Shown: in pieces, positions 1 through 41,218 of the stretch
How positions within the stretch are numbered: position 1 is the first letter of the stretch
Layout of the letters: every line of letters begins with the position of its first letter
Source of the DNA: an uncultured Pseudomonadota bacterium
GTDB lineage: Bacteria; Pseudomonadota; Gammaproteobacteria; Burkholderiales; CAIKXV01
Length of the DNA: 41,218 bases
Direction: 5' to 3'
Assembly: GCA_903831455.1 (NCBI GenBank)
Contig: CAIKXV010000152.1
Location: forward strand, 1 to 41,218
Program-made: the position numbers and the translations under genes
The notes under the pieces: generated by a model
Databases searched by the model: none
Seen by the model: the letters and a program-made list of their open reading frames with translations, nothing else
Told to the model about the DNA's origin: nothing

Positions 1-1547
<1,547 letters not shown>

Positions 1548-1550
1548 TTC

Positions 1551-2711
1551 TTACGAGGTCGGGCGGGCGACCGCTGGTCCTCGCAGCGGAACCGCCTCGG
1601 CCATGAGCAGGCCTGTCTGCAGCGGGCTGGGCGAGCGCAGCACGCGGAACCGACCGAACCCGGAGCGCGAGAGCAGGGACTCGAAATCACGCGGAGTCCT
1701 CGACCGGCCACGACCCATGGCCATCAGGTAGAAGCCGAAGTAGGCGGCGCCAATCGGCTCGGCGCCCTCGGTTCCGCTCATCGGCTCGGCGACCAGGAGG
1801 GATCCGCCCACCGGCAGCGCGCGCCGTACGGCGGCGAGCAGTTCCAGCACGGTCGTATCCGGGTGATCGAACAGCACCCGCACCAGGGTGACGATGTCCG
1901 CGCCCCTCGGCAGTTCGTCACGCCGGAAGTCGCCGCCGTGCACGCCCACCCGGGCGCCGAGTCCCGCACCGGCAAAACGCTCGCGGGCACGCTCGGCGAC
2001 CGCGGGCAGGTCGAACAGGGCGAGGTCCAGGCTCGGACACTGCCGGGCAACGGCGCACAGGAAACTGCCATCCCCACCGCCCACGTCGAGCAGGCTGCGA
2101 TGGCGATGAAGCGGAACCGCCGCGAGGATCTCGCGCGTGACCAGCGGTTGGGACGCCGCCATCAGCTCGGAATACTCCGCCACCTGCGCAGGCTGTAGCG
2201 AGGCGGCCTCCGGATTGCCCGCGTAGGCCCAGTAGCGGCCCAGGGCCGTGCCCTCGCGCTCGCCCCTGAGCAGCGCAACCGGATCGTGCAGGTCGGCGTA
2301 GAGCAGCGCGTGATGCTCGACCATGGCCGCCACGCCGGGATTGCCGGCGAGCGCTGCACCCAGCATCCCCAGCCCGTACCGCCCGTCGCTGCGCGCCTCG
2401 ACGAGGCGCAGCGACGTGGCGGCGGCGAGAAGCCGCTCGACCGCCTCCCGCGGCAATCGGCAGTGGTGCACCACCGCCGACAGCTCGCGCGGCGAGTCCT
2501 GGAGGTAGTCGAACAGCCGCAGCCGCACGCACGCGAGCAGCACCTGCGAGTAGACGAAACCCGCGCACAGGTCGAACAGCTCCCGCGCCCGACGACGCGC
2601 GATCGGCCGGGTCAGCGGGAACGCGGTCGCCCAGCGCTGGAAGCGCGGACTCGCGACCAGCCGGTCGCGCACGGCCAGCCAGCGGTCGGTCCAGCTCAGC
2701 GTCGCGTCCAC
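1551..2711 (-). CDS. crtF: Hydroxyneurosporene / demethylspheroidene O-methyltransferase (CrtF)
   Basis: CrtF transfers a methyl group from S-adenosylmethionine to the tertiary hydroxyl of acyclic carotenoids on the route to spheroidene or spirilloxanthin. The 386-residue protein has an N-terminal winged-helix dimerisation region (about residues 45-115) and a class I methyltransferase domain with the SAM glycine-rich loop LLDVGGGDGSF (about 207-217), then DIVTLVRVLFDH and a motif near LVAEP. Length fits the family. The start is GTG at 2711, the first possible start in frame, 16 bp after the crtE stop, so the two genes are probably co-transcribed. No strong Shine-Dalgarno sequence is visible. 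Its end lies directly beside the bchC promoter, the same order as crtEF-bchCX in other purple bacteria. Confidence 0.92.
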   Translation of the reverse strand: MDATLSWTDRWLAVRDRLVASPRFQRWATAFPLTRPIARRRARELFDLCAGFVYSQVLLACVRLRLFDYLQDSPRELSAVVHHCRLPREAVERLLAAATSLRLVEARSDGRYGLGMLGAALAGNPGVAAMVEHHALLYADLHDPVALLRGEREGTALGRYWAYAGNPEAASLQPAQVAEYSELMAASQPLVTREILAAVPLHRHRSLLDVGGGDGSFLCAVARQCPSLDLALFDLPAVAERARERFAGAGLGARVGVHGGDFRRDELPRGADIVTLVRVLFDHPDTTVLELLAAVRRALPVGGSLLVAEPMSGTEGAEPIGAAYFGFYLMAMGRGRSRTPRDFESLLSRSGFGRFRVLRSPSPLQTGLLMAEAVPLRGPAVARPTS

Positions 2712-2727
2712 GGACGAAGCGGCCGCG

Positions 2728-3621
2728 TCAGGCCGCGCGCTCTGCCAGCCGGGGCGGCAGGAAGCGCTGCGCCTCGAGCTGGATCAGGGTCTTCAGCCCC
2801 GCCGCACCCGAGCACTGCGGGATCGAGTCCACGGCCTCGGTGATCAGCCGCTTGAGGTGCGTGGTCGCGCCCTCCACGCCCATCTGGCTGACCGCGCTGG
2901 GGCGGCCGAGGCGCTTGTCCTGGCCGATCGGCTTGCCCAGTTCGTCTTCCGTCGCGAGGACATCCCGCAGATCGTCGGCCACCTGGAACGCCTCGCCGAG
3001 CCGCTCGCCGAGCAGCCGCCACGGCGCCGATTCCGCCCCGGCCGACTCCGCCCCCGCCATCGTGGCCGCGCCGAACAGCACGCCCGTCTTCGCGCGCTGG
3101 TACTCGGCGAGCCCGACATGGGACTCGCTCTCCCACGCCTGTCCCGCGACGATGCCCCCGGGCATACCGACCGCCCGCGCGACGATGTTCACCAGCGCGG
3201 CCAGGCGGCGCGGCGAGGCGGCCGCACCCCGAGCGAGCGTCTGGAACGCGAGCACGATGAGCGCGTCGCCGGCCAGCACGGCGATGCGCTCGCCGAAGGC
3301 GCGATGCACCGATGGCTTGCCGCGGCGGATCGGTGCGTCGTCGAAGCACGGCAGGTCGTCGTGGACCAGGGACGCGCAGTGCAGCAGTTCGATCGACGCG
3401 GCGGCCGCGTCGGCGATTTCCGGGTTGTCCTCGCCGCAGGCACAGGCCACGGCCAGCGCGAGCCGCGGGCGGATGCGGGCCCCGCCGGGGAATACCGAGT
3501 AGCGGAGCGCCGCGGCCAGCCGCGGCGGGCAGCCCGGCTCCTGGGTATGGGCCACCGCGACCGCCAGCGACTGTTCGACCGCGCAGGCCAGCGCCTGCTC
3601 CACCCGACTCAATGCGTCCAT
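2728..3621 (-). CDS. crtE: Geranylgeranyl diphosphate synthase (CrtE)
   Basis: CrtE condenses IPP units to make C20 GGPP, the precursor of carotenoids and of the bacteriochlorophyll tail. The 297-residue protein has both aspartate-rich motifs of short-chain trans-prenyltransferases: DDLPCFDD (residues 88-95) and DDLRD (216-220). It also has the family segments PGGARIRPRL, ELLHCASLVHDD and GKPSVHRAFGE. The ATG at 3621 is chosen because GGGGAGA stands about 7 nt upstream and the protein begins where the family does; the frame is open further upstream to 3744. It is followed 16 bp later by crtF. Two PpsR-like palindromes lie 105-148 bp upstream of the start. Confidence 0.93.
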   Translation of the reverse strand: MDALSRVEQALACAVEQSLAVAVAHTQEPGCPPRLAAALRYSVFPGGARIRPRLALAVACACGEDNPEIADAAAASIELLHCASLVHDDLPCFDDAPIRRGKPSVHRAFGERIAVLAGDALIVLAFQTLARGAAASPRRLAALVNIVARAVGMPGGIVAGQAWESESHVGLAEYQRAKTGVLFGAATMAGAESAGAESAPWRLLGERLGEAFQVADDLRDVLATEDELGKPIGQDKRLGRPSAVSQMGVEGATTHLKRLITEAVDSIPQCSGAAGLKTLIQLEAQRFLPPRLAERAA

Positions 3622-3725
3622 CTTCGTCTCCCCGGCACGATCCCGTGCCCTGCACCTGCGCGACCGTCGCGACACTCGGCTTTCGCGACAGCCGGGATGG
3701 CTGTCCCCGCGCTCGAGGGTCGCGG

Positions 3726-3768
3726 TGTCAGCCTTCTTGATCACTCAATGCGTCAAGCAAACTGGACA
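3726..3768 (-). promoter_or_regulatory. crtE promoter with two imperfect PpsR/CrtJ-type palindromes
   Basis: On the minus strand TGTCCAGTTTGCTTGACG (3768-3751) and TGATCAAGAAGGCTGACA (3743-3726) each match TGT-N12-ACA with one mismatch, and are 7 bp apart. TTGACG (3756-3751) is a good -35. AAGGCT (3735-3730), 15 bp further on, occupies the position taken by TAGGCT in the bchC promoter. The geometry matches the bchC site nearly base for base, which makes chance unlikely. Repressor identity is inferred. Confidence 0.6.
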
Positions 3769-3830
3769 GTAGACACGTCTTCGCGCGGCGTCAACCGCCG
3801 ACCGCCGCCGCTCCCGCGTCCGGCATCGCG

Positions 3831-3888
3831 CCGCGACCGGATGGGTTGCGAGCGGGTGGGCCGCGACCGGATGGGTTGCGACCGGATG
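3831..3888. repeat. 30-bp-period direct repeat upstream of crtE
   Basis: Two 21-base copies, each CCGCGACCGGATGGGTTGCG followed by A, lie at 3831-3851 and 3861-3881, with a third partial copy (TGCGACCGGATG) at 3877-3888. The period is 30 bp. The stretch is outside recognisable genes. No transposase or terminal repeats accompany it. Confidence 0.6.
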
Positions 3889-4106
3889 AGCCTCGGCCGG
3901 ACCGGCATGCCGCAGGCCGGCCATCGCCCTCCCGATCCGCCGGCAGGGACACTCGACAGGCACCGGCGGAGGCATCCGGTCCCCGGGACCCGGCGAGCGG
4001 CCGGGCCATGCCGGCCAGGGTCACGCACCGGCGTGCCCCGCGTGCCGGATTCCGGCGGCGCGCCTTCGCATGCCCGGCGCGCCGTCCTCCGCACCCCGCG
4101 TCGCGT

Positions 4107-4197
4107 CCTTGCTGCGCCCTTGCGCGCCCTGGGCGCCTTCGCCTTGCTGCGTCCTTGCTGCGTCCTTGCTGCGCCTTCGCGCGCCCTGGGCGCCTTC
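4107..4197. repeat. Tandem 11-bp and direct 19-bp repeats downstream of bchO
   Basis: CCTTGCTGCG occurs at 4107-4116, 4142-4151, 4153-4162 and 4164-4173; the last three are in an 11-bp tandem array. A 19-base block, GCGCGCCCTGGGCGCCTTC, is repeated exactly at 4122-4140 and 4179-4197. The 11-bp period shifts the reading frame, which argues against coding. Slippage-type duplication is the simplest origin. Confidence 0.65.
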
Positions 4198-4231
4198 CCC
4201 TTGCGCGCCTTCCCGATCGCGCGAGGCGAAC

Positions 4232-4246
4232 CCGGGGCGTCCCCGG
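4232..4246 (-). terminator. Possible hairpin terminator after bchO
   Basis: A perfect 6-bp stem CCGGGG/CCCCGG with a 3-nt loop begins about 20 nt past the bchO stop. No T-tract follows, so it could only act as a weak or Rho-assisted terminator, or it may be chance in GC-rich DNA. Confidence 0.25.
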
Positions 4247-4266
4247 CGCACGGCACCCGCTCCGGG

Positions 4267-5172
4267 TCAGTCCCCGGCGAAAACGCCCGCGGCCGTCGCC
4301 CGCTCGAACAGCCAGTCGGCGACCTGCACCGGACGCTCCTCGTGCGCGAGGTGTCCCAGGTCCTGCAGGCGGCACACGTCGATCCCCGGCATCCGCCGGC
4401 GCAGGTGCTCGGCCTGCTCCGGGTCCACCGTACGGTCGGCGCTGCCGACGAGCAGGGCGACGGGGCATCCGATCTCCGGAAGCCGCGAGGCGACCTCGGC
4501 GACATCCCAGTTCGCCATCATCCGCAGCACGCCCGCCACATGCCGCGGACTGCGCATCAACCGCGCATAGAGGTCGACGCCCCGCCCATCGATGATCGAT
4601 CCCGTGCCCCGCAGCATCGCCGCCGCCAGTGCCTCGCTGGCCGCGTGCCAGGCGAAGAGGCGCGGGACCAGCGGATTGCCGGCCAGCAGCCGTGCGGCGG
4701 GCAGGAACAGCTGACCGGCGAGCCCCTGCAGCGGCAGCAGGGCGGCGTTGAGGCCAACCAGCAGGCGGGGCGTGATGCTGCAGTCCAGCACCATGCGCGC
4801 CAGCACCGCCGCCCCGGCGGAATGGCCGACCACGACGGCCGGACGCAGGTCGAGCACGCGCAGCAGCCGCGCCAGCGCCCGCGCCATCCCCGGAAGCGAC
4901 AGGTCTTCGTCGGTCGCTCCACGAGTGAACGCATGCCCGGGAAGATCCGGTACGACGACCCGGAACCTCGCGGCCAGTCGGGGAGCGAGGTCGCGAAAGG
5001 AATGCGCGGAGGCGCCGGTGCCATGCACCAGGAGGATCGGCGGGCCGTCCCCGCCCATCTGGACATGCCAGCGCAGCGCGCCGCAATCGACCCGCCGGCT
5101 CCATCCGCGGTTGGGCCAGTCGACCGCGTCGATGCCTGAATCCGGGCCTTCCAGAGGAGAGTGGTCGCTCAC
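4267..5172 (-). CDS. bchO: Alpha/beta hydrolase, magnesium chelatase accessory protein (BchO)
   Basis: BchO is an alpha/beta-fold protein that accompanies bchI and bchD in purple bacteria; its biochemical role in Mg-chelation is not settled. The sequence has the oxyanion motif LLVHGTGAS (about 48-55), the nucleophile elbow GHSAG with Ser118, and a late His in DLGHLAHEERP. WPNRGWSRRVDCGALRWHVQ near the N-terminus is typical of BchO. No ATG is available in frame. GTG at 5172 is preferred and TTG at 5187 is the alternative; neither has a strong Shine-Dalgarno sequence. It starts 36 bp after the bchD stop, so bchI-bchD-bchO look like one operon. Confidence 0.88.
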   Translation of the reverse strand: MSDHSPLEGPDSGIDAVDWPNRGWSRRVDCGALRWHVQMGGDGPPILLVHGTGASAHSFRDLAPRLAARFRVVVPDLPGHAFTRGATDEDLSLPGMARALARLLRVLDLRPAVVVGHSAGAAVLARMVLDCSITPRLLVGLNAALLPLQGLAGQLFLPAARLLAGNPLVPRLFAWHAASEALAAAMLRGTGSIIDGRGVDLYARLMRSPRHVAGVLRMMANWDVAEVASRLPEIGCPVALLVGSADRTVDPEQAEHLRRRMPGIDVCRLQDLGHLAHEERPVQVADWLFERATAAGVFAGD

Positions 5173-5208
5173 ATCAGGGGCGGGCAATCCAGTGTCTGCA
5201 TGCGCTGT

Positions 5209-7227
5209 TCACGACGCCGACACCAGCTGGCGCACGGCACCCGACAGATGGCCGGCGTCGGCAAGCGGCAACGGCAGGTACTGCGCACCGATGGCCTGCG
5301 CGAGCGCCTCGGCCGCCGGGGCCGGACGCGGCGAGGTATCGATCAGCAGCGTTCTCACCCCGAGCGCGCGCAACGTCGCCGCGGCCTCCAGGGCTTCGCT
5401 GCGGGCCCGCTCGCGGTCGGCCTGGCCGTCCCGGGCCAGGTTGCCGCGACCGTCCGTGATCAGCACCAGAACCGCGCTGTCACCGCGATGCTGCACGGCA
5501 GCAACCACGTCCGCCGCAGCGTCGAGGCCCGAGGCCAGCGGCGTGCCGCCGCCGCCGGGGAGCCCGGCGAGGCTCCGCCGCGCGCGCGTCAGCGACCGGG
5601 TCGGGGGCAGCGCCAGTTCGGCGCCCGGACCCCGGAAGGTCACCAGCGCCACCTGATCGCGACGCACGTAGCAGTCGGCCAGCAGGCGCTCGACCGCGCC
5701 CTTCGCCTCGCCCAGCCGATGCAGCGCCTGCGAACCGGATGCGTCGACCGCGAAGACCGTGGTGGTGCGCACACGCTCCCGGTAGCGACGGATGCGGAAA
5801 TCCTCGCGGCGGACCTGAAGGCGGCGTCCCCCGCCGTCGATCACGGCGCCCGCCGGCTGCCGCAGGCGTTGCCAGGGCGCGGCCGCGCGCAGGGTGTCGA
5901 TCACCGCGAGCCGCGCGCCCGCGCCCGGAGCGCCCGCCCGGCTGCCCAGGGGGCGACCGCGGAGCTTGCCCCGTCGGGCGGCCTCGGCGCGCCCACCGCC
6001 TCGGCCGGCACGCGGCGCGAGGCCGGCCTGCAGCGCTGCGAGAAGACCCGCCGGCACGGCGGCGGCAACCGCTTCGATCACGCGATCCTCCAGCGGGCGA
6101 TCCTGCTGCGCATCGCCGGACCGGTCCTCGTCGTCCGCGGCAGGCGGATCGGGCGGCGGAGGCGCCGCCTCCGACGGATCTTCCGGCGCAGGCGGCAACC
6201 GAGTCGCTCGAGGACCCAGCACGAGCCGGGCCGCGAGCACGGCATCGGCCTCGTCGACCTGCGTGCGCCCGGCGAGCGCCGCGGCGGCGCGCGCCGCCCG
6301 CAGCGCCTGCAGGCCCGCGCGTGGCGAATCGACGCCCAGCGCGAGCGCGGTTGCGCACATCGCCTGCAGCACCTCGTCGGGGCAGGACACGCGCGGCAGC
6401 ATGGCGCGCGGCGCCGCGAGGTCGGCGGCGTCCGGCGCGGGTTCGATCGCCTGCCCCAGCGCGACCGCCTGCAGGTCGATCCGCAGGGCCAGTCGCTCGG
6501 CCAGCGCGGCCGGTACGCGCTCGTCCTCGTCGCATCCTTCGTCCAGCGCCACCAGGGCCACTCGGGCCGGCAGCGTCTCGCCGAAGCCCTCGCGCTCGAC
6601 CCGCACCTCGCCGCGATCGAGCACGCCCGCCAGGCGCGCGGCCAGCCCCGGCTCGATGCGCTCGGCCATCGGCGCGATCACGACCCCGCCATCGGCCTCT
6701 GCAAGCAGTCCCCGCGCCGCAACCGGTCGACCCGCGGCGAGCGTGGCCGCGAGATCCAGCCCGCCGAGCAGGCGGGTATCGCCAATGCCCGAGGGCAGCC
6801 GCCGCCGGACGGTCGAGGCGGGCAGCGCCTCCGCCAACGCGTCCATCCAGCGATCGCGTACCGGTCCGGCCCGCGCGCGCAGGACCACGCCGCCCAGCCC
6901 GTGAGGATCGATCGCGAACAGCGTCAGCGCGACCATCGCCTCGCGCCACAGATCCGCACCGGGCAGGCTCGCGCCGATCGGGCCGTCCGGTACATTCCGC
7001 GCACGACGGTCGCCCGGCGGCATTGCCGCGCGGGCCTCGGGGACGGATTCACCGCCGCCCGCGATCGCCGATCCGGGGCCGGGGAACGCCGACGAGCCCG
7101 CGGTCCCGCCCGTCGGGCGCAACGCGCCGGGTCCGCCCTGCTGCGGCCCGGGCGACCGCTGCTCCCCCGCCAGGGGCGCGGCCGGGACCACGGCAGCCGA
7201 CGGACGGTCCGCGGGCCGGTCGGACAT
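5209..7227 (-). CDS. bchD: Magnesium chelatase ATPase subunit D (BchD)
   Basis: BchD forms a hexameric AAA+ platform with BchI and hands protoporphyrin IX-bound BchH the energy for Mg2+ insertion. The 672-residue protein has a degenerate AAA+ half without a Walker A motif (about 60-330), a Pro/Asp-rich linker (PPPPDPPAADDEDRSGD), and a C-terminal von Willebrand A/integrin I domain. That domain carries the MIDAS motif DASGS (495-499) and a later Asp in ITDGRGN (near 592). The ATG at 7227 is used because it sits 4 bp after the bchI stop and gives a normal N-terminus; the frame is open to 7386 only inside bchI. Tight spacing suggests coupled translation with bchI. Confidence 0.94.
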   Translation of the reverse strand: MSDRPADRPSAAVVPAAPLAGEQRSPGPQQGGPGALRPTGGTAGSSAFPGPGSAIAGGGESVPEARAAMPPGDRRARNVPDGPIGASLPGADLWREAMVALTLFAIDPHGLGGVVLRARAGPVRDRWMDALAEALPASTVRRRLPSGIGDTRLLGGLDLAATLAAGRPVAARGLLAEADGGVVIAPMAERIEPGLAARLAGVLDRGEVRVEREGFGETLPARVALVALDEGCDEDERVPAALAERLALRIDLQAVALGQAIEPAPDAADLAAPRAMLPRVSCPDEVLQAMCATALALGVDSPRAGLQALRAARAAAALAGRTQVDEADAVLAARLVLGPRATRLPPAPEDPSEAAPPPPDPPAADDEDRSGDAQQDRPLEDRVIEAVAAAVPAGLLAALQAGLAPRAGRGGGRAEAARRGKLRGRPLGSRAGAPGAGARLAVIDTLRAAAPWQRLRQPAGAVIDGGGRRLQVRREDFRIRRYRERVRTTTVFAVDASGSQALHRLGEAKGAVERLLADCYVRRDQVALVTFRGPGAELALPPTRSLTRARRSLAGLPGGGGTPLASGLDAAADVVAAVQHRGDSAVLVLITDGRGNLARDGQADRERARSEALEAAATLRALGVRTLLIDTSPRPAPAAEALAQAIGAQYLPLPLADAGHLSGAVRQLVSAS

Positions 7228-7231
7228 CGAT

Positions 7232-8278
7232 TCAGGCGCCCAACTGCTCGGCGATCGCGCGCTCGATGCGTCCGGCAGAGCCCGCATCCTCGAGCGGGTT
7301 GCGTCGCAGTCGATGCCGGAGTGCCGGCGCCGCGACGCGCCGCAGGTGGGCGACGGTGACCTCGGCGTCGCCGTCGAGACTGGCAAGTGCGCGAGCCGCG
7401 CGCATCAGCGTGAGCTCTCCACGCAGTCCGTCGGTGCCGGCCTTCAGGCACAGCGCGGCCGCCTGCTCGAGGATGCCGTCAGGCACGCTCACCGAAGGCA
7501 GCCTTTCGCGAGCCGCCTCCAGGCGCCGGCGCAGGCGACGCTCCTCGCGGGCCCATGCGGCGAGAAACGCCTCCGGATCGCGCTCGAACGCATCGCGCCG
7601 GCGAATGACCTCGATGCGCGTGGGCAGGTCGGTGGGCGTCTTCACCTCGACCGACAGCCCGAAGCGGTCGAGCAGCTGCGGACGCAGTTCACCCTCCTCC
7701 GGATTGCCGCTGCCCACCAGGACGAAGCGCGCAGGGTGGCGGATCGACAGCCCCTCGCGCTCGACCACGTTCTCGCCCGAGGCCGCGACGTCGAGCAGCA
7801 GGTCGACGAGGTGGTCCTCGAGGAGGTTGGCCTCGTCGATGTAGAGGAACCCGCGGTTGGCGCGCGCGAGCAGCCCGGGCTCGAAGGCCTTGACCCCGTC
7901 GGCGAGCGCGCGCTCGAGGTCGAGCGCACCCACCACGCGGTCCTCGGTCGCGCCCAGCGGAAGATCGACCACCGGCACGGGACGCAGCGCCGAGGGCGGC
8001 TCGCCGGCCGGCCGGCGTCCGCGCGCGGTCTTCCCGGGCGAGCGGCAGGCGGCGCACAGGCCGGCGACACGCGAGGGCTCGCAGCCGTACGGGCAACCGG
8101 TCACCGCCCGCATCGGGGGCAACAGCGCCGCGAGCGCGCGCACCGCGGTCGACTTGCCGGTCCCGCGATCGCCGAACACGAGCACGCCGCCGACCGAGGG
8201 ATCGACCGAGGCGATCAGCAGCGCCAGCTTCATTTCGTCCTGGCCGACGATCGCGGTGAAGGGAAACACCGAAGCCAT
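7232..8278 (-). CDS. bchI: Magnesium chelatase ATPase subunit I (BchI)
   Basis: BchI is the active AAA+ ATPase of magnesium chelatase, the first committed step of bacteriochlorophyll synthesis. The 348-residue protein has Walker A GDRGTGKS (36-43), Walker B in [14 protein letters not shown] (near 145), sensor-type residues in VGSGNPEEG and the arginine-rich C-terminal lid. A CPYGC...CAAC cluster follows the P-loop region, as in many BchI proteins. The ATG at 8278 is preferred over GTG at 8284 because AGGCGG stands 5 nt before it and the protein then starts [16 protein letters not shown], as in the family. A perfect TGT-N12-ACA site lies 35-52 bp upstream. Confidence 0.95.
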
Positions 8279-8312
8279 GGGCACCGCCTGTTAGCCGGAA
8301 TGACGGCGCCAT

Positions 8313-8330
8313 TGTAAAGCAGCGTGGACA
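8313..8330 (-). promoter_or_regulatory. PpsR/CrtJ-type operator upstream of bchI
   Basis: TGTCCACGCTGCTTTACA on the minus strand is an exact TGT-N12-ACA match, 35 bp before the bchI start. Its right half TGCTTTACA resembles TGCTTGACA and TGCTTGACG of the bchC and crtE sites. A lone half-site TGT lies at 8289-8291. The site would cover the promoter core or early leader. The downstream gene on the other strand (8506) is not a photosynthesis gene, so bchI is the likely target. Confidence 0.6.
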
Positions 8331-8505
8331 GGGGCGCCGCTCCCTGCGCCGGCTAGAATCGCGCCGGGCGGTTCGGTCAACCCGCCGGACGGTCGCAGCC
8401 CGCGGGCGCGACCGCAACCCGGGCCGGACCGGGCCGCGGCGGTGACGGTCGCCCTGCCGGGCGCTGCCGCGAGGCCGGACCCGGCCACCGAGGAGGAGCT
8501 CGCCG

Positions 8506-9888
8506 ATGGATTCCGCCGTGCCGGACGAAGCCGCACAGAGCATCGCGACGAGCCTGGCGACCTACGCTGCCACGCTCGCGCTCGAACGCATCCCGGCCCC
8601 GATCGCGCAGGCCGCGCGCCTGTTCATGCTCGACACGCTGGCCGTCGCCTGGGCAGGATCCGATGCCCCGGGCTGCCCGGCGCTGCACCGCATGCTCGCG
8701 GCCGACGGCGGCCCCGGCCAGGCCTGCGCATGGGGCCATGCCGACCGGCTGCCGGTCGGCGATGCCGCCTTCCTGAATGCGGCGACCGCCTCGGCGCTCG
8801 ACTACGACAGCCTCGGGCGCGATGCGCCGGTGCACGTGAACGTGGTGGTGCTCCCGGCCGCGCTGGCAGTCGCGCAGTGGCAACGGGCGTCCGGGCGTGA
8901 CTTCCTCGCCGCACTGGTCGCCGGCTGCGACATCACCTGTCGTATCGCCGCGTCGATGACGCCACCGCACCGCGGCTTCGCCTACACCTCGGTGGCCGGC
9001 GTCATCGGGGCCGCGGCGGCCGCCGCCCGGCTCATGCGCCTGGACGGTGCGACCACCCGCCATGCGCTCGGCCTCGCGTTCCTGCAGGCGGGCGGCACCC
9101 AGCAGGCCAACATCGAACCCACGCTCGCCAAGCGCCTGCTCGCGGCGTTCCCGGCGCGCGCGGGCGTGCTCGCCGCGCGCCTGGCGGCGGCGGGATTCAC
9201 CGCGCCGGCGTCCGTGTTCGAAGGCGAGTGCGGGTTGTACGCGCTCTACCAGCCCGGCGACCCCGCACGCCTGACCGAGGCGCTGGGACAGCGCTTCGAC
9301 AGCGATGCGCTGTCGATCAAGGCGTACCCGAGCTGCGGCTGCAATCACACGGCCATCGCCGGCACGCTGGCGCTCGCGCACGCGCACGACCTCGCCCCGG
9401 AGGACGTGGTCGCGGTCGAGGCCACGGTGACCCCCTACATGGCACGTATCGTCGGCAGCGCCTACGACCCCGGCGAGGACCCCCAGGCCGCGGCCCAGTT
9501 CAGCCTGACCTACTCGATCGCCTGCGCACTGGTGCGCCGACGCCTCGGTCTCGCCGAGATCGAGGCCGAGGCCGCGACCGACCCGCGCATCCTCGCGCTC
9601 GTGCCGAGGATCGTCGTGAAGGTGAACGCAGACTGGACCGGCACCCGAGGACCGGTGCTGCTGCGACTGCACAGCCGCCGGCACGGGTGGCTGGAGCGCC
9701 GCGTCGACCACGTGCCCGGCACCGCCGAGTCGCCGCTGGATCCCGCCGCGATCGACGCCAAGATCGCCGAGTGCCTGGGCCGCGGCGCGAGGCCGCTGGA
9801 CACCGTACGCATCGCCCGGCTGCGCGAGCGCGTCGAGTCCCTGCACGAGATCGAGGACATGGATCGCTTCTTCGAGGGCATCGTCTAG
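8506..9888 (+). CDS. MmgE/PrpD family protein (2-methylcitrate dehydratase-like)
   Basis: Members of this family include 2-methylcitrate dehydratase PrpD, cis-aconitate decarboxylase and many proteins of unknown substrate. The 460-residue length fits. Family-like segments include the early helix with LFMLDTLAVAWAG, the NAATASALDYDS segment, GVIGAAAAAARLM, KAYPSCGCNHTAI and the late PMRI-type region replaced by YMARIVGSAYDP. AGGAGGAG stands 7 nt before the ATG. No prpB or prpC is nearby, so a role in propionate breakdown is not supported; association with solute receptors suggests catabolism of an organic acid. It converges on the hydrolase gene ending at 9911. Confidence 0.85.
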   Translation: MDSAVPDEAAQSIATSLATYAATLALERIPAPIAQAARLFMLDTLAVAWAGSDAPGCPALHRMLAADGGPGQACAWGHADRLPVGDAAFLNAATASALDYDSLGRDAPVHVNVVVLPAALAVAQWQRASGRDFLAALVAGCDITCRIAASMTPPHRGFAYTSVAGVIGAAAAAARLMRLDGATTRHALGLAFLQAGGTQQANIEPTLAKRLLAAFPARAGVLAARLAAAGFTAPASVFEGECGLYALYQPGDPARLTEALGQRFDSDALSIKAYPSCGCNHTAIAGTLALAHAHDLAPEDVVAVEATVTPYMARIVGSAYDPGEDPQAAAQFSLTYSIACALVRRRLGLAEIEAEAATDPRILALVPRIVVKVNADWTGTRGPVLLRLHSRRHGWLERRVDHVPGTAESPLDPAAIDAKIAECLGRGARPLDTVRIARLRERVESLHEIEDMDRFFEGIV

Positions 9889-9897
9889 CCGGCGAAG

Positions 9898-9910
9898 CCC
9901 GCCACGCGGG
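9898..9910. terminator. Small hairpin between convergent genes
   Basis: CCCGC-CAC-GCGGG is a perfect 5-bp stem in the 22-bp gap between two convergent stop codons. Its position suits a bidirectional terminator, but there is no T-tract and the stem is short. Confidence 0.25.
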
Positions 9911-10723
9911 TCAGCGCGGGTCGGCGTCCACTTCCTGCATGAAGGACAGCGCGGCCTCGGCGCATTCGCGCGCGTGGCTGACGGCGACGTGGTACGAGTC
10001 GCCCGGCAGCACCAGCAGCCGCGAGCGGGGGATCCTCCGCTGCCAGTCGCGCGTCTGCTCGACGTCGCCCAGCGCGCTGCCCTCGGTCGTGATCACCAGC
10101 GCCGGGCAGGCAATGCCCGGCAGTTCCCCGCTCACGTCGGCGTAGTTCACCGTCCGGTTGAAACCCACCATCGAGGACACCGGGGCGCGGCCCATGTACT
10201 GCGTCCACCAGTGCACGCCCTCCGCGGGGAAGCGGGCACCCAGGCGCCCCCCCATCGTGCGCTGCGCCCAGTGGCCAGTGCCGTGTCGCTCGAGTTCGGC
10301 GACGATCCGCTCGATCTGCTCGGCGCCGGGACGTCGCGCCTGCGGCGTGCCCGCCACCACGAGCGAACGCACCCGATCCGGTCGGCGGGCAGCGAACACG
10401 CGGGCGACCGTGCCGCCCACCTTCGCCCCGACCAGATGGAAGCGGTCGATACCGAGTGCGTCCATCACCGCGCAGCCATCGTCGACCAGTTCGTCCAGCG
10501 TCCAGGGGTGCTCGCGCGGCATCGGGGTCGAAGCCCCGTAGCCCCGCATGTCCGGGCACACCACGCGGTAGTGGCGCGCGAGCACCGGCACCCACGCGTA
10601 CCAGGCCTGGCTGCTCTCGGCGTTGCCATGCAGCATGAGCACCGAAGGCGGCTCGCGCCACGGGTCGGTGAAGTCGTCCACCCGATAGCACAGCGTGCAG
10701 CCCGGGCGCTCGAGCGCGAACAC
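9911..10723 (-). CDS. Alpha/beta hydrolase-fold protein with Lys in place of the nucleophile
   Basis: The 270-residue protein has a complete alpha/beta hydrolase layout: oxyanion LMLHGNAESS (29-38), DMRGYGAS (58-65), lid region with WAQRTMGGRLGARFP, and a C-terminal His in GDSYHVAVSHARECA. The nucleophile elbow, normally G-x-S-x-G, reads G99-A-K101-V-G103, so Lys stands where Ser, Asp or Cys would be. That speaks against ordinary esterase chemistry; lyase, retro-Claisen or non-catalytic roles are possible. The GTG start at 10723 directly abuts the TGA of the PrpD-like gene upstream, so the two are probably translated together with the TctC receptor before them. Confidence 0.85.
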   Translation of the reverse strand: MFALERPGCTLCYRVDDFTDPWREPPSVLMLHGNAESSQAWYAWVPVLARHYRVVCPDMRGYGASTPMPREHPWTLDELVDDGCAVMDALGIDRFHLVGAKVGGTVARVFAARRPDRVRSLVVAGTPQARRPGAEQIERIVAELERHGTGHWAQRTMGGRLGARFPAEGVHWWTQYMGRAPVSSMVGFNRTVNYADVSGELPGIACPALVITTEGSALGDVEQTRDWQRRIPRSRLLVLPGDSYHVAVSHARECAEAALSFMQEVDADPR

Positions 10724-12142
10724 TCAGCGAGCCTCGCCCAGCCGGGCGAGAAGGTCGTCGACACCCGGCTGCGACTCGAGCGTGCATACCGACTCCAGCA
10801 ACGCCTCGAGGGCAGCAGGCTCGCAGCGCCGCGCCAGCTCGCGCGCGAAGCGGGCGCGGTGGTCGGGCAGCGCGAGGGGTCGGGACGCCGAGCCGGACGG
10901 CGCGGGGACGAACAGGCTCCACCGCTCGCCGGTACCCACCGCGAGCGTGACCCGGGCACCCACCGATTCGGCGGTGCTCGCCTGCTCGGCCTCGGGGTCG
11001 GGTTCGCAGACGATGCGCTTCGCGAGGTCACGCACGCGCGGGTCGGCGAGCGCCTCGTCGAAGTCGTCGAGCCCCAGTGCCACGCCCGCATCGGTCCAGC
11101 CACCCCGCACCAGCGCCATGGCCACGCAGAAGGGCAGGCTCATCTGGGCGGCCTGGAGGTCGCTCGGCGAACCGGAGGTCAACCGCCCCTGGATCACGGT
11201 CGGAATGCCCACGCGTACCTCGCTCAGGTCCTGCCAGCGCACCTCGTGGCGCGCGGCGAGCGTGGCCGCGGCTTCGATCGCCGAGAGCACCCGCGCGCTG
11301 CAGGCGTGGGGCTTCACGGCCGTCTCGAGCAGGCGCCAGCGCGACCCCAGCCCGTCGAGCGCGATCGAGAAATCGTGACCATCGGCATAGGCGCGCGCAT
11401 AGCCATCGCGTCCCTCGAGGATGTCGACCGGACCGTCGAAGCCCGCAGCCGCCAGTTGCGCTGCATGCACGCCTTCGCGTGCCGCATGGGCGGCGTGGAT
11501 GCGCTTGACCGTCGAGCCCGAGTGGTAGAACTGCGTGAGTCCGCCGCTGAACGACGCCGCGAGCCCGAGCGTTCCGGCGATGCGGGTCTCGCGATCGGCC
11601 CCGCGGGCGAGCAGGCTCGCGGCGGCCGCCGCCGCACCGAACACGCCGCAGGTGGCGGTGCTCTGGAAGCCGCGCCGGAAGTGCGTGGGCTGGATCGCCA
11701 GCGCGATGCGGATCATCGTCTCGTAGCCGGCGGCGATCGCCGCGATCACCTCGCGCCCGGTGGCGCCCGCCGCCTCGCCCACCGCCAGCGCCGCCGGGAT
11801 CACCACGCAGCCGGGGTGGAGCATGGCCCCCACGTGCACGTCGTCGGCATCCAGGCTGCCGGCGTAGGTGGCGTTGACGAAGGTCGCGCGCTCCGGATCG
11901 GTCCGACCGCCCCCGAACAGCACGGTCGACCGTTCCCGCCCCCCGAGATCGCGGGCCAGCGCGCGTGCCCATTCGCTCCACGGCGCGCGCTCGCCGAGCG
12001 AGGCGACACGCAGCGTGTCGAGCAGCGCGCCCTGGAGGTGCTCGCGCACCGATCGCGGCAACGACCCGCCGTCGAGCGTGGCGATGAAGCGCGCGAACTC
12101 GCGCGTGGGCTCGCGCTCCGGTGCCGTCGATCCCGAGGTCAT
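10724..12142 (-). CDS. MmgE/PrpD family protein, second copy
   Basis: The 472-residue protein belongs to the same family as the gene at 8506 but is clearly diverged. Recognisable segments are HLQGALLDTLRVASLG, NATYAGSLDADDVHVGAMLHPGCVVIPAALA, GVFGAAAAAASLL, STVKRIHAAHAAREGVHAAQLAAAGF and VKPHACSARVLSAIEA. The ATG at 12142 is fixed by its ATGA overlap with the preceding TctC gene. The frame continues upstream only as the shadow of that gene. The three-gene order receptor, PrpD-like, hydrolase suggests uptake and dehydration or isomerisation of a carboxylate. The substrate cannot be read from the sequence. Confidence 0.87.
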   Translation of the reverse strand: MTSGSTAPEREPTREFARFIATLDGGSLPRSVREHLQGALLDTLRVASLGERAPWSEWARALARDLGGRERSTVLFGGGRTDPERATFVNATYAGSLDADDVHVGAMLHPGCVVIPAALAVGEAAGATGREVIAAIAAGYETMIRIALAIQPTHFRRGFQSTATCGVFGAAAAAASLLARGADRETRIAGTLGLAASFSGGLTQFYHSGSTVKRIHAAHAAREGVHAAQLAAAGFDGPVDILEGRDGYARAYADGHDFSIALDGLGSRWRLLETAVKPHACSARVLSAIEAAATLAARHEVRWQDLSEVRVGIPTVIQGRLTSGSPSDLQAAQMSLPFCVAMALVRGGWTDAGVALGLDDFDEALADPRVRDLAKRIVCEPDPEAEQASTAESVGARVTLAVGTGERWSLFVPAPSGSASRPLALPDHRARFARELARRCEPAALEALLESVCTLESQPGVDDLLARLGEAR

Positions 12143-13107
12143 GGCGTCACTCCGGTGAGTCGCGCGCGGGCGATCACCCGCCCCCACTGCTCGAAGTCGG
12201 CGCGATGATGCGCCGCGAGCGCTGCGGCGGTACCGCCCGAGGGCGCGGCACCCTCCAGCGCCAGCGAGCGACGCATGTCCTCGGTCCCCAGCACTCGATT
12301 GGCCGCGACGTTGAGTGTTTCCACCACCGTACCCGGCAGCCCCGCGGGGCCGTAGAGACCCCACCACTGGCTGGATTCGAAGCCCGGCAGGCCGGCCTCG
12401 GCCACCGTGGGCAGTTCCGGCGCCGCCGCGATGCGCGTCGCGCTGGTCACCGCCAGCGCCCGCAACCGCCCCGCGCGAACCTGGCCGGATACGCTGGGAT
12501 AGGCGGCGAACAGCAGCGCCACGTTGCCGGCCACCGTGTCGACGACCGCGGGGGCCGCGCCCTTGTAGGGCACATGCAGCATGCGCACGCCGGCCCTCTG
12601 CGCGAACAATTCGCCGGTCAGGTGGCTCAACGTGCCGACGCCGTTCGAGGCGTAGGCCAGCGCGTCGGGCCGGGACCGGGCGAGCGCGACCAGCGCGCGC
12701 ACGTCTTTCGCCGGCACCGAGGGGTGCACCACCAGGACGTTGGGCGCGTGTCCCACCAGCACCACCGGCGTGAACGACTTCAGCACGTCGAACGAGGCGC
12801 GGCCCGACAGGTGGGGATTGATCGACAGGACGCTGGAGGAGGCGAACAGCAGGTGGTAGCCGTCGGCCGGCGCGCGCGCGATGTTCTCGGCCCCGATCGC
12901 GCCACCGGCACCGCCGCGGTTGTCCACCACCACCGGCTGTCCGATCGTCTCGGCCAGCCGACCGAGGAACTGCCGGGCGACGATGTCGGCCGCCCCCCCC
13001 GGGGGAAAGGGTACGACGGCGCGCAGCGCGCGCTCGGGCCAGCCTTGTGCGCCGGCCGGCGTGACCGCCAGCAGCGCCACCGCCAGCGCAACTCTGTGCA
13101 GACTCAT
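12139..13107 (-). CDS. TctC/Bug-type periplasmic solute receptor
   Basis: This family binds carboxylates or related small molecules in the periplasm; some members serve tripartite tricarboxylate transporters, others have no known membrane partner. The 322-residue protein has a signal peptide (MSLHRVALAVALLAVTPAGAQ), then RAVVPFPPGGAADIVAR, GQPVVVDNRGGAGGAIGAE, ADGYHLL, and the second-lobe motif HVPYKGAAPAVVD. The ATG at 13107 gives a proper signal sequence. The stop overlaps the PrpD-like start as ATGA, so this receptor probably supplies the substrate of the two enzymes behind it. Confidence 0.93.
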   Translation of the reverse strand: MSLHRVALAVALLAVTPAGAQGWPERALRAVVPFPPGGAADIVARQFLGRLAETIGQPVVVDNRGGAGGAIGAENIARAPADGYHLLFASSSVLSINPHLSGRASFDVLKSFTPVVLVGHAPNVLVVHPSVPAKDVRALVALARSRPDALAYASNGVGTLSHLTGELFAQRAGVRMLHVPYKGAAPAVVDTVAGNVALLFAAYPSVSGQVRAGRLRALAVTSATRIAAAPELPTVAEAGLPGFESSQWWGLYGPAGLPGTVVETLNVAANRVLGTEDMRRSLALEGAAPSGGTAAALAAHHRADFEQWGRVIARARLTGVTP

Positions 13108-13207
13108 GTGGGTATGCCTCGCCGAACGCGGGGATGCGGGCGCGTACGCCGTGTCGCGCGACCCGCCGCCCGCGCGGCAGGTACACGGCGACGTCGGGTC
13201 GACCGGC

Positions 13208-14242
13208 TCAGTTCGGTCGCAACCCGACCTGTCGGGCGACCTTGCCCCAGACCTGCATCTCGCGCCGGATGAACGCGGCGAACTCGGCCGGGGAGTCGCC
13301 CACCGGCAGCGCGCCCTGGGCGTTGAGCTTGTCGGCGAGTTCGGGGTCGCGGACGATGCGGGGAATCTCGCGACCGAGCCGGTCCAGTGCCGCGGCGGGG
13401 ATGTTCGCCGGCGCGAACACGCCGTACCACTCGTAGGTGTCATACCCGGCCAGGCCCGATTCGGAGAAGGTGGGGATGTCCGGTGTTCCCGGCGAGCGGC
13501 GCGCCGCGGTGGTGGCGATCGCGCGCATGCGCCCTGCCTTCACGTGGGGCATCAGGCCGGGCGGCCCGGCGACCAGCATCTGGATGTTGCCCCCGGCAAG
13601 ATCGGCGATCGCCGGCGCACCGCCCTTGTAGGGGATGTAGGCCACGTCGATACCCGCCATCACCTTCAGCATCTCGATGGACAGGTGGCCGGAGGTCAGC
13701 GGGCCCGGCGCGCCGTAATTGAGCGCCCCCGGCCGCGATTTCGCGTAGGCGATGAGTTCCTTGAGGGTGGTCGCCGGCACCGAGGGGTGGACGACGAGCA
13801 GCCCGGGCACGATCACCATGTTCGACACCGGCGTGAAGTCGCGCAGCGTGTCGTAGGGCAGGTTCTTCATCACGTACGGATTGACCACGTGCGGGGTGAG
13901 CAGCGTGCCCACGGTATGGCCGTCGGGTGCCGCGCGCGCGATGATTTCCGTGGCGATCACGAAGGCGCCGCCCGGCCGGTTGTCGACGAGAACGGGTTGC
14001 GCCAGCGCCTCGGAGAGTCGCTGCGCGACGAGGCGGGAGATCAGGTCGTTCGTGCTGCCGGGCGGCACCGCGACGATCCAGCGCAGGGCCCGGGTCGGAT
14101 ACGGCGCGGCCTGCTGCGCCTGTGCATCGAGCCCGGCTGCGCCGAGCACCGCGGCCAGCACCCCCCCGAGCAGCGCGCGCACGCCGCGATGGCGGCAATC
14201 GGAACCCGTGCCCCCCGGCTGCGGGCGTTTCGGTTGCGGCAT
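13208..14242 (-). CDS. TctC/Bug-type periplasmic solute receptor
   Basis: The 344-residue protein has a long N-region followed by a hydrophobic signal segment (VRALLGGVLAAVLGAAGLDAQAQ), then RWIVAVPPGSTNDLISRLVAQ, AQPVLVDNRPGGAF, YIPYKGGAPAIADLAGG and TYEWYGVFAPANIP. AAGGAGGAG lies about 6 nt before the ATG at 14242. The ligand loop reads PPGSTND where most paralogues here have PPGG or APGG, which may reflect a different ligand. It lies 100 bp before the next receptor gene on the same strand and is divergent from the CinA-like gene. Confidence 0.93.
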   Translation of the reverse strand: MPQPKRPQPGGTGSDCRHRGVRALLGGVLAAVLGAAGLDAQAQQAAPYPTRALRWIVAVPPGSTNDLISRLVAQRLSEALAQPVLVDNRPGGAFVIATEIIARAAPDGHTVGTLLTPHVVNPYVMKNLPYDTLRDFTPVSNMVIVPGLLVVHPSVPATTLKELIAYAKSRPGALNYGAPGPLTSGHLSIEMLKVMAGIDVAYIPYKGGAPAIADLAGGNIQMLVAGPPGLMPHVKAGRMRAIATTAARRSPGTPDIPTFSESGLAGYDTYEWYGVFAPANIPAAALDRLGREIPRIVRDPELADKLNAQGALPVGDSPAEFAAFIRREMQVWGKVARQVGLRPN

Positions 14243-14502
14243 GGCTGTCTCCTCCTTCACCTGCCCGTGTTGTTTCCGGCAGACTACGCGAATGCACCTC
14301 TCCAGTCGACCGTCGGCCCCCGACCGCCTCGCCGCGCGGGAAGTCCGCGCGCACGCCTGCGGCCCGCGCGATCGCGAGCGTGCGCCGGCGGTGTCCGGGT
14401 CCCGGGCGCCCGCGACGCGGCGGCGCGAATCCGGCGTCACCCATGCCCGCGCGCACGCCCGCCGCCTTCGTGGCGGCCCCCCTCGCGCCGGAGGTGGCGA
14501 CC

Positions 14503-14991
14503 ATGCGTGAACTCCTGCCGCTCGCGTCCCGCGCCGGGGTCCTTCTGGCCGCGCGCCGGGAGACGGTTGCCGTCGCCGAGTCGGCGGCCGGGGGGCTGAT
14601 CAGCGCGACGATCCTCGCCGTACCCGGCGCCTCGGCCTGGTATCGCGGCGGGTGGGTCATGTATACCCGGGACGTGCTGCTCTCGCTGCGCGACATCGAC
14701 CAGGGCACGCTGCGCGGCCTGCGCGCGGCCACCGAGCCGTATGCCGCCTTCTGCGCGCGTACCGCGCACGACCGACTGCAGGCGAACTGGGGGCTGGCCG
14801 AGACCGGCGCCGCCGGCCCCACCGGCAATCGCTACGGCGACCCGGCGGGCCACGCCTGCGTCGCGGTGCACGGGGCGGTCGAACGCCACCGCACGATCGC
14901 CACCGGCAGCAGCGACCGGGTCGAGAACATGCACGCGTTCGCCTCTGCAGCACTGCTGCTGCTGATCGACACCCTCGAGAACATCCGATAA
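14503..14991 (+). CDS. CinA C-terminal domain protein (nicotinamide-nucleotide amidohydrolase-like)
   Basis: Stand-alone CinA-C proteins (PncC) deamidate nicotinamide mononucleotide in NAD salvage. The 162-residue protein is the usual size and keeps the order of family motifs: VAVAESAAGGLISATILAVPGAS (here AESAAGG where PncC has AESCTGG), YRGGWVMY, and AETGAAGPTG in the position of SGIAGPGG. The Ser of the AES motif (Ser27) is kept. The start at 14503 is chosen for GGAGGT 7 nt upstream; an in-frame ATG at 14443 lacks one. The altered motifs suggest a divergent subfamily whose substrate may differ. Confidence 0.8.
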   Translation: MRELLPLASRAGVLLAARRETVAVAESAAGGLISATILAVPGASAWYRGGWVMYTRDVLLSLRDIDQGTLRGLRAATEPYAAFCARTAHDRLQANWGLAETGAAGPTGNRYGDPAGHACVAVHGAVERHRTIATGSSDRVENMHAFASAALLLLIDTLENIR

Positions 14992-15016
14992 CGACACACC
15001 ACCCGGAGGACACCCG

Positions 15017-16060
15017 ATGAGCATCGATACCCATCGCAGACGCGCACTTGCCGGCCTTGCGGCCCTCGGCAGCACCGGGCTGCTCGCCGGTTGCGAGACC
15101 ACCGGCACTAGCGCCGCGGCCGGCACCGACCCTGCGCGGCCACACCGGATCGACGTCCACCACCACATGGTCGCGCCCAGCTACGCGGCCGACCTGCTCA
15201 AGAACAGCGGAATCCGCACCGTGCGCTGGTCGCCGCAGCAGTCGCTCGAGGACATGGATCGAAGCGGCATCGCCCTGTCGCTCACCTCGCTCGTCCAGCC
15301 CGCGGTGTGGTTCGGTGACGTCGCCCGCGGGCGGCGCCTCGCGCGCGAGAGCAACGAGTACGCGGCCACGCTCGCGCGCGACTACCCCGGGCGCTTCGGC
15401 ACCTTCGCGACCCTGCCGCTGCCCGACACCGAAGGCAGCCTGGCCGAGATCGCCTACGTGCTCGACGTGCTGAAGGTCGAGGGCTTCTGCCTGATGACCA
15501 GCTACAACGGGCGCTATCTCGGCGATCCGGCGTTCTGGCCTGTCTACGAGGAACTGAACCGGCGCAAGGCGGTGATCTACACCCATCCGCTGACCGCCGC
15601 CTGCTGCCGCAACGTCGTGCCCGGGCTGCCGGATTCGGCGATCGAGTACGCGACCGATACCACCCGAACCCTCGCCTCGGTGATGTTCACCGGCGCTGCG
15701 GCCCGCTTCCCGGACATCCGCTGGATCTGGTCGCACAGCGGCGGTACCGCACCGTTCCTGCTGTCGCGGTTCATCCGAGAGGAGCAGTTCCAGAAGGACA
15801 TCAAGCCGCGGCTGCCCAACGGCGTGCGCCATGAACTCGCGAAGTTCTACTACGACATGGCGCAGGGCAACCATCCCGGCGCGCTCGACGCGCTCGCGCG
15901 CGTGGCGCCGGTGTCGCAGTACCTGTACGGCACCGACTTCCCCTACCGGCTGGGCAAGGAGGTCAACGACGCGCTGGCCGCCTATCCGTTCACGGCCGCC
16001 CAGCGGCGGGCGATCGACCGCGACAACGCGCTGCGGCTGATGCCCACGCTGAAGGCCTGA
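15017..16060 (+). CDS. Amidohydrolase-2 (ACMSD-like) family protein with Tat/lipoprotein-type signal
   Basis: The family includes metal-dependent decarboxylases such as ACMSD, gamma-resorcylate and 6-methylsalicylate decarboxylases, and some lactonases. The 347-residue protein shows metal-ligand motifs: DVHHHM (His48/His50), TYTHP-type IYTHPLT, WSHSGGTAPF and YGTDFPYR with the catalytic Asp. Unusually, the N-terminus carries RRRAL (7-11), a hydrophobic stretch and a lipobox LLAGC (Cys26), so it may be exported by Tat and lipid-anchored. GGAGG stands 7 nt before the ATG. It is followed 28 bp later by an oxidoreductase and then a second amidohydrolase, probably one operon. Confidence 0.88.
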   Translation: MSIDTHRRRALAGLAALGSTGLLAGCETTGTSAAAGTDPARPHRIDVHHHMVAPSYAADLLKNSGIRTVRWSPQQSLEDMDRSGIALSLTSLVQPAVWFGDVARGRRLARESNEYAATLARDYPGRFGTFATLPLPDTEGSLAEIAYVLDVLKVEGFCLMTSYNGRYLGDPAFWPVYEELNRRKAVIYTHPLTAACCRNVVPGLPDSAIEYATDTTRTLASVMFTGAAARFPDIRWIWSHSGGTAPFLLSRFIREEQFQKDIKPRLPNGVRHELAKFYYDMAQGNHPGALDALARVAPVSQYLYGTDFPYRLGKEVNDALAAYPFTAAQRRAIDRDNALRLMPTLKA

Positions 16061-16088
16061 CCGCCACCCCGAGCGAAGGAAGTCCACG

Positions 16089-17066
16089 ATGAAGTCGTGC
16101 TGGATCGTCACCCGCGACCACGAGGCGGTGCTGGAGTACCGGGACGTGCCGGTACCCGACCCGCGTCCCGGCGAACTCGTGCTGCGCGTGCAGGCCTCCG
16201 CGCTCAACCGCGGCGAGATCGTCGTCGGCGGAGCCGTGCACGGCGGCCCGGAGAAGATCGGCGGCAACGAGGCCTCGGGGGTCGTCCATGCGGTCGGCGA
16301 GGGCGTCGCCGGCTGGAAGGTCGGCGACCGGGTCTTCGGCCGCTGCCGCGGTGGCTTCGCCGAGTACGCGGTGATGGATGCCGCGCAGGCGATGCCGATG
16401 CCCTCGCGTCTGGGCTGGCAGCAGGCGGCCGCGATCCCGATCTCCTACATCACCGCCTACGAGATGCTGTACCCGCCGTGGGGCAGCCTCGCCCCGGGCG
16501 AATGGCTGCTGGTGACCGGCGTGTCGGCCGGCGCCGGCGTGGCCAGCGTGCAACTCGCCAAGCTGCTCGGCGCACGCACCATCGGCACCTCGGGATCGCA
16601 GGCGAAGCTCGATCGCATCGTGCCCCTGGGCCTCGATGTGGCCATCGCCACCCGCGGCGCCGACTTCGCCGCCCGGGTCATGGAAGCCACCGGAGGCCAC
16701 GGCGCGGACGTGGCGGTCAACCTCGTCGGCGGCACGCAGTTCGCCGAATGCATCCGCTGCCTCGCGCGCAAGGGTCGGTTGTGCGTGGTCGGCTACGTGG
16801 ACGGCTCGCTGCGCGCCGAGATCGATCTCGGCGCGGTGCACGCGAAGCGGCTGCAGGTCTACGGCATCTCCAACGCGCAGCTCCCCGCCTCGGAGAAGGC
16901 CGCCGCAGCCGCGGGCTTCGCGCGCGACGTGCTGCCTGCCTTCGTCGACGGTCGCCTCGACCCGGTGGTCGACCGCGTGTTCGGCTTCGACCGGATTCCC
17001 GAGGCCAAGGCCTGCATGGATTCCAGCGCGATGGTGGGCAAGATCGTCGTCACGCTCGAAGGATGA
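16089..17066 (+). CDS. Zinc-independent MDR oxidoreductase (quinone oxidoreductase-like)
   Basis: The 325-residue protein is a medium-chain reductase of the NADPH:quinone oxidoreductase branch. Seen: a GroES-like domain with VPVPDPRPGELVLRVQASALNRGE, GNEASGVVHAVGEGV and KVGDRVFG, and a Rossmann domain with LLVTGVSAGAGVASVQLAK (AxxGxVG-like) and a late GKIVVTLE. The Cys/His catalytic-zinc ligands of alcohol dehydrogenases are missing. AAGGAAG precedes the ATG. Its stop overlaps the ATG of the next amidohydrolase as ATGA, indicating translational coupling. The substrate is unknown; it may act on an enone or quinone from the same pathway. Confidence 0.9.
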   Translation: MKSCWIVTRDHEAVLEYRDVPVPDPRPGELVLRVQASALNRGEIVVGGAVHGGPEKIGGNEASGVVHAVGEGVAGWKVGDRVFGRCRGGFAEYAVMDAAQAMPMPSRLGWQQAAAIPISYITAYEMLYPPWGSLAPGEWLLVTGVSAGAGVASVQLAKLLGARTIGTSGSQAKLDRIVPLGLDVAIATRGADFAARVMEATGGHGADVAVNLVGGTQFAECIRCLARKGRLCVVGYVDGSLRAEIDLGAVHAKRLQVYGISNAQLPASEKAAAAAGFARDVLPAFVDGRLDPVVDRVFGFDRIPEAKACMDSSAMVGKIVVTLEG

Positions 17067-18496
17067 CGCGGCAGCGCCACAGTCCTGCGGCCGTGACCGC
17101 GGCCGGCGCGATGTCGCCCCAGGCCGCGCAGCCGGTCGACCTGCTGGTCACCGGCGCCACGGTGCTGACCTTCGACGAGGCGAACACCACGCTCTCCGAT
17201 GCGGCGATCGCCGTCGCGGGACAACGGATCGTCTGGATCGGTTCGTCTCGCGAGGCCGCTCGCCGCTACGCCGCCACCACCAGGCTCGATGCCCGCGGGC
17301 AGGTCGTGATGCCCGGCCTCACCGACTGCCACACCCATACCGCCCAGCAGTTCCTGCGCGGCAAGCTGGTGCAGCTGTCGCGCCGCGGGCGCCTGCGAAT
17401 GCCACCCTGGCGGCATTACTACCTGCCGTACGAGGCCATGCTCACCGAGGAGGACATCCGGCAGTCGGGGCTGTGCGCCTACCTCGCGATGGTGAGCGTG
17501 GGCACGACCTGTTTCCTGGAGGCGGGTGGACCGCACCCGGATGCGATGGGCGAGGCGGCCGATGCCGTGGGGATTCGAGGGGTGGTGGCCTGGTCGACGA
17601 TCGACGCCGACGACACGGTGCCGCCTTCGATGCGAACCACCCGACGCACCGCGCTGCGGCGAACCGAGGCGCTGATGCGTCGGTGGTCGTCCCATCCACG
17701 GGTACGGGCATGGCCGGCCCTGCGCCAGATCATGGTCTGCAGCGAAGCCCTGCAGCGCGAGATGATGGCGTTGACGAAGGCGCATGGCGCACGCCTGCAT
17801 ACCCATCTGGCCGAAGGCGCCTACGAGGTCGACTACGCGCTCGCGCGCTGGGGCATGCGCCCGGCGGAGTACCTCGACTCGCTCGCCGTACTCGGGCCGG
17901 AGCTGCTGGCGGCGCACTCGGTCCTGCTGTCGGTCGAGGAGATGGAACGCTACGTGGACCGCGGCGTGTCGGTCGCGCACTGCGCGTTCAACAACTACCA
18001 CGTCGGCGTCCCTCGACTGCTCGAGATGATCCGCCGGGGCGTACCGGTAGGCATGGGCACCGACGGCGCAGGCGCATGGGGTCCGCTCGACCTGTTCCAG
18101 GTGGCCCACGCCGCGCGCATCGGCCTGCAGCTCGTCCACGGGACGCCCAATCATTATCGGGGCGTGATCTCCAGCGAGGAACTGCTGGCGATCGCGGTGC
18201 GCGGAGGTGCGAAGGTCGCCGGGCTCGAGGGAGAGACCGGTGTACTCGCCCCTGGAAGACTGGCCGACTTCATCGTGGTCGACGTGGACGCCCACGACCA
18301 GTACCCCTGCCACGATCCGCTGTTCGCAGTCGCCAGCAACACCACCGGCGCACAGGTGCGCAGCGTGGTCATCGACGGTCGGCTCGTGATGCGCGATCGC
18401 GAGTTCCTGACCGTCGATGCGAAGGCCGTCCGCGCCGGACTCGACCACCACCTCGAGGGCCTGATGCGGCGCTACGACGTGGCCCTGCGCAGCTGA
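17063..18496 (+). CDS. Amidohydrolase (cytosine deaminase / TrzN-AtzB-like superfamily)
   Basis: The 477-residue protein has the composite beta-sandwich and TIM-barrel layout of subtype III amidohydrolases: VDLLVTGATVLTFD and PGRLADFIVVDVD frame the barrel. Metal and catalytic motifs are LTDCHTHT (His90/His92), LHTHLAEG, AAHSVLLS and MGTDGAG. These enzymes remove amino or chloro groups from triazines, guanine, cytosine or related rings. The ATG at 17063 overlaps the preceding stop; an ATG at 17111 would drop a 16-residue lead. Four residues from the metal motifs are intact, so it should be active, but the substrate cannot be named. Confidence 0.88.
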   Translation: MTRQRHSPAAVTAAGAMSPQAAQPVDLLVTGATVLTFDEANTTLSDAAIAVAGQRIVWIGSSREAARRYAATTRLDARGQVVMPGLTDCHTHTAQQFLRGKLVQLSRRGRLRMPPWRHYYLPYEAMLTEEDIRQSGLCAYLAMVSVGTTCFLEAGGPHPDAMGEAADAVGIRGVVAWSTIDADDTVPPSMRTTRRTALRRTEALMRRWSSHPRVRAWPALRQIMVCSEALQREMMALTKAHGARLHTHLAEGAYEVDYALARWGMRPAEYLDSLAVLGPELLAAHSVLLSVEEMERYVDRGVSVAHCAFNNYHVGVPRLLEMIRRGVPVGMGTDGAGAWGPLDLFQVAHAARIGLQLVHGTPNHYRGVISSEELLAIAVRGGAKVAGLEGETGVLAPGRLADFIVVDVDAHDQYPCHDPLFAVASNTTGAQVRSVVIDGRLVMRDREFLTVDAKAVRAGLDHHLEGLMRRYDVALRS

Positions 18497-18629
18497 GTCG
18501 GCACCGGCACGCCCACCCGCATCGGGCCCGACCGCGGGCCGCGGCGGGCACGCGGCTTGCATGCGCCCGCGGGGCGCGGGTGTCGGTCCGCGCGGGTATG
18601 CTCATCAGGATCCTGTCAGGAGAATCGTC

Positions 18630-19649
18630 ATGTCGCTCGACCCACGCCCCGCCCTTGCCGCGACGGGCCCTCGCCGCCGGTTCCTGCATGCCACCGGCGC
18701 ACTGTCCGCCCTGACGCTGCTGCCGATGGCCGCCCGTGCGCAGTCCTGGCCCGCGCGCCCGCTCTCGGTGATGGTGCCGTTCGCCGCGGGCGGCAGCGTG
18801 GACGTGACCGCGCGTGTCTTCATGTCACGGCTGGCCGAGCGACTGCGCCAGCCGGTGGTCATCGAGAACGTGGCCGGCGTGGCCGGCAGCATCGGCACGC
18901 AGCGGGTGGTCGGCGCGACGGCCGACGGCTACACGCTGCTCTTCGTGCCCGCCGCGCCGATCACCGTGCGCAAGCAGGTCGCGCCGGAGACGACCAAATA
19001 CGACCCGCTCAGGGATCTCGAGCCGGTGGCGTGGGTGGGCAATTCCGCCTACGTGCTGGTCGCGCGGCCCGATTTCCCGGCGGCCACGCCGACCGAGCTG
19101 ATCCGCGCGGTACGGGCCTCGCCGGGGCGATACAACTACGCGAGCGACGGCGTCGGCGGGCTGCTCCACGTGCTGGGCGAAATCGTGAGGTATCGCGGCA
19201 AGCTCGCGATGACGCATGTGCCCTACAAGGCCGGACCGCAGATCGTGATCGACCTGCAGGCCGGTGCGGTCGACCTCGCCGTGATGCCCTATTCGCTGGT
19301 ACAGGCGCAGATCCGTGCGGGCAAACTGCGGGCGATCGGCGTGACTTCGCGCGATCGCTTCGCCTTCCTGCCCGACGTACCGCCGCTCGCCGATGCGCCC
19401 GAGCTGCGCGGCATGGACTTCCACTCGTGGTTCGGGCTGTTCGCGCCCGCGCGCACCGATGCCGGCATCGTCGACCGCCTCGCCCGCGAACTGGCAGCCA
19501 TCGCCGAGGAACCCGAGGTCCGGGAGCGCATGAACGGCGTGGGGTTGCTGCCGGTCAAGGCCACCCGTGCCCAGTTCTCGGCGATGCTCGGCCGGGAGGT
19601 GCAGGAGATCGCCGCCATCGTCGCCGCGGCCGGCATCCGTGCCGATTGA
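18630..19649 (+). CDS. TctC/Bug-type periplasmic solute receptor
   Basis: The 339-residue protein starts with a twin-arginine-like signal (RRRFLHATGALSALTLLP, ending AARAQ), then SVMVPFAAGGSVDVTAR, RQPVVIENVAGVAGSIG, ADGYTLLF, HVPYKAGPQIVIDL and WFGLFAPAR. Most paralogues in the window have plain Sec signals. Here YKAGP replaces YKGxxP in the second-lobe ligand motif. AGGAGA lies 6 nt before the ATG. It follows the two-amidohydrolase cluster after 133 bp on the same strand and could bind the substrate of that pathway. Confidence 0.92.
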   Translation: MSLDPRPALAATGPRRRFLHATGALSALTLLPMAARAQSWPARPLSVMVPFAAGGSVDVTARVFMSRLAERLRQPVVIENVAGVAGSIGTQRVVGATADGYTLLFVPAAPITVRKQVAPETTKYDPLRDLEPVAWVGNSAYVLVARPDFPAATPTELIRAVRASPGRYNYASDGVGGLLHVLGEIVRYRGKLAMTHVPYKAGPQIVIDLQAGAVDLAVMPYSLVQAQIRAGKLRAIGVTSRDRFAFLPDVPPLADAPELRGMDFHSWFGLFAPARTDAGIVDRLARELAAIAEEPEVRERMNGVGLLPVKATRAQFSAMLGREVQEIAAIVAAAGIRAD

Positions 19650-19723
19650 CCACGCAGGCGGGCATTTGACGGTTGATCGCGCAGCCGGGCCTTCGATGAC
19701 CACCCGCGCGGTCGGTCATTCGA
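19647..19723 (+). repeat. Imperfect 23-27 bp tandem units before the sirtuin gene
   Basis: Three related units begin TGACCACGCAGG (19647), TGATCGCGCAGC (19674) and TGACCACCCGCG (19697), each followed by a GGGC/GGTC core and ending near TTGA or TCGA. Divergence between units is high, so this is a weak repeat that may be degraded. Confidence 0.3.
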
Positions 19724-19768
19724 GATGAACTCGGGCGACGCAGCCGATCCACGCGCAGGGGGGGGCCG

Positions 19769-20569
19769 ATGAACGCCCGCTCCTCGCCCACGCCGCCCGA
19801 CGATCCCTCGCCCCTCGATCGCGCACGCGAGTGGCTGCGCTCGGCGTCCCGCGTGGTGGCGCTGACCGGAGCGGGCATCTCCACCGACTCGGGCATCCCC
19901 GATTTCCGCGGGCCCCAAGGCGTGTGGACCCGCGACCCGAAGGCCGAGCGCCTGTCCGACATCCGCTACTACGTCGCCGATCCCGAGGTCCGTCGCCTCG
20001 CCTGGCAGTCGCGCCTCGCGCATCCGGCATGGACCGCACAACCCGGTCGCGGCCACCGCGCGCTGGTCGACCTCGAACGCGAGGGAAAGCTGCTGGCGGT
20101 GGTCACGCAGAACATCGACGGGTTGCACCAGAAGGCCGGCCATCGACCGGAGGCCGTCATCGAGGTACACGGCACGATGCTGCACGTGATCTGCCTGTCC
20201 TGCGGGTGGCGCAGCCCGATGGAGCCCGTCGCCGAGCGGCTGCGCTCCGGCGAGGACGATCCACCGTGCCGCGAGTGCGGCGGCATCCTCAAGAGCGACA
20301 CCATCTCCTTCGGGCAGTCGCTGAAGGCGGAGGTGCTCGAGCGCGCGACGCGCGCCGCGCAGACCTGCGACCTGCTGCTCGCCATCGGCACGACGTTGCG
20401 TGTCCATCCGGTGGCCGGCCTGGTGCCGATCGCGCGCGAGGCGGGCGCGCGGGTGGTCATCCTGAACGCCGAGCCCACCGCGATGGATGATCTGGCCGAT
20501 GCCGTGCTGCGCGGGCCGATCGGCGAGTGGCTACCTGCGCTGGTCGAACCTCCCGTGGCATCGGCCTGA
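19769..20569 (+). CDS. Sir2-family NAD-dependent protein deacylase
   Basis: Sirtuins remove acyl groups from lysine using NAD+, often controlling acetyl-CoA synthetase. The 266-residue protein has the full set of motifs: GAGISTDSGIPDFRG (34-48), TQNIDGLH (113-120), the catalytic His134 in EVHG, a zinc site of Cys142/Cys145 and Cys167/Cys170, GTTLRVHPVAG and a final ILNAEPT. A G-rich run stands 4 nt before the ATG. No acs or acetyltransferase gene is next to it. It converges on the cytochrome b561 gene. Confidence 0.94.
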   Translation: MNARSSPTPPDDPSPLDRAREWLRSASRVVALTGAGISTDSGIPDFRGPQGVWTRDPKAERLSDIRYYVADPEVRRLAWQSRLAHPAWTAQPGRGHRALVDLEREGKLLAVVTQNIDGLHQKAGHRPEAVIEVHGTMLHVICLSCGWRSPMEPVAERLRSGEDDPPCRECGGILKSDTISFGQSLKAEVLERATRAAQTCDLLLAIGTTLRVHPVAGLVPIAREAGARVVILNAEPTAMDDLADAVLRGPIGEWLPALVEPPVASA

Positions 20570-20599
20570 TCGGCACGACGACCCGCCTGCGATGCGAGT

Positions 20600-20623
20600 C
20601 CCGCCACGGGCCGGATCGGCGGG
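20600..20623. terminator. Possible hairpin between convergent sirtuin and cytochrome genes
   Basis: CCCGCC and GGCGGG form a 6-bp stem around a 12-nt loop in the 82-bp gap between convergent stops. No T-tract; weak evidence. Confidence 0.25.
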
Positions 20624-20651
20624 CGCGGGGGGGTCGGCGGGCGGCTCGCGC

Positions 20652-21212
20652 TCAGCGCCGAAACGGCAGCATGCGGTGCGCGAGCCCGGTCCGCTCGTAC
20701 ACGTGCTTGCGGATCACCAGGCCGACATGCCACGCGATCACGATCAGCAGCAGGTATGCACCGACCACGTGGAGCATCCAGACGATCCACGCCCAGTCCT
20801 GCTTGCCGATCGGGTTGGGAAGATCGACCAGCCCGAACAGCCGCACGCCATAGCCCCCGGCCATCACGAACAGGTAGCCGGTCACCGGCAGCACGAACAG
20901 CAGCCAGTAGAGCGCGCATTCCACCCGGTGGACGATGGTCCGCTCGACTTCGGTGAGCGCGGGATGCCACTCGGGCAGCGGCGTCGTCCGGCGCCAGATC
21001 AGCCGCGCCACCACCAGCAGCAGCAGCACGAGCCCGATCGACTTGTGCCCGTTGTACCAGGTATCGCCGACCATGCCGAAGACGGACTTGCCCTGGGCCA
21101 TGCGGGTCATGATGTTCGCCCCGACGAACTGGTAGACCAGCCCGGCGAACATCGCCCAGTGCAGCAGCCGGCTCACGAGTCCGTAACGATCGGGGCGGTT
21201 GAGCAGCGGCAT
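20652..21212 (-). CDS. Cytochrome b561 family membrane protein
   Basis: Bacterial cytochrome b561 proteins carry two b-type hemes in four membrane helices and move electrons between quinol and partners such as superoxide or periplasmic reductases. The 186-residue protein has four hydrophobic helices and the expected heme-ligand histidines: His18 (LLHWAMF), His56 (NGHKSIG), His148 (MLHVVGAY) and His162 (AWHVGLV). The ATG at 21212 is preceded by GGAGG about 10 nt upstream; an upstream in-frame codon at 21248 would add 12 residues. It is monocistronic by appearance. Confidence 0.92.
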   Translation of the reverse strand: MPLLNRPDRYGLVSRLLHWAMFAGLVYQFVGANIMTRMAQGKSVFGMVGDTWYNGHKSIGLVLLLLVVARLIWRRTTPLPEWHPALTEVERTIVHRVECALYWLLFVLPVTGYLFVMAGGYGVRLFGLVDLPNPIGKQDWAWIVWMLHVVGAYLLLIVIAWHVGLVIRKHVYERTGLAHRMLPFRR

Positions 21213-21389
21213 CGGATCAGGGCCTCCGCCGGTCGACGGCCACCGCAAGGCCGCACGCAGCGCGGGCGCGGCGGCAGGGGGCGGCGCCGTCCCACCGCGG
21301 GGCGCGGACGCGATCGGCGGGGGGGAGATCCGCGCCCGGGCGTGCCGTGCGCATCCACCCCCGCAAGCCGGCGACCGACAGGGGACGGG

Positions 21390-21818
21390 TCAAGGCTTGC
21401 GGTCGGGAATGACCGCCCAGCCGTCGATCTCGAGCAGCATCGTCGGCACCACGAAACCCGACACTTGTACGGTGGTGCTGCACGGCAGTTCCTCGCCGAA
21501 GTACTCGTGGATCACGTCGTTGATCTTGTCCTGGTCGTCGATGTTGCGCAGGTAGCGCGTGATCTTGACGATGTTGCGGAACTCGCCGCCGGCGGCCTCG
21601 ACCATCCGCTTCATCTTGTCGAGCACCATGCGCGCCTGCGCGCCCGCATCGTCCGGAAGTATCCACTCCTCGGGCACGTGGGGATGCTTGTGGTCGGGTT
21701 TGTGCGGTCCCATGCCGGACATGAACAGCAGGGTGCCGCCCTCGACCTTGATCGCCGGCACGTACGGCGTGCGGTGCTCCTTGTGCAGGGGCCAGGGCAG
21801 GATGGTCTCTCGCTTCAT
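21390..21818 (-). CDS. RidA family protein (YjgF/YER057c/UK114)
   Basis: RidA proteins hydrolyse reactive enamine/imine intermediates; other members act in catabolic pathways. The 142-residue protein has the trimeric chorismate-mutase-like core: LLFMSGMGP, QARMVLDKMKRMVEAAGGEFRNIVKITRYL, and CSTTVQVSGFVVPTMLLEIDGWAVIP. The Arg that binds the substrate carboxylate in canonical RidA (CxRxxV) is not found: the segment reads CSTTVQV, so this is probably a subfamily other than archetypal RidA. GAGGAG lies 6 nt before the ATG. It is followed 60 bp before by a TctC gene on the same strand. Confidence 0.88.
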   Translation of the reverse strand: MKRETILPWPLHKEHRTPYVPAIKVEGGTLLFMSGMGPHKPDHKHPHVPEEWILPDDAGAQARMVLDKMKRMVEAAGGEFRNIVKITRYLRNIDDQDKINDVIHEYFGEELPCSTTVQVSGFVVPTMLLEIDGWAVIPDRKP

Positions 21819-21878
21819 CGAACGCTCCTCGTCATGATTCGAAACGGCGTCGCCGGTGCGGCGGCCGCGGTACCGGAC

Positions 21879-22865
21879 CTACTGCACCGGGATGTTGGCC
21901 TCGCGCACCACGCGAGCCCAGCGCCGGGTGTCGCTCTCGACCAGCGCCGCGAACGCTTCGGGCGTGCTCGACCGCGCGACCGCGCCGCCTTTCTCGATCG
22001 CGGCGATCACCTCGGCGTCGGCGAGCGTCTGGCGCAAGGCTGCAGCGAGCCGGGCGACCGGCTCGGGCGCAAGCCCGCGCGGACCGAGCACGCCCAGCCA
22101 GCCCTGCACGGCGAAGTCGCGCACGCCCGCCTCGGCTACCGTCGGCACCTCGGGCAACAGCGGCGAGCGTGCGGCGCCGGTCGTCGCCAGCACCCTCACC
22201 CGGCCAGCGCGCACGTGCGGCGCCAGCACCGACTCGATCTCCACGACCATCGGGATCTGGCCTCCGACGAGGTCGGTCACCGGGGCTGCGCCGCCCTTGT
22301 ACGGCACGTGCAACCACTGCACGCCCGCCGCGGCCGCGAGCAGCTCGGCCACCAGGTGCTGGCCGGAGCCGATGCCGCCGGTTCCGTACCCGATCGCGCC
22401 CGGTTTCGTCCGCGCGGCGGCGAGGAGTTCCGGCAGCGTCGCCCATGGCGCGCCGGCGGCCACCGCGATCGCGTAGGCGAACTGGCTCACGCCGCCGATC
22501 GCGGTGAAGTCACGCACCGGGTCGTAGCCTGCATTGGGGTTCAGCGCCACCGCGGTGGTGAAGCCGGTGGGGGCGAGCAGCAGCGTGTAGCCGTCGGACG
22601 CCGACTGTCGCACCGCGTTGAACGCGATCGCGCCACCCGCGCCGACGCGGTTCTCGACGACCACGGGCTGCCCGAGCAGTTCGCCGAGCCGCCGCGCGAC
22701 GATGCGTGCGGTCAGGTCGACGTTGCCACCGGGCGCGGCGCCCACGACCAGCCGCAACGGCCGGTTCGGATAGCCCGGCTGCGCCAGGGCGGCTGCGCCA
22801 TGGAGGCCGCACGCGAATGCAGTGCCCGCGAGCAGAAGTCCGCGGCGCCTGACCTGCCTGTCCAT
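21879..22865 (-). CDS. TctC/Bug-type periplasmic solute receptor
   Basis: The 328-residue protein has a signal with RRR followed by GLLLAGTAFACGLHGAAALAQ, then RLVVGAAPGGNVDLTARIVARRL, GQPVVVENRVGAGGAIAF, SDGYTLLLAP, HVPYKGGAAPVTDLVGG and a late GWLGVLGPRG. The first ligand loop is AAPGGNVD, distinct from the PFPPGG form. GGGAGGA stands 5 nt before the ATG. Downstream (60 bp) is the RidA gene and upstream (33 bp) the 2-hydroxyacid dehydrogenase, so the three minus-strand genes probably form one operon. Confidence 0.93.
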   Translation of the reverse strand: MDRQVRRRGLLLAGTAFACGLHGAAALAQPGYPNRPLRLVVGAAPGGNVDLTARIVARRLGELLGQPVVVENRVGAGGAIAFNAVRQSASDGYTLLLAPTGFTTAVALNPNAGYDPVRDFTAIGGVSQFAYAIAVAAGAPWATLPELLAAARTKPGAIGYGTGGIGSGQHLVAELLAAAAGVQWLHVPYKGGAAPVTDLVGGQIPMVVEIESVLAPHVRAGRVRVLATTGAARSPLLPEVPTVAEAGVRDFAVQGWLGVLGPRGLAPEPVARLAAALRQTLADAEVIAAIEKGGAVARSSTPEAFAALVESDTRRWARVVREANIPVQ

Positions 22866-22898
22866 CGATGTCCTCCCGTTGCGTGCACCGAAGCCGGG

Positions 22899-23840
22899 TT
22901 ACACCACGCGGTTGACTACCGGCTGCCCGGCGAAATGACGGCGCAGGTTCTCCAGTTGCCGATCGGCCATCGCGCGGCGCGTCTCCACCGTGTAGGTGCC
23001 GGCGTGCGGCGACAGCACCACCGTGTCGAGTTCGACCAGCCGCGGGTCGATGCGCGGCTCGTTCTGCATCGTGTCGAGGCCCGCGCCCGCGAGCTTTCCC
23101 TGCTGCAGGTATTCGATCATCACGGGTTCGTCGATCACCGACCCACGGGCCACGTTGATCACGTAGCCGCGCGGGCCGAGTGCATCGAGGACCGCTCCGT
23201 CGACCAGACCTTCGGTTGCCGGGCCTCCGGGCACCGCGACCACCAGCACGTCGCTGTTCCGGGCGAGGGTCACCGGATCCGGATCCCACGGATAGTCGAC
23301 GCCGCTGCGCGGCTTGCGGTTGTGGTAACGAACCGACATGCCGAACGCACAGGCCCTGCGCGCCACTTCGACTCCGATGCCGCCGAGGCCGAGCACGCCC
23401 ACCGTCTTGCCCCCCAGCGAGGTGGCCGGCGGGAAGGTGCCCGGGGCCGTCCACAGGCCGGTGCGCACGAAACGGTCGGCGTAGAGGAAGCGTCGCATCA
23501 CGTTGAGCATCAGCGCGATCGCGGTATCGGCCACGCAGGCCTCGACGAGTCCGACGACGTTGGCCACGACCACGCCTCGGGCGCGCGCGGCCGCGAGATC
23601 GATCTTCTCGGTGCCATCGCCGTAATGGGAAATGATCTCCAGCCGGGGCAGCGCCGCGATCAGCGCGGCGTCCACGCCCCCGTGGGCGAAGCTCGCGATC
23701 CCGCGCACCCGCGGGCCGACCTCGGCCAGCAGCCGCGCCCGATCGGGCGCCTCGTAGAGGCGATGGCAGACGTAGTCCGCCTCGAGCATCTCCATCGCCG
23801 GCGACGGGATGCGGGTGGTGAGCAGCAGTTCGATCTTCAT
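22899..23840 (-). CDS. D-isomer-specific 2-hydroxyacid dehydrogenase
   Basis: The 313-residue protein reduces 2-keto acids to D-2-hydroxy acids, or the reverse, with NAD(P). It has the NAD-binding glycine motif VGVLGLGGIGVEVARR, followed by NRKPR, which suggests preference for NADP because of the basic residues after the second strand. The catalytic set is present: Arg in VINVARGSVID, Glu in MQNEPR and His in LSPHAGT. The ATG at 23840 gives the usual MKIELLLT start; the frame upstream to 24029 codes for nothing recognisable. It leads the dehydrogenase-receptor-RidA group, which fits uptake and oxidation of a hydroxy acid. Confidence 0.92.
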   Translation of the reverse strand: MKIELLLTTRIPSPAMEMLEADYVCHRLYEAPDRARLLAEVGPRVRGIASFAHGGVDAALIAALPRLEIISHYGDGTEKIDLAAARARGVVVANVVGLVEACVADTAIALMLNVMRRFLYADRFVRTGLWTAPGTFPPATSLGGKTVGVLGLGGIGVEVARRACAFGMSVRYHNRKPRSGVDYPWDPDPVTLARNSDVLVVAVPGGPATEGLVDGAVLDALGPRGYVINVARGSVIDEPVMIEYLQQGKLAGAGLDTMQNEPRIDPRLVELDTVVLSPHAGTYTVETRRAMADRQLENLRRHFAGQPVVNRVV

Positions 23841-24095
23841 GGTCTCAATCCAGCGAAACGGAACCCCCGCAGCGCAGGGTACAGCGGCCGGCGGCGCCGT
23901 GCGCGGGAGCACCACGCCCCCGCGGCTCGGCGCAGCGACGTCGCGCATGCGAGGACGCAGGCCCCGCCGGTGGCCTTGGGGGCGTCGGCCCGATACCCGT
24001 GCGGCGGAAGGCGTGTCCGTGCACGGCACCCCTCCACCGACGCCAGCGAAACCCCGGGGGCAGGGCGATCCGGCGATCGTCCGGCATCCTTCTGC

Positions 24096-25076
24096 TCATC
24101 GCTCGCGCACGGGCAGTCGCGAGGTGACTTCCGCCCAGCGGGCGTGTTCGGCGTCGAGGAAGGCCGTGAATGCCGTTGCCGATGACCCCACGGGCTCCAC
24201 GCCCTGCGCTTCGAGACGGTCGCGCAGTTCAGCGCGCTGCAGCAGCGCAGCCGTCTCCGTGGACAGGCGCTCGATCCACTCGGGTCGGGTTCCCGCCCGG
24301 ATCACCAGCCCGCTGAACCAGTTGCCGAGGTCGATTGCCCCGAGCCCGGCCTCGGCCAGCGTGGGCACCGAGGGCAGCAGCCGCGAGCGCTGCGGCGAAC
24401 CGGTGGCCAGCACGCGCACCGTGCCCGCCGACAGCTGCGCCGCCATGTCGAGCTGGGTGGTCAGCATCAGCGCGATGCGGCCACCGGCGAGGTCGACCAG
24501 CGCCGGCGCCGAACCCTTGTAGGGCACGTGCAACAGCTCCAGCCCCAGCCGCTGCGCAAGCAGCTCGGTGGCCATGTGGCCCAGGCCCCCGGCCCCCACC
24601 GATCCGTAGGCCATGCGCCCGGGCTGCGCACGGGCCTGCCCGACCAGGTCGGCCATCGATCGCGCAGGCGACTCGCGCCCCACGGCCACCAGCATCGGGG
24701 CCCGCGACAGCAGGGAGACGCCAACGAAGTCGCGCCGCGCATCGTAGGGCAGCTTGCCCTCGGTGTAGGGTGTGATCACGAACGGAGGCGCTGCCAGCAG
24801 CAGCGTGCCGCCATCGGCCGGTTGCCGCGCGACGTAGTCGGTGCCGGCGATCGCGCTCGCCCCCGGGCGGTTCTCGACCACCACCGGCTGCGCGAGACGC
24901 TCGGACAGCCCCTGCGCGACCAGCCGCGCCTGGACGTCGGACGAGCCCCCGGGGGGATAGGGCACGATGATGCGCAACGGGCGGGATCGCTCTGGCTGCG
25001 CGTGGACGCCTGGCGCGAGCAGCGCGAGCGCGACCAGGCCGATGACCGGGAAGCCGTGGCGGTACGCTGCAGGCAT
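24096..25076 (-). CDS. TctC/Bug-type periplasmic solute receptor
   Basis: The 326-residue protein has a Sec signal (FPVIGLVALALLAPGVHAQ), then RIIVPYPPGGSSDVQARLVAQ, AQPVVVENRPGASAIAGTDY, HVPYKGSAPALVDLAGG and NWFSGLVIRAG. The ATG at 25076 is supported by GGAGGA 4 nt upstream. It precedes the 2-hydroxyacid dehydrogenase by 255 bp on the same strand. The intervening sequence shows no gene or clear signal. Confidence 0.93.
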   Translation of the reverse strand: MPAAYRHGFPVIGLVALALLAPGVHAQPERSRPLRIIVPYPPGGSSDVQARLVAQGLSERLAQPVVVENRPGASAIAGTDYVARQPADGGTLLLAAPPFVITPYTEGKLPYDARRDFVGVSLLSRAPMLVAVGRESPARSMADLVGQARAQPGRMAYGSVGAGGLGHMATELLAQRLGLELLHVPYKGSAPALVDLAGGRIALMLTTQLDMAAQLSAGTVRVLATGSPQRSRLLPSVPTLAEAGLGAIDLGNWFSGLVIRAGTRPEWIERLSTETAALLQRAELRDRLEAQGVEPVGSSATAFTAFLDAEHARWAEVTSRLPVRER

Positions 25077-25328
25077 GGGTCCTCCGTGCGATCGTGCGAG
25101 GGTCGACAGGGCGAGGGCACGGGTGCGGAAAGACGCGCATGCGCGAGGCACGCGTGCACGAGGCCTGCGTCGCCCCGCAGTATCGGATCGCGGGAGTCCC
25201 CGGTCAATCGACGAAACGCGGCGGGCGCACGCCACACGGATCACCGCCGCCCGCGACCTTGCGCGCGTTCCTGCACCCGACGCCGAACGCGCGCGCGGCA
25301 CCCGATTGCCTGCGGGGCCGCCGGCTGC

Positions 25329-26672
25329 TCAGGCAGGATCGGCGGCGATCGACCGCACCACGCGCGGCAGGTACAGGTGCAGCAGCAGGCCACGCACGGC
25401 CAGGAATGCGGTCACCGCGGCCCACAGCCCGGCATTGCCCGCCAGCGGCATGGCCGCGTACGTCACGACCAGGTAGGCCGCGAAGGCCACGATCACGGTA
25501 TTGCGCATGATGCGCGTGCGCGTGGCGGCGAGGTAGATCCCGTCGTACAGGTAGGCCCAGACCGATACCAGCGGGATCAGCGCAGGCCATCCGAGCATGC
25601 CGACCGCCGCCTCGCGCACCTCCGGGATGCTGGTGATCAGGGCGACCATCGCCGGACCGAACAGCAGGTACACCACGACGTTGCCCGCACCCACGATGCC
25701 CCCCCAGAGCAGGACCACCCGGCGGCCTTGCAGGAACCCCGGCGCATCGCGACGACCGACGGCTTCGCCCAGCAACGTCTCGGCGGCGTGCGCGAAGCCG
25801 TCGAGCCCGAACGAGGTGAACATCAGGAACAGGTGCAGCACCTGGTTGGCCGCGAGCGGCAGGTCGCCCAGCTCCGCGCTCTTCGCCATGAAGATCGCGA
25901 ACACCGAGACCACGCACAGCGTGCGCAGCACGATATCGCCGTTGATCGCCACCATCCGGCGCAGGCGGGCTGCATCGAGCAGGACGGCACCCGGTCGCCC
26001 GGCGGGCAGATCGCTCAGCGTGCGCCTCACCTGGTAGACACCCAGCGCGAGGCCCGCGTACTCGGCGATCACCGAGGCCAGTGCCGCGCCGGCCACGCCG
26101 AGGCCCAGGCCGAACACGAAGATCACGTCGAGCACGATGTTCACCCCGTTGGTGAACAGCTGGATCACCAGCGGCGTTCGCACGTTGCGCAGCCCGTACA
26201 GCCAGCCAATGATCGCGTAGGTGCACAGTACCGCGGGCAGCGCCCACACGCGGATCAGGAAATACTCGCGCGCGAGCTGCTCGACCCGGTCGCTCGCGTC
26301 GATCAGCGCGAAGGCCAGCGCGAGGATCGGTCCCTGCAGCATCACCATCACGCCGCCGGCGGCCGCGGCGAGCAGCAGCGCGCGGCCGAGCATCATCCGC
26401 ACCTCGGCCGCGTCACCGGCGCCGCGCGCCTGCGCGGTCGGGCCGGTCGTGCCCATGCGCAGGCAGTTGAACAGGTGATAGATGAAATTGAACAGCATCG
26501 CGCCGATGGCCACGGCACCGATGTAGTGGACCTCGCCGAGGTGCCCGACCACGGCGGTGTCGACCGCGCCGAGCAGCGGCACCGACACGTTGGCCAGGAC
26601 GATCGGGCCGGCCAGCGCCCAGACCTGCCGGTGCGTGACCGGCGCGGCGGAGTGCGCGCCGCTGCCGGACAC
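25329..26672 (-). CDS. MATE family multidrug/metabolite efflux transporter
   Basis: The 447-residue protein has about 12 hydrophobic helices in two halves, with family-like segments PIVLANVSVPLLGAVDTAVVG, NFIYHLFNCLRMGTTGPTAQA, IIGWLYGLRNVRTPLVIQ, NIVLDVIFVFGLGLGVAGAALAS and LDGFAHAAETLLGEAVG. These match the DinF-like branch, which exports cationic or organic compounds using H+ or Na+. The start is GTG at 26672, 2 bp past the stop of the large dehydrogenase, so translation is likely coupled. The reading frame runs on upstream only as a shadow of that gene. Substrate unknown; a link to the dehydrogenase product is possible. Confidence 0.9.
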   Translation of the reverse strand: MSGSGAHSAAPVTHRQVWALAGPIVLANVSVPLLGAVDTAVVGHLGEVHYIGAVAIGAMLFNFIYHLFNCLRMGTTGPTAQARGAGDAAEVRMMLGRALLLAAAAGGVMVMLQGPILALAFALIDASDRVEQLAREYFLIRVWALPAVLCTYAIIGWLYGLRNVRTPLVIQLFTNGVNIVLDVIFVFGLGLGVAGAALASVIAEYAGLALGVYQVRRTLSDLPAGRPGAVLLDAARLRRMVAINGDIVLRTLCVVSVFAIFMAKSAELGDLPLAANQVLHLFLMFTSFGLDGFAHAAETLLGEAVGRRDAPGFLQGRRVVLLWGGIVGAGNVVVYLLFGPAMVALITSIPEVREAAVGMLGWPALIPLVSVWAYLYDGIYLAATRTRIMRNTVIVAFAAYLVVTYAAMPLAGNAGLWAAVTAFLAVRGLLLHLYLPRVVRSIAADPA

Positions 26673-26674
26673 GC

Positions 26675-29671
26675 TCAGGCCCGGGCCTCGGTCTTCAGCG
26701 CGCGCTCGAGTATCCGCGCGACATGCACGGCCTCGCGATCGGCACCGTCGCGGACCTGGTGCCGGCAACTCGTGCCGTCGGCCACCAGCAGGGTATCCGC
26801 GGCGGCCTTTCGAACGCCAGGCAGCACCGACAGTTCGCCGATCTTCATCGACATCTCGTAGTGCTCGGCCTCGTAGCCGAAGCTGCCCGCCATCCCGCAG
26901 CAGGTCGACTCCAGCACGCTCACCTCCAGTTCCGGCACCAGCCGCAGCACCCGTTCCACCGCGGGCATCGCGCCGAAGGACTTCTGGTGGCAATGGCCAT
27001 GCAGCAGTGCGCGGCCGGGCATCGGGGCGAGCGGCAGCGCGAGGCGCCCGGCATCGAGTTCGCGCGCGAGGAACTCCTCGAACGTGAGGCTTGCCTGCGC
27101 GACCGCCTCGACCTCGGCGGCGGGCAGCATCGAGCGCCACTCGTCGCGCAGGCCGAAGATGCACGAGGGCTCGAGGCCGACCACCGTCGCGCCGCGTGCG
27201 ACCGCGGGCGCGAGCGCGGCCAGCGTTCGCCGTGCCTCGGTGCGTGCATGATCGACCAGCCCCGCCGCAAGGAAGGTACGCCCGCAGCACAGCGCCCGCC
27301 CCCCCTCGGGCGGCCGGGCCACGCCGACCCGGTAGCCTGCGGCCTTGAGCACCGCCACCGCGGCCCGCAGGTTCTCGGGTTCGAACCAGCGGTTGAACGT
27401 GTCGGCGAGCAGCACCACCTCGCCTGCCGACGCGACCGGCTCTGCGGATGCCCTCGGGCCCACCGCCGCGCCGACCTCGTGGTCGCGAAAGGCGTCCCGC
27501 CGCCATGTCGGCAGCGCCCGCCGCGCGCTGAGCCCGGTCACCCGCTCGGCCAGCGCCGCGAGCGCCGGCACCCGGTTGCGCAGGTTGAGCAACGGCGCGA
27601 GGCGCGAACCCCAGGCGGCATAGCGCGGCAACCAGGCCACCAGCCGATCGCGCAGCCGCAGCCCGTGCCGGCGTTGCCACTGGTGGAGGAACTCCACCTT
27701 CATCTTCGCCATGTCCACGCCGGTCGGGCATTCGCGGCGACAGCCCTTGCAGGACACGCACAGTTCCATGGTCTCGCGCATCGGCTCCGAAGTGAGGGCG
27801 TCCGGGCCGAGCTGCCCCGACAGCGCCAGGCGCAGCGTGTTCGCGCGCCCGCGCGTCACGTGCTGTTCGTCGCCCGTGGCGCGGTAGGACGGGCACATCG
27901 TGCCGGCATCGAACTTGCGGCAGTGCCCGTTGTTGTTGCAGGCCTCCACCGCCTTCGCGAAGCCGGCGCTGCGCGCGCCGGGGGCCTCGGGCGCGTCGGT
28001 GGCCTCGCTCCAGTCGAGCGCGGTGTCGAGCGCGGGTACCGCATAGCCGGGGGCGAAGCGAAACAGGCTGCGATCGTCCTGGCGCGGCGCGCGCACGATC
28101 TTCCCGGGGTTGAGCAGCCCTTTCGGGTCGAACAGGTCCTTCACCTGCTCGAAGGCGCGCGCGAGCCGCGCGCCGTAGAAGGGCTCGATCCACTGCGAGC
28201 GCACCAGCCCGTCGCCGTGCTCGCCCGAGTAGGCGCCCTTGTACTCGCGCACCAGCGCCATCGCCTGCTCGGCGATCGCGCGCATCTGGGTCGCTCCTTC
28301 GCGGCGCATGTCGAGGATGGGCCGCACATGCAGGCATCCGACCGACGCGTGGGCATACCAGGTGCCCCGGGTGCCGTTGCGATGGAACACCTCGGTCAGC
28401 CGCGAGGTGTACTCGGCGAGATGCTCGAGCGGTACCGCGCAGTCCTCGATGAACGACACCGGCTTGCCGTCGCCCTTCATCGACATCATGATGTTCAGCC
28501 CTGCCTTGCGGACCTCCCAGAGGTCGCGCTGCAGCTTCGCGTCGGTGATCTCCACCACGCTGCCCGGCAGGCCGAGGTCGCCCATCAGTTCGCTCAGCGC
28601 GCGCAGGCGGCGCAGGTTTTCCTGCTGGGCCTCCGGCGTGCCATCGCCGGCGAACTCCACGAGCAGGATCGCGTCCGGGTCGCCCTTGATGCAGCGCTCC
28701 ACCACCGGCAGGAAGGCGGGATTGCCGCGCGCAAGCCCGATCATCGTGCGGTCCACGGCCTCGACGGCCACCGGCCCCAGGCGGACGATGTGCTGGGCCG
28801 CGTCCATCGCCTGGTAGAAGGTCGGGAAGTGGCACACGCCCAGCGTCTTGCTCGTCGGCAGCGGCGAGAGCGCGAGCTTGACCCGGCGGGTGAAGGCCAG
28901 CGTACCCTCGGAGCCCACCAGCAGTTGCGCCCAGTTGGGCGCCTCCACCGCCACGCGGTTCAGGTTGTAGCCGGCGACGTTGCGCAGCACCGTCGGGTAG
29001 CGGTGCTCGATCTCCTCGGCCTCTCGGCGCACGATGTCGCGCACGCGTGCGAGCAGGTCGCGCTGGGCGGGGTCGGCGGGTGTCGAGGCATCGAACACCG
29101 CAGTGCGGCCGTCGGCGAGCATGGCGTCGATCGCCAGCACGTTGTCGACCATGTTGCCGTAGTGGATCGACCGCGACCCGCAACTGTTGTTGGCCGTCAT
29201 GCCACCGAGCGTGGCCTGCGCACTGGTCGACACGTCCACGGGGAACCACAGCCCGTGCGGTCGCAGCCACGCGTTGAGATGGTCGAGCACGACACCCGGT
29301 TCCACCCACACGGTGCGCGCCTCGCGGTCGAACTCGAGCACACGGCCGAGATGCCGGGAGCAGTCGATGACCAGCGCCGCGCCCACCGTCTGCCCGCACT
29401 GCGAACTGCCGCCGCCTCGGGCGAGCACCGGCACGCCTTCCTCGAGCGCGATGCGCACGGCGGTCTCGGCATCGCGCAGGTGACGCGGGATCACCACGCC
29501 GACCGGGTCGACCTGGTAGATGGACGCGTCGGTCGAGTAGCGCCCGCGCGTGAAGGCGTCGAAGCGCACCTCGCCCTCCAGGCTCTGCGCAAGCCGCCGG
29601 GCGAGCGCGGGGTCGCCGCGGCGCGGGTGGAAGGCGACGGTGAAGGTGCCGGGGGAAGCGGGAGCGTTCAT
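26675..29671 (-). CDS. FAD/Fe-S D-2-hydroxyglutarate (D-2-hydroxyacid) dehydrogenase, YdiJ type
   Basis: A 998-residue fusion of a GlcD-like FAD-binding type 4 oxidase and a GlpC/GlcF-like iron-sulfur protein. N-terminal half: VLARGGGSSQCGQTVG (about 83-97), DVSTSAQATLGGMTANNSCGSRSIHYG, RNVAGYNL and GEHGDG with the flavin-proximal residues. C-terminal half: CNNNGHCRK and CVSCKGCRRECPTG for [4Fe-4S] clusters, and CCG-type motifs in HGHCHQKS and ESTCCGMAGSFGYE. Layout and length match YdiJ, which oxidises D-2-hydroxyglutarate to 2-oxoglutarate at the membrane. The ATG at 29671 lacks a good Shine-Dalgarno. It sits between the DsbA-like gene (112 bp gap) and a MATE transporter. Confidence 0.93.
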   Translation of the reverse strand: MNAPASPGTFTVAFHPRRGDPALARRLAQSLEGEVRFDAFTRGRYSTDASIYQVDPVGVVIPRHLRDAETAVRIALEEGVPVLARGGGSSQCGQTVGAALVIDCSRHLGRVLEFDREARTVWVEPGVVLDHLNAWLRPHGLWFPVDVSTSAQATLGGMTANNSCGSRSIHYGNMVDNVLAIDAMLADGRTAVFDASTPADPAQRDLLARVRDIVRREAEEIEHRYPTVLRNVAGYNLNRVAVEAPNWAQLLVGSEGTLAFTRRVKLALSPLPTSKTLGVCHFPTFYQAMDAAQHIVRLGPVAVEAVDRTMIGLARGNPAFLPVVERCIKGDPDAILLVEFAGDGTPEAQQENLRRLRALSELMGDLGLPGSVVEITDAKLQRDLWEVRKAGLNIMMSMKGDGKPVSFIEDCAVPLEHLAEYTSRLTEVFHRNGTRGTWYAHASVGCLHVRPILDMRREGATQMRAIAEQAMALVREYKGAYSGEHGDGLVRSQWIEPFYGARLARAFEQVKDLFDPKGLLNPGKIVRAPRQDDRSLFRFAPGYAVPALDTALDWSEATDAPEAPGARSAGFAKAVEACNNNGHCRKFDAGTMCPSYRATGDEQHVTRGRANTLRLALSGQLGPDALTSEPMRETMELCVSCKGCRRECPTGVDMAKMKVEFLHQWQRRHGLRLRDRLVAWLPRYAAWGSRLAPLLNLRNRVPALAALAERVTGLSARRALPTWRRDAFRDHEVGAAVGPRASAEPVASAGEVVLLADTFNRWFEPENLRAAVAVLKAAGYRVGVARPPEGGRALCCGRTFLAAGLVDHARTEARRTLAALAPAVARGATVVGLEPSCIFGLRDEWRSMLPAAEVEAVAQASLTFEEFLARELDAGRLALPLAPMPGRALLHGHCHQKSFGAMPAVERVLRLVPELEVSVLESTCCGMAGSFGYEAEHYEMSMKIGELSVLPGVRKAAADTLLVADGTSCRHQVRDGADREAVHVARILERALKTEARA

Positions 29672-29783
29672 CGGTGCACGCGCGGGGCTGGGAGGGCTCG
29701 GAGACGGAAGGTGGACGCGGAGAGGCAGGGACCGCGGCGCGCCGGTGGCGCCGGCCCGCGAAGTGAGGGGGCTCGACCCGGTA

Positions 29784-30464
29784 TCAGGTCGCGTCCGCAG
29801 GCCCGGTGCGGGCGGCGAGCATCGCGTCGAGCAGCACCTGCGGCTCCTGGGCCCCGGACACCGCATAGCGCCGATCGAAGATGAAGAACGGCACGCCCTG
29901 GACGCCGAGCGCGCGGGAGGCCTGTTCCTGCGCATCGACGGCCGCCAGCGCGTGTTCGTCGATGAGGCACTCCCTCGCCCGGCGCTCGTCGAGGCCGGCA
30001 GCGGTCACGATGCGCACCAGTGCTTCGGCATCGGTCAGATCCTGCCCGTGGAGGAAGTAGGCCTCCATCAGCGCCTCCTTGACCTGCGGCTGTACGCCCT
30101 GGCGACCCGCGAGCGCAACGAGCGCATGCGCGGCCCGCGTGTTGGGCTGGCGCTCGATGCGCTCGAAGGCGAAGTCGATCCCCGCCTGAGCGCCGACCGA
30201 GGCAACCCTCGCGTAGCGTCCGTGCCCCTGCCCCGGGCCGAACTTGGACTCGATGTAGGCGAGGCGGTCCATGCCCTCGGCGGGCAGGTGGGGATTCAAC
30301 TGGAAGGGTAGCCACGACACCCTCGGCGGCGGCGCGTCCGGTCGCGCCTGCGCGTACAGCGCCAGCGCCGCTTCGAGTCGGCGCTTGCCGATGAAGCACC
30401 AGGGGCAGACGATGTCGGAGACGATCTCGATGGCGAGCGGCTCGTTCGGGTCCAGGGTGTTCAT
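29784..30464 (-). CDS. DsbA-family oxidoreductase (FrnE-like)
   Basis: The 226-residue protein has a thioredoxin fold with a helical insert. It lacks a signal peptide, so it should be cytoplasmic, like FrnE and 2-hydroxychromene-2-carboxylate isomerase relatives. Seen: the active-site C20-P-W-C23 in SDIVCPWCFIGKRRLE, a cis-Pro loop GVQGVPFFIFDRRYAVSGAQ, and the usual WLPFQLNPHLP segment. Its ATG overlaps the stop of the GntR gene as ATGA, so both proteins are made from one message. A stress or detoxification role is inferred. Confidence 0.92.
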   Translation of the reverse strand: MNTLDPNEPLAIEIVSDIVCPWCFIGKRRLEAALALYAQARPDAPPPRVSWLPFQLNPHLPAEGMDRLAYIESKFGPGQGHGRYARVASVGAQAGIDFAFERIERQPNTRAAHALVALAGRQGVQPQVKEALMEAYFLHGQDLTDAEALVRIVTAAGLDERRARECLIDEHALAAVDAQEQASRALGVQGVPFFIFDRRYAVSGAQEPQVLLDAMLAARTGPADAT

Positions 30465-31333
30465 GCGCGGATCTCGGCAGTGGAGTCAGGGGACACGGGG
30501 GCGCCGCCATCGGGGGGGCGTGACGCCTGCAGCGGTGCGCGCGCACGCGCTGCGCCGCACGCGTCGGGATGCGCGGGGGAACGGGTGGGGACCAGGGCTG
30601 CGGTGCCCTTTCGCTCGCCCGAAGCGGCGGCGAGCACCGAGTCCAGCACGCGCGCACCCGTGTGCTCGAGATGCTCCCGAAGCAATGCGGCCAGCCGCGG
30701 ACCCTCGCCCGCCTCGAAGGCCGAGAGAAGTGCCTCGTGTTCCGCGATGGCCTGGTCCCAGCGCCGCTGCGACAGGTTGGCCATGAACCGGATCCGCTGG
30801 ACCTGGGCATTGAGCGAGCGCCAGGCCTGGACCAGGGCCGCATTCCCCGAGGACTCGATCAGCAATGCGTGCACGCGCTGGTTGTATTCGAAGTACTGCG
30901 GCAGTTCGCCCCGCGCGTGGTGCAGCAGCATCGCGTAGTGCGCGGCACGAAGCTCGGCGCGCTGCAGTGCGGTGGCCTGGCGGCAGGCCAGTTCACCGGC
31001 CAGCGACTCGAGCGCGGCAAGCACCACGAACACCTCGCGTACCCGGGCCGCGTCGATCGCAGCCACGCAGGCGCCCCGGTGCGGATGCAGTTCCGCGAGC
31101 CCCTCCGAGGCGAGGGATCTGATGGCCTCGCGCAAAGGGGTGCGCGAGATACCCAACCGCGCCGCAAGCACCCGCTCGTTGAGTTTCTCCCCGGGCGCCA
31201 GTTCGCCGCGCACGATCATCGCGCGCAACCGCTCGACGCCTGCGGCGTGCAGCAGCGGACGAGGCGCGGGCGACGGGGCACGGGAGGCTCCGGATCGACG
31301 GCCCGCGGGGGGGCGGAGGGCAGGGTCAGTCAT
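30461..31333 (-). CDS. GntR family transcriptional regulator (FCD subfamily)
   Basis: The 290-residue protein has an N-terminal winged helix (about 30-95) with VRGELAPGEKLNERVLAARLGISRTPLREAIRSLASEGL and an FCD ligand domain with metal/acid-binding positions in the EYNQRVHALLIESSGN and EHEALLSAFEAGEG regions. FCD regulators usually sense organic acids. A C-terminal tail of about 45 residues, rich in Pro/Ala/Arg, goes beyond the usual FCD end. It is divergent from the aminotransferase gene, and the region between them holds two TTGCATACAA sites, the first 19 bp from its start, which suggests autoregulation and control of the divergent operon. Confidence 0.92.
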   Translation of the reverse strand: MTDPALRPPAGRRSGASRAPSPAPRPLLHAAGVERLRAMIVRGELAPGEKLNERVLAARLGISRTPLREAIRSLASEGLAELHPHRGACVAAIDAARVREVFVVLAALESLAGELACRQATALQRAELRAAHYAMLLHHARGELPQYFEYNQRVHALLIESSGNAALVQAWRSLNAQVQRIRFMANLSQRRWDQAIAEHEALLSAFEAGEGPRLAALLREHLEHTGARVLDSVLAAASGERKGTAALVPTRSPAHPDACGAARARAPLQASRPPDGGAPVSPDSTAEIRA

Positions 31334-31351
31334 GGCTCAACCGTAGTCGAA

Positions 31352-31447
31352 TTGCATACAAATCGCAATCAGCCAGGGTTCCGTTGCGGCATTCCCTTTA
31401 GAATTGCAGCCGCGGGAAAACTCCCCGTGCTGTTTTTTTGCATACAA
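31352..31447. promoter_or_regulatory. Two GntR/FCD-type operator sites in a divergent promoter
   Basis: TTGCATACAA occurs exactly at 31352-31361 and again at 31438-31447, 86 bp apart. It is a near-palindrome of the TTGTATACAA form favoured by FCD-type GntR regulators. The second copy overlaps TACAAT (31443-31448), a good plus-strand -10 for the aminotransferase gene, and sits 41 bp before that start. The first lies 19 bp before the gntR start. No clear -35 is seen. Confidence 0.6.
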
Positions 31448-31488
31448 TCACGGTCGAACGCGATTCCACGCGCCTCAGGAGACCTCCG

Positions 31489-32703
31489 ATGCCCGCGCCC
31501 GCCGGCCGCCACTTCCTGCAGATTCCCGGTCCGACCAACGTGCCCGACCGGGTGCTGCGCGCGATGGACCGGCCAACGATCGACCACCGCGGCCCGGAGT
31601 TCCAGCGACTCGGGCGCGAGGTGCTGGAAGGCCTCAAGGCGGTCTTCCGCACCCGCCAGCCGGTGGTGATCTACCCGGCCTCGGGGACCGGTGCCTGGGA
31701 GGCCGCGCTGGTGAACACGCTCTCGCCCGGCGATCGGGTGCTGATGGTCGAGACCGGCCAGTTCGCCTCGCTCTGGCGCGGGTTGGCCGAGCGGCTCGGG
31801 CTCGCGCCCGAGTTCCTGTCGATCGGGGACGACCCGTGGCGGCGCGGCGTCGACCCGCAGGCCATCGCCGCGCGACTCGCCGCGGACACCCGCCGCGAGA
31901 TCCGCGCGGTGTGCGTGGTGCACAACGAGACCTCCACTGGCGTCACCTCGCGCATCGCCGAGGTGCGCCGCGCGATCGACGACACCGGACATCCGGCGCT
32001 GCTGATGGTCGACACCATCTCCTCGCTGGGATCCATCGACTACCGCCACGACGAGTGGGGCGTGGACGTGACCATCGCCGGATCGCAGAAAGGCCTGATG
32101 CTGCCTCCGGGGCTGTCGTTCAACGCGGTGTCGGAGAAGGCACTGGCCGCCGCCGAATCCGCGCGCATGCCCCGCTCGTACTGGAGCTGGAAGGAGATGC
32201 TGGGACCCAACGCCAGCGGCTTCTTCCCGTTCACGCCCGCCACCAACCTGCTGTTCGGATTGCGCGAGGCCCTGGCGATGCTGCAGGAGGAGGGGCTCGA
32301 CGAGGTCTTCGCACGCCACCAGCGCCATGCCGAGGCCACGCGCCGCGCGGTTCGCGCCTGGGGGCTGGAACTGCAGTGCGTCGACGAGCGGGAACACTCG
32401 TCCGCGCTGACGGCGGTGCGCATGCCCGACGGGCACGACGAGGCCGCCTTCCGCAAGGTGGTGCTCGAGCACTTCGACCTGTCGCTGGGCTCGGGGCTGG
32501 GGAAGGTGGCCGGCCGGGTGTTTCGCATCGGCCACCTGGGCGATTTCAACGACCTCACGCTGATGGCGACCCTCGCCGGTTGCGAGATGGGCCTCGCGCT
32601 GGCCGGTGTGCCCCATCGCGGCGGCGGCGTCGCGGCCGCGATGGGTTACCTGCGCGAGGTGCACGCGAACGCGCCCGCCGGTCGCTTCGTCACGCGCAGC
32701 TGA
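31489..32703 (+). CDS. Serine-glyoxylate / serine-pyruvate family aminotransferase
   Basis: The 404-residue PLP enzyme of class V fold transfers the amino group from serine or alanine to glyoxylate. Seen: FLQIPGPTNVPDRVL at the N-terminus, YPASGTGAWEAALVN, the NETSTGV motif, Asp175 in LMVDTISSLGS and the PLP-binding Lys201 in TIAGSQKGLMLPPGL. C-terminal FRIGHLGD is typical of SgaA. AGGAGA 6 nt before the ATG at 31489 sets the start; an in-frame ATG at 31438 would add 17 residues but lies in the operator region. Divergent from gntR and followed by a sulfatase, so its substrate here may not be serine. Confidence 0.91.
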   Translation: MPAPAGRHFLQIPGPTNVPDRVLRAMDRPTIDHRGPEFQRLGREVLEGLKAVFRTRQPVVIYPASGTGAWEAALVNTLSPGDRVLMVETGQFASLWRGLAERLGLAPEFLSIGDDPWRRGVDPQAIAARLAADTRREIRAVCVVHNETSTGVTSRIAEVRRAIDDTGHPALLMVDTISSLGSIDYRHDEWGVDVTIAGSQKGLMLPPGLSFNAVSEKALAAAESARMPRSYWSWKEMLGPNASGFFPFTPATNLLFGLREALAMLQEEGLDEVFARHQRHAEATRRAVRAWGLELQCVDEREHSSALTAVRMPDGHDEAAFRKVVLEHFDLSLGSGLGKVAGRVFRIGHLGDFNDLTLMATLAGCEMGLALAGVPHRGGGVAAAMGYLREVHANAPAGRFVTRS

Positions 32704-32788
32704 GCCTGGCCGCGTCCGCCCGGGCGCACCGCCCCCGCCGACTCCGCCCGCGCCCGCCCTGCGCGAGCGATCCCCCGGGAATGCCCCG

Positions 32789-34318
32789 ATGACCGCCATC
32801 CGCAACGTCCTGTTCATCACCTCCGACCAGCAGCGCGGCGACTGCTTCGGCTTCGAGGGGCGCGCGGTGAAGACCCCGCACCTCGACCTGCTGGCTCGCC
32901 AGGGCACGCGGTTCGCGGCCTGCATCACGCCCAACGTCGTCTGCCAGCCCTCGCGCGCATCGATGCTCACCGGCCTGCTGCCGATGAACCATCGCGTCTG
33001 GGACAACGGCGTGGACCTCGACCCGGCGACAGGGGCGCTGGGCTTCGCCGGCCAGTTCGCCCGCGCGGGCCGTGCCACCGGATTCATCGGCAAGGCGCAC
33101 TTCTCGACCAAGCACACCTTCGCACCCACCGGCACGCCCGAGTGCGAGCACAGCATGAAGGACTACCCGGCCGGCTGGGCCGGCCCGTACATGGGCTTCG
33201 GGCACGTGGAGCTGGTGGTCGAGGGCCACAACCGCAACCCGCCGCAGGCACCGCCCGGCGGCCAGGCCTACGAGCGCTGGTACCACGGAGACGGCCTGGG
33301 CGAGTGGAAGGACGGTCTCCACGCGACGCGGCTCGCGCCGGACGTCGGTGCGGCGCAGACCTGGCACTCCGCGCTGCCCAGCGCATTCCACAACTCGACC
33401 TGGGTCGGCGACCGCGCGATCGAGTTCATGCGCGCGAATCGCGACCGTCCGTTCCTGTGCTGGGCGTCGTTCCCCGACCCGCACCACCCGTTCGACGCGC
33501 CCGAGCCCTGGAGCCGGATGCACCACCCCGACGAGGTCGACCTGCCGGCGCATCGCACGCGCGACCTCGAGCGTCGCCCGTGGTGGCATCGGGCCAGCCT
33601 GGAAGGCCAGCCACGGCTCACCCGCCCGGACATGCTCGCCCACCGGGCCGGGGGCTCGCGCGTGCCCGCGCAGACCGACGAGCAGCTGCGCCACCTGATC
33701 GCGAACTACTACGGCATGATTTCGCTGATCGACCACAATGTCGGGCGCATGATGATCGCGCTGCACGACCTGGGGCTCGCGCAGGACACGCTCGTGATCT
33801 ACACCACCGATCACGGCGACTGGCTGGGCGACCACGGCCTCATCCTCAAGGGGCCGATGTTCTACGAGGGGCTGCTCCGGGTGGGCTACGTGATGCGGGG
33901 CCCCGGCATCCCCGCGGGCCAGGTGGTGCGCGATCCGGTCTCCACGCTGGACACCGCCGCCACGCTCTACGACTACTGCGCGGTGCCCGCGGCCAGACCG
34001 CTGCACTCGCGCAGCCTGCGCCCGCTGGTCGAGGGCCGCGGCTCGCGCGACTTCGCCTACAACGAGTGGCGCCTGCACCCCTCGCGAACCGGCATCGCGC
34101 TCGACCTGCGTTGCGTGCGCACCCGCGAGGCCAAGCTCACGCTCGAGCTGGGCTCGGGGGCAGGCGAGCTCTACCGGCTCGACCGGGACCCGGACGAAAT
34201 GGACAACCTGTTCGGCAATCCCGATCACGCACGACTGCAGCGCGAGCTGACCGACATGGCGATGAGTCGTCCGCGCGACTGGCAGGAACCGCTGCCCGAG
34301 CCGATCGGCATGGCCTGA
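32789..34318 (+). CDS. Sulfatase (formylglycine-dependent type I)
   Basis: The 509-residue protein cleaves a sulfate ester, or possibly a phospho- or choline-sulfate-like substrate. The formylglycine motif C52-Q-P-S-R56 (in VVCQPSRASMLTG) is complete, with metal-binding TSDQQRGD near residue 11-18, IGKAHF with the catalytic Lys, DPHHPFDAP, and the DHGDWLGDHGL motif. No signal peptide is visible, so it should act in the cytoplasm. The ATG at 32789 has only GGGA upstream. It follows the aminotransferase by 85 bp and likely belongs to the same operon under the GntR regulator. A formylglycine-generating or anaerobic sulfatase-maturating enzyme is not in the window. Confidence 0.9.
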   Translation: MTAIRNVLFITSDQQRGDCFGFEGRAVKTPHLDLLARQGTRFAACITPNVVCQPSRASMLTGLLPMNHRVWDNGVDLDPATGALGFAGQFARAGRATGFIGKAHFSTKHTFAPTGTPECEHSMKDYPAGWAGPYMGFGHVELVVEGHNRNPPQAPPGGQAYERWYHGDGLGEWKDGLHATRLAPDVGAAQTWHSALPSAFHNSTWVGDRAIEFMRANRDRPFLCWASFPDPHHPFDAPEPWSRMHHPDEVDLPAHRTRDLERRPWWHRASLEGQPRLTRPDMLAHRAGGSRVPAQTDEQLRHLIANYYGMISLIDHNVGRMMIALHDLGLAQDTLVIYTTDHGDWLGDHGLILKGPMFYEGLLRVGYVMRGPGIPAGQVVRDPVSTLDTAATLYDYCAVPAARPLHSRSLRPLVEGRGSRDFAYNEWRLHPSRTGIALDLRCVRTREAKLTLELGSGAGELYRLDRDPDEMDNLFGNPDHARLQRELTDMAMSRPRDWQEPLPEPIGMA

Positions 34319-34443
34319 GTCGAGGCCCCTCCCGCCGGCTGGCGTTCGCGTGCACAATCGCCCGGCAGGGCCGGAAAGCGTCCGCGTTCGAGACCGTCGG
34401 CCACCCTTCGACATCCGCGTCCCTGGGTCGATCAGGAGGAGCC

Positions 34444-35451
34444 ATGCCATCCATGTACCCATTCGCGTGCCGCCAGCGCCTCGGGCTGTCGGCCGTCGTG
34501 CTGGCCTGCGCGTCGCTGGCCGCAAGCGCACCGGCTCTCGCTCAGGGCAAGGGACCGGGCGGCTACCCGATCAAGCCGGTCCGTTTCCTGGTGCCGTTCG
34601 CCCCCGGGGGAACCACCGACCTGCTCGCGCGCCTGGTCGCCCAGCGCATGGGGGAGGAACTCGGGCAACCGCTCGTCGTGGACAACCGCGGCGGGGCAGG
34701 CGGCACGATTGCCGCGGAGATCGTCGCGCGCGCGCCGGGCGACGGCTACACGCTCAAGATGAACCACCAGGGCATGACGTTCAACGCCACGCTCTACCCG
34801 AAACTGACCTTCGATACCGCGAAGGCCTTTACGGCCATCGGGCAACTGGGCATCACGCCCAACGTGCTCGTGCTCAACAACGCGCTGCCGGCAAAGAGCC
34901 TGCCGGAGCTGATCGCGCTGGCGAAGAAGACGGAGATCCCGTTCGGCTCCGGCGGCATGGGCAGCTCGGCGCACCTGGCCGTCGAGCTGTTCATGCTCGC
35001 CTCCGGCGTGAAGCTCGTGCACGTGCCCTACAAGGGTGCCGGCCCCGCGCTGGCCGACACCATCTCCGGGCAGGTCCAGATGATGATCGCCACGCTGCCG
35101 GCGGCAGCGGGCTTCATCCGTGCCGGCAAGCTGCGCGCGATCGGCATGTCGGGATTGAAGCGCTCCCCGGCCTTCCCGGACATCCCCACGCTCAGCGAGG
35201 GCGGGGCAATCAAGTACCAGTACGACACCTGGTACGGGGTGTTCGGCCCTGCCGCCATGCCGCGTCCGATGGTGTCCTGGCTCAATGCCTCGCTCAACCG
35301 GATCCTGCTCGAGCCCACCATGCGTCAGCGCCTCTCCGATACTGGCCTGGAGGTGGAGACCAGCACGCCCGAGGGCCTGCAGCGCACGGTCGTGGAGGAC
35401 ATCGCGCGCTGGGGCAAGGTGATCCGCGAGGCACGCATCCGCATCGAGTAG
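34444..35451 (+). CDS. TctC/Bug-type periplasmic solute receptor
   Basis: The 335-residue protein has a Sec signal (GLSAVVLACASLAASAPALAQ), then RFLVPFAPGGTTDLLARLVAQRM, GQPLVVDNRGGAGGTIAAE, GDGYTLKMNHQ, HVPYKGAGPALADT and YDTWYGVFGPAAMP. AGGAGGAG stands 2-5 nt before the ATG. It closely resembles the receptor at 36552 (both share GPGGYP after the signal and YxFDTWYG-type endings), suggesting duplication, with the lyase gene between them. Confidence 0.93.
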   Translation: MPSMYPFACRQRLGLSAVVLACASLAASAPALAQGKGPGGYPIKPVRFLVPFAPGGTTDLLARLVAQRMGEELGQPLVVDNRGGAGGTIAAEIVARAPGDGYTLKMNHQGMTFNATLYPKLTFDTAKAFTAIGQLGITPNVLVLNNALPAKSLPELIALAKKTEIPFGSGGMGSSAHLAVELFMLASGVKLVHVPYKGAGPALADTISGQVQMMIATLPAAAGFIRAGKLRAIGMSGLKRSPAFPDIPTLSEGGAIKYQYDTWYGVFGPAAMPRPMVSWLNASLNRILLEPTMRQRLSDTGLEVETSTPEGLQRTVVEDIARWGKVIREARIRIE

Positions 35452-35491
35452 CCGTACCGCCAGCGCACCCCCGGGAGCGCCGAGCGAGCCG

Positions 35492-35527
35492 TCGACGCCG
35501 CGGGCGCCCCCGCCCCCCGGGCGTCGA
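35492..35527 (+). terminator. Possible stem-loop after the TctC gene
   Basis: TCGACGCC and GGCGTCGA form an 8-bp stem with a 20-nt loop, starting 41 nt past the receptor stop. No T-tract. It lies in a 252-bp gap that otherwise shows no gene. Confidence 0.25.
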
Positions 35528-35703
35528 TCGGCAGCGTGCGGTCGACCGGAGCCGCCGGTCCGGCACCGGGGACGGCGAGGCTACCCGTGCCGTCCAGGGG
35601 TGCTCGTCCGTCGGGCCCGACTGCCTCGCCCCGCCGGCGCGCGGGCCCGCGCGCGGCGCACGTCACCGGCTGGTAAGCTCATGCGGCCACCGAGGAGGAA
35701 CGC

Positions 35704-36555
35704 ATGAACCAGGCGAAGACCTTGCGCGCACGGCTCGCGCAACCCGGGATGATCGTCGCCCCGGGCATCTACGACGGGATGTCGGCACGGCTCGGCCGCA
35801 TGGCGGGCTTCGAGGCCCTGTACGCCACCGGCGGCGGCATCGCCCGCTCCACCGGCGTGCCGGACATCAACCTGATCGACCCGGGCCAGATCGTCCAGCG
35901 ACTGCAGGAGATCTGCGACGCCGTCGACTGCCCGGTGATCGGCGATGCCGACACCGGCTACGGCAACGCACTCAACGCCTACCGGGTGATCCGCCAGTTC
36001 GCCCGCATCGGGTTGGCCGGCGTGCATCTCGAGGACCAGACCTTCCCCAAGCGCTGCGGCCACCTCAACGACAAGTCGATCGTTCCCGCCTCGGCCTTCG
36101 TCCCCGTGCTGAAGGCCGCCAAGGATGCCGATCCGGACATCGTCATCATCGCGCGTACCGACGCGATCGCCGTGGAAGGCTTCGACGCCGCGGTCGAGCG
36201 CATGCACCGCTATGACGAGGCCGGCGCCGACGTGCTGTTCATCGAAGCACCCACCACCCTCGAGCAGATCGAACGCATCCCCAGGCTGTTCACGAAGCCG
36301 GTGCTGATCAACATGTTCTTCGGCGGCAAGACGCCGCTGGTCTCGGCCGCCGATCTCGAGCGCATGGGCTATCGCATCGAGATCATCCCGTCCGACGCCC
36401 AGCGCGCCGCGATTCGCGCGATGCAGCGGGTGTTCGCGACCCTGAAGCAGCACGGCGAGGCCTCGTCGATGGCCGCCGACATGGCCAGTTTCGACGAGCG
36501 CGAGCAGATCGTCGCGACCCAGGCGTGGTTCGCACGCGGCAAGTCCTACGAGTGA
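35704..36555 (+). CDS. Isocitrate lyase / PEP mutase family lyase (oxaloacetate decarboxylase or dimethylmalate lyase-like)
   Basis: The 283-residue TIM-barrel protein cleaves or decarboxylates a 2-hydroxy or 2-oxo dicarboxylate with Mg2+. Seen: YATGGGIARSTGVPD, the metal site DADTGYG (81-87), HLEDQTFPKRCGHL with E110/D111 and the catalytic loop K-R-C118-G-H, then EAPTTLEQIERI and NMFFGGKTP. The KRCGH loop with Cys points to a lyase rather than a phosphonomutase. GAGGAAC precedes the ATG. Its TGA overlaps the GTG proposed for the following receptor. Candidate substrates are 2-methylisocitrate, 2,3-dimethylmalate or oxaloacetate; I cannot choose between them. Confidence 0.9.
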   Translation: MNQAKTLRARLAQPGMIVAPGIYDGMSARLGRMAGFEALYATGGGIARSTGVPDINLIDPGQIVQRLQEICDAVDCPVIGDADTGYGNALNAYRVIRQFARIGLAGVHLEDQTFPKRCGHLNDKSIVPASAFVPVLKAAKDADPDIVIIARTDAIAVEGFDAAVERMHRYDEAGADVLFIEAPTTLEQIERIPRLFTKPVLINMFFGGKTPLVSAADLERMGYRIEIIPSDAQRAAIRAMQRVFATLKQHGEASSMAADMASFDEREQIVATQAWFARGKSYE

Positions 36556-37586
36556 TCGCAGGGCGCGTGCCGGCGCATCCGCCGCCCGCGGACCGGGCGA
36601 CGGTGCGACGGATCGCGGGCGCAGTGGCGGCAGCCGCGACCCTGCTCGCCGGCATCGCGGCCCCGGCGGTCCACGCACAGGGACGCGGACCCGGCGGCTA
36701 CCCGGCCAAGCCGGTGCGGCTGGTGACCGCCGGGGTGCCGGGCGGCACCACCGACATCGTCGCACGCGTGGTGTCGCCACGCTGGGCCGAGGAACTCGGG
36801 CAGACGGTCCTCATCGACAACCGCGCGGGTGCTGCCGGCCTGATCGCGCGCGACGTCGTCGCCCGGGCTGCGCCCGATGGCTACACGCTGCTCATGACCA
36901 ACCAGGCGATCGTGTTCGCCGCCGCCCTGCACCCGGCGGGAGCCGAGGGACTCGCCCGCGACTTCGCCGCCGTCGCGTGGCTGGGCGTCTCGCCGAACAT
37001 GCTGGTCGCCAATACCGCGCTGCCCGCGCGCACCGTCGGCGAACTGGTGTCGCTGCTGCGTTCGCGCGAGGTGGGCTACGCGTCCGGCGGGGTGGGCAGC
37101 TCCACCCACGTCGCGATGGAACTGTTCCTGCGAACGACCGGTGCGCGCGCGCTGCACGTGCCGTACAAGAGTGCAGGCGCGGGCATCACCGACGTGGTGG
37201 CCGGACACGTGCACTTCATGATCAGCACCCTGCCCGCGGCACTGCCGTACGTCCGCAACGGGAAGCTGCGCGCGATCGCCCTCACCGGCGCGCAGCGCTC
37301 GCCCGCGCTGCGTGACCTCCCGACGCTCGCCGAAGTCGGCGTGCGCGGATACCTGTTCGACACCTGGTACGGTATCTTCGGTCCGGCCAGCCTGCCGGTC
37401 GCGAACGTGAACTGGATCAACGGCACCGTGAACCGCTCGCTCGCGGACGGCACGCTGCGCGAGCGCCTGGGCGAGTCCGGGGTCGATGCCGGTACCGGCA
37501 CGCCCGAGTTCTTCCGCCGGATGGTGCGCGAGGACGTGTCCCGGTGGACGCGCGCGATGAAGGACATCGGCATCCGGCCCGAGTAG
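36552..37586 (+). CDS. TctC/Bug-type periplasmic solute receptor
   Basis: A receptor of up to 344 residues with signal segment RRIAGAVAAAATLLAGIAAPAVHAQ, then RLVTAGVPGGTTDIVARVVSPRW, GQTVLIDNRAGAAGLIAR, HVPYKSAGAGITDVVAGH and FDTWYGIFGPASLP. The start is uncertain: GTG at 36552 overlaps the lyase stop (GTGA) and gives a long n-region; GTG at 36603 would give a more typical 26-residue signal. No strong Shine-Dalgarno is seen before either. The overlap with the lyase gene links receptor and enzyme in one transcript. Confidence 0.88.
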   Translation: MIAGRVPAHPPPADRATVRRIAGAVAAAATLLAGIAAPAVHAQGRGPGGYPAKPVRLVTAGVPGGTTDIVARVVSPRWAEELGQTVLIDNRAGAAGLIARDVVARAAPDGYTLLMTNQAIVFAAALHPAGAEGLARDFAAVAWLGVSPNMLVANTALPARTVGELVSLLRSREVGYASGGVGSSTHVAMELFLRTTGARALHVPYKSAGAGITDVVAGHVHFMISTLPAALPYVRNGKLRAIALTGAQRSPALRDLPTLAEVGVRGYLFDTWYGIFGPASLPVANVNWINGTVNRSLADGTLRERLGESGVDAGTGTPEFFRRMVREDVSRWTRAMKDIGIRPE

Positions 37587-37611
37587 CCGGACCACGAAAG
37601 AGCGCAAGACG

Positions 37612-38685
37612 ATGCTGAAACTGGCGATCCTGGAAGGCGACGACATCGGACTGGAAGTCGTGCCCGAGTGCGTGAAGGTCATGCGCGAGGCGGCCGCCGC
37701 CACCGGCCTCGGGATCGACTGGCGACCGATGCCGATCTCGCGCGCCGGACATGCCGCCGCGGGGCACACGGTACCGCCCGGAACGCTGGAGACGCTGGCG
37801 ACGCTGGATGGCTGGGTACTGGGTCCGATCGGCCATCGGGAGTACCCGAAGGGCGACCCGAGCTGGCTCAACCCGCACCCGCTGTTCCGGACCCACTTCG
37901 GACTGTTCGCCAACTACAAGCCGTTCCGCTCCTACCCGAACCTGCCTTCGCTGCACAAGGACATCGACCTGCTGTTCCTGCGCGAGACCACCGAGGGCTT
38001 CAAGACCGACGGCAACCTCTTCCGCGGCTACGGCGAGTTCATGCCCACCGAGACCACGGCCATCGGCATCTGCGTGACTACCGCGCACAAGAGCCGGCTC
38101 ATCGCCGAGGCCGCCTTCGAGGCCGCCCGCGACCGGCCGCGGCGCAAGGTGACCGCGGTACACAAGAACACCGTCTATCGCTACGGGGACGGCCTGTTCG
38201 CGAACGAATGCCGCGAGGTCGCGAAGCGCTTCCCGGACGTGGAGTTCGAGGAGGTGATCGTCGACACCTTCGCGATGCGCCTGGTGATGAAGCCCCAGCA
38301 GTACGACACCATCGTCACCACCAATCTCTACGGCGACATCCTCACCGACGAGGCGGCGGGGCTGATCGGCGGGCTGGGGATGGCGCCCGGCGTGAACGCG
38401 AGCGAGACGCTGGCCATGGCCCAGGCCACCCACGGCTCGGCACCCGACATCGCCGGGCGCGGCATCGCCAACCCCTACGCGATGATCATGTCGGGACGGC
38501 TGCTGTTCTCCTGGCTCGCGCGCCGGCACGACGAGCCTCGTGCGGCGCAGGCGGGCACGCTGGTGGAGCGTGCGATGGAGCGGGTGATCGCGCAGGCGAC
38601 GACGCTCACGCCCGACCTGGGGGGCAGCGCCCGGACGCAGGACATGGGTGATGCAGTGGCCCGGGCGATCGACGCGGTGCGTTGA
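37612..38685 (+). CDS. Isocitrate/isopropylmalate/tartrate dehydrogenase family protein
   Basis: The 357-residue beta-decarboxylating dehydrogenase oxidises a malate-type hydroxy acid at the carbon next to the carboxylate, using NAD and a divalent metal. Seen: an N-terminal GDDIGLEVVPE (usual GDGIGPE), FLRETTEGF and YGEF in the substrate region, AVHKNTVYRYGDGLF with the catalytic Lys, VDTFAMRLVMKP and the metal-binding TTNLYGDILTDEAAGLIGGLG, then THGSAPDIAGRGIANP. Family members include isopropylmalate, homoisocitrate and tartrate dehydrogenases. It follows the receptor by 25 bp, so receptor, lyase and dehydrogenase likely serve the same acid. Confidence 0.91.
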   Translation: MLKLAILEGDDIGLEVVPECVKVMREAAAATGLGIDWRPMPISRAGHAAAGHTVPPGTLETLATLDGWVLGPIGHREYPKGDPSWLNPHPLFRTHFGLFANYKPFRSYPNLPSLHKDIDLLFLRETTEGFKTDGNLFRGYGEFMPTETTAIGICVTTAHKSRLIAEAAFEAARDRPRRKVTAVHKNTVYRYGDGLFANECREVAKRFPDVEFEEVIVDTFAMRLVMKPQQYDTIVTTNLYGDILTDEAAGLIGGLGMAPGVNASETLAMAQATHGSAPDIAGRGIANPYAMIMSGRLLFSWLARRHDEPRAAQAGTLVERAMERVIAQATTLTPDLGGSARTQDMGDAVARAIDAVR

Positions 38686-38721
38686 CGCGAGGCGACGCGA
38701 TCGCCCTGCTGGCCCCGGCGA

Positions 38722-39291
38722 TCAGCGGTCCGACCGGCTGCGCGCGCGCAGGGACTGCGCGTACTCGCCCTGCTTCGCGCCCAGCGTCTTCAGCCAGCGC
38801 TGCCCGCCGAAGGTGAAGCCGATCCAGTAGCCCAGTTCCACCAGCTGGGGCTCGGTGAACTCCGCGCGCAGGGCCTCCCACATGGCATCGTCGGCCTGGG
38901 CGGGGTCGTACATGATCGCGTCGCAGTAGCGCAACGCGAGCTTCTCGCGCGGGGTGAAGCGCGCCGAGCTCTCGTACGACATCAGTTCGGACATCCGGCT
39001 GTCGGCGTCCCGCGCGGACCGCGCGGTTCCCTGGTTGCTTCAATACCCGCACTCGATCGAGTGCGCGATGTAGGCGCGGGTGAGTTCCTTGAGATCGTGC
39101 TCGACCACGCCGGCCCCGTTGTCGAAGAGCATCTCGCGGGTGATCGTGAACGAACGCATCACGTCGGGCTGGTGGGCGCGGATCGCCTGGTTCTCCGGGC
39201 CGGGACGGCCCGCCTGCACGGCGGCGTCGAGCCAATCGCGGATCTGGGGGTCGGTGATCGTCTGCGGATCGATGTAGTCGATGCGTGCCAT
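38722..39291 (-). CDS. Carboxymuconolactone decarboxylase (CMD/AhpD-like) protein with in-frame UGA, candidate selenoprotein
   Basis: Two open segments on the same frame, MARIDYIDPQT...AHSIECGY and SNQGTARSARDADS...FTPREKLALRY..., are separated by a single TGA at 39042-39040. Together they make a normal-length CMD protein of 189 residues. The TGA stands at residue 84, where CMD/AhpD-like relatives have the second Cys of CxxC (CGYC); the result is C81-G-Y-Sec84. Residues after the TGA keep the family pattern, down to IGFTFGGQRWLKTL. The downstream segment has no Shine-Dalgarno before its first ATG (38994). A SECIS-like hairpin follows. Normal termination is also by TGA. If the TGA is not recoded, this is a nonsense pseudogene. 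GGGAGA lies about 9 nt before the ATG at 39291. Confidence 0.65.
39010..39026 (-). promoter_or_regulatory. SECIS-like hairpin downstream of the in-frame UGA
   Basis: On the minus strand CCGCGCG (39026-39020), loop GTC (39019-39017) and CGCGCGG (39016-39010) form a perfect 7-bp stem. The loop begins 20 nt after the TGA at 39040. Bacterial SECIS elements are stem-loops inside the coding region with a G early in a short apical loop, roughly 16-37 nt after the UGA. The GGUC around this loop resembles that of the E. coli fdhF SECIS. In GC-rich DNA a chance hairpin cannot be excluded. Confidence 0.45.
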
Positions 39292-39428
39292 GGTGACGGG
39301 TCTCCCGGGCAAGGTGCCCGTGCTAATCTGGTCGCCACACTAGAGCAGTCGCGGCAGCCACGCAACCGCCCGCCCTGCGCGGCGCGCAGTACGCGCCCGC
39401 CTGCGCGGTGCCGAACAGGAGGAGCACG

Positions 39429-40403
39429 ATGCCATCACCCTTCCGCACGCTTGTCGCATCGCTGCTGGTCGCAGCCCTCGGCGCACCGTCGGTCTTCGCG
39501 CAGCAGTGGCCACAGCGTCCCTTGCGCATGCTGGTGCCGCAGGGCGCAGGCTCCTCGAACGACACCCTCTCGCGCATCGTCGCCCTGCGGCTGTCGGAGA
39601 TCCTCGGCCAGCAGGTGGTCGTCGACAACCGTCCGGGTGCCGGCGGCATCATCGGCATGGAGCTGGCCGCGCGTGCAGCACCCGACGGCTACACGCTGCT
39701 CGGCACCGCCACGGCCACGCAGGTCATCGCGCCGCTGATCCAGCGACGGCTCTCGTTCGACCCCATGCGCGACCTCGCGCCGGTCTCGCTGTTCGGCGTC
39801 ACGCAGAACGTGGTGGTGGTGCATCCCGCGCTGGCCGCGAAGTCGCCACGAGAGCTGATCGCGCTGCTCAAGGCGTCGCCGGGACGGTTGAACATGGCCT
39901 CGGCGGGCGCCGGTTCGCAGAGCCATCTCGCTGGCGTGCAGTTCCTGCTCGCCAGCGGCACGGATGCCACGCACGTCCCCTACAAGGGCGGCGGAGCCTC
40001 GGTGGCCGCGGTGGTCAGCGGCGAGGCGCAGTTCACGATCACGCCGCTTCCGGCCACCCTGACCTTCATCCGCTCGGGGCAGTTGCGTGCGCTGGCCACC
40101 GCCGGCGGGCAGCGCGCGGCGCAACTCGCCGAGCTGCCCACGCTCGACGAAGCGGGCCTGAAGGGCTTTCGCTCCACCGGATGGGTCGGGCTGATGGTGC
40201 CGTCGGGTACCGCGGCGCCGCTCATCGGGCGTCTCAACGAGGCGGTCGTCAAGGCACTGGCCGACCCTGCCACCCAGGAGCAGGTGAGCCGTGCCGGTGC
40301 CGATCCGGTGTCGAGTACGCCGCAGGCGTTCGGCCAGCTGATCCGCGAGGAGTGGGACCGCCTGCGACAGGCGGTCGCTGCCGCGAAGCTGGCGGTCGAC
40401 TAG
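39429..40403 (+). CDS. TctC/Bug-type periplasmic solute receptor
   Basis: The 324-residue protein has a Sec signal (TLVASLLVAALGAPSVFAQ), then RMLVPQGAGSSNDTLSRIVALRL, GQQVVVDNRPGAGGIIGME, PDGYTLLGT, HVPYKGGGASVAAVVSG and GWVGLMVPSG. The first ligand loop PQGAGSSND differs from PPGG forms. AGGAGGAG 4 nt before the ATG supports the start; an in-frame codon at 39408 would add 7 residues. It is divergent from the CMD gene with 137 bp between. Confidence 0.93.
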   Translation: MPSPFRTLVASLLVAALGAPSVFAQQWPQRPLRMLVPQGAGSSNDTLSRIVALRLSEILGQQVVVDNRPGAGGIIGMELAARAAPDGYTLLGTATATQVIAPLIQRRLSFDPMRDLAPVSLFGVTQNVVVVHPALAAKSPRELIALLKASPGRLNMASAGAGSQSHLAGVQFLLASGTDATHVPYKGGGASVAAVVSGEAQFTITPLPATLTFIRSGQLRALATAGGQRAAQLAELPTLDEAGLKGFRSTGWVGLMVPSGTAAPLIGRLNEAVVKALADPATQEQVSRAGADPVSSTPQAFGQLIREEWDRLRQAVAAAKLAVD

Positions 40404-40443
40404 CGCGGGCGCGCACCGTCCATCGCCGTCCTCGTGCGGCCAG

Positions 40444-40479
40444 GCCGGTGGGCGACTCACCGGCGACGGCCGCCGTCGC
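40444..40479 (+). terminator. Two overlapping hairpins between the TctC and MOSC genes
   Basis: GCCGGTG/CACCGGC (7-bp stem, 7-nt loop, 40444-40464) shares bases with GCGACG/CGTCGC (6-bp stem, 5-nt loop, about 40463-40479). The two are mutually exclusive in part. No T-tract follows, so a terminator role is weak. Confidence 0.3.
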
Positions 40480-40544
40480 GACCGGCATGGCGAGCCTGTC
40501 ATGACACCGTCGCGGCCCGCGTGCCGCTCCGTTCGGACCTCCCG

Positions 40545-41218
40545 ATGGCTGCCATCGCTTCGCTGCACCTCTACCCCGTCAAGGGATGCCGCGGGATCGC
40601 GCCGACCGAGGCTACCCTTGGCTCGCGGGGTCTCGAGTACGAGGGAGTCGGCGATCGCGAGTGGATGATCGTCGACGCGGCATCCGGTCGGTTCGAGACC
40701 CAGCGATCGCTGCCCGCGCTGGCTCGAATCACGACATCGGTCGAGCAGGGAAGCCTCGTCCTGCAGGCCACCGGCGCGCGGGCGCTGCGCATCGACGTGC
40801 ACGGCACCCGGCGGCGCGAGGCGCGGATGATCACCGTGTGGCGTCACGACGGAACGGCACTGGACGAGGGTGACGAGGCGGCGAACTGGCTGTCGGCGCT
40901 GCTGGGGCGGGCGCTGCGCCTGGTGCGCTGGGATCCCGACTCGCGACGCGTCGCCGATTCGCACTGGACCGGGGATGTAGTGGCCGGCATCCGGTTTCCC
41001 GACGGATTCCCGCTGCTGCTCGCCGGCAATGGCTCGCTCGCGCAGGTCAACCGATGGCTGGCCGGCGCCGGACGCCGCCCGCTCGCGATGGACCGGTTCC
41101 GACCGAACCTGGTCATCGACGGTCTCGCTCCCTTCGAGGAGGACCACCTGACGGATATCGCCTGCGGGGCCGCGCGGATCCGCCCGGTCAAACCGTGCAC
41201 GCGCTGCGGCGTCCCCTC
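40545..41218 (+). CDS. MOSC domain protein (YcbX/mARC-like), C-terminus off the window
   Basis: The visible 224 residues begin MAAIASLHLYPVKGCRG, the MOSC N-terminal beta-barrel, with LEYEGVGDREWMIVD and GRFETQRSLPALARI. The MOSC domain then follows with LLLAGNGSLAQVN, RFRPNLVIDG and IRPVKPCTRCGVP at the right edge; the Cys in this last motif is the expected molybdenum cofactor ligand region. MOSC proteins of this kind reduce N-hydroxylated bases and similar compounds, using electrons from a flavin/Fe-S partner, which in YcbX is a fused ferredoxin domain. Whether that domain is present lies outside the window. A weak Shine-Dalgarno (GGACCTCCCG) precedes the ATG. Confidence 0.9.
   Translation, partial: MAAIASLHLYPVKGCRGIAPTEATLGSRGLEYEGVGDREWMIVDAASGRFETQRSLPALARITTSVEQGSLVLQATGARALRIDVHGTRRREARMITVWRHDGTALDEGDEAANWLSALLGRALRLVRWDPDSRRVADSHWTGDVVAGIRFPDGFPLLLAGNGSLAQVNRWLAGAGRRPLAMDRFRPNLVIDGLAPFEEDHLTDIACGAARIRPVKPCTRCGVP

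Follow-up and report, generated by a model that had tools for sequence, protein, structure and literature searches.

The locus considered here raises the question of whether an in-frame TGA ends a gene or is translated as selenocysteine (Sec). The gene is located on the minus strand (38722..39291) of the window, i.e., the whole stretch of 41,218 nucleotides from an uncultured Pseudomonadota bacterium that was analysed, and is recognized by its orthologues and its AlphaFold2 fold. It starts with an ATG at 39291 and comprises 189 codons followed by a TGA terminator (38724-38722), with a single further TGA in frame at codon 84 (39040..39042, minus strand). Translation with table 11 without recoding yields two open reading frames, one at 39040-39312 and one at 38722-38994, the latter opening with an internal ATG (38992..38994, minus strand) that we do not regard as a genuine start. 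The read-through protein contains C81-G-Y-U84-S-N, in which C81 (39049..39051, minus strand) is the first Cys of a CxxU motif; C81 and Glu69 (39085..39087, minus strand), 12 residues N-terminal of it, are both nearly invariant in alignment A2. The coordinates, the strand, the 189 residues and the TGA at 39042-39040 given in the initial annotation of this DNA are all exact. In the reading preferred here, to which a probability of about 0.96 is assigned, the gene codes for a member of the CMD/AhpD-like superfamily that is a selenoprotein, with UGA84 read as Sec. An open frame, a conserved TGA, a covarying hairpin, a complete set of Sec genes and a predicted fold, all computed here, carry this reading.

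Conservation of the reading frame and of the TGA

Selection on the coding sequence does not relax at the TGA, pN/pS being 0.216 ahead of it, 0.197 in the part that follows and 0.191 past the hairpin described below (190 pairs, 20 orthologues). Since the constraint past the TGA equals that before it, the stretch beyond the TGA is protein, in agreement with the earlier claim of an open, family-like frame. The predicted anti-Shine-Dalgarno pairing amounts to -7.4 kcal/mol at the start at 39291 versus -4.0 kcal/mol at the internal ATG at 38994, the latter value being close to the median of -3.6 kcal/mol for the 462 minus-strand ATGs of the window; this agrees with the absence of a ribosome site belonging to the downstream part, as originally noted.

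Codon 84 is TGA in all 23 distinct orthologous loci with a readable site (76-85% identity). In a search of 60 genomes that took in the window's own, seven of the 11 genus genomes, again counting the window's own, proved to hold an orthologue with 79-85% identity and one TGA; among these is G008, which is 83% complete, and no such orthologue was found in G004, G005, G006 and G010, two of which are 84% complete. Fifteen loci came from the scan of a second collection. The site is spanned by 13 of them, all with TGA; the other two are L058, which stops before the site, and L059, a distant protein. All 15 records of this collection are titled as metagenome-assembled genomes (MAGs) of Burkholderiales, Betaproteobacteria or beta proteobacterium, with two of Bordetella parapertussis, and the L059 record is titled Bradyrhizobium. 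Both MAG contigs with the Bordetella parapertussis title (L045 and L053) contain the gene and cluster with the MAGs that bear the title Burkholderiales; their own title is probably a database mislabel. Among 300 genomes searched from the order, nine contain the clade, each with one TGA; this search contributed three distinct loci, with L156 counted as the same contig as L048, since the two contigs are equally long and the tree shows no difference between them. The named loci are all MAGs. No Cys orthologue occurs among the 23 loci, including those of the nine carriers in the 300 genomes. The alignment of homologues called for at the outset therefore gives a TGA that is not private to one strain, followed by a downstream sequence that has not decayed.

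The same position is informative in the paralogues. At the UGA position, TGA is found in the relatives and the second Cys of the CxxC motif in the Cys-form paralogues, as had been supposed from the single sequence, and the frame of the Cys forms is continuous through the point of the internal ATG. Seven of the 11 genus genomes, including the window's own, have a 55%-identical paralogue, family B, with TGA in every case, and the window's genome holds a third TGA-containing CMD gene on contig C44 (CHYUMAHN). Among the rows examined, the Cys form is confined to one paralogous group (CE(F/Y)CGNQ, 15 rows) that has a support of 97 in a rapidly built tree, in which long branches were flagged and from which L032 (a near-copy), L058 (cut before the site) and L059 (a distant protein) were left out. 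In row L021, both Cys and Sec are absent from the site.

Two further loci show other arrangements of these genes. At G108:C17:2661-3860 (L161, L168), two CMD paralogues, one of the Cys form and one of the Sec form, lie in tandem about 150 bp apart, and a Cys/Sec heteromer formed by this pair is conceivable. At G012:C5:70396-74242 (L082, L104, L145), from another family of the order, selB, a tRNA-Sec gene and two CMD genes are found within 4 kb; one of the CMD genes has a TGA in CSYUGN, and the other has neither Cys nor Sec.

The SECIS hairpin and the selenocysteine machinery

A 6-bp stem with a 5-base loop (CCGCGC-GGUCC-GCGCGG) begins 13 nt past the UGA, at 39010..39026 on the minus strand, with 39026-39021 pairing with 39015-39010 and the loop GGUCC at 39020-39016. 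The hairpin is identified by covariation. When 31 distinct stretches representing five Sec subgroups are aligned, pairing is kept in all 186 cells, and the second loop G does not vary among the Sec forms. Both sides change at four of the six pairs, giving 22 such cells versus 3.3 in shuffles, and the covariation score is 0.421 versus 0.114; on the three measures of paired cells, double-changed cells and covariation score, none of 500 shuffles is as high, with the caveat that the tested structure was derived from the same sequences. Cruder measures are weaker, as 19 of 500 shuffles reach four double-changed pairs and 11 of 500 reach nine further pair types. Identical 39-nt stretches were entered once (24 of 29 in the first alignment, then those 24 plus 8), L156 (= L048) was not added, and the 24-stretch alignment gives the same picture as the 31-stretch one. 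Sliding the partner by 1-3 columns lowers the pairing to 26-57%. In L010, the stem is preserved by a double change at the price of an Ala-to-Val replacement, and the Cys paralogues form only 0-3 of the six pairs at the same place in all 15 rows (14 distinct stretches). Furthermore, synonymous variation reaches its minimum of 0.128 in the 12-codon window that opens one codon before the UGA, compared to a median of 0.389 over 166 windows.

The hairpin proposed in the initial annotation is thus upheld by covariation in the 31 Sec stretches and not by its single-sequence stability: folded by itself, the hairpin of the window shows no exceptional stability given its base composition (z -0.86, with 38 of 200 shuffled versions folding equally well), as may be expected of DNA with 71-73% G+C. 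The evidence for a SECIS element here is comparative. The UGA and SECIS as modelled together (39 nt, 39004..39042, minus strand) score 60.9 bits with the covariance model R1, the window sequence itself being among the sequences from which R1 was built. A whole-genome scan with R1, in which 150 of 13,053 first-look candidates were scored, returned three sites at E 0.001, all of them in CMD genes. R1, built from CMD sites, missed the selD site, the fdhG site and the G012 and G020 hairpins at E <= 1; it is specific to part of the CMD-type sites, so the scan yields no count of the selenoproteome.

The search for selA, selB, selC and selD suggested with the original observation found all four in the same genome (G000), a draft of 4.1 Mb in 306 contigs with 97.8% completeness and 4.5% contamination. 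The tRNA-Sec gene is located on contig C282 (79 bits, typed SeC(tca) by ARAGORN), selA on C223, and selB on both C282 (14056-15945) and C223 (4380-6275; loci L039 and L040). The selD gene (G000:C142:18877-19818, L150) has an in-frame TGA of its own (GGUGCK) and also terminates in TGA, so that selD probably is a selenoprotein gene itself. An FdoG-type formate dehydrogenase on C282 (L151), its family named from sequence, contains an in-frame TGA as well (ARIUHAPTVSSLGPTFGRG). There are 12 tRNA-Sec hits in this genome, of which the two best were typed as SeC and Ser; an odd UCA tRNA may be present among the ten weaker ones. In the genus, tRNA-Sec was found in all seven genomes searched (72.9-79 bits) and full-length SelB in 9 of 11; G004 (84% complete) has SelB pieces only, one adjoining its tRNA-Sec, and G008 has no SelB above the cut-off. 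A selA above the cut-off is present in all four gene carriers from other families.

Two full-length SelBs occur in only one of the 11 genus genomes, the window's own, and share 44% identity. The C223 SelB adjoins selA and is of the genus type, with 64-66% identity to the five genus relatives compared, and no tRNA-Sec hit was obtained on C223. The C282 SelB lies between fdhE (named from sequence) and the tRNA-Sec gene. Given the contamination of the assembly, C282 may be foreign to this genome, in which case the genome's own tRNA-Sec would be unseen. Tetranucleotide agreement of C282 and C223 with the window is 0.94-0.97, compared to 0.91-0.95 for contigs of other genus members, and with values this close the test separates little. 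PMC8124441 gives background on selB-selC.

In the mechanism we infer for this gene, which includes Sec insertion itself, service of the gene by one of the two SelBs and a redox function of the product, SelD would make selenophosphate and SelA would convert Ser-tRNA-Sec into Sec-tRNA-Sec. SelB, positioned on the hairpin just past the UGA, would then deliver Sec-tRNA-Sec, so that UGA84 is translated as selenocysteine. The product would carry a C81-x-x-U84 pair in place of the CxxC of its Cys relatives, and would most likely be a redox enzyme, either a peroxidase or a disulphide/selenenylsulphide oxidoreductase.

Three other explanations of the TGA have been weighed against Sec insertion. The very improbable reading of the UGA as another amino acid, e.g., Cys, by a dedicated tRNA and SelB recalls the proposal, in PMC7609411, that some Deltaproteobacteria have an opal-anticodon tRNA-Cys variant with its own second SelB, and the window's genome does have two SelBs. 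This reading is rejected on the presence of SelA, SelD and tRNA-Sec(tca); in addition, the gene and selD both use TGA as terminator, and tRNA-Sec is found in all seven genus genomes searched. Still less credible is a pair of proteins, one of 83 residues that stops at the TGA and one of 90 residues initiated at the internal ATG. That ATG, at codon +19, is kept in the clade (20 of 20 alignment rows), but its ribosome-binding match is close to that of a typical ATG of the window, the Cys-form paralogues are continuous through this point, and a covarying, in-register hairpin would be superfluous for a plain stop; a split gene is rejected on these grounds. The lowest probability of all falls to a sequencing error or a recent nonsense mutation in one strain (TGC to TGA), i.e., a pseudogene. 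Such an event needs a difference of only one base, and the assembly is a fragmented draft, but the TGA recurs on different contigs in every distinct orthologous locus, the carriers in the 300 genomes include no Cys orthologue, and pN/pS past the TGA resembles that before it. The conserved TGA together with the conserved frame beyond it led to its rejection.

Family membership, fold and likely chemistry

The selenoprotein carries the CxxC/CxxU motif of the CMD/AhpD-like superfamily in the form C81-G-Y-U84, and is predicted to adopt the AhpD/CMD helical fold. The AlphaFold2 model, computed from alignment A2, has a pLDDT of 86.6 and a pTM of 0.82. A fold search with this model returned 30 PDB chains at E <= 0.001 with TMq values of 0.59-0.73, the best being the AhpD-core protein 2prr (TMq 0.73). 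The titles of these 30 chains name AhpD, CMD, peroxidase-related or antioxidant-defence proteins, Bmp8, or PA0269, the last being called AhpD in the title of 7xw1 and elsewhere a hypothetical protein or one of unknown function. By sequence profile, the protein remains below the cut-offs of the named families. It scores 18.9 bits against the PF02627 gathering score of 23 bits, and the gene is absent from the 17 PF02627 hits of its genome; 26 of the 35 A2 members match PF02627 at E <= 0.01. With TIGR01926 (peroxid_rel), it reaches 26.1 bits against a cut-off of 81.8. Its best NCBIfam match is NF053654 (GroundWater_YciW), at 52.4 bits (E 5e-14) against a cut-off of 310 bits, and all 35 A2 members match this model at E <= 0.001; the window protein is accordingly a relative and not a member of this 'YciW-related (seleno)protein' family.

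Proteins of this kind have been known for some time. As the earlier reader stated, AhpD/CMD-like selenoproteins have already been reported: in PMC1088965, CxxU AhpD-like and CMD-domain selenoproteins are described from the Sargasso Sea, in print since 2005. In the same year, a relative of 4-carboxymuconolactone decarboxylase was tabulated for Geobacter sulfurreducens (PMC1242214), and the later catalogues PMC9312934 and PMC13188914 contain both AhpD-like and CMD selenoproteins. Compared with the AhpD-like selenoproteins (COG2128 YciW/TIGR01926) as portrayed in PMC1088965, PMC9312934 and PMC13188914, the window protein is alike in its AhpD/CMD type, its CxxU, the SECIS directly past the UGA and the conserved G of the loop, but it lies below the TIGR01926 cut-off and belongs to a clade of its own in which no Cys member was seen. 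With the CMD domain selenoproteins (PF02627), as described in PMC1088965, it shares the CMD type and CxxU, but not a PF02627 score above the cut-off. In the open-licence literature, no paper on this clade was found, the Deng et al. 2026 groundwater MAG survey cited in PMC13188914 lying outside that literature; nor was a paper found there on selenoproteins of Burkholderiales MAGs, and nothing relevant on Bmp8 was among the matches listed. By comparison of sequences, the present genes very probably constitute a new clade of an already known kind of selenoprotein.

AhpD itself offers a partial guide to the active site. The Mycobacterium tuberculosis protein shares the CxxC-type redox pair and a conserved Glu that precedes the first Cys by 12 residues; by this spacing, Glu69 presumably corresponds to the active-site Glu of AhpD. 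In contrast to AhpD, the window protein has Sec for the second Cys and lacks the His of AhpD proper, located four residues past the second Cys (H137), with Gly at residue 88. The M. tuberculosis AhpD structures are weak fold matches, at ranks 45 and 50. The best solved relative by family profile is the debrominase Bmp8 (8.5e-21; 6ohi, 6ohj), which has the same fold over most of its length (TMq about 0.7) and whose CxxC aligns with the CxxU. Bmp8, though, has Cys at both places, and with 15-16% identity in the structural alignment the likeness is one of fold and motif only. C82 of Bmp8, which is presumably its catalytic residue, aligns with C81.

A selenol/thiol oxidoreductase or peroxidase activity seems the likeliest and is put forward with reasonable confidence. 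It is unlikely that the predicted selenoprotein instead catalyses reductive dehalogenation or a similar nucleophilic reaction of the selenol, as in Bmp8. The rank of Bmp8 among the solved relatives speaks for such chemistry, as does the alignment with C81 of the residue mutated in 6ohj, titled as the C82A complex with a bromopyrrole. However, the window protein alone reaches Bmp8 at E 0.85 only, other AhpD-core proteins equal Bmp8 by fold, and the six neighbour proteins scanned contain no match to a dehalogenase family. Selenol chemistry of this type has a precedent in the deiodinases, which dehalogenate.

Gene neighbourhood and meaning of the clade

The gene is flanked by a divergently transcribed gene for a TctC/Bug substrate-binding protein (PF03401 by Pfam; 39408..40403, plus strand) and by a gene of the isocitrate/isopropylmalate dehydrogenase family (PF00180 by Pfam; 37612..38685, plus strand) that is a convergent neighbour only. 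Within 400 bp, a TctC gene is present at 18 of the 24 orthologous loci, compared to 4 of the 8 loci of family B and 1 of the 14 loci of the Cys paralogues. In this count, the Cys paralogues serve as the background, related loci are not independent, L058 is included with one flank only, and L156 and L168 (on the same contig as L161) are left out. The TctC/Bug neighbour hints at a possible functional link with the uptake or catabolism of organic acids. Between 34444 and 40403, the window holds three TctC/Bug receptor genes in 6 kb (two assigned by Pfam, the first by similarity) together with a methylisocitrate-lyase/PEP-mutase family gene and the PF00180 dehydrogenase gene, and this content suggests an organic-acid catabolic cluster.

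A more far-reaching proposal, slightly less probable still than Bmp8-like chemistry, would combine these observations. In it, the Sec-only CMD clade of the Burkholderiales would cooperate with Bug/TctC receptors to take up and break down an organic acid, using nucleophilic or reductive chemistry of the selenol (e.g., dehalogenation) beyond the reach of the Cys paralogues. The two divergent SelBs of the window's genome, with one detected tRNA-Sec and one SelB travelling with formate dehydrogenase, would possibly differ in their SECIS preferences.

For bacterial selenoproteins in general, gain and return to Cys have been described as a balance (PMC13188914). The clade examined here looks Sec-dependent because none of its 23 orthologous loci has Cys. 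What started as a guess from one genome has become a selenoprotein clade whose genes would each be broken into two by ordinary gene callers. The clade would be well suited to finding out which tasks of Sec are beyond Cys. The TctC neighbour may offer an initial clue to the substrate, and with the second SelB it could be examined whether two factors that read SECIS elements can operate in a single genome.
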